Shown here one piece after another: positions 1 through 64,000 of a DNA stretch of 64,000 nt. Position 1 is the first letter of the stretch. Every line of letters starts with the position of its first letter. The notes under the pieces are model-generated. The model was not told the origin of the DNA and did no database searches. It saw nothing but the letters and a program-made list of their open reading frames with translations. The position numbers and the translations under genes were made by a program. Source of the DNA: Candidatus Binataceae bacterium (GTDB lineage: Bacteria > Desulfobacterota > Binatia > Binatales > Binataceae); the NCBI GenBank assembly GCA_036495685.1, contig DASXMJ010000163.1, positions 1-64,000 on the forward strand. The letters are read 5' to 3'.

Positions 1-101
1 GCGCGAGTCTTGGCGGACGGTTCAGTTTCCCAGCGCAGAGAGGGGTCTAGGCGTTCTTCCCGATTCCCGGTTCGCACCGCCGACGACTCCGACCATCGCC
101 T

Positions 102-1190
102 CTACTTTATCGCCAACGCGTTGGGCGGCGAGCCGACCCCACCCGGCACGTTCAGGGGCGCGGAGGTCAGAAAGAAATCGTAGCGTCCGTCCGCAGCGCA
201 ATCCTCGGCGAGCCCTTCGAGGTTCCACATCTCGCCGATTGGCATTCCGAAGAACGACAGCATGTGGAAATGCAGGAAGTCATCGCCTTCGCCCTTGGGC
301 AGCGCTTCCAGCGCTGGGGAATCCGACGCAACCGCCGCCAGGTGATGGTCCCAAATCCAGCGCGCCATGCGGCTGGTGCCTTCGATGCCCGGCACCACCG
401 TCTCGCGCGCGAGCTCGGCCTTGGTCTCCTCACTCGCGGAAAGGTAGAAGCTGGTCCATCCGATTCGAATCAGCAGAATATCAGCAGCCTGCAACTTGAC
501 CTTCTGCGCGGACAGGGTCGCCTCGAGGTCCTCGAGCGGAATCGATTCCGCCTGCGTGTAGCTGAGGCTCTTGCCGATGCGATCGTAGTGGCGCGCGATA
601 TCGGCGAGCACACCCCGTCCCGCGATACCGCGACGTGCCAGGTTGTCGATTCCCAATCGCGTGCCACCCCGGCCGGTTATTTCGCGATCTGGAATGCCGT
701 TGTAGGCGCCGAGCATCGGGTGCTTGACGTGGCACAGAGCGTCCCACTGCGAGGATGCCTGCGGATAAAAGTTGTCCAGGTAATCATCGAGGACGAATTC
801 CGCATTGGGGAAGATTTTCACCGTGTGGGTGTGCTTGCCGCGCGTGAAGAGCGGCGGGTCCGGAATATTGATCGGCAGGTTGAGCGCGAACACCTTGCCG
901 CTGCGAATCGAGCCGGCGGCGGCGCGGACGCGCTCCGGGGAGAGCAGGTTTATGGTGCCGACTTCGTCGCTATCGCCAAAGACGCCCCACGCTGCTCCCT
1001 GGGGTGCGCCCGCTCGAATAGGCAACTCGTCGTAGCGCGGGAGCTTGGGTGCGGCCGGCGCAGGGGGACGCCGCACCGCCGGGTTCTTCGCGGACTTTTT
1101 CGAAGCGACCGCGCGCGCGGCCGATTTCAAGCGCGGTTTGGCCCTGGGGGCTTTCTTAACCGCCGATTTTTTAGATTTCGATTTCGCCAC
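102..1190 (-). CDS. Cyclase-family (kynurenine formamidase-like) metal-dependent hydrolase
   Basis: 362 residues. The core from about residue 52 resembles the cyclase family (PF04199) in its long form, with the QWDALCHVKH signature where the family binds metal and the neighbouring GIPDREITGRGGTRLGIDNLARRGIAGRGVL region split by conserved glycines. The GTG start is supported by AGGAGG seven bases upstream (around 1198-1203). The first ~50 residues are an unusual Lys/Ala/Pro-rich tail (KSKSKK, KKAPRAKPRLKSAARA) not expected in the family, with no signal peptide. Family members hydrolyse cyclic amides or related ring substrates; the substrate cannot be told here. It stands alone, ending near the window edge. 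Confidence 0.8.
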   Translation of the reverse strand: MAKSKSKKSAVKKAPRAKPRLKSAARAVASKKSAKNPAVRRPPAPAAPKLPRYDELPIRAGAPQGAAWGVFGDSDEVGTINLLSPERVRAAAGSIRSGKVFALNLPINIPDPPLFTRGKHTHTVKIFPNAEFVLDDYLDNFYPQASSQWDALCHVKHPMLGAYNGIPDREITGRGGTRLGIDNLARRGIAGRGVLADIARHYDRIGKSLSYTQAESIPLEDLEATLSAQKVKLQAADILLIRIGWTSFYLSASEETKAELARETVVPGIEGTSRMARWIWDHHLAAVASDSPALEALPKGEGDDFLHFHMLSFFGMPIGEMWNLEGLAEDCAADGRYDFFLTSAPLNVPGGVGSPPNALAIK

Positions 1191-1308
1191 GAACTTTCCT
1201 CCTCATCGACGTAGCACTGCACTTCTCTTAGCAACTCGGACGCTAATCTCAAGGGACAGAAGTGAGCCTCAGTGGGCCTGGAGGCCCAGCTGGTGAGGGA
1301 TCGAGAAA

Positions 1309-1767
1309 CTACTTCGTAACGATACTCATATTGATATACCAGCACTGGCGTTCTTCCGTTTCGTGGCCAGGCATGTACACCACCGTGGAGAAGCCGTCTT
1401 GCACATCTTCATCCACGAGCGCGGTCTGAAACATCCGCTTGAATGGGTAGATCGCGACCCTCGCGTCTGGCACCGGACGATCGCCATATGCGTTGAATGT
1501 CGCGATGGTCTTCCAGAGCTTGCCCTCTCTGTCGTATGGTCCGAAGCGGTTATGAACCAGCCCTCCGAATCGATGTACAAAATGCGTTTCGGAATGATGA
1601 CCTCGTCGGCGCCGAGCTTTTGCGACCAGGACTTGGGCTTGACGTTTGCTTCGACGATATAGGTCTCGCGCATCTCCCAGTCTTGCGGGCAGAGCTTCGG
1701 CTGAAGTTCCACGTGACCTTGGCCGATCACCAACGCCGGCCGCTACCGCGAGTCCCAAAGTCTTCAT
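1309..1767 (-). pseudogene. Frameshifted remnant of a DUF1329 (outer-membrane lipoprotein-sorting-like) gene
   Basis: Two minus-strand reading frames each carry half of a DUF1329 C-terminus. One frame (stop to ~1545) gives WEMRETYIVEANVKPKSW, then IPKRILYIDSEGWFITASD. The other frame, from ~1542, gives GPYDREGKLWKTIATFNAYG through YMPGHETEERQCWYINMSI to a stop at 1309. They join if one base is restored near 1542-1555. A signal-peptide-like start, MKTLGLAVAAG, lies at 1767 in the second frame but is cut off from the first half by another shift. DUF1329 proteins are normally ~400-450 residues, so most of the N-terminal part is deleted as well. Probably non-functional. Confidence 0.7.
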
Positions 1768-1956
1768 CGTGTGTTCTCCCGCGCGACGACGGCCCCCCGT
1801 CGTCGTTGTAAACCGGAAGCGGATGAGATGGACGGGGTGCCTCTACGTCTAGTGTCTAGGTTCACTAGACTAGTAGTGGTTCCGATCGCAAGCCGGACCC
1901 TGCCTGGAGGGGGCAAGAGAAGCGAAAACGAACTATCGGATCCGCTTGAAGGCTGC

Positions 1957-1985
1957 TTGTTTGATGCTCCAGACTGATGTTATCT
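1957..1985 (+). promoter_or_regulatory. Candidate sigma-70 promoter of the rpsF operon
   Basis: TTGTTT at 1957-1962, a 17-base spacer, then TTATCT at 1980-1985, about 60 bases ahead of the rpsF start. The -35 box is weak. The rest of the gap from 1768 holds only a short inverted repeat around CTAGTG/CACTAG (near 1850-1870) and no gene. Confidence 0.35.
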
Positions 1986-2043
1986 TGGGCGTTCGGCTCC
2001 TTGCTCCATAGTGGGGCTTAATCCACAAGGAGGATTGGCGCAG

Positions 2044-2529
2044 TTGAGGCGCTACGAAACTATTTTTATCCTTCGGCCCGACCAGGGCGAATCACAGATC
2101 AAAGAGGCGATCCGGCGTTTCGAAGGTTTCGTCACCCAGGGCGGTGGCGAGTTGATCGAAACCGACGAATGGGGTTCGCGCGAGCTGGCCTACCGGATTA
2201 GAGGCGAACGGCGCGGCTACTACGTTCGCCTCGACTATGTTTCGGAGGGGGCGGTGATGAACGAGGTCGAGAGAAATTTGAAACTCTCGGACTCGGTGCT
2301 GCGCTTCCTGTCGGTGTTACTCGATACCAACGCTGAGCCGGCCAAGGTGCGCGAGGAGATCGAGGCGCGCAACCGCCGGATGGCCGAAGCGCGGGCGGCG
2401 GCGGAGGCCCGCGCCGCTGCGCTTGCAGCCCAGCGCGAACGAGCGTCGGAGGCGCCTGATGCCCCCGAAGAGCTGGGCGCCGAACACGAGGGCGAACTCG
2501 AGCCGGAGGGCGGCAACCGCCCGCAATGA
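2044..2529 (+). CDS. rpsF: 30S ribosomal protein S6
   Basis: Small-subunit protein that binds 16S rRNA together with S18. The S6 fold is clear from MRRYETIFILRPDQ through GSRELAYRIRGERRGYYVRLDY. A TTG start at 2044 is chosen because AAGGAGG at 2027-2033 sits ten bases before it; a GTG at 2011 is in frame but would place the ribosome site inside the gene. About 161 residues. The C-terminal third is an Ala/Glu-rich charged tail (EARAAAEARAAALAAQRERA) longer than in E. coli S6. First gene of rpsF-rpsR-DUF2232-rplI, the order seen in many deltaproteobacteria. Confidence 0.95.
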   Translation: MRRYETIFILRPDQGESQIKEAIRRFEGFVTQGGGELIETDEWGSRELAYRIRGERRGYYVRLDYVSEGAVMNEVERNLKLSDSVLRFLSVLLDTNAEPAKVREEIEARNRRMAEARAAAEARAAALAAQRERASEAPDAPEELGAEHEGELEPEGGNRPQ

Positions 2530-2620
2530 GCTTTACCTCGCGCCAAGTCACCATCCGAAGAAAGAAAACGACTTGAGCACGGGCACTTTGCGCCCGAGTT
2601 TCTGAACTCAAGGAAACACC

Positions 2621-2965
2621 ATGGCTGAAGATGACAGGACTGAACAATTCGGCGATCGTCCACGGGGTGACGACGCGGCGCGCGGAAGAGGGCCGCGCGG
2701 CGAAGGCGATCGCGGCGGTGAAGGACGGCCGGGAATGCGCCGTCGCTCGGGCGGACGACGAAAAGTCTGTCGCTTTTGTGCCGACAAAACCCTCAAGGTC
2801 GATTACAAAGACGTGCGGACCCTATCCAGCTTCATCACCGAAGGGGGAAAGATCGTGCCGAGCCGAACCTCCGGCAATTGCGCCAAACATCAGCGCCAGT
2901 TGGCGGTGGCGATCAAGCGTGCCCGGGTAATCGCGCTGCTTCCATTTTCGACCCTCGGGGTCTGA
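2621..2965 (+). CDS. rpsR: 30S ribosomal protein S18 with RG-rich N-terminal extension
   Basis: 114 residues, versus about 75 in E. coli. The S18 core runs from about residue 47 ([20 protein letters not shown], then [20 protein letters not shown]). Cys50, Cys53, Cys87 and His90 are positioned as the zinc site of the zinc-containing S18 type. Residues 1-46 are a disordered Arg/Gly/Asp/Glu stretch ([15 protein letters not shown]) that is extra to the family. AAGGAAA precedes the ATG. It pairs with S6 from the gene upstream in the central domain of the 30S subunit. Confidence 0.95.
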
Positions 2966-2977
2966 ACGCAACGCGAG

Positions 2978-4003
2978 ATGGGACGTAAGGTTGTCATTGG
3001 GAGCGTTCGCGCCGCTGCTCTGTCTGGTGGGTTCTTCCTCGCAGCCGGAGCAATTCCATTGTTTGGTGAGATCGCGATGCTGCTGGCCCCGGTACCGATC
3101 CTGATTTTCGCGGTGGACCGCGCCGGTGCAAATCTGCGCGCGCTGTGCAGTGTGCTCCTAGCCGCGCTTCTGGTTTCGGCGCTAAGCGCCACTTTTGCCG
3201 GAGCCAGCCTTGGATTGATGGTGGGCGGAAGGTACCTCGCTACCTTCGGCGTCGCGACGATTGTGATGACCTCGATGATCGGGCTCCAACGCCCGTTCGA
3301 AATGGTCTTGGTAGCGGCTGTCGGTGCGATGTGTACTGCGGCCGCGGTTGTCGCCGTGATCGCAGCCGGTGGCCCGGTACCACTCGTGAAGGCGGTGCAG
3401 AGCCTGCTCTCCGAAATGATGGTGCAGGGTCAGGAAGGGTATCGCTCCCTGGGAATACCCAATCCGATGCCCCCGCAAGCACAGGCGGCAGCGCTGGATT
3501 CGATGATTCGGATTCTTCCGGCGCTGGTCGCGATTTCGGCAGCGCTCTCGGTGATGTTCAATCTGCGAGTGTTCTGGCGGTGGACGGGCAAACAGCGTTT
3601 GTCCTACCCGCTGTTCGGTGACCTGCTGCGATGGTCGGCGCCCGAATGGCTGATTTGGGGACTGATCGCAAGTGGATTCGGGATGTTGGCTCCCATCGCC
3701 GCCGTCCGCGATATCGCGGTGAACGCATTCCTGTGCTTTGCGGTGGTTTACCTCTGCCAGGGACTCGCGATCATGGCTTTCTACTTTCAGGCGCTAGCGG
3801 TTCCCGCGGTGGTACGCGCGATCATCTACTTCGTGGTACTCGGATACCCTTTCGTTGCGGCGGTCGGCTACCCGTTTGCCGCGGTCGGATACTTTGTCGT
3901 TCCGGTGGTGGTGTGCCTCGCCGGCGTGTTCGATATGTGGATCGATTTTCGACGGCTCAAGCCGCCCAGCCAGGAGGCTGGTAACTACGGCGACTTTCTT
4001 TAA
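2978..4003 (+). CDS. DUF2232 (YybS-like) polytopic membrane protein
   Basis: 341 residues dominated by hydrophobic helices; I count about eight, beginning with AALSGGFFLAAGAIPLFGEI and ending in the VGYPFAAVGYFVVPVVVCLA region. Between them is a short hydrophilic stretch with QGQEGYRSLGIPNPMPPQ, where DUF2232 proteins carry a loop before the helices that hold the conserved core. Its place between rpsR and rplI is the standard context of this family. The function is not established; a transport or scaffolding role is only a guess. Start ATG lies 12 bases after the rpsR stop. Confidence 0.85.
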   Translation: MGRKVVIGSVRAAALSGGFFLAAGAIPLFGEIAMLLAPVPILIFAVDRAGANLRALCSVLLAALLVSALSATFAGASLGLMVGGRYLATFGVATIVMTSMIGLQRPFEMVLVAAVGAMCTAAAVVAVIAAGGPVPLVKAVQSLLSEMMVQGQEGYRSLGIPNPMPPQAQAAALDSMIRILPALVAISAALSVMFNLRVFWRWTGKQRLSYPLFGDLLRWSAPEWLIWGLIASGFGMLAPIAAVRDIAVNAFLCFAVVYLCQGLAIMAFYFQALAVPAVVRAIIYFVVLGYPFVAAVGYPFAAVGYFVVPVVVCLAGVFDMWIDFRRLKPPSQEAGNYGDFL

Positions 4004-4014
4004 GGGTCAGGCTC

Positions 4015-4464
4015 ATGAACGTGCAAGTGATTCTCAGCGAAGACGTGCCCAACCTGGGTCGAACCGGGGACGTGGTCAAGGTTCGTGCCGGCTTTGCGCG
4101 CAATTATCTGCTGCCGCGCCACCTGGCGGTGGAAGCCAACGAGAAGAACATCCGCGAGTTCGAGCACAACAAGCGTGTCTCGATGCTCAAGCGCGAACGC
4201 CAGAAAAGCCACGCGCTCACTCTCAAGGAAAAGGTCGAAGCACTCGCGCTGGTAATCAAGGCACGCGCGGGTGAAGAAGGGAAATTGTTCGGCTCAGTCA
4301 CCAACATCGATATCGAACGCGCGTTGCGCGAAAAAGGATTCGACATCGAACGCCGAAAGATCCATCTGCCGGAGCCGCTCAAGCGACTTGGAGACTTCCA
4401 GGTTGCGATCAGGCTCGAAGCAGAAGTCGAAGCAAGCTTGAAGGTCGAGGTCGCGGCCGAATAA
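4015..4464 (+). CDS. rplI: 50S ribosomal protein L9
   Basis: 149 residues, the usual size. The N-terminal domain starts MNVQVILSEDVPNLGRTGDV and has the L9 signature GFARNYLLPRHLAVEA near residues 24-39. The long connecting helix (KRVSMLKRERQKSHALTLKE) and the C-terminal rRNA-binding domain (GEEGKLFGSVTNIDIERAL) follow. It binds 23S rRNA at the base of the L1 stalk. Starts 11 bases after the DUF2232 gene, so it is co-transcribed. Confidence 0.97.
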   Translation: MNVQVILSEDVPNLGRTGDVVKVRAGFARNYLLPRHLAVEANEKNIREFEHNKRVSMLKRERQKSHALTLKEKVEALALVIKARAGEEGKLFGSVTNIDIERALREKGFDIERRKIHLPEPLKRLGDFQVAIRLEAEVEASLKVEVAAE

Positions 4465-4477
4465 GGAATTGCCGGAT

Positions 4478-5116
4478 ATGATCAAACTCTACGACTTCCT
4501 GTCCTGCCCCTACGGTCAGAAGGTGCGCATAGTACTGGCCGAGAAGAGTCTCAACTATGACCTGGTATCGGTCGATCTCACCCAAAGCGACCAGCGCCGC
4601 CCGGAGTTCCTGAGACTCAACCCGTTCGGTCGCGTTCCGGTGTTGGTCGACGATGACACGGCCGTCTACGACTCGACGATGATCAACGAGTACCTTGAGG
4701 ACGAATACCCCGAACCACCGGTCTTGCCGGTGGTGGGATCCAGTGCGCTGCGTTCTCGCGCGCGCATGTTCGAAGACTTCGCCGACACGTCCTTTACGCC
4801 CCAGGTCGGGCAGCTAATCGTCGAAGTGTCCAAGCAGGAAGCGGAGCGCGATCAGAATCGCCTGCAGCGGCTCCATCAGGGCGTCGAACGAGTGCTCGAT
4901 TACCTTAACAACGAGCTCAAGGGACAGCAGTTTCTGGCGGGTGAATTTTCGGTCGCCGACGTCGCCTTCGCGCCACGCTTGCTGATTCTCAGCGAGGTCG
5001 GTATCGACGCCTCCGCCAATCGCGCGAACGTCGACGGATGGATCAGGCGGATGCTGGAACGCCCGAGCATTCAGGGCTTGCAGGGTGTCTCCGCCGATCC
5101 CAGCGCCCCCGGTTGA
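4478..5116 (+). CDS. Glutathione S-transferase family protein
   Basis: 213 residues from the ATG at 4478, preceded by TAAGGA at the end of rplI; a TTG at 4469 is a less likely start. The thioredoxin-like N-terminal domain (MIKLYDFLSCPYGQKVRIVL) contains the SCPYGQKV active-site region and the cis-proline/Ser pocket (NPFGRVPVLVDDDTAVYDST). The C-terminal all-alpha domain includes LAGEFSVADVAFAPRLLIL, the N-capping Asp motif of GSTs. A stringent-starvation-protein-A role is conceivable given the ribosomal neighbours, but nothing seen here decides between that and a detoxifying transferase. Confidence 0.85.
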   Translation: MIKLYDFLSCPYGQKVRIVLAEKSLNYDLVSVDLTQSDQRRPEFLRLNPFGRVPVLVDDDTAVYDSTMINEYLEDEYPEPPVLPVVGSSALRSRARMFEDFADTSFTPQVGQLIVEVSKQEAERDQNRLQRLHQGVERVLDYLNNELKGQQFLAGEFSVADVAFAPRLLILSEVGIDASANRANVDGWIRRMLERPSIQGLQGVSADPSAPG

Positions 5117-5178
5117 TGATCGCGAAGCGGTGAAGTCCCCGGCCAGCACCGCGTATCGGACGCGCAGCGGATAAAAAA

Positions 5179-5213
5179 CGACGAGCCGCTCGAGGGAAAC
5201 GAGTGGCTCGTCG
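5179..5213 (-). terminator. Intrinsic terminator for the minus-strand zinc-ribbon gene
   Basis: A 14-pair stem with one G-U (CGACGAGCCGCTCG at 5179-5192, CGAGTGGCTCGTCG at 5200-5213) closes a seven-base loop. On the minus strand it is followed directly by six T (5172-5177 as A on the plus strand). It lies 63 bases past the stop of the gene at 5277-5573. Confidence 0.75.
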
Positions 5214-5276
5214 CGGGCTGATAGGAAAGCGGATCTGATGACGTGGTCTGGAGTTTACTCGATCCCCGATCGATCC

Positions 5277-5573
5277 TTAATAGCGCGAATCGCCAAAAAG
5301 GTCCTCATCGTCCCGGGTGCTGGGGCCTACCCCGGTCACGCGAAACAGGAGCTTGGCGGCAAAGAGCTTCTCCCCAATTCGCCCTTGAGGCTTCAGAAAC
5401 CCACCGTGCCGGCGGCATCGGGGACAGGCGATGGTTCCGCTCAAAAGCCGAGCATTTTCGGCGGTTATTCGCAGATCGAAGGTCACTCCACATCCCGGAT
5501 TCTGACACGTGGTCCGGTACACTATTCCGTGCCCGGTTGCTGCGCGAGATTCATGTTTTACAGCGGTTTGCAT
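5277..5573 (-). CDS. Small zinc-ribbon protein of unknown function
   Basis: 98 residues. Four cysteines form a likely zinc knuckle: TCQNPGCGV near residues 22-30 and ACPRCRRHG near 49-57. The start is well supported by a purine-rich GGGAGGGAGGAAAC just before the ATG, and the gene has its own terminator downstream, so it looks expressed despite standing alone. The C-terminal part is basic then acidic (LFRVTGVGPSTRDDEDLFGD). Not recognised as a named family. It could bind nucleic acid or a partner protein, but nothing here shows which. Confidence 0.65.
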   Translation of the reverse strand: MQTAVKHESRAATGHGIVYRTTCQNPGCGVTFDLRITAENARLLSGTIACPRCRRHGGFLKPQGRIGEKLFAAKLLFRVTGVGPSTRDDEDLFGDSRY

Positions 5574-5962
5574 GTTTCCTCCCTCCCTTCATCATCGCGG
5601 AGGTTTTAGTTTCTTGTTGTTATGGACTCTCTAGCCAGCTTAGACGCTAAACTCGGAAAAATGTTTCACGCAATCACCGTGCCTCCCCGACGCCAACCGG
5701 CGCGATGCAGCAAAAATGCCCTAAAATCAACCTATCTTTGCCTCTGTCACCAGGATTGAACCCGAAATGCTGACCAGACGAGCCGGCGAATTGCGTCTTT
5801 TGAGGCACCGAAATACGAGAAATTGACACTCCGAAGAGACGGGAACCTTAATTTCTCACTGGTGGTCTCCAGGTTTGCGCTTTTGCTAGAAAGAGCCGGT
5901 CCTCCGCTGTTGATGCTTCCCGTCAGCCTGGTGGCGGACAGCTGGCGGCCCAGTGACGTAAG
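5574..5962 (+). other. Gene-free gap upstream of glgC with a candidate promoter
   Basis: 389 bases between two divergent genes. The clearest signal is TTGACA at 5823-5828, an 18-base spacer and CTTAAT at 5847-5852, a possible sigma-70 promoter for glgC with a leader of about 110 bases. A TGCCTC/GAGGCA pair (5739-5744 and 5802-5807) gives a tRNA-like outline that fails on inspection. No open frame stands out. Confidence 0.4.
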
Positions 5963-7201
5963 ATGAGAACGCTCGCATTGGTCATGGCAGGGGGGCAGGG
6001 CACGCGGTTACACCCTTTGACCCGGGACCGCGCCAAGCCCGCGGTCCCGTTCGGCGGCAAGTATCGAATCATCGATTTTGTACTCTCGAGCCTGGTCAAC
6101 TCCGGTATCTATGCGATCTACATTCTTGTCCAATGGCGTTCCCAGTCGCTGATCGAACATCTCAAGGACGGATGGCAGTTCGGCGGCATGCTGCCGGACC
6201 ACTTCGTCATTCCGGTGCCTGCCCAGATGCGTCTGGGGGAGACCTGGTATCAGGGGACTGCCGACGCAATCTTTCAGAATCTCAACCTGATGAGTGACTT
6301 TGAGCCGGACCTGGTGGCGGTGTTCGGCGCGGACCACATCTACCGGATGGATATCCAGCAGATGATCAGATTCCACCTCGACCGCAAAGCTGCGGTTTCG
6401 GTCGCGACCCTCCCCGTGCCGGTCGAAGAGGCAGGCCAGTTCGGAGTACTGGAAGTGGATTCGGGACTGCGCGTGGTCGGGTTTCAGGAGAAGCCACAAC
6501 GCGCGCCGTCACCCCTTCCCGGGGCGCCGGGAAAATGCCTCGCATCCATGGGCAACTACCTGTTCCACCCCGAAGTTTTGCGTCAGGCACTTATCGATGA
6601 CTCGACGAGCGGCGGCAGTCGGCACGACTTTGGCCACGACTTGATTCCGTCACTGATCGACCGCGTGCCGGTCTATGCCTACAATTTCATGACCAACCGG
6701 ATTCGTGGCGATTCCGAGGTCAATCTGAGTTACTGGCGCGATGTCGGAACGCTGGACGCCTATTTTGAGGCGAACATGGACCTGCGCGACGCGCAGCCGC
6801 ATCTGGACCTGTACAATCCACACTGGCCGCTACGGACCGCTTACTACAATCAGCCGCCCGCGAAATTCGTCTTCGATGAAAACGGGCGCCGCGGACAGGC
6901 CTTGCACTCGGTAATTTCGGAGGGCTGCATCGTGTCGGGCGGCACGGTGCGCAACTCGGTGCTGGGCCGCGAGGTGTTCATACATTCGTACAGTCACGTT
7001 GAAGATTCGGTGGTGATGGACTATGCGGAAATAGGACGCCATGCCCGAATCCGCCGCGCAATCATCGACAAATATGTGTACGTGCCCGATGGCGAGGAGA
7101 TTGGTTACGACCTCGAACGCGACCGGCAGCGCTTTTTCGTCACCGACTCGGGCCTGGTGGTGATTCCGAAAGGCCCCAAGCGCGAGCGCAGGCGGCTGTA
7201 G
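5963..7201 (+). CDS. glgC: Glucose-1-phosphate adenylyltransferase (ADP-glucose pyrophosphorylase)
   Basis: Makes ADP-glucose from ATP and glucose-1-phosphate for glycogen or maltose-1-phosphate synthesis. 412 residues, a normal bacterial length. The nucleotide-binding signature ALVMAGGQGTRLHPLTRDRA lies at residues 5-24, with GADHIYRMD near residue 120 and the glucose-1-phosphate site GFQEKP near residue 175. The C-terminal part (SEGCIVSGGTVRNSVLGREV) is a left-handed beta-helix. The start ATG at 5963 is followed at once by the fold. The GlgE-pathway genes at 54.6-62.3 kb are its likely metabolic partners. Confidence 0.95.
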   Translation: MRTLALVMAGGQGTRLHPLTRDRAKPAVPFGGKYRIIDFVLSSLVNSGIYAIYILVQWRSQSLIEHLKDGWQFGGMLPDHFVIPVPAQMRLGETWYQGTADAIFQNLNLMSDFEPDLVAVFGADHIYRMDIQQMIRFHLDRKAAVSVATLPVPVEEAGQFGVLEVDSGLRVVGFQEKPQRAPSPLPGAPGKCLASMGNYLFHPEVLRQALIDDSTSGGSRHDFGHDLIPSLIDRVPVYAYNFMTNRIRGDSEVNLSYWRDVGTLDAYFEANMDLRDAQPHLDLYNPHWPLRTAYYNQPPAKFVFDENGRRGQALHSVISEGCIVSGGTVRNSVLGREVFIHSYSHVEDSVVMDYAEIGRHARIRRAIIDKYVYVPDGEEIGYDLERDRQRFFVTDSGLVVIPKGPKRERRRL

Positions 7202-7211
7202 GCGAAACGAA

Positions 7212-8336
7212 TTGTCCGACGCGATCGACTTTCAAGACTCATTTGCGCGGGGAGGTAAGTCCCCCCTCGACGACGCGGTCAGCGATACGGGTATTCCGGA
7301 GTTTCCGCGCAAGCGCGCGGAGCGCCGCTCGCAGCCGCTTGAACTGGATACCAAGAGCAAGCTGCTGTTCTGGATTTTTCGCGCAATCCTCGACGCTCTG
7401 AGCCTGATCCCGGACTTTATTTTGTACCCCCTCGGCGTGGTCTTCGGGGACTTGACCTATCGGCTGGATCGCCGGCACGTGCGCATCGGCCTGAAAAACC
7501 TGGAGATCGCCTTCCCCGAAAAGGGCGAGCGTGAGCGGCGCCGCATCCTGCGCGAGTCCTACGTCAACCTCGGCCGGTCGGGCGCCGAGTACGTCCGACT
7601 CGGGGGCTTCTTCTATCGGCGGCTCAAACGACGGGTCGCCTACCAGGGGCTCGCGCACTTCGCTCGCGCGCTCAGAAGCACGCCGGGAACCGGCGCGTTG
7701 GTACTGACCGCGCATTTTGGAAACTTCGAACTGTTGCTCGCCGCGCACGCGCTGCACGGCTACCAGATAAGCCTGGTCCATCATACGCAGCGCTTTCTCG
7801 CCGGCGATGCGCTGATGACGTTCGTGCGCGAACGCGCGGGGGTGGATATCATCCGCAAACACTCGGCGGCGCGCGCGGTACTGCGCGGCTTGAAGGAGGG
7901 AGACCTGGTAGGAATTCCCTACGACCAGAACGCCAAACGGAGCGAGGCGGTGTTTGTCCCCTTCTTCGGAGAGCCGGCAGCGACCGCAGGCGCGGTCACA
8001 CGCCTGGCGATGATTTCGGCGGCGTCGGTGGTTCCGGTTTTTCTGGTACGCCAACCTGATCGTCGCCACCATCGCATCGCAATTCGTGAGGCCATTTCAG
8101 TTCAGCGCACCGGTGACACTGACGCCGACGTGCTGGAGAACTCGCGACGGTTCGTCAAGGCGGTCGAGGATGCCGTGCGAGCCCATCCCGAGCAGTTTCT
8201 CTGGACCCACCGCCGCTATCGAACTCGACCCCGCGACCTCCCACCGGTCTATCATTGGGAAGTTCGAAAACGTTACTTAGGCCGCGCGCTCGCGTCGCGT
8301 ACCAGCCAGCGCTCGCAGCAAGAGCAGCACGGCTAG
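7212..8336 (+). CDS. Lysophospholipid/lipid A-type acyltransferase (LpxL/HtrB family)
   Basis: 374 residues. The acyltransferase motif HFGNFE at His168-Glu173 is the HX4D/E catalytic pair, with a glycine-rich block GDLVGIPYDQNA and EAVFVPFFGEPA further on. A hydrophobic segment (LLFWIFRAILDALSLIPDFI) at about 51-70 should anchor it to the inner membrane. The family transfers an acyl chain from acyl-ACP to a lipid A precursor. The TTG start at 7212 is uncertain, since the family core begins near residue 50. It follows glgC by 10 bases. Its 3' end overlaps the convergent CPBP gene by about 60 bases. Confidence 0.85.
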   Translation: MSDAIDFQDSFARGGKSPLDDAVSDTGIPEFPRKRAERRSQPLELDTKSKLLFWIFRAILDALSLIPDFILYPLGVVFGDLTYRLDRRHVRIGLKNLEIAFPEKGERERRRILRESYVNLGRSGAEYVRLGGFFYRRLKRRVAYQGLAHFARALRSTPGTGALVLTAHFGNFELLLAAHALHGYQISLVHHTQRFLAGDALMTFVRERAGVDIIRKHSAARAVLRGLKEGDLVGIPYDQNAKRSEAVFVPFFGEPAATAGAVTRLAMISAASVVPVFLVRQPDRRHHRIAIREAISVQRTGDTDADVLENSRRFVKAVEDAVRAHPEQFLWTHRRYRTRPRDLPPVYHWEVRKRYLGRALASRTSQRSQQEQHG

Positions 8337-9152
8337 CGCTGCTACCCACGCTGCCGCGCCGCTGATCAGTGGTTGTCTTCCCCAGCCGGCGAGCCATCCC
8401 GGAAGCCCGTGGCGGGTGACCATCATCTTGGGCCAGAGCTTCGCCCCAACCACGAACCCGGCGTGAAGTCCGACCGAAAACCACACCGTACCGGTCAGAA
8501 GAAAAGCCTCGGCCAGCACGACTCCGAGCAGGAACAACCCAATCAAGGTCGGCAGCGCCGAGAGCGGGGCACTCAGCTGGGAAAAACTGAGGCCCAGAGT
8601 TCGCACTCCAGCGGTCAAATCCAGGGAGGGCGCATAAAAGCGAGCGGGGGCGCGCAGCAGGTGCGCAAGCGCGTAGATCGTTGAACTTACGATCAGCGCG
8701 CCGGTCGACCCGAAATCGCCCTGCATTCCCCCGAGCAGAAACGCGCGAAAGAAGGCTTCTTCGATGACTGCGATGACCACCGCCGACAAAGCATACTTCG
8801 GAAGCAACCGGGCCGCGTGGCCCGCGGACGGCAACCCTTCCATCACGCTCGCGACCAAAAAAAGCACAACCATGACTCCCAAAGCCACCAGGAGACCTCG
8901 CGCCGTGAAGGCAAAATTAGCGACCGGCCCCGCAAAGCCGGTGCGCAGCAGGGAAACCAGTTTGAGCTCTTGTGCCCAAAGGATCAGTACGAGAGCGAGC
9001 GCGATCATTACGACCCGATCGAAAATGCGCGGGAATGGAAAATGGAAGCCGAGCCGGGCAACTGCGACGGCGACGAACGGAGCGAGCACCACGGCTGTGG
9101 CCAATCCGGCCAGGAACGCGACAACCAATTTGGCGGTGAACGACTTCCGCAT
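8277..9152 (-). CDS. CPBP-family intramembrane metalloprotease
   Basis: 291 residues, mostly membrane helices. The Abi/CPBP (PF02517) motifs are intact: EEAFFR at residues 131-136 (EExxxR), YALAHL with His164, and the third motif VGLHAGF toward the C-terminus. This is the Rce1/CAAX-protease fold, an inner-membrane zinc-type peptidase; the substrate is unknown. It converges on the acyltransferase gene and lies directly downstream of the SDR gene on the same strand, 13 bases apart, so the two may be co-transcribed. Confidence 0.85.
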   Translation of the reverse strand: MRKSFTAKLVVAFLAGLATAVVLAPFVAVAVARLGFHFPFPRIFDRVVMIALALVLILWAQELKLVSLLRTGFAGPVANFAFTARGLLVALGVMVVLFLVASVMEGLPSAGHAARLLPKYALSAVVIAVIEEAFFRAFLLGGMQGDFGSTGALIVSSTIYALAHLLRAPARFYAPSLDLTAGVRTLGLSFSQLSAPLSALPTLIGLFLLGVVLAEAFLLTGTVWFSVGLHAGFVVGAKLWPKMMVTRHGLPGWLAGWGRQPLISGAAAWVAALAVLLLLRALAGTRRERAA

Positions 9153-9165
9153 GATCAGAAGTGCT

Positions 9166-9897
9166 TCATCGTTTCATCGGGTCGGCTTGCGGCTCCAGAG
9201 ATATCTCTACCGGGCACGCATGTGCCGGGGCGTTGACGATCTGCATTACCGCAGCCGCAACGTCCTCGGCGCGCAACATCGCACCGCGATTCAACCGTTT
9301 GTTGTCTGGAATCAATCCGGTGTCGACCAGACCGGGTACGATAGCTGCCACTTTGATTCCGTGATGACGGAGATCGGCGAAGGCAGCTTTGGTGAAGGCC
9401 AACAGGCCCGCCTTGGCTGCCGCGTACACCGCTTCCCCCGGCGCCGTTAGGCGGCCGGCGTTGGAAGCGATGTTCACAATGGTGCCGGTTCCGCGCTCGG
9501 CCATTTGGATGGCCGCCAGGCGCGCGAGCGCGATCGGCGCGCGCAGGTTGATGGCCAGGATTTGATCGAGGTCGTCTTCGCGCAGCTTCGGCAGGGGCGT
9601 GCGGGCAGGAGCCCATCCGGCGTTGTTGACCAGCACATCGATACGTCCGTGAAGATCGAGCGCCGCCTCGAACAGGGCGGCCGGCGCCTCTGCCTGCGCG
9701 AGGTCGAGCAGCACGATCAGTGACCGCTCGGGCGACAGTCCGGTCGCACTGCGAGTTTGCTCGAGTTGCACACGGGTGCGCGCAGCCAGGCACACCGAGA
9801 AACCGGCACCCGCCAGGGCAATCGCGCAGGCTCGTCCGATTCCGCGGCCGGCTCCGGTAACGATTGCGACCGGGTGGGAATTATCGGTGGTCATCAA
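9166..9897 (-). CDS. Short-chain dehydrogenase/reductase (SDR)
   Basis: 243 residues with the full classical SDR set: TGAGRGIG at residues 14-21 for NAD(P) binding, NNAG near residue 90, a Ser in VNIASNAG, and the catalytic YAAAK near residue 156. The family oxidises alcohols or reduces ketones; some members act in fatty-acid or cofactor synthesis. Nothing in the context fixes the substrate. It is divergent from the phosphomannomutase gene, with 136 bases between the two starts. Confidence 0.9.
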   Translation of the reverse strand: MMTTDNSHPVAIVTGAGRGIGRACAIALAGAGFSVCLAARTRVQLEQTRSATGLSPERSLIVLLDLAQAEAPAALFEAALDLHGRIDVLVNNAGWAPARTPLPKLREDDLDQILAINLRAPIALARLAAIQMAERGTGTIVNIASNAGRLTAPGEAVYAAAKAGLLAFTKAAFADLRHHGIKVAAIVPGLVDTGLIPDNKRLNRGAMLRAEDVAAAVMQIVNAPAHACPVEISLEPQADPMKR

Positions 9898-10033
9898 GCT
9901 AGCCGCGGGGTCCTTGCGCTTGCGAACCGCCCGCTACTCGCACAGACTGCTTACCATAAGTTCCTTTCTCTGTCGGGAGCGCAAGGCGAACACCCCGACT
10001 GCACTTGGCACGTGGGGGGCTGATGGTATCGAG

Positions 10034-11389
10034 ATGAATCCGCAGGTCTTTCGCGAATACGACATTCGAGGTGTGGTTGAGGATGATTTCGATGATGCGT
10101 TCGTGTCCGACCTCGGGCGCGCCTACGCGACGGTCCTTCACCGGGCGGGAAAAAGAAACATAACCCTAGGACGCGATTGCCGACTGTCGTCGCCTGCATT
10201 GCGGGCGCGATTGCTCGAGGGTCTCCTGGAATCGGGTATCAATGTTATCGATATCGGGGTCGTTCCGACTCCGCTGCTCTATTTTTCGGTTTTGCACTGG
10301 CAGATGGATGGCGGCGTCATGATAACCGGCAGCCACAATGCCGCCGAGTATAACGGTTTCAAGCTCGGTGTGGGTCCGACCACGATCTTTGGAGAGGAGA
10401 TTCAAAACGTCCGGAGGATCGTCGAAAAGCGAGATTTTCAGGCTGGTGGAACGCCGGGCAAGCTCACCGAGAAACCCATCGTGCCCGAATACGGGGAGTT
10501 CATTCTTTCCCAGTTTAAGCTGCGGAAGGGCATGAAGGTTGCGGTCGACGGAGGAAACGGGTGCGGGGGCGTGATCGCGGTGCCACTGATGAAACAACTC
10601 GGAGTGGAGGTCATCGAACTATTCATCGAGATGGACGGCCGCTTCCCCAATCACCATCCCGACCCGACCGTCGAGGCCAACATGCGGCACCTGCAAGGGG
10701 CGGTTACCGAGCACGGCGCGGAACTTGGAATTGCGTACGACGGAGACGCGGACCGGATCGGCGCAATCGACGAGAACGGCAGGATCGTGTGGGGCGATGA
10801 GCTCATGGTTATTTTCTCCCGCTCGATTCTGAAGGAGCGTACCGGCGCCGCGATTATCGGCGACGTGAAATGCTCACAGCGCATGTATGACGATATCGCC
10901 AAGCGAGGCGGCCGTCCGATCATGTGGAAAACCGGGCATTCGTTGATAAAGAGCAAGCTCAGGGAAGAGCACGCGGCGCTTGCCGGCGAGATGAGCGGGC
11001 ACATGTTCTTTGCGGATCGCTATCTCGGTTTCGACGACGCCATCTACGCATCCTTCCGTCTGCTCGAAATCGTGAGCAACGAGCAGCTTGGCTTGGGCGC
11101 GTTGCTCGCGGACCTGCCGCGCAGCACTTTCACGCCCGAAATACGGCTCGACTGTCCCGACGATCGCAAATTTGAAGTCGTCCGCCGGGCGGCCGAATTC
11201 TTTCGCAAAAATTACCGGGTCATCGATATCGACGGCGTGCGGGTCAGATTCGACGATGGATGGGGTCTGGTGCGGGCCTCGAACACCCAGCCCGCGCTGG
11301 TGATGCGATTCGAAGCCAACAGCGTGAAGCGGCTTGAGGAGATCCGATCACTGTTCGAGACGAAGCTCAAAGAGCTGGGCGCGATCTAG
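10034..11389 (+). CDS. Phosphomannomutase/phosphoglucomutase
   Basis: 451 residues from the ATG at 10034 (MNPQVFREYDIRGVVEDDF), the usual start of AlgC-type enzymes; the open frame extends upstream to 9776 but that would run into the divergent SDR gene. The phosphoserine loop is ITGSHN with Ser100, a Gly in place of the commoner Ala. The metal site is YDGDADRIG and the sugar-binding loop is GEMSGHMFF. The C-terminal phosphate-binding loop RASNTQPALVMRFEA is present. It interconverts mannose-6-P and mannose-1-P (or the glucose pair) and feeds the GDP-mannose enzyme six bases downstream. Confidence 0.93.
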   Translation: MNPQVFREYDIRGVVEDDFDDAFVSDLGRAYATVLHRAGKRNITLGRDCRLSSPALRARLLEGLLESGINVIDIGVVPTPLLYFSVLHWQMDGGVMITGSHNAAEYNGFKLGVGPTTIFGEEIQNVRRIVEKRDFQAGGTPGKLTEKPIVPEYGEFILSQFKLRKGMKVAVDGGNGCGGVIAVPLMKQLGVEVIELFIEMDGRFPNHHPDPTVEANMRHLQGAVTEHGAELGIAYDGDADRIGAIDENGRIVWGDELMVIFSRSILKERTGAAIIGDVKCSQRMYDDIAKRGGRPIMWKTGHSLIKSKLREEHAALAGEMSGHMFFADRYLGFDDAIYASFRLLEIVSNEQLGLGALLADLPRSTFTPEIRLDCPDDRKFEVVRRAAEFFRKNYRVIDIDGVRVRFDDGWGLVRASNTQPALVMRFEANSVKRLEEIRSLFETKLKELGAI

Positions 11390-11395
11390 CCGATC

Positions 11396-12463
11396 ATGAC
11401 GTCGCAGCGGCGGATCGCCGGGCTTTCCGCGCTGATAATCGCGGGCGGTAGCGGGACCCGATTCTGGCCCGCTAGCCGCGCGTCGCATCCCAAGCCTCTG
11501 TTCTCGGTCGACGGAAAACGAACGCTGCTCGCGCGTACGGTGCTGCGCCTGCAAACGCTGGCTTCGCCATCCCGCATCTTTGTGCTGGCCGCGGCTTCGC
11601 ATGCAGCCGCATTCCGCCGCGCGCTCAGAGGGCTGATTCCTCCAACCAATCTGATTATCGAACCGGCCGCGCGCGGAACCGCAGTCGCAATCGCATACGG
11701 TGCCGCGGTCATCGAGCGCCGCGCCGGGCAGGGGGTCATCGCGGTGCTCCCCGCCGACCATCTGATCGAGCCGGCCGCGCAATTTCGAGCCACTCTCTCC
11801 GCGGCCGCCGGGCTGGCGGCGGGTAACCAATCGATCGTTGTTATCGGCGTTCCCCCGAGCCATCCGGAACCGGGATTCGGCTATCTGAAGGTCGGCCATG
11901 CGCGAGGCCGCGGGTTTGTGGTGGAGAGGTTCGTCGAGAAGCCTGCCCTTGCGATCGCCCGCCGGATGGTTCGCTCGGGGAAATATCTGTGGAATGCGGG
12001 AATGTTTGTGTTTTCGACCAATACGCTGGACGCCGAATTGCGCCGAATTGTGCCGTCCCTGCGCCGCTCCGTGCGGCGGCTGGTCAGTATGCCCGCAAAG
12101 GGCGTGGCGCGCGGTTACCTGCGGCTCGCCTTCGATTCTTTCGATCGCGAGGTGGTTGAAAAGAGCAAACAGGTTCTCGGCGTGCGAGCGCGATTCGCGT
12201 GGCACGACGTGGGCTCTTGGGAAGGATTGCGTCATGCGATCGGCGGCCAGGGAGGAAAGATTCTGCGCGGCAACATTATCGCGCTCGACTCGGATCGCGT
12301 GGTCGCTCACGCCGGGAAACGCTTGATGGTGCTGTTTGGCGCCCATGACATCGTGGCAATCGACACCGACGATGCCGTCCTGGTGGCGCATCGCTCCAGG
12401 TCGCAGGACCTGCGCCGCGTCAGCGAAGAACTCTCCCGCCGCGGTTTGCACAAGTACCTGTAG
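11396..12463 (+). CDS. manC: Mannose-1-phosphate guanylyltransferase
   Basis: 355 residues, matching the single-domain (not the isomerase-fused) form. The nucleotidyltransferase signature IIAGGSGTRFWPASRASHPK lies near residues 13-32. PADHLIEP gives the GDP-sugar metal site, FVEKP is the hexose-phosphate motif, and LWNAGMFVF follows. Product GDP-mannose serves polysaccharide or lipopolysaccharide synthesis. It starts six bases after the mutase stop, forming a two-gene operon for GDP-mannose. Confidence 0.92.
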   Translation: MTSQRRIAGLSALIIAGGSGTRFWPASRASHPKPLFSVDGKRTLLARTVLRLQTLASPSRIFVLAAASHAAAFRRALRGLIPPTNLIIEPAARGTAVAIAYGAAVIERRAGQGVIAVLPADHLIEPAAQFRATLSAAAGLAAGNQSIVVIGVPPSHPEPGFGYLKVGHARGRGFVVERFVEKPALAIARRMVRSGKYLWNAGMFVFSTNTLDAELRRIVPSLRRSVRRLVSMPAKGVARGYLRLAFDSFDREVVEKSKQVLGVRARFAWHDVGSWEGLRHAIGGQGGKILRGNIIALDSDRVVAHAGKRLMVLFGAHDIVAIDTDDAVLVAHRSRSQDLRRVSEELSRRGLHKYL

Positions 12464-12777
12464 GACCGTGACACCCCCATTTGCGAAAGTCTTTCAGCTT
12501 CGACCTCGAGTGGAGGGGCTTCGGGGCGACTGAGCCCGAGAGACTAAAGAGGATGTGTCGTTCAACCTCTTGAGCGGTAGCCGACCTCGGAGCGCACACG
12601 AGGTGCGGTTTTCCGCGCAAGGTTGCCGCAGGCGACAGAGTGAGAATTCGCGCATGGCATCTCGATACGAGGCAGAAAGGTTGAAGAGGTCGCCGCGACG
12701 GCCGGACCGGCCCAGGCACTGGCAGCATTGGGTTCCGGCCGGGCCTCCCTGCCCCTGAATTCGCAATTTCCGCGGTT
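12464..12777. other. Gene-free gap between manC and a convergent gene
   Basis: 314 bases between two convergent stop codons. Open frames that cross it (for example 12555-12758) have a composition unlike their neighbours and no ribosome site. I see no clear terminator hairpin with a T tract and no repeat of note. Confidence 0.4.
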
Positions 12778-13242
12778 TTAGTCGAGCGCCTGCGGATCGC
12801 ACTTGAGCGCGAGCGCGCGCAACTGATTTTGCGCTTCACCATCGGCGATCGCGATCGCCAGGAGCTTCTCGGCTGTCGCCGAGTCAATTCCTTCCCACAC
12901 CCTGGAAGCTCTCTGAATTCCACTGACGACCGTGCCCAACATCGCAAGGTCATGGTTGAGGCGTTCCCAGTTGTTGGATCCCTCGTGTGGTTTGGACTCG
13001 GGCGGGCGCGGCCACATCTGGCGCTCGGCCAGCAGGCTTCGCAGGACCTTAAAGCCTTCGCTCTGTTGAGCCGCGATGCGTTCGAGGCCGGTCCTGATCG
13101 TTCCATAGGGACACATAGCCGCGTGACGCGCGAGCCCATCTATCAAAGCTTCCTTGCGGCCCGCCAGCTCGGCCAGCTGGGCCAAAGCGGTCTTGTCTGA
13201 AGAAGGTAGAAACCTGTCAAAAAATCCCATCGCCGATGCCAT
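12778..13242 (-). CDS. Uncharacterised helical protein
   Basis: 154 residues, predicted almost wholly helical, with no signal peptide or membrane segment. A short N-terminal phrase MGFFDRFLP precedes a helix-rich body (ALAQLAELAGRKEALIDGLA, LERIAAQQSEGFKVLRSLLA). A purine-rich GGTGGGGGAAG sits just before the ATG at 13242; ATG at 13230 is an alternative. The coding look is moderate and I do not recognise the family. It follows the metallopeptidase gene on the same strand after a short gap that holds a tandem repeat. Confidence 0.55.
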   Translation of the reverse strand: MASAMGFFDRFLPSSDKTALAQLAELAGRKEALIDGLARHAAMCPYGTIRTGLERIAAQQSEGFKVLRSLLAERQMWPRPPESKPHEGSNNWERLNHDLAMLGTVVSGIQRASRVWEGIDSATAEKLLAIAIADGEAQNQLRALALKCDPQALD

Positions 13243-13268
13243 CTTCCCCCACCTACTTGCCGCATCAC

Positions 13269-13308
13269 CTAAGGCATCAAACGCTCCACTAAGGCATCAA
13301 ACGCTCCA
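13269..13308. repeat. Perfect 20-base tandem duplication
   Basis: CTAAGGCATCAAACGCTCCA occurs twice head to tail (13269-13288 and 13289-13308) in the 91-base gap between two minus-strand genes. Two copies only; probably replication slippage. Confidence 0.9.
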
Positions 13309-13333
13309 CCAGAGGCGCGGCCAGTTGCGGCTA

Positions 13334-13945
13334 TTACCTATCGGTATCGCGACTATGCCTGTCAAGCCATGCCCGCAGCAGCGCCGGCCCCTCGGTCTCT
13401 GGTGGTTCCTGCGGAGCGATCGTTGAGCGTACCAGAAACGATTCGCGCGCGAAGAATCCGCGAGTGTGAAAGGAGTCATCCAGCTTGAGCACGCTGTAAT
13501 CGAAGTAATGAACCAGCTCGTGCATCAGCGTGCGCACAAAAGTCCGCGGTTTTACCACCTCGCGCCGCTCCGCGGTGCGCATCCAGAGCACGATCCGGGG
13601 TAGCGTCCGCTTGCGCGGATCCGACGGATAGAAGAGTCCGTGAAGTTCCCCCCGTGTATTCTTAGGGCGCACCTCGCGTACATCGACAGCCACGTCCGGT
13701 ACACCCGCTAGGCGGCAGATCTCGCATGCAACTGCTCGTACCGCATGTTCGGTGTCGCTCGGATTGCCTTTTGCTAGAGCGCGCGTCAAGCCGGCGACCG
13801 ATTTGCCCGCGGCAGCATCGGGAACAAATTGATACCGAGTGATCGAGTCGCTCTCCAGATAACAACGCTGTGCATGCGGGGGAAGACGATAGAAAAAGGC
13901 GGGCAGCTTGTCTGATGGTGGTCCCGCTTTAGGGCTGGTGGGCAT
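13334..13945 (-). CDS. Zincin-like metallopeptidase with HELVHYFD motif
   Basis: 203 residues. LMHELVHYFDYSVLKLDDSF holds an HExxH zinc-binding and catalytic motif, followed by further His/Glu (FHTRGFFARES) that could supply the third ligand. No signal peptide, so probably cytoplasmic, in the manner of SprT-like or minigluzincin proteins. The N-terminal half (LPPHAQRCYLESDSITRYQF) is not recognised. It is divergent from the adenosine-specific kinase gene. The assignment as a peptidase rests on the motif alone. Confidence 0.65.
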   Translation of the reverse strand: MPTSPKAGPPSDKLPAFFYRLPPHAQRCYLESDSITRYQFVPDAAAGKSVAGLTRALAKGNPSDTEHAVRAVACEICRLAGVPDVAVDVREVRPKNTRGELHGLFYPSDPRKRTLPRIVLWMRTAERREVVKPRTFVRTLMHELVHYFDYSVLKLDDSFHTRGFFARESFLVRSTIAPQEPPETEGPALLRAWLDRHSRDTDR

Positions 13946-14027
13946 TTGAACGAGTGGTCACGGCCCTTTGAGAGCTTCATCCACTTTCATATCATCGGTG
14001 GCGGATCATCAGGAAAGGCCGCGTCAT

Positions 14028-14513
14028 ATGGAAATCAAGACGGTCGCGATCATCAAGCCGGCTGACGAGGTGAATGTGATCGTCGGGCAGGCGCACTTCA
14101 TCAAGACGGTTGAAGATTTGTACGAGACGTTAGTGCAGGCGGTCCCGGGCATCCAGTTCGGCCTGGCCTTCGCGGAGGCATCGGGTCCGTGCTTGATTCG
14201 CCATCTCGGCAGCGACCGGAAGCTTGAGCAAGCCGCAATCGAGGCGGTCTCTGCGATCGCAGCGGGTCACGTCTTCGTGATCATGCTCGGCAACGCCTTC
14301 CCCGTGAACGTGCTGAATCAAATCAAGGCGGTGAGCGAGGTGTGCACGGTCTTCTGCGCCAGCGCCAATCCTCTGCGCGTGGTGGTCGCCGAGGAGGTCG
14401 GAGCGCGGGGAGTTATCGGGGTTATCGACGGCAGCTCGCCTGCCGGAGTCGAGGGCGAACCAGAGCAACAGGAGCGTCACGCGATGCTGCGCCGCTTCGG
14501 CTACAAGAAATAA
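14028..14513 (+). CDS. Adenosine-specific kinase-like protein (PF04008)
   Basis: 161 residues from the ATG at 14028, which has AGGAAAGG at 14011-14018; the open frame upstream to 13968 looks non-coding. The sequence MEIKTVAIIKPADEVNVIVG, followed by GQAHFIKTVEDLYETL and a glycine-rich FGLAFAEASGP, matches the small family whose archaeal member was described as adenosine-specific. C-terminal segment EVGARGVIGVIDGSSPAGVE is also typical. Whether it is truly a kinase in bacteria is less certain. Stand-alone gene. Confidence 0.8.
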   Translation: MEIKTVAIIKPADEVNVIVGQAHFIKTVEDLYETLVQAVPGIQFGLAFAEASGPCLIRHLGSDRKLEQAAIEAVSAIAAGHVFVIMLGNAFPVNVLNQIKAVSEVCTVFCASANPLRVVVAEEVGARGVIGVIDGSSPAGVEGEPEQQERHAMLRRFGYKK

Positions 14514-14622
14514 TCTTTCAGCGGACAGCCGAAATGCCCGATTCCTACACATGTCTGGAAGCGAAAATATTCTCGGCGAGCGGCTCTCTTTTCCGTTATG
14601 ATTTGAAGCACCAGATTGGGAG

Positions 14623-17067
14623 ATGGCCAGTGGTGACAAGGGGCGGGGAAGGGGCGGCCGGCCGAAACGCGGATCGCGAATCGGTGGATGGCGGCTAGCT
14701 ACGATTGCGGGCACGGCCTTCCTGCTCCTGTGCTTTGCCGCGGGTTTCTACCTCGCCCAGCTTTACGGCGAGATTTCCGAACTCATCGAGCAGCGGCGGG
14801 CAGCTCTCAGCTCGGCTATCTACTCCGCTCCCACCGTCATCAGGTGTGTCGATGAGACGGAGACCGTTGGCCTGCTAGACCGGCTGGACCACCTGAGCTA
14901 TTTGCAGGTCGCAGTCGCGGATGCGCCTGGCGAATATTCGCGAGGGCGCGACGCGATGACGATCTATGTCCGCGGCTTCAAGGTCGGGCAGAACGACTAC
15001 GCGCCCTCGGTCATAAAACTCAGGTTCGATGGGGACCGAGTTACTGCGATCGCCGATTCTTTCGGAGTCCCCAGGCGCAGCGCGATGCTCGAACCGGAAG
15101 TGGTTGGGCGCTTGCTGGCGGGCGCTCCGGCCGAACGGGTCGATGTCGCCCTGGGCGATCTCAAGCCCTACCTCGTACGAGGTCTGATCGCGACCGAAGA
15201 CCGCTGGTTCTATTACCACCCTGGGCTCGATCCGATTCGCGTCATCGAAGCCGCGCTGGTTGACTTGCGGTCCCACCGACTGTCCCAGGGCGCCAGCACC
15301 ATCACCCAGCAATTGGCCCGCACCTTCCTGGATCGATTCGATCGAAGCTTCGGCCGCAAATTTCGTGAGCTGACGGTCGCGATAGTGCTGGAGATTCGCC
15401 TCAGCAAGAACGAAATTCTCGAACGTTACATCAGCGACGTGCCGATGGGTGCGTATAGCGGTACACCGATCGAAGGCATGCCGCAGGCCTCTCGCTATAT
15501 TTTCAACAAGGACCTGCGCCAGGTGACGCCCGCCGAGGCGGCGACCCTTATCGGGATGATCCAGGCGCCCACCCTGTATGATCCTCGGCGTCATCCCCAG
15601 GCGTGCCGCGCAAGGCGCGACACGGTGCTTGCGGTGATGAAGCGCGACGGTGTGATCGACGAGGTCGCATATCGCGCCGCGATCGCGTCGCCCATCGACG
15701 TGACGCAGCCGCCTGGGCTTCGCCGCGCGCCCTACTTCACCGACTACGTCGCCAGCTTCGTCGAGAAGATTCCCGGGCTGCATGGACGCCTCGAAGGCTT
15801 AAAGGTGTACACGACTCTCGATCCTAAGATGCAGGCCGACGCCGCCGGTGCGGTAACCGAGAATCTCGAACAACTTGAAAAGCGTCATCCACATCTGCGC
15901 CGCGCGCGCGCCAGGGACCAGCTTGAAAGCGCGGTGGTGGTGCTCGATGCGGAGACCGGGGCGATTCGTGCAATGGTCGGCGGGCGCGACTATTCATCCA
16001 GTCAATTCAATCGCGCCGCCATGGCCGAGCGACAGCCGGGCTCCGCTTTCAAGCCGATTGTCTACCTGGCTGCGCTCGATCCGGAACGATCGCCGTTAAG
16101 CTCTCCGATGACACTGGCCTCCACCCTTCCCGATCATCCGATGTCCTTCGGCGGGTGGACGCCAGTGAACTACGAGCGCACGTACCAGGGTCAGGTCACG
16201 GTGGTTGAAGCCTTGTTCGAATCGCTCAACGTGCCGACCGCCTGGGTTGGCAGCCAGCTGGGGGCGGCGAAGATTGTCCAGACCGCGCACGAGCTTGGAA
16301 TAGGCGGAAATTTGCCGGCCGTGCTGCCAATCTCGATCGGCGCGGACGAGACCACGTTGCTCGAGCTAACCGGCGCCTACCAGGTGTTCGCGAGCGGTGG
16401 CTTGCAGGATCCGCCGTATGCGGTCGAATCGGTGGTCGACAAATCCGGGCATCTCATTTACCACCACGATGACGAGGAAAAGCGCGTTATCAATCCCTCG
16501 GTTGCCTTCCTCATAACAGGTGCGCTCAAGCAGGTGCTGCGATATGGCACCGGCGCGGCGGCGACCCGCATGGGGCTAGATTTTCCTGCCGCCGGCAAGA
16601 CTGGAACGACGCAGGATTACCGCGATGGGTACTTCATCGGGTACACGCCCGAGCTGGTGTGCGGGGTATGGGTGGGATTCGACGCGCCGCAGAGTCTTGG
16701 TATGCCGGGCGCGCAGGCCGCCCTGCCGGCGTGGGTTTCGTTCATGAACGATGCCGTAGCGACGGATTCTCCGGATTTCCCCGAACCGTCGGGAATCGTA
16801 TATGCGACTATCGATCCGCAAAGCGGAGGGCTTGCCACGCCATACTGTCCGCGTGCGATGGCTCTGCCGTTTCTGATCGGCACCGCACCGACCGGTATTT
16901 GTCCGCTGCACGCCGGCCTCATCGCCTCGGCTCCTCCAGCTCCGGGGCCGGCCACAGGGGCGGCGTCGCCGGCCGTTGCGGAGCCCGAACCTAGCGCCTC
17001 ACCCAGCCCATCGTCCGAGAGCGTGATCGGAGCGGTCGCCGGATTCTTCGGCCGGCTTTTTCACTGA
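14623..17067 (+). CDS. Bifunctional peptidoglycan glycosyltransferase/transpeptidase (PBP1B-like)
   Basis: 814 residues. A short basic N-terminus is followed by one membrane helix (about 24-46, TIAGTAFLLLCFAAGFYLAQ). A UB2H-like region (about 60-170, APTVIRCVDETETV) points to the PBP1B rather than PBP1A type. The glycosyltransferase domain has ATEDRWFYYHPG and GASTITQQLARTF. The transpeptidase domain has the SxxK motif in QPGSAFKPIVY, SLN in FESLNVPTAW, and KTGTTQDY. The C-terminus ends in a Pro/Ala/Ser-rich tail. It polymerises and crosslinks peptidoglycan in the periplasm. No outer-membrane lipoprotein activator is encoded nearby. Confidence 0.93.
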   Translation: MASGDKGRGRGGRPKRGSRIGGWRLATIAGTAFLLLCFAAGFYLAQLYGEISELIEQRRAALSSAIYSAPTVIRCVDETETVGLLDRLDHLSYLQVAVADAPGEYSRGRDAMTIYVRGFKVGQNDYAPSVIKLRFDGDRVTAIADSFGVPRRSAMLEPEVVGRLLAGAPAERVDVALGDLKPYLVRGLIATEDRWFYYHPGLDPIRVIEAALVDLRSHRLSQGASTITQQLARTFLDRFDRSFGRKFRELTVAIVLEIRLSKNEILERYISDVPMGAYSGTPIEGMPQASRYIFNKDLRQVTPAEAATLIGMIQAPTLYDPRRHPQACRARRDTVLAVMKRDGVIDEVAYRAAIASPIDVTQPPGLRRAPYFTDYVASFVEKIPGLHGRLEGLKVYTTLDPKMQADAAGAVTENLEQLEKRHPHLRRARARDQLESAVVVLDAETGAIRAMVGGRDYSSSQFNRAAMAERQPGSAFKPIVYLAALDPERSPLSSPMTLASTLPDHPMSFGGWTPVNYERTYQGQVTVVEALFESLNVPTAWVGSQLGAAKIVQTAHELGIGGNLPAVLPISIGADETTLLELTGAYQVFASGGLQDPPYAVESVVDKSGHLIYHHDDEEKRVINPSVAFLITGALKQVLRYGTGAAATRMGLDFPAAGKTGTTQDYRDGYFIGYTPELVCGVWVGFDAPQSLGMPGAQAALPAWVSFMNDAVATDSPDFPEPSGIVYATIDPQSGGLATPYCPRAMALPFLIGTAPTGICPLHAGLIASAPPAPGPATGAASPAVAEPEPSASPSPSSESVIGAVAGFFGRLFH

Positions 17068-17290
17068 ACCCGTACGGACGGTGTGCCTGGCCTGCGCTTT
17101 GACTGGCTGCGCCAAACTCGATGGCCGCTGCAGCCGCGTTCTCACTCGGAAGGCGAACTGAAGCGAGAAAATCGGGCACACCGGTCATGGGTGCAGGTAG
17201 CGCTGCTATCTTAGGTGCAGGGGGCGCCAGCGCCCACCTTTTGGAGGGCTGAGTCTTCCGCCGCCGACGGAAGGAAAATCGTTGGTTTGA

Positions 17291-18148
17291 CTACTGCTTC
17301 GGATCTTCGTCATCGGACTCGTCGGCAGGTGCGGACCATTGCGAGGTTGACTCGGCTTCCGCCCCCAGCGGCGAAGGCGCGAGGCGGCGGGCGATAATGA
17401 TGAATGCCGAGTGTGCGACCATCCGGTTCAGCGGTCGCACACTGAGTCCCTTGACCTGCCAATGGCGCAGCAGCGTCTCGAAGCTCTCGATTTGTCCGAA
17501 CTCGGTATGTGCCTGAAGCGCGTCGACCGTGTCTTTCAACTGCAGTGCGGTGGGGACATAGCCAACCAGCACTCCGCCCGGGCGGAGTGCGCGCGCCGCC
17601 ACTTCCAGGGCACGGCCCGGTTCCGGCAAATCCAGGAACATTCGATCCGCCGCGCTCTCATCGAAACCCTCGTACAGGTCGCGGCGTTTGAGGGTCCAGG
17701 TGGGCGCTGCGCCGAAGAATGTAGCGACGTTGCGTTGCGCAAGATCCGCGAAATCGTCGCGAATCTCGTAGGAGACCAGTCGCCCGTGCGGGCCGATCGC
17801 GCGGAGTAGCGCGATCGTGAGCGCGCCCGCGCCGACGCCTCCCTCGATGACCGTTGCGCCCGGGAATACGTCGCCCCAAATGATCAGCGGACCCGTGTCC
17901 TTCGGATAAATGACCTGTGCGGTGCGCGGCAGGTGCGGCACCAGGTCGGCGTAAGTCGGTCTCAGGACCAGGAAGATTTCACCGCTGGAAAACTTGATGC
18001 GCGATCCTTCCTCGATTCCGATCAGCGTATCCGCCATTAGCTCGCCGCGGATCAGCAGTTTCTGACCCGGTTTAAGGACCTTCAGGTAACGCCGGCCCTT
18101 GCGATCGATGAAGATCACAGCGTCATTGGGTTTCAAACGAGAATCCAC
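17291..18148 (-). CDS. trmI: tRNA (adenine-N1)-methyltransferase, TrmI type
   Basis: 285 residues. The N-terminal beta-barrel domain (about 1-75) starts MDSRLKPNDAVIFIDRKGRR. The SAM-binding Rossmann domain follows: VIYPKDTGPLIIWGDVFPGA then VIEGGVGAGALTIALLRAIG (motif I) and LVSYEIRDDFADLAQRN (acidic loop of motif II). MFLDLPEPG is the DxPxP catalytic region. The enzyme makes m1A58 in the T loop of tRNAs. Stand-alone and convergent with the PBP gene. The C-terminus ends in an acidic, disordered tail. Confidence 0.9.
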   Translation of the reverse strand: MDSRLKPNDAVIFIDRKGRRYLKVLKPGQKLLIRGELMADTLIGIEEGSRIKFSSGEIFLVLRPTYADLVPHLPRTAQVIYPKDTGPLIIWGDVFPGATVIEGGVGAGALTIALLRAIGPHGRLVSYEIRDDFADLAQRNVATFFGAAPTWTLKRRDLYEGFDESAADRMFLDLPEPGRALEVAARALRPGGVLVGYVPTALQLKDTVDALQAHTEFGQIESFETLLRHWQVKGLSVRPLNRMVAHSAFIIIARRLAPSPLGAEAESTSQWSAPADESDDEDPKQ

Positions 18149-18375
18149 AGGTCATCTACCGATAGACGCATGCGGTGGTGTGTGCAACGCGGCTCAACCC
18201 TATTGACTGCGGATGAGTGTGGCGCCTAGGCTTTTGGCCGCGCCCGGTCCGAGTATCGAACGACGGCTGGGCGATTTTGCATGCCGCTGAAAAGTGGTTA
18301 GATTCCCTCATGCCGAGGCGAATGCCCGGCAGATCCGTTTTATCGGCACAAATTCGGCACGGAACAGGGTTGACA

Positions 18376-18546
18376 ATGGCAGAGAAGAAGGCAAAGACCG
18401 CGGAAAAAGGCGGCGAACTGCAGAACAAGCACATGTGTCCCAGCTGCGGGGCGGAGAGCAAGGTAACCAAGTTCGCTGGTTTCGGGCGCAAGGGTTTCTA
18501 CCTGGTGTGCGAAAAGGCGTGTGGCTACGTCGGCCGAACGCGTTGA
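18376..18546 (+). CDS. 56-residue zinc-ribbon protein
   Basis: Short Lys/Glu-rich N-terminus, then CPSCGAES and CEKACGYVG supplying a four-cysteine zinc site, ending in GRTR. The ATG at 18376 is preceded by CAGGG; the open frame upstream to 18217 includes no plausible start. It lies 19 bases before another small zinc-binding protein and both precede secF, so a three-gene transcript is likely. The middle (TKFAGFGRKGFYLVC) is compatible with an rRNA- or tRNA-binding ribbon. Unknown function. Confidence 0.65.
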   Translation: MAEKKAKTAEKGGELQNKHMCPSCGAESKVTKFAGFGRKGFYLVCEKACGYVGRTR

Positions 18547-18565
18547 GCATTCCGGGAGTGATGTG

Positions 18566-18976
18566 ATGGGTAGAACGCGGAAAAGCAAGACTTCCAAGCG
18601 CGACCGGTACGCTAGTTTCGGGGATATGGCAGAGGAAGCCGATGAAGATGCGGATCTTCCCAAGGACGAGGCCGGACGACGCAAGATAAAGCGCCAGTAC
18701 GCCGAGTTGCTCGGTATCCGCATCGAAAAACTCCGCGGCCGTATTCTCAATCGCGAGCGTATCAACAAAACCATCGAGGGCATTTACTTCATCTGTAGCA
18801 ATTGTCTAAAGGTGTGCCATTCGCTCGACGATGGGCTGACCGAGGATCCCGACAATCAGAACAACCAGTGCGGCGCGTGCAGTAAGGCGAAGTCCGTCCC
18901 GACCCCTCCCGCGGCGGCGCCTAAACCGGCGGCCTCGAGCCGCAGCCCGCGCCGCAAGCGCGCCGCGGCGAGCTGA
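18566..18976 (+). CDS. Small basic protein with CxxC pairs, unknown function
   Basis: 136 residues from ATG 18566 (MGRTRKSKTSKRDRYASFGD); the frame is open upstream to 18521 but that overlaps the previous gene. A helical stretch (RKIKRQYAELLGIRIEKLRG) leads to ICSNCLKVCHSL and QCGACSKAK, a likely zinc site at about residues 82-115. The C-terminal 30 residues are Pro/Ala/Arg-rich and probably disordered. The mixture of a basic start and zinc knuckle resembles DksA/TraR-like or ribosome-associated proteins, but the DksA signature is absent. Confidence 0.6.
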   Translation: MGRTRKSKTSKRDRYASFGDMAEEADEDADLPKDEAGRRKIKRQYAELLGIRIEKLRGRILNRERINKTIEGIYFICSNCLKVCHSLDDGLTEDPDNQNNQCGACSKAKSVPTPPAAAPKPAASSRSPRRKRAAAS

Positions 18977-19023
18977 ACGGAACCAGGGTTGTGCCGGCGG
19001 GGGCGAGAAGCTAAACAGGGCCG

Positions 19024-19959
19024 ATGTCTCTGCAACTGATTCCTCCCGACATCAATCTAGATTTCGTCGGGAAGCGCCATTTCTTCGTGATTCTGTCGAC
19101 CGCGATCAACCTCGCGGCGATCCTTCTTCTCATCTTCAAGGGACTGAACTACGGTGTCGATTTCATCGGCGGCAGCGTGGTGCAGGTGCAGTTCACCAAC
19201 GCCACCAATGCGGAGACGATTCGGCGGTCGCTGGCGCCGCTCGATCTAGGTGAAATAACCGTCCAGGACTTCGGCTCCGCCGGCCATTCCTATCTGTTGC
19301 GCTTCGAGAAGGTCAAAAACATCGCGGGCCTGGGGCCTACGCTGGAAGCAGAACTGGCCAAGAGCTTCGGGGCCAACGGCGCGAAAGTGGTCAGAGTGGA
19401 GAGCGTAGGGGCCAAGGTGGGTAGTGACCTGCGGCGCAAGGGATTTCTGGCCGTCATCGTAGCTACCATCTTCATGGGAATATTCATCGCGATCCAGTTT
19501 CGCCACGTGAGTTGGAGTTTCGGCACCGGAGCAGTAATCGCGCTGATTCACGATGTGTTGGTGGTGACGGGGGCGCTGGTTATCGCGCAGCTCCAGTTCG
19601 ACCTGACTACGCTGGCAGCGCTGCTCACGGTCATCGGCTATTCCGTGCACGACACGATTATCGTGTCAGATCGAATTCGTGAAGATGCGGCCAAGCGGCG
19701 GCGCGAGCCAATCGCGACGATCATGAACCGCGCAATCAATGAGACTCTGTCGCGAACCATCCTGACTTCGGGTACCGCGATCATGGTGCTCATCGCGCTG
19801 CTCGTGTTCGGGGGGCCCATCCTGCGGCCGTCCGCCTTCACCCTGCTGGTAGGATTCATTACGGGCACCTATTCGTCGGTCTATATCGCAGGCCCGGTCG
19901 TGCTGTTCTGGGAGGGCCGCGGCAAGCGCGGCGGTTCCCCCTCCGCACGCGCCGCATAG
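19024..19959 (+). CDS. secF: Protein translocase subunit SecF
   Basis: 311 residues. TM1 (about 20-38) is followed by the family box YGVDFIGG at residues 43-50. The periplasmic domain spans about 51-138. The five further helices include LTVIGYSVHDTIIVSDRIRE near residues 201-220, the counterpart of the usual GYSxNDTxxxxDRIRE, with His209 in place of Asn. INETLSRTILTSGTAI completes the set. SecF works with SecD as an RND-type motor that assists SecYEG export. No secD lies beside it here, although the two are normally adjacent. A small unknown gene follows 19 bases downstream. Confidence 0.92.
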   Translation: MSLQLIPPDINLDFVGKRHFFVILSTAINLAAILLLIFKGLNYGVDFIGGSVVQVQFTNATNAETIRRSLAPLDLGEITVQDFGSAGHSYLLRFEKVKNIAGLGPTLEAELAKSFGANGAKVVRVESVGAKVGSDLRRKGFLAVIVATIFMGIFIAIQFRHVSWSFGTGAVIALIHDVLVVTGALVIAQLQFDLTTLAALLTVIGYSVHDTIIVSDRIREDAAKRRREPIATIMNRAINETLSRTILTSGTAIMVLIALLVFGGPILRPSAFTLLVGFITGTYSSVYIAGPVVLFWEGRGKRGGSPSARAA

Positions 19960-19978
19960 CACAACCGCATCATCCGCC

Positions 19979-20293
19979 GTGGCAGTATCCATCAAGACCG
20001 GCCGCGGCGATTATTTGCTCAAGACTGGAGCGCCCGACCAACGCGATGCAGAAGTAATCTTGTTGACGCTGGTGCTGGAGCGGCGCGATGGAATCGAGCG
20101 AGTGGCGTTTCGGTGCCGGCTTGCGGCCGGACTCGTCGACCCCACGACCGATAGCGAGGCTATCATGAGCCGACTCGCGCCCTGGCTCGAACGCGAGTTC
20201 GAAATGACGCGGGAGAGCGCGCTCAAAACAATTCGCAGCGAACACCGCATGTTGGAGATCAGCTTCAATGCCTCCAATCGCGGGCCCTTCTGA
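19979..20293 (+). CDS. Conserved-looking hypothetical protein downstream of secF
   Basis: 104 residues from a GTG, 19 bases past secF, so probably in the same transcript. Alternating hydrophobic pattern in AEVILLTLVLERRDGIERVA then FRCRLAAGLVD suggests beta strands, followed by helices (EAIMSRLAPWLEREFEMTRE). No signal peptide, membrane segment or recognised motif. Only the position and normal codon use support it. Confidence 0.5.
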   Translation: MAVSIKTGRGDYLLKTGAPDQRDAEVILLTLVLERRDGIERVAFRCRLAAGLVDPTTDSEAIMSRLAPWLEREFEMTRESALKTIRSEHRMLEISFNASNRGPF

Positions 20294-20626
20294 CCCACCG
20301 CCCCGAGGGTTGAGAACACGACTTCCAAAGCTGCCGCAAAGAGGCGGGAAAGAAGGCGTCCGCGGTTGTGGCTGACCGGCTCTGCCCGTTCGCTCGCGCT
20401 GTGGCGCGGGGCGTGCCGGAGGAACACGCGGGAAGCCTGGCGCGGGAACGGTCGGGGTGGCGGCTTTGCCCGCCAGGCAGAGCGAACCGGAAAAATCGAC
20501 CACGTCATGTACTGGAGATCTGCTCTCCCGCGGTTTCACACTCCCCGAGCCCATGGTCTTCCGTGCCCGCTGCTATCTTGATTAAAAAAAGACAGAAGGC
20601 GCGAGCCTCTCCGCCCAGCAAGGGCC
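20294..20626. other. Gene-free gap dense in GC-rich inverted repeats
   Basis: 333 bases. CTCTGCC (20380-20386) can pair with GGCAGAG (20476-20482); GCCTGGC (20435-20441) can pair with GCCAGGC (20472-20478); GGCGG (20459-20463) can pair with CCGCC (20470-20474). The three pairings exclude one another. GCGC-TGTG-GCGC and CGTG/CACG hairpins lie between. No match to 4.5S, 6S, tmRNA or RNase P signatures is visible. No convincing open frame. Confidence 0.35.
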
Positions 20627-21268
20627 ATGATTGAAGCAATCCTGTGGGACAACGATGGTGTTCTCGTCGACACCGAGGAGATGTTCTTCCTGGCCACTCG
20701 CGACACGTTGGCGGGAGCGGGCGTAGATCTAACCCGCGAACAGTACATCGAGTTTGCGCTAACTAGTGGACGCAGCGCATTTGACCTGCTTGAAGCCTCA
20801 GGATGGAGTGCCGACCAAATCCTGAGACTTCGCGGCGAACGCGACCTCGCCTATGCCGCGATGTTATGCGCCGGTTGCGTCGCGATGGACGGTGTCATCG
20901 AGACTCTGGTGCGTCTCAAAGGGAAGGCTCGTATGGCGATCGTGACGACTTCGCTCCGCAAGCACTTTGATCTCGCGCATCGTGGAAGCGGAGTGCGGGA
21001 GTATTTCGACTTGATTCTCGCGCGCGAGGACTACCGTCAATCGAAACCGCATCCGGAACCTTATCTGACCGCCCTTGATCGTCTGTCGGTGGCCACCGAC
21101 CGTAGCATCGCGGTCGAAGACTCCGCGCGTGGGCTCCAATCGGCGCTCGCCGCCGGGCTGCGATGCGTGGTGGTGCCGAATCGCTTCACCAAGGGTTCTC
21201 AGTTCAGCGGTGCGATCGCGGTGCTCGACGACGTGAGGGCGCTGCCAGCGTTGGTGGAGTCGTTGTAG
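20627..21268 (+). CDS. HAD-family hydrolase (beta-phosphoglucomutase/phosphatase-like)
   Basis: 213 residues. Motif I is WDNDGVLVDTE with nucleophile Asp8 and Asp10; the helical cap follows (residues ~18-85). Motif II is IVTTS near 104, motif III Lys in QSKPHPEPY, and motif IV AVEDSARGLQSALAAG. The cap type and the VEDSxxG motif are those of small sugar-phosphate phosphatases or beta-phosphoglucomutases. Substrate unknown. The gene is flanked by gaps on both sides and looks monocistronic. Confidence 0.88.
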   Translation: MIEAILWDNDGVLVDTEEMFFLATRDTLAGAGVDLTREQYIEFALTSGRSAFDLLEASGWSADQILRLRGERDLAYAAMLCAGCVAMDGVIETLVRLKGKARMAIVTTSLRKHFDLAHRGSGVREYFDLILAREDYRQSKPHPEPYLTALDRLSVATDRSIAVEDSARGLQSALAAGLRCVVVPNRFTKGSQFSGAIAVLDDVRALPALVESL

Positions 21269-21431
21269 TCGTCGTTCGTGCTAGGCCGGAGACAAATGTT
21301 CTGGCGCATTTACTTTCACTCTTCATCTCACGACCGGTCGAGGAGTTGACGTTGTCACGGTGGTTGGAGGCTCCGCGGATGTGCTGCTGGCATGAGCATG
21401 GGCGAGGACAAACGAAAGGGGCGAAGGGCCG

Positions 21432-21545
21432 ATGAGCGAGCAGCCCAAGGAATTCATCCGCGCCCCAGGTAAGGAGTGGGGAATGCTGGCGAGGTTTCTC
21501 CGCAAGAGCGCGCCGTTGCCTCCGAATAGGGACACTGCGCGATGA
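21432..21545 (+). CDS. 37-residue micro-ORF coupled to the FtsX-type permease
   Basis: MSEQPKEFIRAPGKEWGML, a hydrophilic and basic peptide ending PPNRDTAR. GAAGGG lies just before the ATG, and its TGA overlaps the permease ATG in an ATGA (21542-21545), a layout typical of translational coupling. It is too short to be a known component. It may be a leader peptide, the tail of a lost upstream gene, or chance. Confidence 0.4.
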   Translation: MSEQPKEFIRAPGKEWGMLARFLRKSAPLPPNRDTAR

Positions 21546-22684
21546 AGTTCTTTCGCATGGTCTATCGCAATCTCACCCGCAATCGGCGGCGCACCCTGCT
21601 CACTATCCTGTCGATCGCAGTTTCGATGTTCATTTTCGCGGCCTTATTCACCTTGCCGAGTTTCGTCGATCGGATGCTTGCCGCGAGCGCGACCAACCCA
21701 CGCCTGGTGTGTCATGGAAAAGCCGGCCTCGGCTACTCGCTGCCGGAGTTATACGGCAGGCGAATCGCGGCGATTCCGCACGTGGTTGGCGTGGACCTGT
21801 GGAACTGGTTCGGCGGCATTTATCATCTCCCCTCGGATCAGTTTCCCAACCTCGCGACCGAACCTAACCAGACCGAGACGGTGTGGCCGGATTGGCGCGT
21901 GTCACGGGAAAGCATCGATGCATTTCAGCACGAGCGTATGGCAGCGCTGGTCGGTCTCTCCACCATGCAACGCTTCGGGTTCCACCTGGGCCAGCAGATC
22001 ATGCTGCACGATTCGGTTTATGGCCGGAACCTGCAGTTCAAAATCGTGGGAACGCTGGGCAAGGGCACGCTGCCCACGATGCTGATCTTTCGCCGCGACT
22101 ATCTGCAGCAGGCCATCGGGCAGACCGGGAGAGCGGATTTTATCTGGATTCGGGTGGACCGGCTGGAATCCATACCCCAGGTCATCCAGGCGGTCGACAG
22201 CCAGTTTGCCAATTCCAGCGATCCCACCGCCACCGAATCGGAGGAGAGTTTCCAGGCTGGATTTATCCAGTCGCTCCGCACGATAATTCGACTGGCGGAG
22301 GTTCTCTCAATTATCGTTTTGTTCAGTATCAGCCTGGTCGCGGCGAACACCGCCGCGATGTCGGTACGTGAGCGGCGGGTTGAATTTGCGGTGATGCGAT
22401 CGATCGGCTTCACCGCGCCCCGGGTAGTAATGCTGCTCAGCGCCGAAGGCGCTCTCACCGGCGCGATCGGGGGCGCGATCGGCGCGGGAGTGGCATGGGT
22501 CATTCTGCACCTGCTGCCGCTCAGTGGAGATTTGTTTGGCAGCCTCGGGACGATCACCATGCCGGCACGTGTGCCGGTTGCCGCGATCGTGCTGTCGACC
22601 ATAATCGGAATCTCGAGCGGCCTGGTGCCCGCCAGGCTCGCGATGCGGCGCAAGGTGGTCGATGAATTGCGCGCGATTGTTTGA
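21542..22684 (+). CDS. ABC transporter permease, MacB/FtsX family
   Basis: 380 residues. One N-terminal helix (LLTILSIAVSMFIFAALFTL, about 19-38) is followed by a large periplasmic domain (about 45-255). Three C-terminal helices (starting LAEVLSIIVLFSISLVAANT) contain AAMSVRERRVEFAVMRSIGF, the FtsX core cytoplasmic motif. The family acts in tripartite efflux or lipoprotein transport with an ATPase. No ATP-binding subunit or membrane-fusion protein is encoded on either side, so the partner must be elsewhere or the gene is an orphan. AGGGAC lies ten bases before the start. Confidence 0.88.
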   Translation: MKFFRMVYRNLTRNRRRTLLTILSIAVSMFIFAALFTLPSFVDRMLAASATNPRLVCHGKAGLGYSLPELYGRRIAAIPHVVGVDLWNWFGGIYHLPSDQFPNLATEPNQTETVWPDWRVSRESIDAFQHERMAALVGLSTMQRFGFHLGQQIMLHDSVYGRNLQFKIVGTLGKGTLPTMLIFRRDYLQQAIGQTGRADFIWIRVDRLESIPQVIQAVDSQFANSSDPTATESEESFQAGFIQSLRTIIRLAEVLSIIVLFSISLVAANTAAMSVRERRVEFAVMRSIGFTAPRVVMLLSAEGALTGAIGGAIGAGVAWVILHLLPLSGDLFGSLGTITMPARVPVAAIVLSTIIGISSGLVPARLAMRRKVVDELRAIV

Positions 22685-22727
22685 TCACAGGATTTGCCGC
22701 GCGCCCGCTTTGTGATGAGATCAGGGC

Positions 22728-23222
22728 ATGGTGCCCGACATCGAGATTCGACCGGCCCAGGTAAGCGATATACCGGAGGTGGCGCGGCTGGTTGCGGCGC
22801 TCGCGGCCTATGAAGAAGCGCTCGACGAACGCGCCCGTTACGATTGGGATGAGATTCGCGATGCTCCCAACTGGCTGCGCACGGTACTAAGCCGCGACCA
22901 CCACGCGGTGTGGGTCGCGGACAGTGGTAACGGACGGTTGGTTGGCCATCTGTGGGTCCGGCTCTATCGTCGGCGCGAGGGCGGTGTCCCTCTGCTCAGC
23001 GGCTATATCAGCCAGGCTTTTCTCGAGGAGGTGTGGCGAGGAAAAGGACTAATGAAACTGATGCTCGAGGATGCCTACCAATGGTTTCGAGCGCAGAACG
23101 TAGCGGTTGTCACGCTGAGCGTGCTGCATCGCAACTGGCTTGGGGCGACGGCGTGGCATCGGCTCGGCTTCGCCGATTGGCGTGAAGAGCGCCGCCTTGA
23201 ACTCAAACCGAGGCGCTCGTAG
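22728..23222 (+). CDS. GNAT-family N-acetyltransferase
   Basis: 164 residues. Opens IEIRPAQVSDIPEVARLVAA, the usual GNAT beta1-alpha1. The acetyl-CoA site is EEVWRGKGLMKLMLEDAYQW (a V-x-x-x-R-G-K-G-L variant of Q/RxxGxG/A) near residues 101-120, and the end AWHRLGFADWREERRLEL matches the C-terminal strand. The acceptor could be an amine, peptide or antibiotic; nothing nearby decides. Confidence 0.88.
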   Translation: MVPDIEIRPAQVSDIPEVARLVAALAAYEEALDERARYDWDEIRDAPNWLRTVLSRDHHAVWVADSGNGRLVGHLWVRLYRRREGGVPLLSGYISQAFLEEVWRGKGLMKLMLEDAYQWFRAQNVAVVTLSVLHRNWLGATAWHRLGFADWREERRLELKPRRS

Positions 23223-23282
23223 CCATTCCTGACCAACCGGTAAGTGACCCGAATTAGCCTTGACAATCAAGGAGAATCCCTT

Positions 23283-23305
23283 TAGTGGACTTCATGGGTC
23301 CAGTA
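23283..23305. promoter_or_regulatory. IscR-like operator 1, upstream of the isc promoter
   Basis: 23-base imperfect palindrome with TAGTGGACT on the left and GGTCCAGTA on the right. It matches the pattern of type 1 IscR/Rrf2 sites (GACT...AGTC core flanked by AT). It is nearly the same sequence as the second site, with a 57-base centre-to-centre distance. It lies just ahead of the -35 box. Confidence 0.6.
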
Positions 23306-23315
23306 TTCCGTCTCG

Positions 23316-23343
23316 TTGACAGCTGGACGGGGATGTCTATACT
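23316..23343 (+). promoter_or_regulatory. Sigma-70 promoter of the isc operon
   Basis: Consensus TTGACA at 23316-23321, a 16-base spacer and TATACT at 23338-23343. Transcription would start near 23350, inside the second operator. About 75 bases ahead of the iscS ATG. Confidence 0.75.
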
Positions 23344-23362
23344 GGACTGTAGGAGTCCACTA
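23340..23362. promoter_or_regulatory. IscR-like operator 2, overlapping the -10 box
   Basis: 23-base palindrome with TACTGGACT and AGTCCACTA arms, the mirror-like counterpart of site 1. It covers the -10 box and the expected start point, so a bound regulator would block transcription. The GGACT/AGTCC core fits the type 1 IscR consensus known from gamma-proteobacteria; no iscR gene lies in the operon. Confidence 0.65.
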
Positions 23363-23418
23363 ATTTTCGGGTTCGCCTGGAAGTGGATGGATGCCTGTCC
23401 AGCGAGCGGAAGATAAAG

Positions 23419-24636
23419 ATGCTTAAGACGCCGGTTTACATGGACAATCACGCGACGACGCCGTGCGACCCGCGTGTGCTCGACGCGATGTTGCCTTATT
23501 TCACGACCAAATTTGGCAACTCCGCAAGCCGCAATCATAGTTTCGGCTGGGAAGCCGAAGAGGCGGTCGGCAAAGCGCGCGATCAAATCGCGGGCATCAT
23601 CAACGCCAAGTCCAGAGAAATCATCTTTACCAGCGGCGCGACCGAGTCCGACAACCTTGCAATCAAGGGTGTCATCGAATTCTACAAGGACAAGGGCAAC
23701 CACGTCATCACCTGTGTCACCGAGCATAAGGCCGTGCTCGATTCGTGCCGCGCCCTCGAACGGGGGGGCAAGGCGAACGTGACGTACCTGCCGGTCGACA
23801 AGTACGGGATGGTCGATCCGGACGCGGTGCGCAAGGCCATCACTGACAAGACCGTGCTGATCTCGATCATGTACGCAAACAACGAGATCGGCACGATTCA
23901 TCCAATCCGCGAGATCGGCAAGATCGCCAAGGAGAGGGAAATCATCTTCCACTGCGATGCGGTCCAGGCGGTCGGCAAGATTCCGGTGGACGTGGAAAAG
24001 GACGGCATCGATCTGCTCGCGATGAGTGGTCACAAAATCTACGGTCCCAAGGGCGTCGGCGCGCTTTACGTACGCTCGAAGGGACCGCGCGTGCGGCTGA
24101 CCCCGATCATCGACGGCGGCGGTCACGAGCGCGGAATGCGGTCGGGCACTCTCAACGTTACGGGAATCGTCGGCTTCGGCTTGGCCTGTGAGATCGCGAA
24201 GAACGAGTTGGCGGGTGAAGCCCGTTACCTGATCGATCTGCGTAGTCGGTTGCAGGCACAATTGTTCGAGCGGCTCGACGAGATCTATGTGAACGGTCAT
24301 CCGACCGAGCGCCTGCCCGGCAATCTGAACGTGAGCTTTGCCTATGTCGAAGGCGAGTCACTGCTGATGGGTATCAACGACGTGGCAGTCAGTTCGGGCT
24401 CTGCGTGTACCTCGGCAACCTTGGAACCCTCCTACGTAATTCGCGCGCTCGGAACCAATGAAGAGCTGGCGCACAGCTCGATCCGATTTGGGCTGGGCCG
24501 GTTCAACACCGGTGCGGAAGTCGACTACGTGGCGGAGCGTGTGACCAAGGAAGTGAGGCGGCTGCGCGAAATGTCGCCGTTGTACGAGATGGCCAGGGAA
24601 GGAATCGACTTGAAATCGGTCCAGTGGAAAGCGTGA
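23419..24636 (+). CDS. iscS: Cysteine desulfurase IscS
   Basis: 405 residues from ATG 23419 ([20 protein letters not shown]); the frame opens further upstream at 23383 but GGAAGA precedes 23419. The PLP lysine is in [12 protein letters not shown] near 206; [13 protein letters not shown] binds the cofactor phosphate side; the catalytic cysteine is in SSGSACTSA near 328. The long loop and total length are those of group I (IscS/NifS) enzymes, not SufS. It takes sulfur from cysteine and passes a persulfide to IscU. First gene of iscS-iscU-iscA-hscB-hscA-iscX. Confidence 0.96.
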
Positions 24637-24660
24637 CCAGACAATTGATCGGAGGCGACC

Positions 24661-25080
24661 ATGTCCTATTCAGATAAGGTTCTCGACCATTACAACCATC
24701 CCCGCAACGTCGGAAGTTTTGCCAAGGACGATGCGAACGTCGGAACCGGTGTAGTCGGCGCGCCCGAATGCGGCGACGTGATGAAGCTGCAGCTCAGGAT
24801 CAACGACGCCGGGGTCATCGAAGATGCACGCTTCAAGACCTTCGGTTGCGGCAGCGCGATCGCGAGTTCGAGTTACGTGACCGAGCTGGTCAAGGGCAAG
24901 CACATCGACGATGCGATAGCGATTAAAAATACGGTCATCGTGAAGGAACTTAACCTGCCCCCGGTAAAGATCCATTGCTCGGTGCTCGCCGAGGATGCGA
25001 TCAAGGCCGCCATTACCGACTGGAAGACGCACAAGGGCCTCGCCCCGCAGTCCGAGCAGGCGAAAGCGCAGGAGAAGTAA
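24661..25080 (+). CDS. iscU: Fe-S cluster assembly scaffold IscU
   Basis: 139 residues. The three ligand cysteines are in place: Cys37 (PECGD, with Asp39), Cys63 (FGCGSA) and Cys106 (IHCS). LPPVK at 99-103 is the HscA recognition motif, which fits the hscB-hscA genes downstream. Lacks any NifU-type C-terminal domain. It builds [2Fe-2S] and [4Fe-4S] clusters from IscS sulfur. Good ribosome site (GGAGG) before the ATG. Confidence 0.97.
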   Translation: MSYSDKVLDHYNHPRNVGSFAKDDANVGTGVVGAPECGDVMKLQLRINDAGVIEDARFKTFGCGSAIASSSYVTELVKGKHIDDAIAIKNTVIVKELNLPPVKIHCSVLAEDAIKAAITDWKTHKGLAPQSEQAKAQEK

Positions 25081-25095
25081 CGACGCACGGGCCCG

Positions 25096-25413
25096 ATGAT
25101 TTCTCTGTCCGACAACGCGGTACACAAGATCAAGCAGCTCGTCTCCGAGAAAGGCGACCAGGCGGGACTGCGGGTCAAAGTCGTCGGGGGCGGATGCTCC
25201 GGGCTGCAATACCGCATGGAAGTCGATGCCGCCAAGGAGCGCGACAAGATTTTCGAGCGCGACGGCGCGCGCCTGATCGTGGATAAGAAGAGTTTTCTTT
25301 ACCTGAATGGCTCCGAACTAGACTACGCCGAAGAGCTGATGTCGTCGGGGTTTAGGGTGGTGAATCCCAACGCCAAACGCAGCTGCGGATGTGGGGAATC
25401 GTTCGTTGTATGA
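25096..25413 (+). CDS. iscA: Iron-sulfur assembly protein IscA (HesB family)
   Basis: 105 residues. Conserved cysteines are Cys34 in VVGGGCSGLQY and the pair Cys97/Cys99 in RSCGCGESF. A-type carrier that takes clusters or iron from the scaffold to apo-proteins. Fifteen bases after iscU, in the same operon. ErpA and IscA cannot be separated by motif alone; the operon position favours IscA. Confidence 0.95.
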   Translation: MISLSDNAVHKIKQLVSEKGDQAGLRVKVVGGGCSGLQYRMEVDAAKERDKIFERDGARLIVDKKSFLYLNGSELDYAEELMSSGFRVVNPNAKRSCGCGESFVV

Positions 25414-25443
25414 ACGAGGGGATGCAGGAAACACGGCGCAAAC

Positions 25444-26076
25444 ATGATCCAATGTCCGTCATGCGGACGGCAGCAAGGACCGCGACTGATCTGTGAGAAC
25501 TGCGGCGCCCCGCTGGGCGCAGAGGTCGACGGGTTCGCCGCGTTCTCGTTTCCGCGCAAGCTGATCCTCGACACCTCTGCGCTTGAGCGCGTCTATCACG
25601 AGCTGAGCCGACAGATTCATCCCGACCGTTTCGCGCAGGGCTCCGCTCGGCTCCGCGACGCCAGCCTACGCAGCACCGCGCTGCTGACGCGCAGCTACCG
25701 CACGCTGCGCGATCCGATCGCGCGCGGGCTGTACTGGCTTGAGCTTAAGGGTGAAAAGCTCGCCGACAACAACAAAACCGTACCCCCCGATCTCGCAGAA
25801 CTCGTATTCGAGGTCCAGGACGAGCTCAGCGAACTGCGCGAGGCAGGTTCCGATCTTCCACGGCTGCGCGAGCGCAGCCGCGCGCGCCGGATCGAACTGG
25901 AAAGTGCGATCAATTCGTTGCAGTGCGATCTGGCGCGAAACTTCGAGCGCTGGGATGCCGGCGGCGACCCCCGACAACTCAGCGCCGAGCTCAAGGCAGT
26001 GCTTTCAAAGATCGCTTACCTGCGCACTCTGATTCGTGACGTAGACCGGGGACTTGAAAATCTCAAGGCAGCCTGA
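25444..26076 (+). CDS. hscB: Co-chaperone HscB with N-terminal zinc domain
   Basis: 210 residues. A tetracysteine zinc knuckle (Cys4, Cys7, Cys17, Cys20) precedes the J domain, which has HPDRF at 59-63, and a C-terminal helical bundle follows (about 100-208) that binds IscU. E. coli HscB has no zinc knuckle; human HSC20 does. It presents IscU to HscA and stimulates its ATPase. Its stop overlaps the hscA start in an ATGA (26073-26076), so translation is coupled. Confidence 0.9.
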
Positions 26077-27938
26077 TGACCCGCATCTTCGGTATTGACC
26101 TCGGCACGACCAACAGCCTCATCGCGACGATGGAGAATGGTGCTCCACGGGTCATCGCCGATCCCCAGACCGGCCAGACGCTGCTGGAATCAGTAGTCGC
26201 GCTCGCGCCCGACGGCGCAGTGCACGTCGGCCGCGACGCGGCGGAGATGGAACCCCACCTCAGCCGCGAGCAGGACGGGCGGGTAAGTGCGGTCGGCTTT
26301 CCCGGCGGCGAATACGGCGCGGTTATACGCTCGGTAAAGCGATACATGGGAGTGGGTGGAGAGGAAGTCGCTCCCGAGGAACGGGCTCGCTATGCATTTG
26401 CCGACCTGTCGGGGCCGGTCGTACGTTTTCGAATTGGTAAGCGGGCGTTCACTCCGCCGCAAATTTCAGCCGAGATACTGAACGCGTTGAAGCGGCGCGC
26501 CGAACGCGCGCTCGGCGAGAAGGTGGAGCGGGTGGTTATCACGGTTCCCGCTTATTTCAACGATGGCCAGCGGCAGGCAACCAAGGATGCAGGGCGGCTG
26601 GCGGGTCTCGAAGTGGCTCGGCTGGTGAACGAACCTACCGCGGCCTCGCTGGCCTATGGGCTCAACCAATTGGCCGAGGGAAACGTGGCGGTCTACGACC
26701 TCGGGGGTGGCACCTTTGACATCTCGATTCTAAGCATCAAGGGTGGCATTTTCGAAGTCCTTGCAACCAACGGCGATACTCACCTGGGCGGCGACGATAT
26801 GGACAGTGCGTTGGTGGATTGGCTGCTGGCGGAAACTCCGGCGGAAATCAGGCGCGACCGTCACGTATGGAACAGCGCCCGACGCGTTGCCGAGGACGCC
26901 AAGAAGCGTCTCAGCGAAGCCGGCGAAGTGGAGGTCCGACTCGAGTTGCCGGGCCACCTGATTACCAAGCCGCTCACCCGCCCAGCGCTCGAGAAAATGG
27001 CCGAGCCCCTGGTCGCGCGGTCGCTCAAGCGCTGCGAGCTGGCGCTTGCCGATGCGAAGCTTGCCGCAGACGAAATCGCGACGGTGGTCCTGGTCGGCGG
27101 GGCCACGCGCATGCCGCTGGTGCGCAGGAGAGTCGCCGAGTTGTTTGGTCGCGAACCGCTCTGCTCGCTGAATCCTGACGAGGTCGTGGCCCTCGGCGCC
27201 GCGGTCCAGGCGGGTGTGTTGATGGGCACGCAGGGCGATATGCTACTCCTCGACGTGGTTCCCCTGTCGCTTGGCATCGAGACGATGGGCGGAGTCATGG
27301 AACGGCTTATCCATCGCAATACCACCATCCCAACCAGCGTCACCGAGAATTTCACCACCGCTGTGGATAATCAGAGCCATGTGGATATCCACGTTCTCCA
27401 GGGCGAGCGGGAGCTTGCCAAAGACTGCCGGAGTCTCGCACGATTCAAACTGGGACCTATCGAAGCACAGCCGGCTGGACTGCCCCGGATTGCGGTCACT
27501 TTCCTCATCGACGCAAACGGGATACTAAATGTCAGCGCACGTGACGAGCGCACCGGCCGCGAGCACTCGATCGATGTCAAGCCAAGTTATGGCCTGACTG
27601 ACGACGAGATCGAACGGATGCTCGAAGAGGCGATCGATCTGGGCGAGGAGGATCTGGAGCAGCGGCTTCTGATCGTCGCTCGCAACGACGCCGAGCAGAT
27701 CCTGGGGGCGCTGCGCAAGCAGCTGGGCGAGTTTCCGGGACTCATCGGACCGGACGAACGGGCGCGGCTCGAGGAGGAGGCGGAGCGGTTGGAGGTGGCA
27801 CGCAAGACATCGGACCGCGAGCTCATTTCCAGACTGGTGGAAGAGTTGAATGAGCTGAGCACCCCGTTCGCGGGACGCATCATGGATTTTGCCATCAAGC
27901 AGGCGCTGGAAAAGAAATCGGTCGAAGAGGTGTCGTAA
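26076..27938 (+). CDS. hscA: Hsp70-type chaperone HscA
   Basis: 620 residues. The nucleotide-binding domain opens [15 protein letters not shown] at 4-18 and continues with the phosphate-2 loop ([14 protein letters not shown]) and adenosine region ([13 protein letters not shown]). The substrate domain starts about residue 385 ([20 protein letters not shown]). The lid is the C-terminal ~100 residues. The missing long C-terminal EEVD-type tail and operon position mark it as HscA rather than DnaK. It drives cluster release from IscU. Confidence 0.95.
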
Positions 27939-27953
27939 CGGAGGCGTCTCAGT

Positions 27954-28175
27954 ATGGGACTCAAGTGGGATCAAGCCGAAGAGATCGCGGAGGTGCTCGC
28001 TGAAAACCACCCTGGAATCAATCCGCTGGATGTTCGCTTTACCGATCTGCGCCAGTGGGTGATCGACCTTGACGAGTTCGATGACCAGCCGGGTTCCTCG
28101 ACCGAGAGCAAGCTTGAGGCCATCCAGATGGCTTGGAACGAACTTTATGAGGAACAGAACGACGAGGACGAGTGA
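27954..28175 (+). CDS. iscX: IscX (YfhJ) Fe-S assembly protein
   Basis: 73 residues: MGLKWDQAEEIAEVLAENHP, then DVRFTDLRQWVIDLDEFDD, an acidic winged-helix protein of the IscX family that binds IscS and iron. Sixteen bases after hscA. The ferredoxin (fdx) that in E. coli lies between hscA and iscX is missing here. Confidence 0.93.
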   Translation: MGLKWDQAEEIAEVLAENHPGINPLDVRFTDLRQWVIDLDEFDDQPGSSTESKLEAIQMAWNELYEEQNDEDE

Positions 28176-28226
28176 ATAGATGCCGAAGGAACGGCGTCGA
28201 TATCTTTGAGAGGAGGTGGGGATGCG

Positions 28227-28805
28227 GTGGAAGCCAATCGCAGCTCGAGAGTGGGGGTAGAGCAGGGGACCAAGATGCAGGAGAAGGAAACCCTGGACGA
28301 AAGGTTGCCGAACTTATTCGAGCCGGACACCCTTTTGCCCATCCAGTATTTCGAGGCGATGCGTAAGAAGCATCTGCTCGAGGGCGAGAAGCGCCTGATC
28401 CTGAGTGTGCTGGAAGATGCGGTCGAGTGCTTCATGAAATGCATCGATGCAGCGACCAACAAGGGACAGCGCCTCTTCCGCGAGGCGGATGAGTGGATCA
28501 CCCACGAGGACAAGCGCTGGGTGTTCTCGTTCGACAACGTCTGCGACATGCTGGACATCAACGCAGAGTACATGCGGGTCGGATTGAACAGGTGGAAGGA
28601 ACGGAAAATCGAATTGATTGCGCGCCGGCGCGCCGAAGCGGAGGTGGCTGCCGCCAATCCCGCGCTGCCCGAGCCGGCCGCTCCGACGCCGGCGCCCAAT
28701 CCCGCCAAAGTGTTCGCTCAGCCTGCCGCCGTCCATCATCGCGAGCACGAGCATCGGGTCCGCTCGACCCATGCATCCTCCAAACGACGCAGGGCGCGCG
28801 CGTAA
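28227..28805 (+). CDS. Unknown soluble protein downstream of the isc operon
   Basis: 192 residues from a GTG at 28227 with AGGAGGT at 28211-28217; ATG at 28275 (MQEKETLDERLPNLFEPD) is an alternative start. The middle is helical with a repeated amphipathic pattern (KRLILSVLEDAVECFMKCID, FDNVCDMLDINAEYMRVGLN), reminiscent of small families with a helix-turn-helix-like EYMRVGLNRWKERK end. The C-terminal 50 residues are Pro/Ala/His-rich and disordered. Not recognised. Close to iscX (51 bases), so possibly read through from the isc promoter. Confidence 0.6.
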   Translation: MEANRSSRVGVEQGTKMQEKETLDERLPNLFEPDTLLPIQYFEAMRKKHLLEGEKRLILSVLEDAVECFMKCIDAATNKGQRLFREADEWITHEDKRWVFSFDNVCDMLDINAEYMRVGLNRWKERKIELIARRRAEAEVAAANPALPEPAAPTPAPNPAKVFAQPAAVHHREHEHRVRSTHASSKRRRARA

Positions 28806-28943
28806 ACCGCATGTGAGTGGCACAAGGCCTGGCCAGTGCCAGTGCTTCCGCACCTCGAATTAGGGTCGATCCCCTCGCTTTTTCTTGCTCCCCTGACTCC
28901 GGTGCTTGCGGCGCTTTGTGAGTAGGCCTAGCGTCGATGAGGC

Positions 28944-29222
28944 GTGCCGCTCAGGACCAAAATCGAATGCCCGGAGTGCGAAGCCGATCTCGCCGTCAAG
29001 CGGGGCGGGGTGTGTCCCAACTGCGGCGCACGAATCTCCGAGCACGTCGCGCGTGTGCGGCGCCGCGAGCGTCGCATCGAACAGGTGGTCGCGATAGTCG
29101 GTACCGCGCTGGTGCTGGGGTTGTATCTTGCGACCAGCGGGGCAAGCTTGCTTGAAGGGGTCGCGGCATATGCGCTGGTGGGGGCGGTACTGTACTTTCT
29201 CGCCCAGCGCACTTTTTTTTGA
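28944..29222 (+). CDS. Zinc-ribbon membrane protein (intact copy)
   Basis: 92 residues from a GTG. A zinc ribbon (ECPECEADL and VCPNCGARI) at about 9-32 is followed by two hydrophobic segments, VVAIVGTALVLGLYLATSGA near 48-67 and AAYALVGAVLYFLAQ near 74-88. Looks like a small tail-anchored or two-helix protein. The second copy near 35.8 kb is disrupted, so this is the only intact gene. Unknown function. Confidence 0.65.
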   Translation: MPLRTKIECPECEADLAVKRGGVCPNCGARISEHVARVRRRERRIEQVVAIVGTALVLGLYLATSGASLLEGVAAYALVGAVLYFLAQRTFF

Positions 29223-29249
29223 TTTCGCTTGCAACTCTGGCGGCTTGCT

Positions 29250-29300
29250 CTAGGCCGCACGCCAGGCCTGGCGAGGTTCTCGATCGCTTCAGGAGCCGGC
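29250..29300 (-). pseudogene. Orphan 3' fragment of the LLM oxidoreductase gene
   Basis: Reads as the last 17 or so codons of the gene at 36087-37103, ending on the same CTA stop context, but with two single-base deletions (near 29271 and 29289) relative to the intact gene. The similarity stops abruptly at 29300. Evidence that the left repeat contains a cut-off piece of the right-hand gene. Confidence 0.8.
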
Positions 29301-29455
29301 TGCTCACGAAGCATAGACGGCGCTTAGAGGCGTGCGCGCTACTCGGCGAAATCTACGGCTGGTTCAACGAGGATTTCGATACCATCGATCTGAAGGACGC
29401 AAAATCACTACTGAACGAGGTTCACTGCATGTTAGTACGATGTGAGTCGTCCTGA
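29301..29455 (+). pseudogene. 3' fragment of a class III adenylate cyclase/ATPase-TPR gene
   Basis: Open frame read right up to the repeat end: TKHRRRLEACALLGEIYGWF then NEDFDTIDLKDAKSLLNEV, ending at TGA 29453-29455. This is the typical C-terminal end of large adenylate-cyclase-with-AAA-ATPase proteins (EIYGWFTEGFDT...DLKEAK). The domains that should precede it are absent, so it is a remnant at the left edge of the insert. Confidence 0.6.
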
Positions 29456-29886
29456 CGGGTACGGAGTACAGCGAAGGTCGGGGCGCTCTTACTCGCAAGG
29501 TCGTCAAGGGAAAGCTGCCGCCAGGGATTGTCCGGACACATCGATGCAAAGAGGCAATACTGCGGAGCCGGACGGAGACGGAGCGTTTCGCAAATCCGAC
29601 CCCCGTAGGGTTCTCGTATATCAGTTGGTTCATCAAGTTCTACCAGATTGTCCGCCAGGATCCTGATGAGAACTCCATTCTTCTCACTATGCGAGGCTAC
29701 CCGGTTGTGAAAATCACACGACATCTGGGGGACAGACGTTCTGAGGTCAGGGCGCTTTCGAGATCTTTTCGTGTTTCGCAATGGTATGCTGCCGGCACAG
29801 AAGAGTCGTCACCGTTCGGCCGCGACACCTTGACAGCGGTTGTAGAAAAATGGCTTCAGTCCGGACTGCGCACACCTTTTGTCTGA
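29446..29886 (+). other. Unidentified open frame lacking a start, possibly 5' truncated
   Basis: 146 open codons between TGA at 29443 and the stop at 29884, with no ATG, GTG or TTG before 29689. Translated, it contains FSYISWFIKFYQIVRQDPDE and MRGYPVVKITRHLGDRRSEV. The steady coding look suggests a real but truncated gene. It may also be a short protein starting at 29689. No family recognised. Confidence 0.4.
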
Positions 29887-29909
29887 GTGGAAGACAACGT
29901 CCAGAATCC

Positions 29910-29928
29910 GGAATGTAAAATACATTCC
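29910..29928. promoter_or_regulatory. Perfect inverted repeat upstream of the DUF4331 gene
   Basis: GGAATGTA, three A, then TACATTCC: 8-base arms, 3-base spacer, 20 bases before the ATG at 29948 and directly before its ribosome site (AAAGGGGG). Suits a dimeric repressor or a metal-responsive regulator. No regulator gene is within the insert. Confidence 0.45.
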
Positions 29929-29947
29929 TACTTAAAGGGGGACGACC

Positions 29948-31537
29948 ATGAAACGACTAGGCGCTTTAGCCGAAGATTGTTCTTCGCAACCCAGAATCCG
30001 GGTGCGTCTGAGCCTTTTGACAGTAGGGTTGGCACTTGGTTCCCTGCTCTTTTGGTCAGCCTCAGCGCGCGCGGCCGATCATCGGGACGCTCCAACCGTT
30101 GATGGGATTCCCCAGGGCGATGTCACAGACGTGTTTGCCTTTCTCGATCCCAACAACTCCGACGATGTCGTTCTGGTCATGAACGTAAACCCGTTTTCCG
30201 TGCCGGCCGAGCTCCCCGGTTACGCGTTCAGTAATGAACTGCTTTACCAGTTCAAGATCGATAACACCGGCGACGCAGTTGAAGACCTCGTCATCGAGGT
30301 GACTTTCACGACCACCAGCGCCGGCCAGATGGTGAAAGTCTTTGGTCCGATGAAACCGCAGGTTACGGGCACCCGCGCAGTTCTTCCGCAGGGGCATCCT
30401 AGTGTTTTGGGAGCGGTTAATACGGTCCTCTCCGGAAATGGAGGAATGACCGTATTCGCCGGTACGCGGGACGATCCATTCGTAGCCGACATCGGACAGT
30501 TATTCAGGATTCTGACGGGGGCCCAGGACGTCTTTCGTGACTATCCGAATGCTCCGCTTCTTGGCCATCTGCGAGGGCGCGGTCTCTTGGCAACTCCAGT
30601 GGGTGGAAACAGCGGCGTGGACGGGTTCGGCGGATTCAACGTCTCCTCTATCCAGGTCGAATTGCCCGCGTCGATGATAAAGGGAGCTACTTCGGAGGTG
30701 AACATTTGGGCGACGGTCAGTCGCCCAGTTGCCCAGACTCACAACCCGGGTGGCACGCACGATTCGGCCAATTTCCTTCAATTCGAGCGCATGGGCCAGC
30801 AATTGATCGCTACCGTTTTCGTTCCGAGCTCGATGAGAGACGCCTTCAATTTTGCGACGCCTGATGAAGACGTGGCGATGTTCTCGTCGTTGATTCCGAA
30901 TGCGCTGACTTCCACGGACCCGAGCGGTAACACCACCGCCCGCCGTGCAACCGTGCTTCACTCGCTCAAGCTGGACGGTACCGTCGTGGCGACGCCAAAC
31001 GGGGTCGGTGAGATCGAAGGTGCTCCACTGCTGTTGGGCAACAATTTTCAGAACACTGATCCAAATTTGATTCGCAAGGCAGTGCTGCCCGATGTCATCA
31101 GGCTCGACCTGTCGGTTACGCCCCCCAACGATATTCCACCCAAGGGCATCGGGATTATTGGTCCGAGCAACATGGTCGGGTTGCAGGATGGCCGTCGGCC
31201 AGGCGATGCGGTGACGGATATCCTTCTTCAACTGTCGCGCCAACTCGCCGATGTGACCTTCCCAAAGGGTTCCGGCCTTCCGGGGGCCTCCAGTGATGGA
31301 TCGGTTCGGCCCAGCTCGCTCGATTGCAGTTCGCTCCCCTGCCCTGACCGCCGTGTGCTCGCGGTACTTGACGGTACAGACTTCATCAGGCCCGACGTGG
31401 GCATTCTCGCGCTATCGTTGGGTGAGAGTGCTAACGACCTGCCGCTGAGCACGAGCTTCCCCTTCCTTGCCTCCCAGCATCCGCTTCCGGGTAACCCCGG
31501 CACGGTCGACTTTCCCCCACAGGAAGCGAACCCATGA
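29948..31537 (+). CDS. Secreted DUF4331 protein
   Basis: 529 residues. A long N-terminus leads to a signal peptide (LTVGLALGSLLFWSASARA, cleaved near residue 43). The mature protein starts ADHRDAPT and has DVTDVFAFLDPNNSDDVVLV then MNVNPFS, the signature start of DUF4331 (PF14224). The rest is beta-rich with Ser/Thr/Asn and Pro. Family function is unknown. Its neighbours are a TPR lipoprotein and two Ni/Co-type transporters on the same strand, which suggests a role at the cell surface in the same process. GGGGG precedes the start. Confidence 0.85.
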   Translation: MKRLGALAEDCSSQPRIRVRLSLLTVGLALGSLLFWSASARAADHRDAPTVDGIPQGDVTDVFAFLDPNNSDDVVLVMNVNPFSVPAELPGYAFSNELLYQFKIDNTGDAVEDLVIEVTFTTTSAGQMVKVFGPMKPQVTGTRAVLPQGHPSVLGAVNTVLSGNGGMTVFAGTRDDPFVADIGQLFRILTGAQDVFRDYPNAPLLGHLRGRGLLATPVGGNSGVDGFGGFNVSSIQVELPASMIKGATSEVNIWATVSRPVAQTHNPGGTHDSANFLQFERMGQQLIATVFVPSSMRDAFNFATPDEDVAMFSSLIPNALTSTDPSGNTTARRATVLHSLKLDGTVVATPNGVGEIEGAPLLLGNNFQNTDPNLIRKAVLPDVIRLDLSVTPPNDIPPKGIGIIGPSNMVGLQDGRRPGDAVTDILLQLSRQLADVTFPKGSGLPGASSDGSVRPSSLDCSSLPCPDRRVLAVLDGTDFIRPDVGILALSLGESANDLPLSTSFPFLASQHPLPGNPGTVDFPPQEANP

Positions 31538-31686
31538 TGAAACGCTGAACGCCTCTGATTAGGGCAGTTCCATGCGCAGGACCTTTGGGTGGCTGATCCT
31601 CCTTCTCCCGGTCGTTTGTTCTTGCACTTAAGAGCCACGAGCATGTTCTTCAACCGAAGAGTGGCACGCTGCCCTCAAAATCTGCC

Positions 31687-33042
31687 TTGGCTCTCAGCTC
31701 GAATCCTGCACCCGTCCCACAGCCGACCGGCCTCAAGCGGTACTCGACTCTGCCACCGAGCCTCCGCGCAACTCCTACCGACGGCGTGGTCAAGTTCTTT
31801 CAGTGGCGGGTGTCGCTCGATCCCACCAGTTACTTCGATTACGACCGGTTCGGAACGGCCTATATGCAGAAAGCGCGTGAAACCGGTGAGATCACGTACT
31901 ATCAACTTGCCGAACAAGCGCTTGAGAAATCCCTGCTCCTCGAATCAACCCATCCAGAGGCTGCTTCCGCCACTGCCCACCTTGCCGATGTCTATTTCGC
32001 GGAGCACCGATTTTCAGACGCGATTAGATGGGCGCGCCAGGCGCTCAGCTTTAAGACCGGTGACGTTTCTGAATACGCGACCATCGGTGACTGCATGATG
32101 AATCTGGGCGATTACGACGGAGCCCGCGTCGCTTTTGCTAACTTGATGCCCTCGATTTCCAGACCATATATGGGTCCCGCTCTCACCTACCTGCGCGAGA
32201 GCCGCCTTGCCGCGCTGGATTTTGCCGAAGGACGCGCGCTCCAATCGATTCGCCGCATGGAGAACGCTATCGCTGCGGCACGTTCGGCTGGCATGCGTGC
32301 CGAGAACATCGCGTGGACGGAATACATGCTCGGCAACGAGTACTTCCGCGTCGGGCAAGTCGCGAAGGCGGAAAAGTCGTACACCGGATCGCTAAAAGAC
32401 TACCCTGCCTACCATCGGTCTCTCGCGGGACTCGCTGAGCTGCGAGCCTCGCAGGGACATTTCGACGAATCGATTCGACTTTACCAGCAAGCAATCAGTG
32501 TCATACCGATGCCGGTCTACGTCGCCGAACTAGGCGACGTTTACGCGAAGACCGGGCGTACCGAAGACGCGAAGAAAGCGTATGATCTGGTCGAATATAT
32601 CGCGCGGCTCAGTACCCTGAGCCAATCAGTCTTCAATCGGGAACTTGCACTTTTTTACGCCGATCACGACCTAAAACTGGACAAGGCGGTCACGCTCGCC
32701 CACAACGAGCTGGCGGCACGCGAGGATGTCTATACTTGGGACACGCTCGCTTTTGCACTTTACAAGAATGGCCGGGATCAGGAGGCTGCCGCGGCAGATG
32801 TCAACGCGCTGCGCCTTGGAACGCGGGATCCGTTGCTATTCTTTCATGCCGGGATGATTGCGCACGCGCGCGGAGACGATCGAAGAGCGCGCCAGTACCT
32901 GCAGCGAGCGCTTGCTTTGAACCCTCATTTCCACGTTTTTTATGCAGACCAGGCTGGTCAGATACTTGATTCGATCGGTCCGCAACCAACTGAGCTTCTG
33001 CGGCGCGATCGCCCTCGCGAGGCAGCTAATAGACATCAATAG
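31687..33042 (+). CDS. TPR-repeat protein; its lipoprotein leader is out of frame
   Basis: 451 residues as read from TTG 31687, with about eight TPR units (AEQALEKSLLLESTHPEAAS, FDESIRLYQQAISVIPMPVY, ARQYLQRALALNPHF). A separate ORF at 31572-31631 encodes a textbook lipoprotein leader, MRRTFGWLILLLPVVCSC, then stops. One base changed near 31621-31628 would join it to ALKSHEHVLQPKSG and on to this frame. So either a recent frameshift or a sequencing error has cut the lipobox from the TPR domain; the protein would then stay inside the cell. Otherwise it should be an outer-membrane-anchored scaffold. Confidence 0.75.
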   Translation: MALSSNPAPVPQPTGLKRYSTLPPSLRATPTDGVVKFFQWRVSLDPTSYFDYDRFGTAYMQKARETGEITYYQLAEQALEKSLLLESTHPEAASATAHLADVYFAEHRFSDAIRWARQALSFKTGDVSEYATIGDCMMNLGDYDGARVAFANLMPSISRPYMGPALTYLRESRLAALDFAEGRALQSIRRMENAIAAARSAGMRAENIAWTEYMLGNEYFRVGQVAKAEKSYTGSLKDYPAYHRSLAGLAELRASQGHFDESIRLYQQAISVIPMPVYVAELGDVYAKTGRTEDAKKAYDLVEYIARLSTLSQSVFNRELALFYADHDLKLDKAVTLAHNELAAREDVYTWDTLAFALYKNGRDQEAAAADVNALRLGTRDPLLFFHAGMIAHARGDDRRARQYLQRALALNPHFHVFYADQAGQILDSIGPQPTELLRRDRPREAANRHQ

Positions 33043-33188
33043 CTATGGTCGACTCCTGTTCACCGATCATGATTTTCACTTTTGTCCTTGCGCGAGGTCT
33101 TAGACGGCTAGTGTCTGCAGGTAATTCTGAATCAAACGGTAGAGCGCAGGTAGTCGAACTCAGCAATTTGACTTCAAAGGTCCTGACT

Positions 33189-34871
33189 TTGACCTTCAAA
33201 CTATTCCTGCAATACGCCGCGGTGCTCAGCCTAGCGCTGCTTATGACATCGACAGCGGCCTTAGCCCATCCGATGGGTAATTTCAGCATAAACCACTACT
33301 GCAGGATACTTATTAGCCCGAACGATATTGAACTGGACTACATAATCGACATGGCCGAAATCCCGACCTTTCAGGAGATCCAGCAAAGCGGAATCGTCGC
33401 CCGCCCCGATGATCCCGCGCTGGGCGGCTATCTCGAACGTCAAGGTGAGACGCTCAAGCAGGGACTGACGCTGCTCGTCGCTGCCCAGCGTCTGGACCTG
33501 CACACCGTCGCGCGGCAGGTGATCTTCCCACCCGGGGCCGGCGGGCTGCGGACGATGAAACTCGGCTTCGTCTACCAGGGTACAATGCCGCAGTTTGGCG
33601 CTTCATCCAGATCGCTGCACTACGAGGATAATAATTACCTGGGCCGAGCGGGATGGAAAGAGGTCGTCGCGATCGTGCAATCCGGGGTCGCACTCGTTAC
33701 GAGTTCGGCGCCGCAGTCAGATCGCAGTCTCGAACTTACGAACTATCCAACCGACCTGCTCCACAGTCCACCACAACTTTTGCAAGCTGACATAACGTTC
33801 AAGGCCGTCCCAATGAGCAGTGCCGCCAAACAAAATAGCCGCACTACACACGGCTTCGGATGGCTCGACACCAGCAAAGTCCCGGTGCGGGTTGGCATAG
33901 GACTCGCGGCCAATCGTCAAGACACTCCACGCAGCGCATTCACGGATTTGATTGCGTCGAACCGGACCGACCTGGCGTTCCTGGTAGTTGCGGCGATCAT
34001 CGCCGCGTTACTAGGCGGTTTTCACGCGCTCGAGCCCGGGCACGGCAAAACCCTCGTCGCCGCCTACCTGGTCGGTTCACATGGGAAGGCGCGCCACGCG
34101 GTACTACTCGGCGGTATCGTGACCGCCTCTCATACGATCTCGGTCTATGCCCTGGGCATAGTCACCCTTTATGCTTCGCAATGGATCATGCCAGAGCAAC
34201 TCTATCCCTGGCTCGGAATGGCGTCTGGTCTATTGGTGGCCGTGCTCGGTCTCACTCTCTTCGTGCACCACTATCGAACCACGGCTTCACAGCCACATTT
34301 CCACCGCGTGCATGACGCGCATTCGTACCGCCACCTCCCGGGCGATGCGCACAGCCATCACCACGAAGACCACGGCTCGAGTGCGACGCTGACCCACCGG
34401 CATACCTGGTGGGGTGGGCATGTTCATCGTGCGGACGATCATTCCTACGCTGGCTCTCGGGTCCATCCAGATGCTCACCTCGACCACGAAGGGGATGCGG
34501 CCGAGCGGGGACGTCAATCCGCCGAAGACCCGAAGCCGCTATCGTTCGCAGGCCTTATCGGGCTAGGTGTGACGGGTGGGATCGTGCCCTGTCCCGCAGC
34601 ATTGGTGGTACTCCTTGGCGCGCTTGCGTTTCATCGCGTGGCGTTCGGAATCTTTTTGATTGTAGCGTTTAGCGTGGGTTTAGCCGCCGTGTTGATAAGC
34701 TTCGGACTTGCGATGGTTTATGCAGGTCGGTTAATGAGCCGGCTCGGCAGTCAAAGCTCGTTGACCCAGCACTGGTTACCGTTAGCTTCTTCCGCGGTTA
34801 TCACCACGGTCGGCGTCATGCTTACTCTTCAATCGCTGATCACAGCGGGAATCTTTCATATCGGAAGTTGA
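33189..34871 (+). CDS. NicO-type nickel/cobalt transporter with periplasmic N-domain
   Basis: 560 residues from TTG 33189, which has AAAGG eight bases upstream and yields a good signal peptide (YAAVLSLALLMTSTAALA). The frame is open from 33045 but lacks a ribosome site there. The mature N-terminal ~250 residues start HPMGNFSINHYCR. The membrane part has HALEPGHGKTLVAAYLVG near the start of the helices and GLGVTGGIVPCPAALVVLLG in the second half, the NicO (PF03824) motifs. Between them is a His/Asp-rich loop (HSHHHEDHGS) likely to bind Ni or Co. RcnA-type efflux is plausible, uptake is not excluded. Confidence 0.8.
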   Translation: MTFKLFLQYAAVLSLALLMTSTAALAHPMGNFSINHYCRILISPNDIELDYIIDMAEIPTFQEIQQSGIVARPDDPALGGYLERQGETLKQGLTLLVAAQRLDLHTVARQVIFPPGAGGLRTMKLGFVYQGTMPQFGASSRSLHYEDNNYLGRAGWKEVVAIVQSGVALVTSSAPQSDRSLELTNYPTDLLHSPPQLLQADITFKAVPMSSAAKQNSRTTHGFGWLDTSKVPVRVGIGLAANRQDTPRSAFTDLIASNRTDLAFLVVAAIIAALLGGFHALEPGHGKTLVAAYLVGSHGKARHAVLLGGIVTASHTISVYALGIVTLYASQWIMPEQLYPWLGMASGLLVAVLGLTLFVHHYRTTASQPHFHRVHDAHSYRHLPGDAHSHHHEDHGSSATLTHRHTWWGGHVHRADDHSYAGSRVHPDAHLDHEGDAAERGRQSAEDPKPLSFAGLIGLGVTGGIVPCPAALVVLLGALAFHRVAFGIFLIVAFSVGLAAVLISFGLAMVYAGRLMSRLGSQSSLTQHWLPLASSAVITTVGVMLTLQSLITAGIFHIGS

Positions 34872-34903
34872 ATGAGCACTAAAGTCACCACTCGAGGCTT
34901 TCC

Positions 34904-35722
34904 TTGAATCTGACTACCACAGCGCCAGTCGGAATCGCTCTGTTGGGACTGGTGATGGGTATGCGGCACGCCACCGACCCCGATCACGTCATTGCCGTAA
35001 CCACTATAGTAAGTCGCCAACATCGCCTTTCCACGACGAGCCGCATCGGAGTCATTTGGGGCGTGGGCCACACGCTAACCGTCCTAGCGGTGGGCTCGCT
35101 CATCATTGTTTTCAAAATCGCAATTCCGCCTCGGCTCGGGCTCGCGATGGAGTTTGCGGTCGCCGTCGTATTGATCCTCCTCGGCGTTGGCGCCGTCGCG
35201 GGCTTGAGTCGGAGAATTCTTGGACGAATATGCAGAGCCACCTCAGTTGCAAACGAAGGCATTCGATACTCACATGTGCATTTTGATGGCGGGTCTTCGC
35301 ACCGTCACCATTATGTTCACCTCGGTTCGCATGACCATGCTAAGGTGCATGTTGTGGAGGACGCGGTCGCGAAGCGATTCGCACTGCGCCATCCATTGTT
35401 CCGCGCGTTTATCGTTGGTCTTGTCCACGGACTCGCAGGTAGCGCTGCGATCGCTTTGCTCGTGCTGAGCGCCATTCCAGAGCCGCTTTGGGCAACGGTT
35501 TACCTGGTCATTTTTTGCATCGGCACGATTCTGGGCATGGGTCTGATCACCACTGCCATTGCCACCCCTTTCATCCTGACAACTGAACGGATGGTACGGA
35601 TGCATCAAAGTCTTGTCGCTAGCTCCGGGCTGCTAAGCTTCGGCTTTGGGCTCTTTCTCGCCTATCAACTGGGCATTAGCGATCACCTTTTCGGGGCGGC
35701 GCCGACGTGGAAGCCCCATTGA
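34904..35722 (+). CDS. NicO/HupE-like transporter with His-rich loop
   Basis: 272 residues from TTG 34904. GMRHATDPDHVIAVTTIVSR near 18-37 is the HX4DH nickel-transport motif. Six or so helices flank a central loop rich in His (SHVHFDGGSSHRHHYVHLGS). VGLVHGLAGSAAIALLVL follows in the second half. The gene follows the larger NicO gene by 32 bases. Having two dissimilar NicO proteins in a row suggests a two-step or two-membrane pathway, or opposite directions of transport. Confidence 0.8.
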   Translation: MNLTTTAPVGIALLGLVMGMRHATDPDHVIAVTTIVSRQHRLSTTSRIGVIWGVGHTLTVLAVGSLIIVFKIAIPPRLGLAMEFAVAVVLILLGVGAVAGLSRRILGRICRATSVANEGIRYSHVHFDGGSSHRHHYVHLGSHDHAKVHVVEDAVAKRFALRHPLFRAFIVGLVHGLAGSAAIALLVLSAIPEPLWATVYLVIFCIGTILGMGLITTAIATPFILTTERMVRMHQSLVASSGLLSFGFGLFLAYQLGISDHLFGAAPTWKPH

Positions 35723-35735
35723 GTCTCACCTCGCC

Positions 35736-36139
35736 CCAGTGCTTGCGGCGCTTTGTAAGTCGCCCTAGCGTCGATGAGGCATACTCCTCAGTACCAAAAT
35801 CGAATGCCTGGAGTGCGAAGCCGATCTCGCCGTCAAGCGGGGCAGGGTGTGTCCCAACTGCGGCGCACGAATCTCCGAGCACGTCGCGCGGCTGCGGCGC
35901 CGCTGAACGTCGCATCGAACAGGTGGTCGCGATAGTCGGTACCGCGCTGGTGCTGGGGTTGTATCTTGCGACCAGCGGGGCAAGCTTGCCTTGAAGGGGT
36001 CGCGGCATATGCGCTGGTGGGGTGGTGCTGTACTTTCTCGCCCCGCGCAGTTTTTTGATTTTCGCTTGCAGCTCGGGCGGCTGGCTCTAGGCCGCACGCC
36101 AGGCGTGGGCGAGGTTCTCGATCGCTTTCAGGAGCCGGC
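35736..36139. repeat. Long direct repeat, right copy
   Basis: Nearly identical to 28899-29300 over about 404 bases. It includes the broken zinc-ribbon gene and, in the intact LLM gene, its last 17 codons. Starts 13 bases after the stop of the second NicO gene. Confidence 0.9.
35781..36058 (+). pseudogene. Broken second copy of the zinc-ribbon membrane gene
   Basis: Matches 28944-29222 but has ATA where the left copy has its GTG start. It reads through to a TGA after the RLRRR segment caused by a one-base insertion near 35905, with further single-base indels near 35990 and 36020. The zinc site (ECLECEADL, VCPNCGARI) is still readable, with one change (Pro to Leu). Confidence 0.85.
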
Positions 36140-37103
36140 CGCGGCGTTCCTCCGGGGTTTTCGCAAAGGATGAGAACTGCAGAGCACTGGTGGTGACGCC
36201 CGCTCGTTCGAAGTCCTTGAGTCGCCGGGCGCACTGCGCGGGGCTGCCGAAGACGAAGATCTTCTCGACCATCCCATCGGGAATCGACTCGAGAGCTTTT
36301 TTCCGCTCGCCGGCGTTCCACGCCTCGAATGCGATACCGGCTTCTTTTTCGTAGCCGATCTCGCGGAAGAACTTGTTGTATTGCGGGACGGTAACGTATG
36401 CGGTGAGCGAGCGGCGGAACATTGCGCGTACCGTTTCCTCATCTTCATCGACCGCGCAGATGATCCGGCAAGCTACATCCAGCGTGGCGGGATCCTTGCC
36501 GGCTGCGCGTCGACCTTCGCGCGTTTCGTCAAGCGTCGCCGACAAGGTTTCCGGAGTGACAAAATTGACGATGACTCCGTCGCCGATTTCTCCCGCGACG
36601 CGCAGCATCTGCGATCCTTGCGCCCCGACGTAGATCGGCGGCGGAGTGTCGAAGGGCACGTCGAGGCGGAAGCCGTCGATATTGACCATTTTGCCATGGA
36701 GCGTGACTTTTTCGCGGCGAAAAATCGCGCGCAGTGTCTCGACGGTTTCACGCATCAGCGTGACGGGTTTGCGAAACGGGACGCCCATCCATCCCTGCAT
36801 GATATTGGGAGTCGAGATGCCGAGGCCGAGCACGAAACGGCCGCCGGTAATGAGCTGGGCGGTAATGGCGGACATGGCGATCAGGGCGGGCGGACGGCTA
36901 AAAACCGGAACGATCGCCGTGCCGAAGCGCATCTTTGAGGACAGCATCGCCGCAGCGCTGATCGGCGAGAAGGCGTCCGTAGTATACGACTCGTAAGACC
37001 AGCCCTCCGTGTAGCCGCAGCGGTCGGCGGTGCGCACGAGTTCCGGGAAGTGTTGGTGGGAGAAAAACGGGTCGAACGGAATGGTAACGCCAAGCTTCAT
37101 CAT
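36087..37103 (-). CDS. LLM-class (luciferase-like) oxidoreductase
   Basis: 338 residues. Opens MMKLGVTIPFDPFFSHQHFP and has the TIM-barrel pattern with GWSYESYTTDAFSPISAAA, LGLGISTPNIMQ and IPPIYVGAQGSQMLRVAGEI-like segments (PPPIYVGAQGSQMLRVAGE). The family uses F420 or FMN to oxidise or reduce alcohols, aldehydes or other small molecules; F420 is likelier in lineages with many such proteins. The last 17 codons lie inside the right direct repeat. Confidence 0.85.
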   Translation of the reverse strand: MMKLGVTIPFDPFFSHQHFPELVRTADRCGYTEGWSYESYTTDAFSPISAAAMLSSKMRFGTAIVPVFSRPPALIAMSAITAQLITGGRFVLGLGISTPNIMQGWMGVPFRKPVTLMRETVETLRAIFRREKVTLHGKMVNIDGFRLDVPFDTPPPIYVGAQGSQMLRVAGEIGDGVIVNFVTPETLSATLDETREGRRAAGKDPATLDVACRIICAVDEDEETVRAMFRRSLTAYVTVPQYNKFFREIGYEKEAGIAFEAWNAGERKKALESIPDGMVEKIFVFGSPAQCARRLKDFERAGVTTSALQFSSFAKTPEERRGRLLKAIENLAHAWRAA

Positions 37104-37225
37104 GATGGAGTTCCTTAGTCGCTGAAATGTAGCGTAGTTGCGGAGCGGTTTCCTACCGGCGCGATGGCGACGCGTGTCGCCTGGGGCGATTCAGATGTAG
37201 CTTACTCCGAGGGCTTCTGTTGCGG

Positions 37226-40120
37226 TCACGGCTCAGGTGGTCCCGCGTTCCTCGGTCCGGAAAGCCCCGCGAGCACTTGCGCAATATGAAGCGGGTTCCG
37301 ATCGGGGCAGAAGTGGCGAATTTGCAAGCGACAGGAAAACCCGTCGGCAATGATTATCGTGTCGGGCCCGCTTGCTCGCAATTTTGGGATCAGAACCCGC
37401 TCACCGATCTTTGCTGACAGCTGGTAGTTCTCCCGGTCATAACCGAAGGCACCCGCCATTCCACAACATCCTGAGTCGAGCACCTCGACCTGCAATCCCT
37501 CGACCCGCGACAGCAGTTTCACTTCGCTATCCAGACCGGCGATGGCTTTTTGATGGCAATGGCCATGCAGGACTGCCCGTCCGTGGATTGCCCCGGGAGC
37601 GAAATCAGGCGCCTCAAGCGTGAGGTATTCCTCGAGCAGCATCGCACGACCGGCCAGAGCTTCAGCCCGCGCGTCGTGTGGGAACAACTTGGGCAGTTCG
37701 TCGCGGAAGGTCAGGATGCAGCTCGGCTCAAGTCCCACGATTGCGACCCCTCGCTGTGCCAGGGGGGCGAGCAGCTCAAGCGCGCCCGCGAGAACCCGTT
37801 TGGCGCGATCGAGCATTCCCTGATCATAGAGCGGACGGCCGCAGCACACGTCGCGCGCGGGAATCGATACTTCACAACCGGCTCGTTCGAGCACTTCGAC
37901 CGCGGCCGCCGCAACTGCGGGTTCGAAAAAACGGTTGAAGGTATCGGGAAACAACAGCACCTGACGGTCCGCGGAGCTTGAGATTCGCTGTCGGCCCTTG
38001 AACCATGCGCCGAAATCCTGATGAGCAAAACGCGGCAACTCGCGGGCGCCATGAACTCCCAGCGCGCTCTTCGCCACCGACCGAACCAGCGGGGCGTGAG
38101 CGAGGAAATTCGCCAGGCCGGGCGCAAATGATGCGACCCGTGCGAAATCGTGCAGGCGCCCAAAAAACTGCGCCTTGAGGGGGCGTCTATTTCGCGCCCA
38201 GTACTGCGCGAAAAATTCGGCGCGATATGCCGCCATGTCGACCGCCGCCGGGCATTCGCTCAGGCATCCCTTGCAAGAGAGGCAAAGGTCCAGCGCTTCC
38301 TTGACCGCCAGATCCACGAACCCGCCTTCCAGGAGGTCGCCGGTCAGCGCTTCGAACAGCAGCCGGGCGCGCCCGCGGGTTGAGTGTTTCTCATCGCGAG
38401 TTGCCATGTAGGACGGGCACATCGTGCCGGTATCGGTTTTCCGACACTTGCCGAGCCCCACGCATTTGAGCGCTGCGCCGGCCAGCCCGCCTTCCGACGA
38501 AAAGTCAAAATGGGTCGGCACCCGGAGCGGTGAATAGTTGGCGGCGAGCTTGAGATGAGAGTCGAGGGGGTGAGGATCCACGATCACGCCGGGATTCATC
38601 CGGAAGTCGGGATCAAAAGCGCGTTTGAATTCGCGGAAGGCATCGATCAGGTCGTTCGGATACATCACCCGGAGCAGCTCGGAACGCGCAATCCCGTCGC
38701 CATGCTCCCCCGACAGCGAGCCGCCAAACTCCACGACCAGCTCCGCGATTTGTTCCATCGTGCGACGAAACACTCCCACCCCCTCGCGGGAGCCGAGGTC
38801 AAAACTGATTCGCGCGTGAACACAGCCTTCGCCGAAGTGTCCATAGTAGGTGGCCGCCGTGAGCGAATGGCTGGTTAGTAGCTGGTTGAACCGCCGCAGA
38901 TACGCGCCCAGCCGCTCCGGCGGGACGGCGGCATCCTCTGCCCCGGGCCAGGTTCGCGGTCGGCCGGGAATATAAGCCCCTGCCCCAAGACCCGATTCGC
39001 GCAGCCGCCAGACCGCGGTCTGGGCGGCTCCATCGGACAGGATTTTTGTGCCCGAGCATTCCCGAATTTTCCCGGCGTCGTCGGCGAGCCGTGCGGCCCG
39101 CTCGTAGGCTTCGGCCGCGGAATCTGCCCCAAGCTCGACAATTAGAAACGCGCGGCCCTCGGGCAGGAATCGCACCCCCGGCATTCCTTTGATACGTGCG
39201 AAGTCGGGGAGGTTTTGGTCGAACCCTTCCAGTGCTTCGGGTCGATGGCGCAGGAGCCAGGAGGTCTGGTCCGCGGCCGCGTACACGTCGTCGAACCCGA
39301 GCACGACCAGCGTGACGGACCTGGGACGCGCAACCAGGCGCAGTGTGGCGCGAAGAGTGACCGCGCAGGTACCCTCGCTGCCGACCAGGGCACGCGCCAG
39401 ATTGAATCCGCGCTCGGGCAGGAGTTCATCGAGATTGTAGCCGGAGACACGCCTGGGGATGTTCGGAAAATGGGCGCGAACCGATTCTGCGGTTCGTTCG
39501 CGAAGACCCTTGAGCGCGCGGAGCAACTCGGCCTCTCGGCCGGGCTTGGCCATCTGTGCTTGAAGCTTCGCCTCGGTCATCGGGCCGGTCAGAGTCAAGC
39601 GGGTCCCGTCGTACAGCATCGCCTCGATGGCCTCCACGTTGTCGACCGTCTTGCCGTAGGCGGCGGAATGCGAACCGCACGAATTGTTGCCCACCATCCC
39701 GCCGATGGTGCAGCGATCCTTGGTCGCCGGATCGGGCGCGAAGAACAGGTCCGACGAGGCCAGCGCGTCGTTGAGATGACTTTGCACTACCCCCGGCTCG
39801 ACCAGCGCGGTACGACGCTGGACGTCGAGGGTGACGATGCGATTCATGAATTTTGAAAAATCGAGCACCAGCGCCGCGTTGGTTGCCTGGCCGGCGAGGC
39901 TGGTTCCGCCTCCGCGTGCGAGAATCGGCAGTGCGTTTTCGCGGGCGATGCGAAGCGCGGTCGCCACGTCGCCATCGTGCCGTGGTGCGATTACGCCAAT
40001 CGGAATTTGCCGATAGTTGGAGGCGTCGGTGGAATAAACCGTCAGGGTGCCCTTGTCGAAGCGCACCTCCCCTTCGATTGAGCGCTTAAGTTCACTCACA
40101 ATGGAGGCGGACGAACTCAT
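37226..40120 (-). CDS. FAD-linked dehydrogenase fused to an Fe-S/CCG domain (GlcD/GlpC-like)
   Basis: 964 residues. The N-terminal FAD domain (about 35-240, VGNNSCGSHSAAYGKTVDNV) and FAD-linked oxidase C-domain (about 260-525, with FGEGCVHARISFDLGS and GGSLSGEHGDGIARSELL) resemble D-lactate/glycolate dehydrogenase. The second half has 4Fe-4S sites (CRKTDTGTMC, CLSCKGCLSECPAAVDM) and two CCG domains (DVCCGRPLYDQG, DSGCCGMAGAFGYDREN). The arrangement is that of YdiJ-type enzymes. It probably oxidises a 2-hydroxy acid and passes electrons to the quinone pool. The substrate is not determined. Confidence 0.9.
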   Translation of the reverse strand: MSSSASIVSELKRSIEGEVRFDKGTLTVYSTDASNYRQIPIGVIAPRHDGDVATALRIARENALPILARGGGTSLAGQATNAALVLDFSKFMNRIVTLDVQRRTALVEPGVVQSHLNDALASSDLFFAPDPATKDRCTIGGMVGNNSCGSHSAAYGKTVDNVEAIEAMLYDGTRLTLTGPMTEAKLQAQMAKPGREAELLRALKGLRERTAESVRAHFPNIPRRVSGYNLDELLPERGFNLARALVGSEGTCAVTLRATLRLVARPRSVTLVVLGFDDVYAAADQTSWLLRHRPEALEGFDQNLPDFARIKGMPGVRFLPEGRAFLIVELGADSAAEAYERAARLADDAGKIRECSGTKILSDGAAQTAVWRLRESGLGAGAYIPGRPRTWPGAEDAAVPPERLGAYLRRFNQLLTSHSLTAATYYGHFGEGCVHARISFDLGSREGVGVFRRTMEQIAELVVEFGGSLSGEHGDGIARSELLRVMYPNDLIDAFREFKRAFDPDFRMNPGVIVDPHPLDSHLKLAANYSPLRVPTHFDFSSEGGLAGAALKCVGLGKCRKTDTGTMCPSYMATRDEKHSTRGRARLLFEALTGDLLEGGFVDLAVKEALDLCLSCKGCLSECPAAVDMAAYRAEFFAQYWARNRRPLKAQFFGRLHDFARVASFAPGLANFLAHAPLVRSVAKSALGVHGARELPRFAHQDFGAWFKGRQRISSSADRQVLLFPDTFNRFFEPAVAAAAVEVLERAGCEVSIPARDVCCGRPLYDQGMLDRAKRVLAGALELLAPLAQRGVAIVGLEPSCILTFRDELPKLFPHDARAEALAGRAMLLEEYLTLEAPDFAPGAIHGRAVLHGHCHQKAIAGLDSEVKLLSRVEGLQVEVLDSGCCGMAGAFGYDRENYQLSAKIGERVLIPKLRASGPDTIIIADGFSCRLQIRHFCPDRNPLHIAQVLAGLSGPRNAGPPEP

Positions 40121-40192
40121 CTCAATCCTGGATTCTAGTCCAGTTGAGGCGCGGGCCTAACGCCTGAAGAAGCCGGAAAAAACTAACCTAAT

Positions 40193-40507
40193 TCAGTTAA
40201 GCTGTACGGCGGTTTTAACGTCGCGCTTGAAATCGGTTTCGAAATAATACTTGTGGCCCTGGTAGGAGAAGTAAAGCTCCTCGGCGCCGGATTCCATCGG
40301 TATCGCCAAAGTAGGTTTGCCCATCTTTGCGACCAGCTCCTTGCGGTCCTTCCCGATCCATTCGGGAAGGCGTTTCTCCTGAGAGGGGCGGGTTATCTCG
40401 GGCAATCCTGGAATCTGTCGCTCTTCGGAAGAGTACGTCACGCATCCCGCTGCCGACAGCAGGATTGCCAAAACGAATAGGCGTTGTAGTGCTCGCAACT
40501 CGCTCAA
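40193..40507 (-). CDS. Small lipoprotein, SmpA/OmlA-like
   Basis: 104 residues. Lipoprotein signal with lipobox LSAAGC near residue 22. The mature part (LPEWIGKDRKELVAKMGKPT then YFSYQGHKYYF) has the short helix and beta turns of BamE-like proteins. Function unknown. Seventy-two bases downstream of the dehydrogenase start on the same strand. Confidence 0.65.
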   Translation of the reverse strand: MSELRALQRLFVLAILLSAAGCVTYSSEERQIPGLPEITRPSQEKRLPEWIGKDRKELVAKMGKPTLAIPMESGAEELYFSYQGHKYYFETDFKRDVKTAVQLN

Positions 40508-40642
40508 GATTCAGCTCCGGTCGAGTCTTAGGCTCCGTGGCGAGACCAGGCATCGGGTCCGAGGCGCAATCTAGCGACGGGGCGGACCCTCGGTAAACGG
40601 AACTCTGGTTTAAGAGATTGATCCGAAATTGTTACTGCAGCG

Positions 40643-41890
40643 TTACAGGTCTTTCAGTCCTGCCTTGGTCGCCCCTATCAGCGCGGCCATATTTCCTTCG
40701 GGCGCGCGATTTTCAAGCATCAGCTGATGGCAGAGTCCTATCTCTTCGAACTTGAAGGTCTTGCCCAGACACGGATCGATCTTGCCGTCGATGACGAGCT
40801 GGTTGAAGGCGTAGGATTGTTCGTCGTTGGCGAAATGTGATCCCTGCAGCCGCTTTTGCCGCATCCACAGGTAGCGCAGGTCAATCGTCGCGTTGTAACC
40901 GGTATGGCCCGCGCAGATTACTACCATCCCACCCGTGTCGCATACGAAGACTGAGGTCGGGATGGTATCTTCGCCCGGGAATTCGAACACCAGTCGGGGG
41001 CTCTTGCGCTCTCCCACTACGTCCCAGAGCGCCTTGCCGAAGTTGCGCGCCTCGCTCGTCCATTTGCCGAAGGACGCGTCGTCTTTCCAATGCGGCAGCA
41101 TGCCCCAGTGTTTGAAGTGCTTGCGATTGATGCAGCCTTTGGCGCCAAGTTTCTTGCAGAACTCGATCTTGCGGTCGTCGCCGACCACACCCACCGGAAT
41201 TCCACCCTCGGCCCTGACAATTTGGATGGCCATCGAGCCGAGCCCCCCTGAGGCACCCCAGATAAGGACCACATCGCCCTGGCGAACGGTGTGGGGCGGC
41301 CATCCCATCAACATGCGATAGGCGGTCGAACCTACCAGCGTGGGGGCGGCGGCTTGCTCCCAGCTGAGATGCTTCGCCTTGGGCATACACTGATGCGCCT
41401 GCACTTTGGTGAATTGCGCAAAGCTACCCCAGTTCGTTTCGTAGCCCCAGATTTTGAAAGAGGGGTCGTACATCGGATCGTCGCCATTGCGTACCGAGGG
41501 GCAGTCCTTGTCCCAGACGCCGCAATGAATCACCACCCGGTCGCCGACCTTGACGTTGTGAACCTCGCTGCCGGTCGCATAGACGATGCCCGACGCGTCG
41601 CTGCCACCAATATGAAAGTCGGAGTGGTCGTACTTGGCCTTTTTGCGGGCCGCGATAACGTCGATTGGAGAGCCGAGCGCCGCCCACACGTTGTTGTAGT
41701 TGATCCCCGCGGCCATCACGTAAACCAGGACCTCGTCCGGCTTGATCTTCGGCACATCAACCTTCTCGGTTTGGAAAGCCTGGGTCGGATGCCCGAAGCG
41801 ATCCGCGCGAATCAGCTGACCGTACATGCGCTTGGGCACGTGCCCGATGGGGGGAAGTTCGCCGATGTCGTAAATTTCCTTGTAGCTCAT
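40643..41890 (-). CDS. ccr: Crotonyl-CoA carboxylase/reductase
   Basis: 415 residues, close to the ~430 of known Ccr. MDR/zinc-alcohol-dehydrogenase-type fold: [20 protein letters not shown] is the typical start, then [14 protein letters not shown], the NADPH site [17 protein letters not shown] and the substrate segment [15 protein letters not shown]. It reductively carboxylates crotonyl-CoA to ethylmalonyl-CoA with NADPH and CO2. It is divergent from maoC-acyl-CoA dehydrogenase-maoC-mcl, which supply later steps of the same pathway. Confidence 0.92.
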
Positions 41891-42335
41891 ATAGTTCAGT
41901 TACCGCCGTGGCAGGCCTCGGTTGGTTCCACACTCCGGGAGCCGTTTATTGGCTAGCCACAGCATTGCACACCTTGAAGGTCCGCGATGTTAAAAATTGA
42001 CGCGGCTGGACGTTTTTGCCGCCGGCTGCGGAGACACTAGCTACCTGTTTGGTCAGCGTGTGACAACAGGCTGCTTTGCAGGGCTGGCAATCGCCCGATT
42101 TCCTTCACGCTGGCTTATCCGGTACTTCATTTCCTGCAAACTGCCCTAATGAAAGGTTGACCCACCTACGCGGATTCCATAAAAGGGCATCGGCTTTGGC
42201 GGGCCGGCGGTCGGGGCAATCGGTAAGGCGAGCGATTCAATCAGGTTTCCCAAAACCGGGGCCAAATTATCGTTCGCGGTGCGACAACGCGGTTGGCTAG
42301 AATCGCACTAACCATATCTGAGGCGGAAAATCGGC
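41891..42335. other. Divergent intergenic region between ccr and maoC
   Basis: 445 bases between two divergent starts, the likely regulatory region of the ethylmalonyl-CoA genes. A -10-like TAGAAT lies at 42298 ahead of the right-hand operon, without a good -35. No operator-like palindrome was seen. Small open frames here (42076-42300) lack support. Confidence 0.4.
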
Positions 42336-42809
42336 ATGGCGGTACGCAAAATCGAGCGGGGCCACTACTTCGAGGATTTCGAGGTTGGGCACCTGTTCCA
42401 ACACCACTGGGGGCGTACGATTACTGAAGGCGACAACGCGTTCTTCTCGTCGGTCACCATGAATTTCAACCCCGCGTATTTCAATCGCGAGTACGCGCGC
42501 TCGATCGGCTACCAGGGCGTGATTGTCAATCACCTGCTGGTGATGAACGTGGTGTTCGGGCTTTCGGTGGAAGACCTCAGCGAGCGCGCGATCGCCCACC
42601 TCGGCTACGAAAAGCTCAAGTACCTGGCAACCGTGTATCCGGGCGACACGCTCACGAGCGAGTCGCTGGTGCTCGAAAAGCGCGACACCTCGCGTCCCGA
42701 CCGCGGGGTAGTGAGGTTCCGCACCAGCGGCTACAACCAACGCGGCGAAAAGGTACTCGAGTACGAGCGCCCGGTGCTTATTCGCAAGCGCAACGTCAGG
42801 GCAGGGTGA
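42336..42809 (+). CDS. MaoC-like hydratase, first copy
   Basis: 157 residues, single hot-dog domain. HWGRTITEGDNAFFSSVTMN near residues 28-47 holds the hydratase Asp/Asn and GYQGVIVNHLLVMNVVFGLS is the substrate-binding helix. RDTSRPDRGVVRFRTSGYN matches the MaoC C-part. In the ethylmalonyl-CoA pathway this role is mesaconyl-CoA hydratase. It starts an operon with an acyl-CoA dehydrogenase, a second MaoC and mcl. Confidence 0.8.
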   Translation: MAVRKIERGHYFEDFEVGHLFQHHWGRTITEGDNAFFSSVTMNFNPAYFNREYARSIGYQGVIVNHLLVMNVVFGLSVEDLSERAIAHLGYEKLKYLATVYPGDTLTSESLVLEKRDTSRPDRGVVRFRTSGYNQRGEKVLEYERPVLIRKRNVRAG

Positions 42810-42816
42810 TCTGAAA

Positions 42817-43986
42817 ATGGCGCTGGTTACACCAGAACACGAGGAAATTCGTCGCTCGGTTCGCGACTTCGTCGAGGCCGAAGTAAAGCCGATCGCCAAC
42901 GACCTCGATCGTGAAAACAAGGAGATTCCCGAACAGATCCTCAAGAAGATGGCAGAGCTTGGCTACTTCGGCGTCATTTTTCCTGCCGAAGAAGGAGGTT
43001 TGGGCCTCGACTACATTGCCATGGCCATTGTGACCGAGGAACTGTCGCGCGGATGGCTTTCGGTCGGCTCGGTCATGACCCGCAATATCATCACCGGGAC
43101 GCTCATCAGCGCGAACGGCACAGCCGAGCAGAAGAAACGGTATATGTCGAAGATCGCGCGGGGCGACATCCTGACGGCTGCGGCGTTCACCGAGCCGGAT
43201 TCCGGCTCCGACACCGCGTCTTTCAAAACCCGGGCGGTGAGAAAGGGCGACGGATACCTGATCCAGGGTTCCAAGATGTGGTGCACGTTCGCGAATCGCG
43301 CACAGATGCTGACCGTGATGACGCGGACCGATCCTGATGTTTCCAAACGTCACCGCGGGCTTTCGCTGATCCTGTTCGAGAAGGAGCCCGGCGATGATTT
43401 TATGCCCCCGCAGCTGACCGGGTCGCCGATTCCGACCATCGGCTACCACGGGATGCGCAGCTACGCGCTGCAATTTGACGAGGCCTACGCGCCCGCGGAA
43501 AACCTGATCGGCGGGCAGGAGGGCAGGGGATTTTACCAGCTCATGTCCTCGTACGAGGCCGCGCGCGTGCAGACCGCGGCCCGCGCGGTGGGAGTCGCGC
43601 AGGCCGCCTTTGAGTGCGCGGTCAAATACGCCAAGCAGCGCACACAGTTTGGCCAACCGATCGGCGACTTCCAGGTCATTCGCCACAAGCTCGCGCACAT
43701 GGCGGTCGAAATTGAGGCGGGGCGCCAGCTTTGTTACTACGCGGCGTCACAAAAAGATACCGGCAAACGCAGCGACTACGAGGCCGGCCTGGCCAAAGCG
43801 TTCGGCGCCGAGATGGCCGAACGCGTGACTCGTGAGGCGATGCAGATTCACGGCGGTTACGGCTATTCGATGGAGTTCGAGGCGCAGCGATTCTGGCGAG
43901 ATGCGCGGGTGCTGTCGATTTTCGAAGGTACCAGCGAGATTCAGTATGAGGTGATTGGCCGCCGAATCATGGAGCAGCAGGGCTGA
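42817..43986 (+). CDS. Acyl-CoA dehydrogenase, probable (2S)-methylsuccinyl-CoA dehydrogenase
   Basis: 389 residues. Full acyl-CoA dehydrogenase fold: TAAAFTEPDSGSDTASFKTR near 125, MWCTFANRAQML, and C-terminal IHGGYGYSMEFEAQRFWRDA. The substrate part (IGYHGMRSYALQFDEAYAPA then SYEAARVQTAARAVG) recalls methylsuccinyl-CoA dehydrogenase, and so does the context of ccr, maoC and mcl, although the ~550-residue form known from Rhodobacter has an extra N-terminal domain. Possible alternatives are other branched acyl-CoAs. Confidence 0.8.
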   Translation: MALVTPEHEEIRRSVRDFVEAEVKPIANDLDRENKEIPEQILKKMAELGYFGVIFPAEEGGLGLDYIAMAIVTEELSRGWLSVGSVMTRNIITGTLISANGTAEQKKRYMSKIARGDILTAAAFTEPDSGSDTASFKTRAVRKGDGYLIQGSKMWCTFANRAQMLTVMTRTDPDVSKRHRGLSLILFEKEPGDDFMPPQLTGSPIPTIGYHGMRSYALQFDEAYAPAENLIGGQEGRGFYQLMSSYEAARVQTAARAVGVAQAAFECAVKYAKQRTQFGQPIGDFQVIRHKLAHMAVEIEAGRQLCYYAASQKDTGKRSDYEAGLAKAFGAEMAERVTREAMQIHGGYGYSMEFEAQRFWRDARVLSIFEGTSEIQYEVIGRRIMEQQG

Positions 43987-43987
43987 C

Positions 43988-44473
43988 ATGAGCATTACCA
44001 GCGACGGCAGTTATTTCGAGGACTTCACGGTCGGCGACACGCTGGTCCATCAGCGCGGACGGACCATCACCGAAGCGGACAATCATATTTTCACTTCGCT
44101 GGTGATGAACACCGCCGAGCTGCATTTCAACCAGAACTTCGTCGAACGGGATCCCAAGACCTATTACGAAGGGCGACGGGTGGTATATGGCGGAGTGGTA
44201 CTCGCCTTCACGGTCGGGCTCGCCTCCGAAGACACCAGCGAGAATGCGATCGCGGAAGTGGAAATGGACAACGGGAAGCATACCAATCCGGTCTTTCACG
44301 GCGACACCATCTATGCGGAGTCGACCGTATTGGAAAAGCATGATTCCAATCGACCCGACGCGGGTCTCGTTAAGTTCAAGCTCGTCGGCAAGAAGCCTGA
44401 CGGTACCCAGGTCGTGGAAATCGAGCGGACCGTTCTTATCAAGCGAAAATCGCACTTTCTGAGGAAGGCCTGA
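43988..44473 (+). CDS. MaoC-like hydratase, second copy
   Basis: 161 residues from ATG 43988, which directly follows the dehydrogenase stop. It has the same layout as the first MaoC gene (HQRGRTITEADNHIFTSLVM, YGGVVLAFTVGLASED) and is clearly related to it, with 30-40 percent-looking divergence by eye. The two may be separate halves of one mesaconyl-CoA hydratase, or act on different acyl-CoAs. Confidence 0.8.
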   Translation: MSITSDGSYFEDFTVGDTLVHQRGRTITEADNHIFTSLVMNTAELHFNQNFVERDPKTYYEGRRVVYGGVVLAFTVGLASEDTSENAIAEVEMDNGKHTNPVFHGDTIYAESTVLEKHDSNRPDAGLVKFKLVGKKPDGTQVVEIERTVLIKRKSHFLRKA

Positions 44474-44516
44474 CGCGCGAGCCGGCGGCTATCTTCTCCA
44501 AAGGCAGGAAAAGCAA

Positions 44517-45554
44517 ATGTACGTTCTCGACAACGGTACTCGTTTCGTCATCCCCCGCACCGAGATGACCTATCCCGGTCACAGCTTGAAGCTTCATCAG
44601 AACGCGGCCGACCCGGTGAAGGCTCCGGTCGACCATGTGATGGCGGACTTCGAAGATGCGTGCCCGTACGAGTTTAAGGGCGAAAAGAGCCGCAAGACCA
44701 TGGTCGAGGCGCTCACCACGCTCGATTTTGGCAAGAAGATCGTCACCGTGCGTCCCAACAACATCCACTCACCCTTCTTCAAGGGCGACATGGAGGCGAT
44801 CATGCTGGGAGCGCCCAACCGCTTTCACGGGATCATGCTGCCCAAGACGCGCGGCCCCGAGGAAATCAAGCAGGTCTCCCAACTGCTGGACGATTTGGAA
44901 AAGCGCGGCGGGTGGAAATATCGCGTGCAGATCGAGTCTCTGATCGAAACCCCGCACGCGCTGGTACACGCCTACGCCATCGCAACGGCTTCCGACCGCA
45001 TGTGCGGGCTGGTATTCGGAATCGCTGACTTTGCCGCCAATCTCGGCATCCGCGAAATCGTCGAGGATCAACACATCAACTTCAACTATTCCAAGCAGGC
45101 GGTAGTGGTAGCCGCGAAGGCCGCTGGATTGCACGCGGTGGACAACGTTTTCATCCGTATCTGGAGGAACACCGACACGCCCGAACGCATCGAGCAGCTC
45201 AAGCGGCAACTGCGCGCCAAAAATGTCGCCTCGGCCAACCTGGGCATGGACGGCACCTGGGTCATCCATCCGCAGCAGGCCGAGATCGCCAACGCCTGCT
45301 TCACGCCAAGCGCAGAGCAAATCGAAGAAGCGCGCCGCGTGGTGGCCCTTTATCATGAGAAGGGCGGCGGTTCGATGGCGGATCCCAAGACCGGCGAGAT
45401 GATCGACGAGGCAACCATCAAGATCGCACTGATGGACTTGGCCAAGGGTGCCCAGGCGGGTCTGGTGTCGGATGCGGAACTCAGAGACTGGTCGCAGAAG
45501 AGCAAGGCCATCACCGGCTACGATATCCTGGAGCTGATGCGCCGCGTTGCTTGA
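44517..45554 (+). CDS. mcl: Malyl-CoA/beta-methylmalyl-CoA lyase (CitE-like)
   Basis: 345 residues. HpcH/HpaI aldolase fold with RTEMTYPGHSLKLHQNAADP near 16-35, ADFEDACPYEFKGEKSR (metal-binding Glu/Asp), the CoA/substrate helix QIESLIETPHALVHAYAI, and IHPQQAEIANACFTPS. It cleaves beta-methylmalyl-CoA to glyoxylate and propionyl-CoA, and/or malyl-CoA to glyoxylate and acetyl-CoA. Last gene of the ethylmalonyl-CoA cluster. Confidence 0.88.
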   Translation: MYVLDNGTRFVIPRTEMTYPGHSLKLHQNAADPVKAPVDHVMADFEDACPYEFKGEKSRKTMVEALTTLDFGKKIVTVRPNNIHSPFFKGDMEAIMLGAPNRFHGIMLPKTRGPEEIKQVSQLLDDLEKRGGWKYRVQIESLIETPHALVHAYAIATASDRMCGLVFGIADFAANLGIREIVEDQHINFNYSKQAVVVAAKAAGLHAVDNVFIRIWRNTDTPERIEQLKRQLRAKNVASANLGMDGTWVIHPQQAEIANACFTPSAEQIEEARRVVALYHEKGGGSMADPKTGEMIDEATIKIALMDLAKGAQAGLVSDAELRDWSQKSKAITGYDILELMRRVA

Positions 45555-45629
45555 AGGGCGAACTCTGCGTAATCCGGGTTCGCGTCCGTCGATCGATCGC
45601 CCTCTCCAGCGCAGAGCAGAGCGAAAGCC

Positions 45630-46253
45630 ATGGCGACTACCGTACAGGTCATCTTTTATAGCATGTATGGGCATATCCATCGGATGGCCGAAGCGGCCGC
45701 CGAGGCGGTCGGGCAAGTCGCGGGAGCGACGGCCGAGCTTTACCAGGTTCCGGAGCTGGTGCCTGAGGCGGCTTTACAGCGGACCGGAGCGGCGAAAGCC
45801 CGGACGGCGTTCGCGCACATACCGGTCGCCAGCGTCGACCATCTGGCGAGTGCGGATGCAATTATCATCGGAACTCCGACCCGCTTCGGGAACATGTGCG
45901 CGCAGATGCGCAACTTTCTCGATCAAACCGGCGGTCTATGGGCAAAGGGTGCGTTGGCCGGCAAAGTCGGCAGTGTTTTCACCAGCACAGGGACTCAGCA
46001 CGGCGGACAAGAGACCACGATTGTTAGCGTCCATTGGACCCTCCTGCATCACGGTATGATCATTGTGGGTGTGCCATACACGGAGCCGGAGATCGCGAAC
46101 ATGAAGGAGATTACCGGTGGTTCGCCCTACGGCGCGGGCACGCTGGCGGGCGCAGACGGCTCGCGGACCCCGACGGACAACGAGCTTCGAATCGTGCGCG
46201 CGCAGGGTCGTCGCGTCGCCGAGATCGCCAAGCGCCTGAAGGGCGAGGGCTGA
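45630..46253 (+). CDS. wrbA: NAD(P)H:quinone oxidoreductase WrbA
   Basis: 207 residues, the usual length. Flavodoxin-type FMN sites: [16 protein letters not shown] near 10-25, [20 protein letters not shown] near 84-103, and [12 protein letters not shown] near 119-130. It keeps quinones two-electron reduced. Stand-alone with a following pirin gene 28 bases downstream. Confidence 0.93.
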
Positions 46254-46281
46254 TGAAAACCTTGCGCGGAGGAGCGAGCTT

Positions 46282-46980
46282 ATGATCACGGTCAGAAAAA
46301 GCGATCGGCGCGGGCGTACCAAAATCGACTGGCTTGACAGCCGGCATACATTTTCGTTCGGTGACTACTATGACCCGTCGGCGATGGGTTTCTCCGTTCT
46401 GCGCGTGATCAACGAGGATCGCGTGGTGGGAGGCGGTGGCTTTCCAACCCATCCTCACAGCGACATGGAAATCGTCACCTGGGTGCTCGAAGGCGGGCTC
46501 GAGCATCGCGACAGCATCGGTAATGGATCGGTCATTCGACCCGGCGACGCGCAGCGGATGAGCGCGGGTCGTGGAATCCGCCACAGCGAGTTTAATGCCT
46601 CGAAGCACACACCGGTCCACTTCCTTCAGATCTGGCTGCTGCCGGCCGCGGCGGGGATCGACCCGGGCTACGAGCAGCGCAATTTTCCCGAGAGCACACG
46701 GCGCGGGCAGTTAAGGCTGGTTGTCTCAGCCGACGGAGCCGAGGGCTCCATAGTGATTCACCAGGACGCGCGGATGTACGATGGCATGCTCGAAGCGGGC
46801 GAGGGGACCGTCCACAGCCTTGCGCCGCTGCGCCGCGCCTATTTGCAGATAGCGCGCGGGAATGTGCAAGCGAACGGAGTCTCGCTAGGCGCGGGCGATG
46901 GCGCCGCCATCGAGAACGAGACTCGCCTCGATCTCAAGGCTCAGTCCGATTCCGAAGTGGTCCTGTTCGACCTACCCTGA
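46282..46980 (+). CDS. Pirin-family protein (quercetinase-like cupin)
   Basis: 232 residues. Bicupin fold with the metal-binding cluster GGFPTHPHSDMEIVTWVLEG near 51-70 (His-x-His and Glu) plus LEHRDSIGNGSVIRPGD and GRGIRHSEFN. Some members show quercetin 2,3-dioxygenase activity; the physiological substrate is unknown. Follows wrbA on the same strand and may be co-transcribed. Confidence 0.88.
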   Translation: MITVRKSDRRGRTKIDWLDSRHTFSFGDYYDPSAMGFSVLRVINEDRVVGGGGFPTHPHSDMEIVTWVLEGGLEHRDSIGNGSVIRPGDAQRMSAGRGIRHSEFNASKHTPVHFLQIWLLPAAAGIDPGYEQRNFPESTRRGQLRLVVSADGAEGSIVIHQDARMYDGMLEAGEGTVHSLAPLRRAYLQIARGNVQANGVSLGAGDGAAIENETRLDLKAQSDSEVVLFDLP

Positions 46981-47281
46981 ACTTTCCAAACCGCATCGGT
47001 TGAAGTCGTAGCATTTCGGACACACGGTTCCACAGACCGAGCGCTCAAGCCGGGTTTCCGAAGCTTCCTTTCCTGGTCTCGTCTTCGCCAAGTTTGGATC
47101 CGTACGGCGACCAAACCTTAGCGATTGAAATGAGCGATCGAAGAACGACGCTCGCCTACGGATAGGATGGTGCTGCCAGCAACCGATCAGAGCGGTGTAG
47201 ATCCGGCGGGCCCAGACCGACAACCAACGCTTTCGGCAAAAGGGGCTCGAATCGCATCCGCGACGCAATTCGAGGTTAAGG
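46981..47281. other. Gene-free gap between convergent genes
   Basis: 301 bases between the stops of the pirin gene and argC. A small minus-strand frame (46972-47268) contains a few cysteines but reads as noise and overlaps the pirin stop. No hairpin with a T tract recognised. Confidence 0.4.
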
Positions 47282-48334
47282 TTAGGGTACCGGGGCCGCG
47301 TTCAGCAGGCCGGCGGCCTCGTCGAACCCGAACATCACGTTGAGATTCTGAATCGCTTGGCCAGCTGCACCCTTGCCGAGGTTGTCGATCGCGGTGTTGA
47401 TGATGAGGGTCTGGGTTCGCCGGTCGAGCACGAAGGCTATCTCGCAGAAATTGGTAGCGCGCACGTTGCGCAGCTCGGGCAGTTCTCCGGGCTTGAGCAG
47501 CCTGACGAAGCGCGCCTTCGCAAAGCTCGCTTCGAATGCCGTCCGCACATCCTCCTGGGTCGTGCCGGCACGAGGCCGCATGAACATCGTAGTCAGGATT
47601 CCGCGGGTTACCGGAAGCAGATGCGGCACGAACACCACGGCGACCTCGCGGCCCAGGACGGAGCCGATTTCCTGCTCGATTTCTGGAGTATGGCGATGGG
47701 TTCCCACCTTGTACGCGCGGAAATTCTCATTAACTTCCGCGAACAGGTATTCAACCGAAGCCGCCCGACGGGCGCCGGTGGTTCCCGATTTTGCATCGAT
47801 GACGATCGACCCGGGTTCGATCAGATCGCGGCGAATGAGCGGTATTAACCCAAGCAGCGCACCGGTCGGGTAGCATCCCGGGTTAGCGACCAGGCGTGCT
47901 TCGCGTAGTTCGCCGCGGTGGAATTCGGTCAATCCGTAGACCGCCTCTTTGACTAGGGCGGGACCGGCATGATCGAACCCATAAGTAGCGCGATGGACTG
48001 CCGGGTCTTTCAGGCGGAAGTCGGCCGAAACGTCAACCACCTTGACGCCGGACTGGACCAGATCCGCAATCATCTGAAAGCCCACTTTTTCCGGCAGGCA
48101 GGATATGACCGCGTCGGCGCGCCCCGCCAGGAAGCCCGGACGTAGTTCCTCGAACGGCGGCAGATCGGTGCCGTCCATGTGGTGATAGACGTCTGCCACC
48201 TCGCGTCCCGCATAATGCTCGGAGGTGAGAGCGGAGATTTCGACGAACGGATGTGCAGCCAGGATGCGAACGGCTTCGATCCCCGAGTACCCGGAAGCGC
48301 CTACTACTGCGACGCGGATCCTGTCATGTGCCAT
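47282..48334 (-). CDS. argC: N-acetyl-gamma-glutamyl-phosphate reductase
   Basis: 350 residues from ATG 48334, which has GAGGAAG upstream; the open frame to 48382 is longer but less likely. The NADPH motif VAVVGASGYSGIEAVRIL is at residues 8-25 and the catalytic Cys154 lies in VANPGCYPTGALLGL. Type I ArgC pattern (PHLLPVTRGILTT) near the end. Third step of arginine synthesis. No other arg gene in the window. Confidence 0.95.
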   Translation of the reverse strand: MAHDRIRVAVVGASGYSGIEAVRILAAHPFVEISALTSEHYAGREVADVYHHMDGTDLPPFEELRPGFLAGRADAVISCLPEKVGFQMIADLVQSGVKVVDVSADFRLKDPAVHRATYGFDHAGPALVKEAVYGLTEFHRGELREARLVANPGCYPTGALLGLIPLIRRDLIEPGSIVIDAKSGTTGARRAASVEYLFAEVNENFRAYKVGTHRHTPEIEQEIGSVLGREVAVVFVPHLLPVTRGILTTMFMRPRAGTTQEDVRTAFEASFAKARFVRLLKPGELPELRNVRATNFCEIAFVLDRRTQTLIINTAIDNLGKGAAGQAIQNLNVMFGFDEAAGLLNAAPVP

Positions 48335-48403
48335 CAAAGCTTCCTCGTGCTGTCGGCGGGATCGGTTTAACCCAACTATCACGAATCTGAAACCTTAACC
48401 AGT

Positions 48404-50629
48404 TCACTTGGTTTCGAATTCGAAAACCATCTCGCGCGGGGGCTCGTCGTGCGATTCATTGAGTTTCGCCAGGTAGAGGCTGACCACCTCGTCGGTGGGG
48501 CGAGCTGCGAGCATTTCTTCCAGTTGCGCTCTGGCCTGGTCGGCGTCCCCGTCCTTCAGCAGCTCGACGGTGCGCTCGAACTGATCGTAAAAGGTTGGAT
48601 CGACCCCGTCATCGCGGCGTCCCACGACTTCCATTATCGCCACCAAGCTGGCCTTTCCTTTAACCTTCACCAGACCGATGTCGCGTGCGATGTAGGGCGC
48701 GCTCGCCTCGGTGAAGGCATCTTTGCTTACCAGGAACCGTACCCCGAATTTTCGCGTAAGACCTTCGAGCCGCGAGGCGAAATTAACGCTGTCGCCGATA
48801 ACAGAATAGTCGAAGCGGCGTTCTCCGCCAAAGTTGCCGGCTATCGGATCTCCGGTGGCGATGCCGATACCGACCTCGAGATGCAGAAAGCGCGGGTCCT
48901 CCTTGCGCAGGCTCTCCAGCGCCGCGACCATTTGCAGTGCCGCATCGATCGCGCGACGGGCCGGATTTTCTAATTCGTAGGGCGCACCCCAGAAGGCCAT
49001 GATTCCATCGCCCATCAGCTTGTCCACCACGCCACCGCTCTCCAGGATGATGTTAGTCATCCGGGTCATGTACACGTGAAGCATCGCGACTAGCTGGACC
49101 GGATCGGAGCGTTCAGCCAGCGAGGTAAACCCGACGATGTCAGCGAACAGGATTGCCACGTGACGCCGCTCGCCGCCTAACCTGAGTCCCTCGGGGTTAT
49201 CGACCACGCTCGCGATCACATCGGGATGGAGATAGTGCTCGAAGATGTGGCGCAGATGGCCTTTCTCACGGCCTTCGGTGATGTAGCGATAGCCAAGCAG
49301 AATGACTACGGCGCCGCCGGTTATAACAAATGGCAGGACCATGCCGAGCATGACGCCGCGCTTTAACAGCATGAATTGCGCAAACCCGAAGTAGCTTCCC
49401 GCCAGCACCAGCATTGCCGCGACCGACCAGGCCGCGCTCAGCCAAGCCGTAGCAATCGACACCCCGATGCCTAGAAGCACGGCCCACACTCGTTCCATCA
49501 CCAAGGTTTCGGTCTTCGAGTCATGAACGAAATCGCGGCTCAGAATAGTCTCGATCGCGTTAGCGTGGATTTCGACTCGCGGAAATTCGTTGCCGACCGG
49601 CGTGACTGCGCGATCTCCGAGTCCAGTACCGGTGACTCCCACTAGTACAATCTTGCCGGCCAGATCGTGGTCGTTGACGAGATGATTGATCACATCGGCA
49701 GCGGAGTAGTGGGGGATAGTGCCGGCAGGACCTTGGTAGGTCACCAGCATCCGCCCTACTTCATCCACCGGAATAATTGTGTCGCCAAGTACTGCCTGCG
49801 TGATTCCCGCGGCGCCGATCATCAATTCGCGTGGCGGCTGATCTTGGTATGCCCACACTGCCGTGATGAAAAGTGACGCCCATTGCCGGCCGTCGAAACT
49901 GATCGCCGTCATCTCCCGACGAAAAAGACCGTCATCATCACTATCAGCGTCCACGAAGCCGGCTTTTTTCGCCGCGCTGTTCAAAATCTGAAGCGGGGGA
50001 CGGTAACCTCCCGCCGATATCAATTCAGGTGCCGCCCCAGGGTCCGTTCTTACATTCCATGACATCGGTTTCGGATCGATCACCTTGGTTAAGTAGTCCG
50101 CCTGGGTGGTGGGTGGGGCCGCACCTACCATATGGTCAGAGAAGTTGTAGGCGAGGATGGTCCTGCCGTGGGCCCGGATAGCATCTGCAAACATCTGATC
50201 GTTTCTCGGTCCCAGGATCCCGTGGATATCCTGGTTGGTGACGTGCAAGGTCTTCAGCTTGACGGTCAAGGCATCGCGTTCGACGTCCACCGGATCGCGC
50301 TCGTCAAACAGGACATCGTAACCGACTACTTTGACTTTATAGTCGATAAAGGCCTGCTCGAGATTTGCAAGGGTCCACCGATCCCAGGGCCAGCGGCCAA
50401 TCTGTTCGAGACTTTTGTTGTCAATCGCGACGATTACGACTTTGTTCGAGAACGGACGATGAGACCTCGCACGAAGCCGCGCGTCAGAGACTTTGAGTTC
50501 AAGACTGACCAGCAGCCGGGGGTATGCGGCAAAGAACAACAGAAACCCCGCAGTGACCGCGAGGCCGAGGACAAAGGTGATCCAGTGGAACCTGCGGCCT
50601 GGTCGCCGCTTTTTCGGCACTTCAGGCAT
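48404..50629 (-). CDS. CHASE2-domain adenylate/guanylate cyclase
   Basis: 741 residues. An N-terminal helix (about 16-35) leads to an extracellular CHASE2 domain (about 40-340, with SNKVVIVAIDNKSLEQIGRW and YDVLFDERDPVDVERDALTV). Three helices follow (about 365-440). The catalytic class III cyclase domain is about 485-660: RHVAILFADIVGFTSLAERS has the first metal Asp and FDYSVIGDSVNFASRLEGLT the later loop; MGDGIMAFWGAP is between. It senses an outside signal and makes a cyclic nucleotide. FecR and a barrel-like protein are encoded just upstream. Confidence 0.9.
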   Translation of the reverse strand: MPEVPKKRRPGRRFHWITFVLGLAVTAGFLLFFAAYPRLLVSLELKVSDARLRARSHRPFSNKVVIVAIDNKSLEQIGRWPWDRWTLANLEQAFIDYKVKVVGYDVLFDERDPVDVERDALTVKLKTLHVTNQDIHGILGPRNDQMFADAIRAHGRTILAYNFSDHMVGAAPPTTQADYLTKVIDPKPMSWNVRTDPGAAPELISAGGYRPPLQILNSAAKKAGFVDADSDDDGLFRREMTAISFDGRQWASLFITAVWAYQDQPPRELMIGAAGITQAVLGDTIIPVDEVGRMLVTYQGPAGTIPHYSAADVINHLVNDHDLAGKIVLVGVTGTGLGDRAVTPVGNEFPRVEIHANAIETILSRDFVHDSKTETLVMERVWAVLLGIGVSIATAWLSAAWSVAAMLVLAGSYFGFAQFMLLKRGVMLGMVLPFVITGGAVVILLGYRYITEGREKGHLRHIFEHYLHPDVIASVVDNPEGLRLGGERRHVAILFADIVGFTSLAERSDPVQLVAMLHVYMTRMTNIILESGGVVDKLMGDGIMAFWGAPYELENPARRAIDAALQMVAALESLRKEDPRFLHLEVGIGIATGDPIAGNFGGERRFDYSVIGDSVNFASRLEGLTRKFGVRFLVSKDAFTEASAPYIARDIGLVKVKGKASLVAIMEVVGRRDDGVDPTFYDQFERTVELLKDGDADQARAQLEEMLAARPTDEVVSLYLAKLNESHDEPPREMVFEFETK

Positions 50630-50732
50630 CTATCTCCAGCCGCTGATTGGAAAGACTAACCTGCCGGTGGCAGACGCGCCATGCCCGCCGCAGATGGCTG
50701 CAGGCATGCCACCATTGCGCCTTTGCAGGGGC

Positions 50733-51497
50733 TTATTCCAAGATGGTGAGCTGTTTATAGATGCTTATCTGGCCGTATCCATTCGCCGAGCCGTAGCCGG
50801 CCTGCGCACTGATTCCGACGTTCCAAGGCCGATAGTAGACGCCCAGGTCGGGTCCGCCCTGGCCTTCGACCCCGCTAATAAAGCCGCCACCATAGATGGC
50901 GCCCCCACCGCCTGCCATGAAGATCCATTTCCGGGTCGACCGGACGATGGCCTGCAGATCGATCGAGCTGGAGGTGACGCCGTTTTCGAAATTGTGGACG
51001 GCCGAAAATGAAAAGTTGAACGGATGCAGACTGTGCAGGAACAGCCAGCTCGAGAAGTCGCCTTCCACGGTGCTCGCATGGCTGTCGCCGGCATCGCGAC
51101 CGCCGAGAATAAAAAGATGCGTACCCGGATAAAGGGTAAAGTCAGCCCCGCCCTGAAAGCGCACGAAATTAAGCCGCGCCTCATGGCCGGTACCGGGGTT
51201 TAGCGGATTGTCGAACCCCTCACCCTCCCACAGCTGGTAGCCGGTAATGCGTCCCACCGCTCCGATGTAGGGGGTAACGCTCTGCTCGACTTGTATGCCT
51301 TCCTGCAGGTCGCCGTATTTGTTGCTGATGAAACCCCCGCCAAAGAAATTCAGATTCAAAGTGGGTGGCTCCTGAAGCGTGAAGAACCCCGGGTAGATGT
51401 CGTCAAAGAAACCTTGTGCCGACGCCGCTGTTGCAAAGGCAATCACGGCGACGAAACCCGCCAGCGAACAGGTGAGTCTGACCGTCAGCTTGTGCAT
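50733..51497 (-). CDS. Secreted, probably outer-membrane beta-barrel protein
   Basis: 254 residues from ATG 51497, 20 bases after the FecR gene; GAGGACT lies before it. Signal peptide LAGFVAVIAFATAASA near 12-28. The mature part is Gly/aromatic-rich with alternating strands (PPTLNLNFFGGGFISNKYG, LNFVRFQGGADFTLYPGTHL), and ends in a Leu-Glu. Not assigned to a family. In this position it may be the surface partner of the FecR-CHASE2 pair. Confidence 0.6.
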   Translation of the reverse strand: MHKLTVRLTCSLAGFVAVIAFATAASAQGFFDDIYPGFFTLQEPPTLNLNFFGGGFISNKYGDLQEGIQVEQSVTPYIGAVGRITGYQLWEGEGFDNPLNPGTGHEARLNFVRFQGGADFTLYPGTHLFILGGRDAGDSHASTVEGDFSSWLFLHSLHPFNFSFSAVHNFENGVTSSSIDLQAIVRSTRKWIFMAGGGGAIYGGGFISGVEGQGGPDLGVYYRPWNVGISAQAGYGSANGYGQISIYKQLTILE

Positions 51498-51517
51498 CGC
51501 AGTCCTCACAACCGTCC

Positions 51518-52312
51518 CTATTTCCCGCTCGCAGGCGGAGTCGTGGTGCTCGGACCCATCGACGCTCCCATGCATACCGGGCACGAGGGTGGAGGCACCG
51601 TCGACACCGGCGTTATGGCCCCATTGCTGCCCGGACTGCCGTGGCTGCCGGGGGCGCTGAAAGAAACGGCCCCGGTCATTCCGAGTGGTCCGGGCGATGT
51701 AGCGTTATTCGTGCCTGCAACGGTGGATTCGTAACCGGCGGGGACGTTGGTGAAGGCGGTCGGATTTGCGGCATTGGCAACATCCACTGAGCCTTCATAA
51801 ACGGAGATGTCCGTAAAATCGTGAGCGTCGCCGAAGGTCGGACGTGAAACATTCGAGGTGTATGCGGTATCGAACAGGGTGCCTCTCGCCGCCGCGACCG
51901 CGTTGGGCGTGTGCACCTCGAAATTAGGTGCCGCGCCGCCTACGGTCCGGTTAACGAACGATCGCACGACGCCGCTGGCGAGGTTTACCTGGCTAGCAGC
52001 GCCGGCGTGCTGCGTAATGACCATGTTGCTGGAGTCGCTCAGTTCCAGCGTGCTTTGGTCGGTGAGCAGGACCACGACGTGGCCATCATCACCGGTAATG
52101 AGTCGGTCACCGACTTCTACCGGCATCACACGGGTCACCGGTATGGTCGCCACCCCGCGGTGGAGCTGCACGGTCCCCGAGACCTCGCTCAAGGTGCCCG
52201 CGTTTGCTACCTGGGCAAACACAGCTGCCGGCTGCAGCACGAGCAAGACAATGAAAGCGAAAATCAGCCCGAGCGACTCACGCGTAGGCTGGTGTACACG
52301 AAATGAGCGCAT
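51518..52312 (-). CDS. FecR-domain secreted protein
   Basis: 264 residues. Signal peptide (LGLIFAFIVLLVLQPAAVFA), then a FecR domain (about 40-165): GTLSEVSGTVQLHRGVATIP, VEVGDRLITGDDGHVVVLLT, FEVHTPNAVAAARGTLFDTA. The C-terminal quarter is low complexity, Ser/Gly/Pro-rich and disordered (PPSCPVCMGASMGPSTTTPP). FecR domains commonly occur with CHASE2 cyclases, as here. It is expected in the periplasm or cell surface. First gene of a three-gene minus-strand operon. Confidence 0.85.
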   Translation of the reverse strand: MRSFRVHQPTRESLGLIFAFIVLLVLQPAAVFAQVANAGTLSEVSGTVQLHRGVATIPVTRVMPVEVGDRLITGDDGHVVVLLTDQSTLELSDSSNMVITQHAGAASQVNLASGVVRSFVNRTVGGAAPNFEVHTPNAVAAARGTLFDTAYTSNVSRPTFGDAHDFTDISVYEGSVDVANAANPTAFTNVPAGYESTVAGTNNATSPGPLGMTGAVSFSAPGSHGSPGSNGAITPVSTVPPPSCPVCMGASMGPSTTTPPASGK

Positions 52313-52442
52313 GTTGTTGTTCCTTCGCTGCTCAACGCATCGTTCTATTCGGCGCGGTGAAGACTGTCAATCCAAACCGAGGGCTGGTTCGGCCGAGCGA
52401 ACTTCAGCGTCTGCCCACTATAGGGCGCCCAGTAGCAGTTTT

Positions 52443-52479
52443 GGGCCGGAACTCACTGAATTCCGGCCCGTTGTTTTTG
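52443..52479 (+). terminator. Terminator-like stem-loop downstream of rpsI
   Basis: Perfect 9-pair stem (GGGCCGGAA at 52443-52451, TTCCGGCCC at 52461-52469), 9-base loop, followed on the plus strand by GTTGTTTTT. Lies just past the rpsI stop, but the T tract points to the plus strand, where no gene ends; it may act as a bidirectional or RNA-stabilising hairpin. Confidence 0.5.
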
Positions 52480-52491
52480 TGGGATTAAGGA

Positions 52492-52890
52492 CTAGCGCTT
52501 TGAATATTGCGGACGCTTGCGTGCCTTATGACGGCCATACTTCTTGCGCTCGACCTCGCGCGGGTCGCGCGTGAGCATACCGGCCTTGCGCAGCGCCGGG
52601 CGGAGCGTCTCGGAAGAGGCGACCAAGGCGCGCGAGATGCCGTGGCGCACCGCGTCGGCCTGCGCGGCGTTGCCGCCGCCTTCGACGCTGACCACGATGT
52701 CGAATTGCCCTTTGGTTTCCGTGATTTCGAAGGGCTCCAGAATCAACATGCGCGAGGTATCGCGGGGGAAGTAGTCTTCCAGCGAGCGCTGGTTAATCAG
52801 GATGGTACCAGCGCCGGGGAACAAGCGCACTCGCGCGACTGCGGTCTTGCGGCGTCCAGTAGTCCAGATAATGTTCTTTTTCTCTGCCAT
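52492..52890 (-). CDS. rpsI: 30S ribosomal protein S9
   Basis: 132 residues, typical size. [20 protein letters not shown] near 10-29 and the invariant end [14 protein letters not shown] identify S9, whose C-terminal arm contacts tRNA in the P site. Directly follows rplM (22-base gap) in the standard pair. Confidence 0.97.
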
Positions 52891-52912
52891 GTGAGTGATT
52901 TAACGTCCGAGC

Positions 52913-53359
52913 TTAGAGCTTGACCGGGTGTGGCTTCTGGGCACTATGAGGATGTTCCGCGCCGCCGTACACCTTGAGCTTCGTGAAGAGCCGCCGACCC
53001 AGGCGGCTCTTGGGTAGCATCCCTCGAACGGCGGTTTCGACCAGCCGCTCGGGCTTCGACTCGCGCAGCTTGCCTGCGGTGATCATCTTGATACCGCCAG
53101 GGTACTCGGTATGCCGATGATAGATTTTGTCGGTCGCCTTGGCACCGGTCAGTTTGACCTTGGCCGCGTTGATTACGACCACGAAGTCTCCGGTGTCTTG
53201 GTTGGGGGTAAATTCGGGCCGATGTTTTCCGCGCAACAGGCTCGCGGCGCGTGTTGCCACCCGTCCCAGCGAACGGTCGGCCGCGTCAATCAATAGCCAC
53301 CGCCGGTCACGGAGCGCTGCCTCGTGCGACACGCTTTCGGTCTGCTCGGTCAATTTCAC
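52913..53359 (-). CDS. rplM: 50S ribosomal protein L13
   Basis: 148 residues from GTG 53359 with AGGTGA upstream; the frame is open to 53590 but would include the tRNA gene. [20 protein letters not shown] near 20-39, [20 protein letters not shown] and [20 protein letters not shown] are L13 signatures. An early assembly protein of the 50S subunit. Confidence 0.95.
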
Positions 53360-53421
53360 TTCTTCACCTGCCGCGTACTCGGGACGAGCCCACGCAGATC
53401 TCCGAGCCGCGCAATACGATT

Positions 53422-53499
53422 TGGCGGGGCCGATGGGATTTGAACCCACGACTTCCGACGTGACAGGCCGGCGTTCTAACCGGGCTGAACTACGACCCC
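53422..53499 (-). tRNA. tRNA-Asp (anticodon GTC)
   Basis: Cloverleaf on the minus strand: acceptor GGGGTCG/CGGCCCC, D arm GTTC/GAAC, anticodon arm CCGGC-CTGTCAC-GTCGG with GTC, T arm GTGGG-TTCAAAT-CCCAT. Discriminator G and an encoded CCA (53422-53424) give 78 bases. It ends 62 bases before rplM on the same strand. Confidence 0.97.
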
Positions 53500-53718
53500 G
53501 CCCGAACCATCCTTTTTTACATTTTCCCACGCACGGGGCAACCAACTGCCGGCCGCGCAAGCATCGCCAGGGACGCACAGAGCCCGCCACCTGCGCAGCG
53601 GCGGGGAACTAGGTAGAAATCTGGCGAGCCCCGCTGTGATATATAGCTAAGCGTCAGGAGTAGATGCTCACGGTGACAAGCCGCATAGGAAGACACGGCT
53701 CAATAGGAGTCGCTTGAC

Positions 53719-54606
53719 GTGAAACGGGTTCCAATGCTCGGGTCTGGCGCCTACAGCGATGGGCATCCGCTGGACACCGTTCACTATTTTGAGTGCAAGC
53801 TGATCCTTAAGCCTGATCGCTTTACTTCGTCTCCATCTTTTCACGAGTTCGGCAAGCTGGCGCGCGGCGTCGCGAAGGATCTGGGCATAGGGTTTTCAAC
53901 CGGCGCCTTCAAAGGTTTAAGACCGCGAATCCGGGAGGTCGTGTTTCTCGATACCAGGGATTTCGCGCTCTACAACCATGCATTCATCCTGCGCCGCCGT
54001 ATCGCGTACGAAGACGGCTTTCCGGTAGAAGATCCGGAAATCGTATTCAAATTCCGGCATCCGGACTTCCAGACTGCCGCCGAAATGGATGTGCGACCCA
54101 ACATCGCGACCCCCTACCGGGTCAAATTCAAGGCCGAGGCTCTTCCCCTGAAAGAGAAGCTCGGCGGTCTTCGCATGTTGTATTCGCACAACGTCGAGTT
54201 TCCATTGCAGCGCGAAATGCAGTCGGTGTCGATGGCGGCACTGGCCGACTTCTTTCCGGCCCTGAGAAATATCGGGAAGTCGACGGAAAAACTCTCCCTG
54301 GTCAATCACACGATCGTCGAGGAAGTGTTGCAGGATCTGGGGGTTTTGGACTTCGGCAAGGGAGTCACCGCCAAGTCCAACGCCTCATTGTGGCGCGAAC
54401 GGGGCGAGCACAAGCTGCTAGTCGGCGAATTTTCTTATGAATGCAAGTTCAAGCGCAGAAGCGAGCTTCATGAAAAAGCTCTCGAACGATGCCAGAGCTT
54501 CTTAATCGCATTGCAAAACGTTGCCCGGGATTGGGTTTCGACTGGAACCACCAAGACCGGGATCGTCTATCACTTGAAGGGCAATCCTCCATGCAGTCAC
54601 GAGTGA
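53719..54606 (+). CDS. CYTH/VTC-like domain protein (possible triphosphate tunnel enzyme)
   Basis: 295 residues from GTG 53719, with TAGGAG eight bases upstream. Charged strand signatures typical of triphosphate tunnel folds: HYFECKLILKP near 22-32, VVFLDTRDFALYNHAFILRR, EIVFKFRHPD and VGEFSYECKFKRRSELHEK near the end. VTC-type proteins make polyphosphate and CYTH proteins cleave triphosphates; the ExExK motif is not fully matched (ECK), so the catalytic role is unsure. It is convergent with glgB. Confidence 0.5.
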   Translation: MKRVPMLGSGAYSDGHPLDTVHYFECKLILKPDRFTSSPSFHEFGKLARGVAKDLGIGFSTGAFKGLRPRIREVVFLDTRDFALYNHAFILRRRIAYEDGFPVEDPEIVFKFRHPDFQTAAEMDVRPNIATPYRVKFKAEALPLKEKLGGLRMLYSHNVEFPLQREMQSVSMAALADFFPALRNIGKSTEKLSLVNHTIVEEVLQDLGVLDFGKGVTAKSNASLWRERGEHKLLVGEFSYECKFKRRSELHEKALERCQSFLIALQNVARDWVSTGTTKTGIVYHLKGNPPCSHE

Positions 54607-54635
54607 CGGTCCGGCCTGAACCAAACTGCCGTCGC

Positions 54636-56903
54636 TCAGCGCTGCTCGGGTACTTCGAACCACAGGGTCGCCAGTGGCGGAAGAGTGATCGACATCGAGC
54701 AGGGCAGGGCGTGCCAGGGCGTGTGGGCGGCATAGGCGCCGCCGGCGTTGCCCTGGTTGCTGCCGCCATAGACAGTCGAGTCGGTGTTCAGCACTTCGCG
54801 GTACAAACCGGCAACCGGAACCCCAACCCGGTAGCCTCTCCGCACCACCGGTGAAAAATTGCAGACGCAAACCAATCTGCTCCCCGAAGAGGGCGCGGTA
54901 CGCATGAAGGCGATCGCATTCTCATCGGCATTGTTCGCGTCGATCCAGCAAAAGCCCGCTGGGTCATGGTCGGCTTCCCATAGAGCCCGCTCGCCGCGAT
55001 AAATGCGATTGAGATCGCGCACCAGCGCCTGCAGTCCACGATGGTCCGCTTCGGCCAGCAGATTCCAGTCGAGGCTCTGGTCATGGTTCCATTCGCGCCA
55101 TTGGCCGAATTCACCCCCCATGAAGAGAATTTTCTTGCCGGAGCGAGCCCACATGTAGCCGAACAAGGCGCGCAAGTTTGCGAACTTCTGCCATCGGTCG
55201 CCAGGCATTTTGTCCAGCAGCGAGCGCTTACCGTACACGACTTCGTCGTGAGAGAGGGGCAGGACGAAATTTTCGAACCACGCGTAGACGAACCCGAACG
55301 TCAGATCGCGATGAGAGTAGCGCCGATACACCGGATCCTTGCTGAAATAATCGAGCGTGTCGTGCATCCAGCCCATGTCCCACTTGAAACCAAAGCCGAG
55401 GCCACCCACGTACAGAGGGCGACTGACCCCCATCCAGGCGGTTGATTCTTCGGCGATCATCGCGACGCCCGGATGCCGTGCATAAACCTGTTGGTTCAGT
55501 TCGCGCAGAAACGCGACTGCCTGGAGGTTCTCGTTGCCGCCGTGGACGTTGGGAATCCACTCACCGCGACGTCGTCCGTAATCGAGGTAGAGCATCGATG
55601 AGACCGCATCGACGCGAAGCCCATCGGCGTGAAACTCCTCCAGCCAATAGTGCGCACTGCCGAGCAGAAAGCTGCGAACCTCATCGCGCCCGAAATTGAA
55701 GATGTAGGTATTCCATTGCGGATGGTAACCCTGGCGCGGGTCGGCGTGTTCGTATAGCGCGGTGCCGTCAAAGCGGCCGAGTGAGAATTCGTCGTTAGGA
55801 AAATGCGCCGGCACCCAATCCAGAATCACCCCGATGCCGCTCTGATGGAGCCGATCGATCAGGTAGCGAAAGTCATCAGGCGATCCATAGCGTGCCGTCG
55901 GTGCGTAATAACCGGTCGTCTCGTACCCCCAGGAGCCGGCGAACGGATGCTCCATCACCGGCAAAAATTCGACGTGCGTGAATCCTAGGTTGGTAAGGTA
56001 GTCACATAGCTGATTCGCCAGTTCCCGGTAGGAGAGCGGACGATTGCCCTCCTCTGGCACTCGGCGCCATGAGCCAAGATGGAGTTCATATATCGCCATC
56101 GGACTGCGCAGCGTGTCGCGACTTGCGCGTGCGGACATCCAGGCACCGTCATTAAACGAGTAGGTTGATTGATAGATCCGCGACGCGGTCGCGGGCGGAC
56201 ATTCGGTGGCCGAGGCGAATGGATCGCTCTTGAGCAGGAAGCCGCCCTCCGGGGTGCGTATCTCGTATTTGTAAAAGGTGCCCGCGCCCAAGTCTGGAAT
56301 GAACAGCTCCCAAACCCCGGAGCTGCCCAGCATCCGCATCATGTGGAGCCTTCCGTCCCAGTTGTTGAAGTCACCGACTACGCTGATCCCGGCGGCGGTG
56401 GGCGCCCATACCGCAAACGAGGTCCCGGCGACGCCCGCGACTTCGCAGACATGACTGCCCATCTTCTTCCAGATCTGTTCGTGTTTCTGTTCCGCCCATA
56501 AATATATGTCCATGTCACCGAGGGTTGGCGGAAAGGAATATGGTTGCCTCACGGTGACCCGATGCTGGCCAGGATATTCTACCTCCAAGCGATGACGAAA
56601 AATCTCGGGACCTGTTTCCGGGACCGCTACTTCAAACAACCCGGGTTCCGGCCGCGCAATCATTGCGCGCGGTGGCTGATCATCCAGCAGCAGCGAAATT
56701 TGCACGGCCTCGGGGCGATAAGCGCGGATGATCGCGCCCCCATCGGTCAGATGGGCTCCCAGGATCGAATGGGGATCGCGATGCCGAAGCTCGAGGAGGC
56801 GTCTTAAGTCATCGCGCGGAATAGACGAGACGCGGCCCCCACCCTTCCGGTCTGCCTGGCCGCGCGATGGTGTCGATGTCGGTCGGTCCGTCCTCTCATT
56901 CAT
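54636..56903 (-). CDS. glgB: 1,4-alpha-glucan branching enzyme
   Basis: 755 residues. An N-terminal carbohydrate-binding region (about 30-240) precedes the GH13 barrel. Catalytic motifs: DGLRVDAVSSMLYLDYGRRR (nucleophile Asp), AEESTAWMGVSRP (acid Glu), and LPLSHDEVVYGK. It adds alpha-1,6 branches to linear glucan. Third gene of glgE-treS-glgB, which convert trehalose-derived maltose-1-phosphate into branched alpha-glucan. Confidence 0.95.
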   Translation of the reverse strand: MNERTDRPTSTPSRGQADRKGGGRVSSIPRDDLRRLLELRHRDPHSILGAHLTDGGAIIRAYRPEAVQISLLLDDQPPRAMIARPEPGLFEVAVPETGPEIFRHRLEVEYPGQHRVTVRQPYSFPPTLGDMDIYLWAEQKHEQIWKKMGSHVCEVAGVAGTSFAVWAPTAAGISVVGDFNNWDGRLHMMRMLGSSGVWELFIPDLGAGTFYKYEIRTPEGGFLLKSDPFASATECPPATASRIYQSTYSFNDGAWMSARASRDTLRSPMAIYELHLGSWRRVPEEGNRPLSYRELANQLCDYLTNLGFTHVEFLPVMEHPFAGSWGYETTGYYAPTARYGSPDDFRYLIDRLHQSGIGVILDWVPAHFPNDEFSLGRFDGTALYEHADPRQGYHPQWNTYIFNFGRDEVRSFLLGSAHYWLEEFHADGLRVDAVSSMLYLDYGRRRGEWIPNVHGGNENLQAVAFLRELNQQVYARHPGVAMIAEESTAWMGVSRPLYVGGLGFGFKWDMGWMHDTLDYFSKDPVYRRYSHRDLTFGFVYAWFENFVLPLSHDEVVYGKRSLLDKMPGDRWQKFANLRALFGYMWARSGKKILFMGGEFGQWREWNHDQSLDWNLLAEADHRGLQALVRDLNRIYRGERALWEADHDPAGFCWIDANNADENAIAFMRTAPSSGSRLVCVCNFSPVVRRGYRVGVPVAGLYREVLNTDSTVYGGSNQGNAGGAYAAHTPWHALPCSMSITLPPLATLWFEVPEQR

Positions 56904-56954
56904 GAAGCAGTCCTTCCAGGGGAGCTACCCTCGCCGCCGCTCCATCCCGTCACT

Positions 56955-59900
56955 TTACGCGTGCGCTTCTCCCGGTGCCGGACCGAGTATCGAGGCGATT
57001 CCGCTCAGAGGGATCACCAGCCACTCGGGGCGATTGTTCAGCTCGTAGTTAAGCTCGTAAATGGCTTTTTCCATGGTGAATGCTTCCAGCATGGTTTTGA
57101 GCTCAGCGGGATTTTGGGGAACAAAGGGTGCTTTCGCTGTCGTTTCCAGATAGCCGCGTAGGAAGGCCCACGAAGCCCACGCCTGCCAAAACTTTGCCCA
57201 GGGCTCCGCGGTCTGCAGGTTCATCTCGCCCAATGACCCCGCGTTGAGTTGCTGAATCGTCGCGCTCATGGCCGCGTAGTCGAACGAGCGCAACACCCCC
57301 GCCACGTCCTGCAGCGCGGAACGTTTGCGACGCCGTTCGCTCAACTCGCGTGCCGGCTCGCCTTCGAAATCGATGATTACGAAGTCCTTGCCGGTGTACA
57401 GAACCTGGCCGAGATGCAGATCGCCGTGGCATCGCATGCGGACCACCGAAGTTCGGCAGCGCAGGAAGGCGTCGAAGCGCGATACGATTTCGGCCTCTCG
57501 ATTGATGACTATCTGAGTTTGCCGCGCCAGCTCCTTTGGGATGAACGCGCGCCGACGGTTCACTACCCGAATCGCCTGCGTCAGCAGATTACGCATCGAC
57601 TGGTAGGTTGACCGTTGAAAGAAGGCGGAGAAGGGCTCCGGCGCAAACTCGGGCTCACTCTGGTTGGAAGCCAGCGCGAGATGAAGTTCGCCAACCCGGT
57701 GGCCCAGAAGCCGCGCCGCATCCAGGTAGGCACCCAGCAATTCAACCGCGAGCGGGTCCGCTTCCTCGCGCGCGAGCAGATCGAGCGCGTTAGTCGCGGG
57801 CAATTGGGCCAACGCCGGTTTGGTCGCGGCAGTCTCCAGGTAGTGCGCGAGTTCGTCCAGCGAGAACTGCCAGGCGTCTCCCTTGTTGGGTACGAAGCCT
57901 TGCAACACTCCGACCGCTTCTGGCTCGCCGCGTCCAAAGCGATACTCGAGCCATCCCGCCAACGGCGGCACGTGCGAAAAGAGACCGTGGGAAGTCAGAA
58001 AGCGCGTGATCTCGAGATCCGGATTCAAGCCACTTTCGAGCCTCCGGAAAAGTTTCAAAATGAGGCGGTCGCCATAGGCAATCGAGGTATTGCTTTGCTC
58101 GACTTTGAGCGCCCGCGGTTCAAGGGCGGCGTCGCCTCGAAGTTCCGACAGCGCATGCGTTGAGTGTGCCAACAGCTCGCCGGTGACGCCGTGGTGGTGT
58201 CGATGATGGGTGATCATATCCAGCAGCGCCGTTCCAAATTCCGGATCGATCGAGGCGTCGTACACGACCCCCGCCTGGTCTCCGTTGCTGCCGGCGCCGG
58301 TGACCTCCGCAATCACCCGCTCGGGGGCCCGCGATTTCACGTCCCGCGCACGATCGCCCGCCGCTATCGCGAGCGGGAGCAAGTACCTTTCGGGGTCACC
58401 ATTGAAGTAGTCGACATTCAGCACGCCGAGTTGGGGAGCGTGCGGCGCTTCCGACATGGGAAAGGTTTCTATCACCGTTACCGTTTTGATCGAGCGAGTC
58501 TTGGCTCGAAACCAGCGGCAGTGAGGCAGGTAGTCCGGCATGGCGCGCGCGATGGTTTCGCGCGCGCCTCTTCGCAACATGGCGTCAAAGCTAGCACCGG
58601 CTTCAACCCGCGGCGGCTGGTAGTCCGCGCGCTCCTCGGGGGCATGCTTGGGCGATTCAAGGGAAAACCAGAAAAACGTGTGCGGTCCCAGGGTCAGCAG
58701 ATAGGGCAGTTCGCCGATTTTCGGGAAGCTTGTACGCCCAAACAGCTCCACCGGCGTTATGTCTTTGAACTTGGACATGTCGAGTTCGACGTACTGAACA
58801 AAGCGCGAAAGGTTTGCAACCACCAGGATGCGTTCTTCCTGGTAGCTGCGGAGGAAGGCGAGAATATGGGAATTCTCCGGATTGAGGAATTCGATGGAGC
58901 CGCGTCCGAACGCCTTGAATTGTTTGCGTAACGCGATCAGGCGCCGCATCCACCACAACAGCGAGTGGCGGTTGGCGTCCTGCGCTTCGACGTTGATGGT
59001 CTGATAGTGGTACTCGTAGTCGATGATTATGGGCAGGATCAGTTGCTGCGGGTTGGCGCTGGAGAACCCGGCGTTACGATCCGCCGCCCATTGCATCGGG
59101 GTGCGGACTCCGTCGCGATCGCCGAGGTAGACGTTGTCGCCCATTCCGATCTCGTCGCCGTAGTAGATGACCGGCGTCCCCGGGAGCGAAAAGAGCAGAG
59201 CGTTGTGTAGCTCGATGGTCCGGCGATTGTTCCCCAAAAGCGGCGCCAGACGGCGGCGGATACCCAGGTTTATGCGCATGCGCGATTCCTGCGCATACGC
59301 CTTGTACATATAGTCGCGCTCCTCGTCGGTGACCATCTCGAGCGTCAACTCGTCGTGATTGCGAAGAAACAGTGCCCACTGGCACGAGGGATCAATCTCG
59401 GGGGTCTGGGCCCAGATGTCGGTAAACGGATACCGATCCTCCATGCGCACTGACATGAACATTCGCGGCATGAGCGGAAAATGGAATGCCATGTGGCATT
59501 CTTTGCCTTCCGCCAGGTAGGCGACCGCGCTTTCCGGCCACTGATTGGCTTCGGCGAGCAGCATGCGGTCGGCGAAATTGGCGTCTACATAGTGCCTCAA
59601 TTCGCGCAGGAACGAGTGAGTCTCGGGCAGGTTCTCGCAGCCGGTTCCTTCCCGTTTGTAGAGATAGGGGACCGCGTCAAGCCGCAGGCCATCAACTCCC
59701 AGACTCAGCCAGAACGAAACCACCCGCAAGATCTCGCGGCGCACCGCTGGATTGTCGTAGTTGAGATCGGGCTGATGTGAGTAGAAACGATGGAAGTAGT
59801 ACGCCTTGGCCACGCGATCCCAGGACCAGTTGGACCCCTCAAAGTCCTGAAAAATAATGCGGGCCTCCTTGTAGCGCTCGGGCGTATCGCTCCAGATGTA

Positions 59901-60314
59901 GTAGTCGCGGTGCGCGCTACCGACCGGTGACTGGCGCGCGCGCTGGAACCACTCGTGTCGCTCGGAGGTATGGTTCAGCACCAGTTCGGTGACTACTTTG
60001 AGGCCTCGCTGATGGGCCTCGCGCAGAAACAACTTGAAGTCCGAGAGGGTGCCGCACTCCGGATTGACATCTGTATAGTTCGCAATGTCGTATCCATCGT
60101 CCCGCATCGGCGAGGGGTAAAAGGGCAATAGCCAGAGCGTAGTAACTCCCAGGGCCTGGAGGTAATCAAGTTTCTTTGCTAGTCCGGGAAAATCTCCGAC
60201 CCCGTCGCCATTGCTGTCGTAAAACGAGCGCACGCGCAGTTCATAGAAAACCGCATCTTTGTACCAGAGCGGGTCGCGCTTTGCGCCATTTTCGGTTTCG
60301 TGCTCTAAGGGCAT
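56955..60314 (-). CDS. treS: Trehalose synthase fused to maltokinase (TreS-Mak)
   Basis: 1119 residues. The N-terminal ~560 are GH13 trehalose synthase: TELVLNHTSERHEWFQRARQ, GVDGLRLDAVPYLYKREGTG, MLLAEANQWPESA and LRNHDELTLEMV. The C-terminal ~530 are a maltokinase with a protein-kinase-like fold: DRLILKLFRRLESGLNPDLE, RCHGDLHLGQVLYTGKDF and VIIDFEGEPARELSERR. It turns trehalose to maltose and phosphorylates it to maltose-1-phosphate for GlgE. Such fusions are known in several phyla. It starts 5 bases after glgE. Confidence 0.95.
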   Translation of the reverse strand: MPLEHETENGAKRDPLWYKDAVFYELRVRSFYDSNGDGVGDFPGLAKKLDYLQALGVTTLWLLPFYPSPMRDDGYDIANYTDVNPECGTLSDFKLFLREAHQRGLKVVTELVLNHTSERHEWFQRARQSPVGSAHRDYYIWSDTPERYKEARIIFQDFEGSNWSWDRVAKAYYFHRFYSHQPDLNYDNPAVRREILRVVSFWLSLGVDGLRLDAVPYLYKREGTGCENLPETHSFLRELRHYVDANFADRMLLAEANQWPESAVAYLAEGKECHMAFHFPLMPRMFMSVRMEDRYPFTDIWAQTPEIDPSCQWALFLRNHDELTLEMVTDEERDYMYKAYAQESRMRINLGIRRRLAPLLGNNRRTIELHNALLFSLPGTPVIYYGDEIGMGDNVYLGDRDGVRTPMQWAADRNAGFSSANPQQLILPIIIDYEYHYQTINVEAQDANRHSLLWWMRRLIALRKQFKAFGRGSIEFLNPENSHILAFLRSYQEERILVVANLSRFVQYVELDMSKFKDITPVELFGRTSFPKIGELPYLLTLGPHTFFWFSLESPKHAPEERADYQPPRVEAGASFDAMLRRGARETIARAMPDYLPHCRWFRAKTRSIKTVTVIETFPMSEAPHAPQLGVLNVDYFNGDPERYLLPLAIAAGDRARDVKSRAPERVIAEVTGAGSNGDQAGVVYDASIDPEFGTALLDMITHHRHHHGVTGELLAHSTHALSELRGDAALEPRALKVEQSNTSIAYGDRLILKLFRRLESGLNPDLEITRFLTSHGLFSHVPPLAGWLEYRFGRGEPEAVGVLQGFVPNKGDAWQFSLDELAHYLETAATKPALAQLPATNALDLLAREEADPLAVELLGAYLDAARLLGHRVGELHLALASNQSEPEFAPEPFSAFFQRSTYQSMRNLLTQAIRVVNRRRAFIPKELARQTQIVINREAEIVSRFDAFLRCRTSVVRMRCHGDLHLGQVLYTGKDFVIIDFEGEPARELSERRRKRSALQDVAGVLRSFDYAAMSATIQQLNAGSLGEMNLQTAEPWAKFWQAWASWAFLRGYLETTAKAPFVPQNPAELKTMLEAFTMEKAIYELNYELNNRPEWLVIPLSGIASILGPAPGEAHA

Positions 60315-60318
60315 TCGA

Positions 60319-62304
60319 TTACCATCGTGTATCGACCTTCAGGATATGGGCCGGTTCTATGAACGGATCGAGACGCACGTAATTGCGCTCCGACCAAGTA
60401 TAGGTGGCGTTGGTCAGGAGATCGGTCACGCGATAGGACTGCCCAGGCGCCACCCCTACGACTTCGGGCGGAACAAACGCGGTGCAAATTTGCGCATGGA
60501 GGGGGTCGAGATTCACCGCGGTCAGGATGACGTTTGAACGATCCGGCAGCGCCTTGGCGTAGAAGATGATTTGCTCGTTGTCGGTATCCAAAAAACGCAG
60601 ATTCGATAGATGCTGCAAGGCCGGATTAGCGCGGCGAATCGCGTTGACCCGCGCGACGAATTCTTTGATGTTGCCGGGCCGGTTCCAATCGCGCGGCTTG
60701 AGCTGGTATTTCTCAGAATCCAGGTACTCTTCGGTGCCCGGTATCGCCTGGTTTTCGCAAAGTTCGTAGCCGCTGTAGATGCCATATGAGGGTGCGAGGG
60801 TCGCGGCGAGCACCAGTCTCATTTTGAATGCGGGGCGCCCGCCGCTCTGTAGCACTGCATGCAAGATATCGGGCGTGTTGGTAAAGAAGTTGGGTCTGAA
60901 ATAGTCACGCATCGGGCTCTGCGTGAGTTCGGTCAGGTACTGAGTCAATTCATATTTAGTGTTGCGCCAGGTGAAATAGGTATAAGACTGCGTAAAACCA
61001 GCCTTGGCCAGCACCTTCATCATCTTTGGCCGGGTGAAGGCCTCCGCCAGGAAAATCACCTCCGGGTAAACCGACTGCACTGCGTTTATCAGCCACTCCC
61101 AGAACGCGACAGGCTTGGTGTGGGGGTTGTCGACCCGGAAGATCGTCACACCCTGCTCGATCCAGAATCGGATCACACCCAACAACTCGTCCAGCAGTTC
61201 GCGCTGGTGGGCGGTATCGAAGTCGATAGGGTAGATGTCCTGGTACTCCTTGGGAGGGTTCTCGGCGTACTTGATGGAACCGTCGGGCCGCCGATGAAAC
61301 CATTCGGGGTGCTCCTTGACCCATGGGTGATCCGGCGAATTTTGAATCGCGAAGTCGAGCGCGACCTCTAAACCAAGGTTGTTGGCGGCCAGGACAAAGC
61401 GCCGGAAGTCTTCCAGTGTTCCAAGGTCGGGATGGATAGCCGTGTGCCCGCCGGTTTCTGCCCCGATTGCCCAAGGACTTCCGACCGCATTACTTCCGTC
61501 CGGAGAATTTCCCGGACCTTTGCGGTTGGTATGGCCAATCGGATGAACCGGCGGAAGGTAGACCACGTCGAAGCCAAGGTCGCGAAGCTCCGAGAGGCGG
61601 CGCCCGGCATCGCGCAGGGTGCCGGAGCGGTCGGCCGCGGCCCCCTGGGAGCGCACGAACATCTCATACCAGGTGCCGAATCGAGCCCGAGGGCGATCGA
61701 CGACCAACTCGAGCGGGGGGTCGAACCTCGTCACCCCTGCGCGCTCGCCGCTGCGTGCCGCTACCTCCGCCAGCTCTGGATTCGAGAGCACTTCCAGCGC
61801 CACCCTTTCGTGGTTACTCGCCCGTAGCCCCTCAACACAGTCGCGGAGCAAATCCGCATCGTGATCGCGCGCCGTACGAACCATGCGCTCCAGCAGGGCA
61901 ATCCCTTCGCGGAGATCCGAAGAGACCTCGCGGCCTGCCTGTGCCTTCTTGATAAAATCGCTGCTCCAGGTGGCAAAGAGATCGGTCCACGCTGCAATGG
62001 TGAATACGTAGCGGGCGTTCTCCGGGGGTACGAACTCGCCACGCCAGCGATCGTTGTCGAGCGCGACCATCGGTGCCTCGACAAACGCCTCCTCGTCTTT
62101 GCGCTTCCATTCCACGACGGCGCGCACGACCTGGTGGCCGTCACGGAAAATGTCCGCTTCGACCACGCAGGGTTCGCCGGCAATTTGCTTCGCTGGATAT
62201 CTGCCGCCATCAACTGACGGAGTGATGGCCTCTATAATGATGTGCCCGACGTGCCAATCCGGGGGAGCAGGGAAGGTTCCGTTCCTGGATTGACGAGACC
62301 GCAT
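60319..62304 (-). CDS. glgE: Alpha-1,4-glucan:maltose-1-phosphate maltosyltransferase
   Basis: 661 residues. Starts near IIIEAITPSVDGGRYPAKQI, the GlgE N-domain. GH13_3 barrel with FRVDNPHTKPVAFWEWLINA (nucleophile Asp), VIFLAEAFTRPKMM (acid) and FFTNTPDILHAVLQSG. It transfers maltosyl units from maltose-1-phosphate to a growing alpha-glucan. AAAGG lies upstream of the start. First gene of the minus-strand operon glgE-treS-glgB. Confidence 0.95.
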   Translation of the reverse strand: MRSRQSRNGTFPAPPDWHVGHIIIEAITPSVDGGRYPAKQIAGEPCVVEADIFRDGHQVVRAVVEWKRKDEEAFVEAPMVALDNDRWRGEFVPPENARYVFTIAAWTDLFATWSSDFIKKAQAGREVSSDLREGIALLERMVRTARDHDADLLRDCVEGLRASNHERVALEVLSNPELAEVAARSGERAGVTRFDPPLELVVDRPRARFGTWYEMFVRSQGAAADRSGTLRDAGRRLSELRDLGFDVVYLPPVHPIGHTNRKGPGNSPDGSNAVGSPWAIGAETGGHTAIHPDLGTLEDFRRFVLAANNLGLEVALDFAIQNSPDHPWVKEHPEWFHRRPDGSIKYAENPPKEYQDIYPIDFDTAHQRELLDELLGVIRFWIEQGVTIFRVDNPHTKPVAFWEWLINAVQSVYPEVIFLAEAFTRPKMMKVLAKAGFTQSYTYFTWRNTKYELTQYLTELTQSPMRDYFRPNFFTNTPDILHAVLQSGGRPAFKMRLVLAATLAPSYGIYSGYELCENQAIPGTEEYLDSEKYQLKPRDWNRPGNIKEFVARVNAIRRANPALQHLSNLRFLDTDNEQIIFYAKALPDRSNVILTAVNLDPLHAQICTAFVPPEVVGVAPGQSYRVTDLLTNATYTWSERNYVRLDPFIEPAHILKVDTRW

Positions 62305-62769
62305 TCGCTCGGACCTTTCGCAATTTATCGGGAAGCGAGGGGCTCCCTTTTAGGCCTAACTAGGCGCAATCGCGATTTCTTGACCCCGCAGACAGCAACG
62401 CGCGTGCCGTCAGACTACCGACGGTAATCCTTTCGTTCCTCTTAGGCAAAACATTTTTCCATGAAGCAATGCGCGCTGGCTCGGTAAATTCTGCCCCACC
62501 GGATTGTGGGACGTGGGGCCCGTTTCCGGTCACCTGCGCCTCGCGGCGAAGAGCGACACGAGGGCCGTTGGGCGGATATATCGCCGGGAGGGAAGCAGCG
62601 AAGGGTAGTTTTGTCGGCGGGTGGTTTTTGCAAGGCAAGCATATGGCCGTCGGAGCCTTTTTCGGATCGAAACTTGCCACGCTCGGAACGCTGCCCTATC
62701 CTGATTACGGCTGCGAAAACGCCTTTCCTGGCGTAGAAGCGAGCGCCGTTTCCGAGAGCTTCTCTGCCT
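62305..62769. other. Gene-free divergent region between glgE and an RND pump gene
   Basis: 465 bases. Holds small stems (CCGTC/GACGG near 62408-62424; ACGCC/GGCGT near 62721-62736) but no clear promoter on either side. Open frames across it (62469-62999) conflict with the pump gene's frame. Likely regulatory and leader sequence for both flanking genes. Confidence 0.4.
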
Positions 62770-64000
62770 ATGTGGATCGTCCGTCTAGCCTTGCGCCGTC
62801 CGCTCTCGGTAGCGGTCATGGCGCTTCTGATGTTGGTGCTGGGGGTCCTTTCCTTCTCACTGATGAACGTCGACATTTTTCCTGCCATCAATCTGCCAGT
62901 AGTGATGGTGGTGTGGAACTATCCCGGCCTCTCCGCGTTCGATGTCGAGCGGCGGATGGTGTTTATCAGCGAACGCGCGTACTCGACCACGGTCAATGAC
63001 ATCGAGCACATTGAATCCAGCTCCATCAATGGGCTGGGAATCCTCCATGTCTATTTTCAGCCCGGCACCGACGTAGGCGGGGCGATCGCCCAGATCAACG
63101 CGGTCTCCCAGACCATCTTGAGCATCCTGCCGCGCGGAATTCAGCCGCCGCAGATCATCTCCTTCAACGCGTCCAACGTTCCGGTCGCGCAGCTCAACGT
63201 GTACAGCGACGTACTCTCCACCGCGAAACTGTTCGACTACGGACTGAACTTTATCCGCATTCAGCTATTCACGATTCCAGGGTTTTCTTCACCCGCGCCC
63301 CTGGGCGGCGTGAGCCGCAACGTGATGGTCAATATCGACCCAACCAAATTGTACGCCAACGGCCTTTCCGCATATGACATTGGCAATTCGCTGGCCGCCA
63401 GCAACGTCGTGATTCCCTCCGGCCAAGCCAAGATGGGGAACTACCAGTACAACGTCGACGTCAACATGAGCTTCCCCACGGTAAGCGACTTCAACAGCAT
63501 GCCCGTCAAGTATGTGGGAGCTTCTCCGATCCTGCTGGGGGACGTTGCGCCGGTGACCGACTCGCATCAGCCCGCTAGTAACATTGTGCGCGTCGATGGC
63601 CGCCAGGCGACCTACCTGATGGTCATCAAGCACGCCGATGCATCGACGCTGACGGTGGTCGACGCGGTCAGGAGCAAGATTCCGGAAATTCTCGCGACCG
63701 CGCCTCAGGGACTGAAGGTCGCACTCGCATTCGATCAATCCAAGTTCGTGCGTGCCGCCCTGTGGGATGTCGTGCAGGAAGCGGCGACCGCCGCCGCCCT
63801 GGTCGCGGTGATGGTGCTTATCTTTCTTGGCTCGCCGCGCAGCATGTTGATCGTCATCACCTCGATCCCGCTCTCAATTCTGACCGCGATCGTAGGTCTC
63901 AAGCTCAGCGGACAGACCATCAACACGATGACGCTGGGTGGTGTCGCGCTGGCAGTCGGCATGTTGGTCGATGATGCCACCGTGGAAATCGAAAACATCC
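62770..64000 (+). CDS. RND-family efflux transporter, inner-membrane subunit (partial)
   Basis: 410 codons, running off the window end. MWIVRLALRRPLSVAVMALL starts TM1, then NVDIFPAINLPVVMVVWNYP, GISERAYSTTVNDIEHIESS-type porter domain (FISERAYSTTVNDIEHIESS). The C-terminal part present has VMVLIFLGSPRSMLIVITSI and ends in GVALAVGMLVDDATVEIENI, the TM4 Asp signature used in proton relay. It resembles AcrB/MdtB/CusA-type pumps, of which only the first third is visible. No membrane-fusion protein gene upstream; it may be downstream. Confidence 0.9.
   Translation, partial: MWIVRLALRRPLSVAVMALLMLVLGVLSFSLMNVDIFPAINLPVVMVVWNYPGLSAFDVERRMVFISERAYSTTVNDIEHIESSSINGLGILHVYFQPGTDVGGAIAQINAVSQTILSILPRGIQPPQIISFNASNVPVAQLNVYSDVLSTAKLFDYGLNFIRIQLFTIPGFSSPAPLGGVSRNVMVNIDPTKLYANGLSAYDIGNSLAASNVVIPSGQAKMGNYQYNVDVNMSFPTVSDFNSMPVKYVGASPILLGDVAPVTDSHQPASNIVRVDGRQATYLMVIKHADASTLTVVDAVRSKIPEILATAPQGLKVALAFDQSKFVRAALWDVVQEAATAAALVAVMVLIFLGSPRSMLIVITSIPLSILTAIVGLKLSGQTINTMTLGGVALAVGMLVDDATVEIENI

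Follow-up and report, generated by a model that had tools for sequence, protein, structure and literature searches.

Paired Rrf2-type operators at an iscS promoter of uncultured Binatota and a candidate regulator encoded outside the isc operon

The window analyzed here, the whole 64,000-nucleotide stretch of DNA from a Candidatus Binataceae genome (G000), carries at positions 23260 to 23363 what is very probably the switch of that genome's only ISC operon, predicted from sequence to consist of tandem promoters with an operator each and likely repressed by an IscR-like Rrf2 protein encoded on contig C22. The operator pair is a real, deeply conserved regulatory element; as a switch it is of an ordinary kind, unusually laid out. 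None of the papers listed in a literature search, judged from the listings, deals with isc regulation in Binatota.

All features in the window are given on the forward strand. As the preliminary description had stated, the operon begins with iscS (cysteine desulfurase; 23419 to 24636, ATG at 23419), which opens a single run ending at 27938 and containing iscU (scaffold; 24661 to 25080, above the TIGR01999 cut-off), iscA (A-type carrier; 25096 to 25413, profile match), hscB (cochaperone; 25444 to 26076, above the TIGR00714 cut-off), and hscA (chaperone; 26076 to 27938, profile match). Within the 64-kb window, no IscR-like Rrf2 match was found. The interval from 27939 to 28274, which is the site of iscR in sister families, is an empty slot, and no convincing iscR remnant was found between hscA and the next gene, where the best E values among the matches listed were 0.07 and above, over short scattered stretches. 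That next gene (28275 to 28805, start codon picked by eye) encodes a conserved hypothetical protein for which no Pfam hit passed the cut-off (L211 to L219, L228, and L229). Because the gene comes after hscA, or after iscR, in different families of Binatota, its product may be part of the iron-sulfur assembly set. The genome assembly has 245 contigs that total 4.69 Mb, at 96% completeness; no SufB/D was found in it, and the same search was positive in 14 of 14 control genomes. ISC thus appears to be the sole SUF/ISC-type system of G000.

The promoter previously described in front of iscS, TTGACA-N16-TATACT, was recovered at 23316 to 23343 by sequence and by promoter scan (11 of 12 matches; shuffled sequences averaged 0.3). 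It is designated P2, the proximal promoter, with its −35 hexamer at 23316 to 23321 and its −10 hexamer at 23338 to 23343, 16 nucleotides (nt) apart. Two 23-base palindromes had been reported at this promoter, and both were found, although each is better described as 25 bp. The proximal operator, ATACTGGACTGTAGGAGTCCACTAA (23339 to 23363), overlaps the P2 −10 hexamer and the presumed transcription start, and the distal operator, TTAGTGGACTTCATGGGTCCAGTAT (23282 to 23306), lies upstream of the P2 −35 hexamer. These positions agree with the earlier placement, which had overlooked that the upstream palindrome also lies across the −10 region of another, putative promoter with its own TTGACA. The −35 hexamer of this distal promoter, P1, is at 23260 to 23265, and its likely −10 is TAGTGG at 23283 to 23288 (spacer of 17 nt; weak, with 3 of 6 matches) or alternatively TTAGTG (spacer of 16 nt).

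The promoter elements were conserved together with the operators. Of 46 proximal sites, 44 were preceded at 20 to 25 nt by a −35 hexamer that matched in at least 5 of its 6 positions; of 19 distal sites, 17 had a perfect TTGACA 22 to 23 nt upstream, compared to a background of 1.9%. Because of this conserved TTGACA, the distal palindrome looks like the operator of P1, beyond being an extra site upstream of P2; P1 itself, with its weak −10, would be an active promoter. The doubled module recurs, with a second (distal) site in 19 of 33 upstream regions of the window's family. Distances between distal and proximal operators fell into groups of 57, 70 to 72, 78 to 82, and 92 bp, a pattern suggestive of steps of one helical turn, read here from related genomes that provide no independent test. 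In many relatives, the proximal operator has TATACC or TATACT as its left arm, which gives a better −10 and poorer symmetry, and the right arm is constant as GGTCCACTAA. The proximal operator therefore seems to trade with the −10 hexamer that it overlaps.

By symmetry alone, the two operators are ordinary. Both consist of inverted arms that are 80% complementary over 25 nt, but arm symmetry is modest, at 7 and 8 of 12 positions, and 267 of 63,976 stretches in the window reach 8 or more. Loose pattern scans did not separate the sites from background, with TGGACT-N5-AGTCCA at up to three mismatches occurring at chance level in the window (18 observed, 17.1 expected), whereas exact and profile scans did. 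Both operators fit the exact pattern TKGAC-N7-GTCCW, for which 5 strand matches were counted in the window where 0.34 would be expected (as many in 0 of 100 shuffles). When a symmetric motif was trained on 61 sites with the window's genus excluded, the isc operators ranked first and second in the 64 kb, with scores of 29.4 and 24.1; the third-ranked place in the window scored 10.0, and the best of 60 random 64-kb sequences scored 19.2. A sequence model of 49 sites, built from relatives and from the window with its own operators included, produced three matches at E values of ≤10 in the 4.7-Mb genome, all on the two operators. The exact fit, the top two motif scores in 64 kb, and conservation in relatives together place the operators beyond chance.

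Presence of the palindromes in relatives had been set beforehand as a test of the preliminary description, and they were present. Sixty loci yielded 55 usable upstream regions, 49 of them distinct (6 duplicated named records), and 47 were kept. Loci were dropped when their ends were cut by the contig or stretch (L111 and L135) or when they had no IscS match (L144, L145, and L148); two second iscS-like copies with 57 to 58% identity (L149 and L150), upstream of which no operator was visible by eye, were excluded before the count of 47. All 47 distinct upstream regions, drawn from the window's family and related Binatota families, had an operator at the iscS promoter (weak in 3 of them), a presence that is partly built in because the motif search picks the best place per stretch. 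The search itself supplied 46 of these sites; the remaining upstream region was only 70 bp long there, and its site was visible in a longer piece (L230). The −35 hexamer test given above and a cross-trained motif test served as controls for the built-in presence. A motif trained on other families detected 32 of 33 upstream regions of the window's family, with at most 1 of 4,000 control stretches scoring as well, and the single miss was the upstream region truncated to 70 bp. A motif trained on the window's family placed 11 of 14 upstream regions from other families at ≤48 of 4,000 controls, 7 of them at 0, and failed in the other three (L126, L129, and L142). Among named records, the closest IscS sequences (L021 to L027) were 81 to 86% identical and came from metagenome-assembled genomes (MAGs) labeled Deltaproteobacteria, Proteobacteria, and Candidatus Binataceae. 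By these relatives, the phylum of the window is probably Binatota.

A scan of upstream regions for the same motif, which the preliminary description had proposed, yielded no further target in G000 at E values of ≤10 by the model (150 of 508 candidates scored). Across 54 genomes, nearly all model matches were at the iscS promoter, with a few others at an E value of 0.37 or weaker, in a scan that is circular for the iscS sites that trained the model and that used stricter filters.

The preliminary description had concluded that the regulator must be encoded elsewhere and had suggested searching for Rrf2 genes; the genome holds such proteins, and a candidate can now be named. PF02082 gave five matches in G000, three of which were true Rrf2 regulators (on contigs C32, C22, and C187). 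The two weakest belonged to other proteins and were rejected; judged by reading their sequences, they are a membrane protein with a winged-helix tail and a GntR/FadR-like regulator. The membrane protein (L004, contig C43) reads as YihY-like, with a tail that resembles the Rrf2 winged helix. The C187 protein (L003) lacks a cysteine triad and was set aside as a cluster regulator. The C22 gene (26127 to 26597 of its contig) overlaps the end of ribE, and its product matches the Rrf2 domain with an E value of 2.5e−34 (118.7 bits, cut-off of 30). In alignment rows L181 to L210, read by eye, it carries the cysteine triad C-x6-C-x5-C, which provides the three cysteines of the cluster-binding branch. 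Because its score against TIGR02010, the NCBIfam IscR equivalog, was 76.5 bits, far below the curated cut-off of 207.55, the protein is referred to as IscR-like.

Gene order links the C22 protein to the isc operon. In sister families, the order iscS-U-A-hscB-hscA-Rrf2-hypothetical was found in 9 of 9 loci, which were chosen because both genes lay close together, and the Rrf2 gene in this position is the C22 orthologue. Among 22 genomes of the same class outside the family, 9 had the C22 orthologue directly after hscA; the other 13 comprised 3 with another Rrf2 gene near a second iscU, 2 with the orthologue behind a divergent iscS-like gene, and 8 without a good iscU. This second iscU, with an Rrf2 gene of a different type close by, was seen in family f5 (L220, L222, and L224), and in two of these three loci a similar site lay just upstream of that iscU. 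Within the window's family, the slot after hscA was empty, and all 30 loci examined had the C22 orthologue behind ribE. The orthologue was seen in 33 of the family's 35 genomes; the exceptions were G006 (53% complete) and G024 (87% complete, about 420 contigs), the latter of which has the operator and the C32 type and so speaks against the assignment. A tree of 48 Rrf2 rows, thinned, placed the C22 type and the operon-end type in one group (support, 85/98; 92/96 with f2 sequences) and left both the C32 type and the Nitrospira/Acidobacteria type outside it, with deep branches open and long-branch warnings. Upstream of ribE-iscR, 0 of 30 loci held a clear operator scoring above 10, and one reached 8.1; autoregulation consequently lends no support to the assignment.

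The main rival for the role is the C32 protein (2621 to 3055 of contig C32; L001 and L151), a CymR/IscR-like Rrf2 protein that has four cysteines where the cluster would be bound, whose own upstream region carries sites of the GAC-N7-GTC class and to whose motif one distal isc site (L120) is closer. Its being the isc regulator is nevertheless quite unlikely. The motif upstream of C32, TTAGATGACT-N5-AGTCATCTAA, is distinct, with A at position 20 in 25 of 30 sites, compared to 1 of 65 isc sites, and the isc motif was preferred by 64 of 65 isc sites and by 0 of 30 C32 sites (two of the 30 C32 upstream regions, L172 and L177, hold no clear site). No family but the window's yielded close C32 orthologues, whereas the operator is shared with further families; at the position of E. 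coli IscR Glu43, the C32 type carries Arg and the C22 type Glu, as read from alignment rows. Three genomes that are 94 to 96% complete (G009, G016, and G027) have the isc operator and the C22 type and lack the C32 type, a distribution that favors the C22 protein. On these comparisons of motif and of presence and absence, C32 was set aside. The C32 gene is divergent from a frame that reads like a sulfite/nitrite reductase, and two abutting 25-bp sites lie upstream of it in many relatives.

Other readings concern the palindromes themselves. It is rather improbable that the distal palindrome is an auxiliary operator that cooperates or loops with the proximal one and that its TTGACA belongs to no working promoter. 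This would suit the poor P1 −10, the seemingly helical steps in spacing, and the isc promoters of E. coli and Pseudomonas aeruginosa, where two adjacent sites precede one promoter (E. coli from the MG1655 sequence; PMC6599224). A pure auxiliary site would not, however, need the TTGACA found at 22 to 23 nt in 17 of 19 cases, and the two operators stand much farther apart than the adjoining E. coli sites, at distances that differ among genera. That the proximal palindrome acts as an RNA hairpin or terminator is very improbable: a terminator-like stem, TGGACT-GTAGG-AGTCCA, with a T run was scored at 23343 to 23359, but the left-arm changes in relatives break the stem and leave the site intact, and no Rfam family matches the window piece that contains the promoter (L101), and on both grounds this reading was rejected. 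Equally hard to credit is that the palindromes arose by chance or serve a regulator of another family. Genome-wide, TKGAC-N7-GTCCW was not enriched (19 strand matches, compared to 39 for the reversed control), and the isc operators, 57 bp apart, were 2 of the 15 genome places that it occupies; against this stand the conservation, the cross-trained motif tests, and the exact agreement of both operators with a footprinted Rrf2 motif (PMC9973013).

That motif belongs to RisR of Myxococcus xanthus, the precedent that comes nearest in anatomy as well as in mechanism. According to PMC9973013, RisR footprints cover the isc −10 and start and contain the motif T(t/g)GAC-N7-GTCC(t/a), the holo-protein represses, and the M. 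xanthus isc locus is without an iscR orthologue, RisR being encoded before suf and controlling isc and suf. The window corresponds in its motif, in having an operator (23339 to 23363) over the −10 hexamer TATACT (23338 to 23343) and a presumed start, and in an isc locus without iscR whose Rrf2 regulator would be encoded elsewhere. It differs in that the promoter-operator module is doubled, that SufB/D was not found and the candidate gene lies behind ribE rather than before suf in a two-system genome, and that the cysteines are spaced as C-x6-C-x5-C rather than at Cys92, Cys102, and Cys108 (PMC9973013). RisR is assigned there to subfamily IS6 of Rrf2, in which the Nitrospira and Acidobacteria phyla are listed; the C22 protein fell outside the Nitrospira/Acidobacteria group in the tree, which was built without a RisR sequence. 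Members of that group (among L028 to L091) resemble the Binatota regulator in having an iscS-linked Rrf2 with cysteines in the cluster region, but their IscR-like gene lies directly before iscS and the group is separate from it (100/99).

The palindromes had previously been read as type 1 IscR sites. They are Rrf2-type operators, but the type 1 label is approximate, and they match the RisR motif. As in E. coli, two 25-bp sites with a GAC-N7-GTC core precede the isc operon. Against the 25-bp type 1 consensus ATASYYGACTRWWWYAGTCRRSTAT, a string that occurs in PMC6599224, the window operators matched at 18 and 20 of 25 positions, compared to 24 and 22 for the two sites of E. coli itself, and both depart from it at symmetric positions 6 and 20, at which they follow the RisR motif of M. 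xanthus (PMC9973013). The E. coli type has Y at 6 and R at 20, whereas isc sites here are mostly of the opposite base class: position 6 is R in 57 of 65, and position 20 is C, G, or T in 64 of 65 (G in 11).

Under the favored reading, the operon would be driven by two tandem sigma-70-type promoters with a GAC-N7-GTC operator over each −10 region. Dimers of the cluster-loaded C22 protein would sit on both operators and keep RNA polymerase from using P1 and P2; under a shortage of clusters, or damage to them, the protein would lose its cluster and release the DNA, switching the operon on. Both the shut-off by the cluster-loaded form and the opening upon cluster loss are inferred from precedents. 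In the ancestor, the regulator gene probably stood directly behind hscA, which would have placed it under its own control; in the window's family it would have left the operon. With the regulator outside the operon, feedback would run via its cluster and not its amount, which would no longer follow its own repression because no clear site was found around ribE-iscR.

A broader reading is offered tentatively, namely, that the family may have rewired its Fe-S feedback: iscR would have left isc cleanly, become coupled to riboflavin synthase, and lost autoregulation; isc would be its only visible target and the only assembly system found; and the two stacked promoter-operator modules would use an operator subtype, swapped at positions 6 and 20, that insulates them from the second Rrf2 protein. 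An uncultured phylum gains a testable iron-sulfur switch, with its missing regulator named by synteny. The symmetric base pair 6/20 is a candidate discriminator between sister Rrf2 regulators of one cell, and the family would offer a naturally occurring example of negative feedback in which regulator and target operon have become uncoupled.

Follow-up and report, generated by a model that had tools for sequence, protein, structure and literature searches.

The question raised by this locus is whether a DUF4331 protein that is encoded next to a TPR protein and nickel/cobalt-type transporters takes part in metal handling and, if so, in which way. A preliminary description of the window, meaning the whole 64,000-nucleotide stretch of Candidatus Binataceae DNA analyzed here, had proposed a module of four same-strand genes in which a surface protein works with Ni/Co flux. 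All four open reading frames (ORFs) were recovered on the plus strand as described. The first (29948 to 31537) encodes a secreted protein of 529 aa that matches PF14224, the DUF4331 model, at 6e-56 and 190.9 bits against a cut-off of 27, with two stretches that together span model positions 2 to 419. Its N-terminal signal or transmembrane segment is followed by the motif ADHRDAP...D..D. The second gene (31687 to 33042, frame open from 31597) encodes a TPR protein of 451 aa (TPR_2, 7e-25). It is followed by NicO1 (33045 to 34871), which comprises a signal peptide, an extracytoplasmic beta domain, and an RcnA-like transmembrane domain and which matches the NicO model PF03824 at 2.8e-11 and 43.7 bits (cut-off, 27.7) over positions 3 to 284 of 287.

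The second transporter, NicO2 (34904 to 35722), is a NicO/UreH-like permease with the motif RHATDPDH. It is called no more than NicO-like because its PF03824 score of 21.9 bits falls under the cut-off of 27.7, so that of the two NicO-type assignments made previously only the one for NicO1 holds at full strength; the homologue in locus L019 reaches 31.7 bits. His-rich loops were found in both transporters, with 18 His in 85 residues between transmembrane segments of NicO1 (34275 to 34529) and 9 His in 35 residues in NicO2. In four Acidobacteria-type loci (L014 to L017) NicO1 and NicO2 are one protein, and NicO2 of the window is 45 to 47% identical to the C-terminal half of this fusion; it occurs as a separate gene in L019, L069, and L171. 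NicO2 is therefore outside the conserved core, being present in few loci and sometimes fused.

The TPR protein had been described as meant to be a lipoprotein. A lipoprotein-type signal with a lipobox-like end is indeed encoded on the plus strand from the ATG at 31572 to 31631 (MRRTFGWLILLLPVVCSCT, then a stop), but three-frame translation placed it one base out of frame with the TPR body, which is left without a usable in-frame signal. The gene may be damaged at this point or mis-assembled there, and given this frameshift the copy of the module in the window may not be fully functional. By profile, the DUF4331, TPR, and NicO1 proteins are clear members of their families, and NicO2 is weaker. 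The TPR protein is 50% identical to a Rokubacteria homologue in the same position. Among TPR relatives, a crude scan found a lipobox-type start in 11 and another signal or transmembrane start in 69.

The module had also been said to sit within a mobile-looking insert, and this description is supported. Two direct repeats of about 420 bp, 92% identical to each other and present in only two copies in the whole genome, bracket the inserted segment (29311 to 35724). The left repeat (28888 to 29310, plus strand) contains a small zinc-ribbon ORF (28944 to 29222) and the 3' tail region of the adjacent LLM oxidoreductase gene, and the right repeat (35725 to 36142, plus strand) contains a decayed zinc-ribbon copy and the 3' tail of the LLM gene. 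In G755, a genome of the same genus that shares the HscB/DnaK side further out, the zinc-ribbon ORF is present in a single copy that directly adjoins the LLM gene; the inserted segment is missing, and DUF4331 is absent genome-wide. An empty site in a close relative is thus combined with flanking repeats. No transposase or integrase was recognized among the ORFs of 29311 to 35724, which were inspected without a mobile-element library, and the flanking open frames 29300 to 29452 and 29446 to 29886 had no family match. Among the loci compared, the DUF4331, TPR, and NicO1 proteins of the window are each nearest to those of one Rokubacteria locus (L020). Few genomes of the window's phylum carry DUF4331 (5 of 297), and weak relatives found there (L074 to L076) have neither a TPR gene nor a permease alongside, so not all DUF4331 subfamilies take part in the arrangement. 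The module was most likely gained by horizontal transfer.

The preliminary description had made its proposal depend on a recurring neighborhood of these families in other genomes. Such a neighborhood was looked for and found, so this check did not refute the proposal. A species-genome search for DUF4331 gave 63 loci, and Pfam-based searches gave 32 of 201 genomes in the phylum of genome G299 and 35 of 249 in that of G298; most of the 59 regions that were read came from the searches of these two phyla, and further copies were added. Where there was room for it, a TPR gene directly followed DUF4331 in 95 of 104 testable loci (19/21, 25/30, and 51/53). The order DUF4331-TPR-permease is among the most constant features of the surveyed loci and recurs in at least nine phyla, namely, Cyanobacteria, Acidobacteriota, Gemmatimonadota, Armatimonadota, Eremiobacterota, Actinomycetota, Bacteroidota, Rokubacteria, and Pseudomonadota. 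Annotated plasmids of Nostoc, Streptomyces, Miltoncostaea, and Adhaeribacter show a matching arrangement, and in several diderms the unit has TonB-dependent receptors as neighbors. Pairwise distances among the DUF4331, TPR, and NicO1 proteins of 32 loci were correlated (r = 0.84, 0.63, and 0.80), and none of 2000 permutations gave values as high. This shows that the three proteins are inherited together, which does not by itself establish a shared function.

Of the 98 loci whose sequence extended far enough, 71 had an adjacent permease (13/19 in Armatimonadota, 16/29 in Gemmatimonadota, and 42/50 in the genome-contig set); in two phyla, about 30 to 45% of DUF4331 loci have no recognized permease next door. 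Across all surveyed loci, the 542 kb that lie no more than 2.5 kb from the DUF4331/TPR block contained 75 permease ORFs, 63 of them immediately 3' on the same strand, and the 953 kb farther out contained none. Since the detection models were built from the surveyed loci, these counts represent homology to Pfam-checked examples. The permease gene comes directly after that for TPR, except in some Eremiobacterota, where it precedes DUF4331. Four types, Pfam confirmed on representatives, occupy this slot: RcnA-like NicO (NicO1 with its outer domain), HoxN-type NicO (L211; 5e-22), HupE/UreJ (HupE_UreJ_2; 5e-45), and CbiM-CbiQ-CbiO, seen as CbiM-PDGLE-CbiQ with an ABC ATPase in L049, L172, and L173 (2e-51). 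In Rhizobium, DUF4331 is followed directly by HupE_UreJ (2e-48) without a TPR gene; in Rhizobium leguminosarum the DUF4331-HupE pair is carried on pRL3b4 (L232). In Gemmatimonadota loci a His-first DUF6702 protein comes after HupE. Because different Ni/Co permeases replace one another in the same slot, a metal function now stands much firmer than adjacency in a single genome had allowed. The interpretation in the preliminary description is thus supported in part; the role of DUF4331, the metal, and the direction of transport are inferred.

In NicO1, the transmembrane part is nearest to RcnA. The match to the NCBIfam RcnA model PRK10019 was 1.9e-35 at 122.5 bits, under the cut-off of 195, and the motifs HALEPGHGKT (at residue 327) and PCPAA are of the RcnA type. 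The extracytoplasmic domain (33267 to 33830) starts at His75 (A|HPMGNF), the mature N terminus; A74, H75, and P76 are invariant in an alignment of 26 sequences, and the cleavage site before His75 was judged by eye. When the predicted NicO1 structure (pLDDT, 73.5) was compared with known folds, the best match of the outer domain was to 9gce, a structure of the Ang-1 domain from a HupE/UreJ-2 permease with Cu bound, with a Foldseek probability of 1.00, an E value of 3.4e-3, and a TM score of 0.42 by target. VIA returned the same structure as the sole row at a Z score of 8 or more (Z, 9.2; rmsd, 5.0 over 144 residues; 9% identity), followed by the zinc proteins ZrgA (Z, 7.6) and PA4063 (Z, 6.6). 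HupE versions with an N-terminal domain occur in L031, L161, L168, L175, and L183, and when the profile of the NicO1 outer domain was set against those of HupE outer domains in the surveyed loci, the match was ambiguous (probability, 61; E value, 8e-5; 10% identity). NicO1 has no match to PF13795 (HupE/UreJ-2) and so is not an anglerase-type fusion to a HupE/UreJ-2 permease.

Conservation in DUF4331 is centered on acidic residues. Among 28 sequences, the invariant set consists of H45, D58, D61, D105, D176, D181, D308, D424, and D467, i.e., it is Asp-rich with one His. Its predicted structure (pLDDT, 72; pTM, 0.77) had no fold match at an E value of 0.001 or less among PDB and viral models (best, 0.011 to 0.012); VIA rows were immunoglobulin-like with a Z score of about 7, which is the background level for such models. 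Sequence searches of the PDB with the DUF4331 and NicO1 profiles returned chance-level matches only. Two neighboring ORFs together encode DUF4331 in Gemmatimonadota and most Armatimonadota, as is consistent with a two-domain protein. A search of 5.39 million papers, subscription papers and preprints excepted, retrieved DUF6702, as a positive control, and no paper naming DUF4331 or PF14224.

In many distant phyla the DUF4331-TPR pair adjoins a Ni/Co-type transporter, the type of which varies by lineage. The two proteins therefore probably constitute a so far undescribed apparatus for capturing metal extracellularly and delivering it to the permease that a given lineage encodes. The best explanation of the data, to which we assign a probability of roughly 0.57, is a cell-envelope module for metal acquisition that feeds interchangeable importers of the Ni/Co class. 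In this model, the secreted, two-domain DUF4331 protein would bind a transition metal of the nickel/cobalt class. It would act in the envelope together with the TPR protein, which is exported, in many cases with a lipid or membrane anchor, and which may tether DUF4331 either to the permease or to the envelope; the two would capture the metal or pass it on. The metal would then reach the inner-membrane permease encoded alongside, in the window NicO1, whose outer domain with its N-terminal His could act as the receiver by anglerase-like "metal fishing"; NicO2 would be a partner permease. We regard metal handling as such as very likely, and nickel or cobalt as the metal as fairly likely. Uptake is favored to the same degree as the direction of transport, on the grounds that importers make up three of the four permease types and that TonB receptors lie nearby. 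A bolder version, which we offer tentatively, is that DUF4331-TPR might be a portable extracellular capture and delivery complex of monoderms and diderms that docks to any of the four Ni/Co permease types, together with a TonB receptor in diderms; its role would be comparable to that of a hemophore, and it would represent a previously unrecognized class of surface protein for scavenging metal.

Several observations concern the host and the regulatory context. The window genome yielded neither a NiFe hydrogenase nor a convincing urease; partial matches to urease models, near the cut-off, were rejected as amidohydrolase cross-hits. The genome does have B12-binding proteins, and with neither of the nickel enzymes just named, cobalt is a plausible metal in this host. 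An Rfam scan for cobalamin and NiCo riboswitches detected none near the module or at 18 other loci. This lack of a riboswitch, the loci that have no permease, the missing hydrogenase and urease, and the frameshift in the window's TPR gene were all counted against the acquisition module.

The nearness of the NicO1 transmembrane part to RcnA, an exporter, speaks against import and leaves room for an efflux or detoxification system, in which NicO1 would export excess Ni/Co and DUF4331 and TPR would sequester the exported metal at the surface. Such a system would fit the PRK10019 match and the RcnA-type motifs as well as the location on plasmids and islands, which is typical of resistance genes. 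The same slot, however, is also occupied by import systems (CbiM-CbiQ-CbiO, HoxN-type, and HupE). Several loci have TonB receptors on their flanks, the NicO1 outer domain resembles a metal-capture domain, and an unsystematic look noticed no metal-efflux regulator beside the unit. We therefore consider efflux unlikely, although conceivable. It is also unlikely that DUF4331 is an extracellular metalloenzyme for which the permease supplies or retrieves the metal and TPR acts as assembly factor. TPR proteins frequently serve in this capacity, many Asp and His residues of DUF4331 are invariant, and some genomes hold several divergent DUF4331 paralogues, but the protein resembles no catalytic family by sequence or by fold and its neighborhood gives no hint of a substrate.

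Another cargo, e.g., copper or zinc, might be suspected from the Cu carried by the matched Ang-1 structure and from the zinc proteins ZrgA and PA4063 that come next, and the specificity of HupE_UreJ_2 is largely untried by experiment. Against this, the CbiM/PDGLE and HoxN-type NicO families are Ni/Co specific and the other slot families are likewise annotated as nickel/cobalt transporters, which makes a different metal quite improbable. It is hardly tenable that the genes came together by chance or are passively inherited together on mobile DNA with no joint function. The window copy does sit on an inserted segment, but the survey contradicts this view: at least nine phyla share the gene order, 75 permease ORFs lie near the block versus none far from it, permeases of other types take over the slot, and NicO1-NicO2 fusions exist.

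How bacteria capture scarce nickel or cobalt outside the cell is poorly known. DUF4331 is widespread over many phyla, and the exchange of permeases gives it a concrete, testable role in trace-metal handling; culturable carriers of the unit include Rhizobium, Streptomyces, Nostoc, and Granulicella. In work on signal strapping (2025), His-first domains were reported to bind metals and proposed to fish metal for a permease, and DUF6702 and DUF4198 were described as metal binders (PMC12537917).

NicO1 can be seen as the NicO-borne counterpart of the anglerase-HupE permeases published in 2025. Like anglerase-HupE/UreJ-2 proteins (Ang-1 and Ang-2; PMC12537917), it has a signal peptide, a mature N-terminal His, a beta-sandwich outer domain, and a nickel-class permease; the permease is HupE there and RcnA-like NicO here, and the module adds DUF4331 and TPR, neither of which is mentioned in PMC12537917. 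The transmembrane core and motifs are shared with RcnA/NicO transporters (PF03824 and PRK10019), whereas NicO1 has an extra outer domain of about 190 residues, stays under the RcnA equivalog cut-off, and has other genomic partners. To ZrgA and PA4063, second-tier matches of its outer domain, the likeness is a fold resemblance only, as these are free periplasmic zinc proteins without a permease fusion. The DUF4331 unit as a whole recalls CbiMNQO/NikMNQO systems with DUF4198, in which an extracytoplasmic metal-binding protein, a role predicted for DUF4331, is combined with a Ni/Co permease and TonB receptors are found nearby (PMC12537917 for DUF4198). DUF4331 and DUF4198 are, however, separate Pfam families, and the DUF4331 unit is linked with TPR and with permeases of four types.

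At four DUF4331 loci of the Acidobacteria type, NicO1 and NicO2 are fused into a single protein of approximately 790 to 890 amino acids (L014:12665-15346, L015:12688-15063, L016:12607-15276, and L017:12700-15132), within which the two parts follow the same order as the separate NicO1 and NicO2 genes of the window. Besides these two window genes, only one further NicO-like gene was found in the genome from which the window derives (G000:C228:25045-25605; locus L079). This gene is an open frame of 397 residues, of which about 165 form an extension at the N terminus.

At three other loci, NicO or HupE is replaced by CbiM-PDGLE-CbiQ and an ABC ATPase, which come after DUF4331-TPR (L049:12831-15591, L172:3024-5724, and L173:3598-6265).

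At the edges of the window insert, the left copy of the zinc-ribbon gene is intact and the right copy (35725-36060) has decayed through small indels. The zinc-ribbon gene of the relative is nearer to the left copy than to the right (81% versus 77%). Between the left repeat and DUF4331 (29300-29886), open remnants without a start or an assigned family were noticed, perhaps a truncated neighbor brought along by the insertion.

The 2.6-Mb genome of an Eremiobacterota member (G302) carries five DUF4331 copies, on contigs C14, C8, C7, C6, and C2, with NicO1 upstream at two and a HoxN-type NicO downstream of TPR at one. On Streptomyces plasmids (L008:11495-15076 and L234:14049-14816), the DUF4331 unit is followed within a few kilobases by a second DUF4331 gene, which in L008 adjoins a sortase and a fasciclin-domain protein.

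On pRL3b4 of Rhizobium leguminosarum, a tractable organism, HupE/UreJ directly follows DUF4331 without TPR (L232:6917-8586). The gene order TPR, HupE, DUF6702 protein was found at L023 and L029 and, by eye, at L034; the DUF6702 family has been shown to use an N-terminal His for metal binding (PMC12537917).
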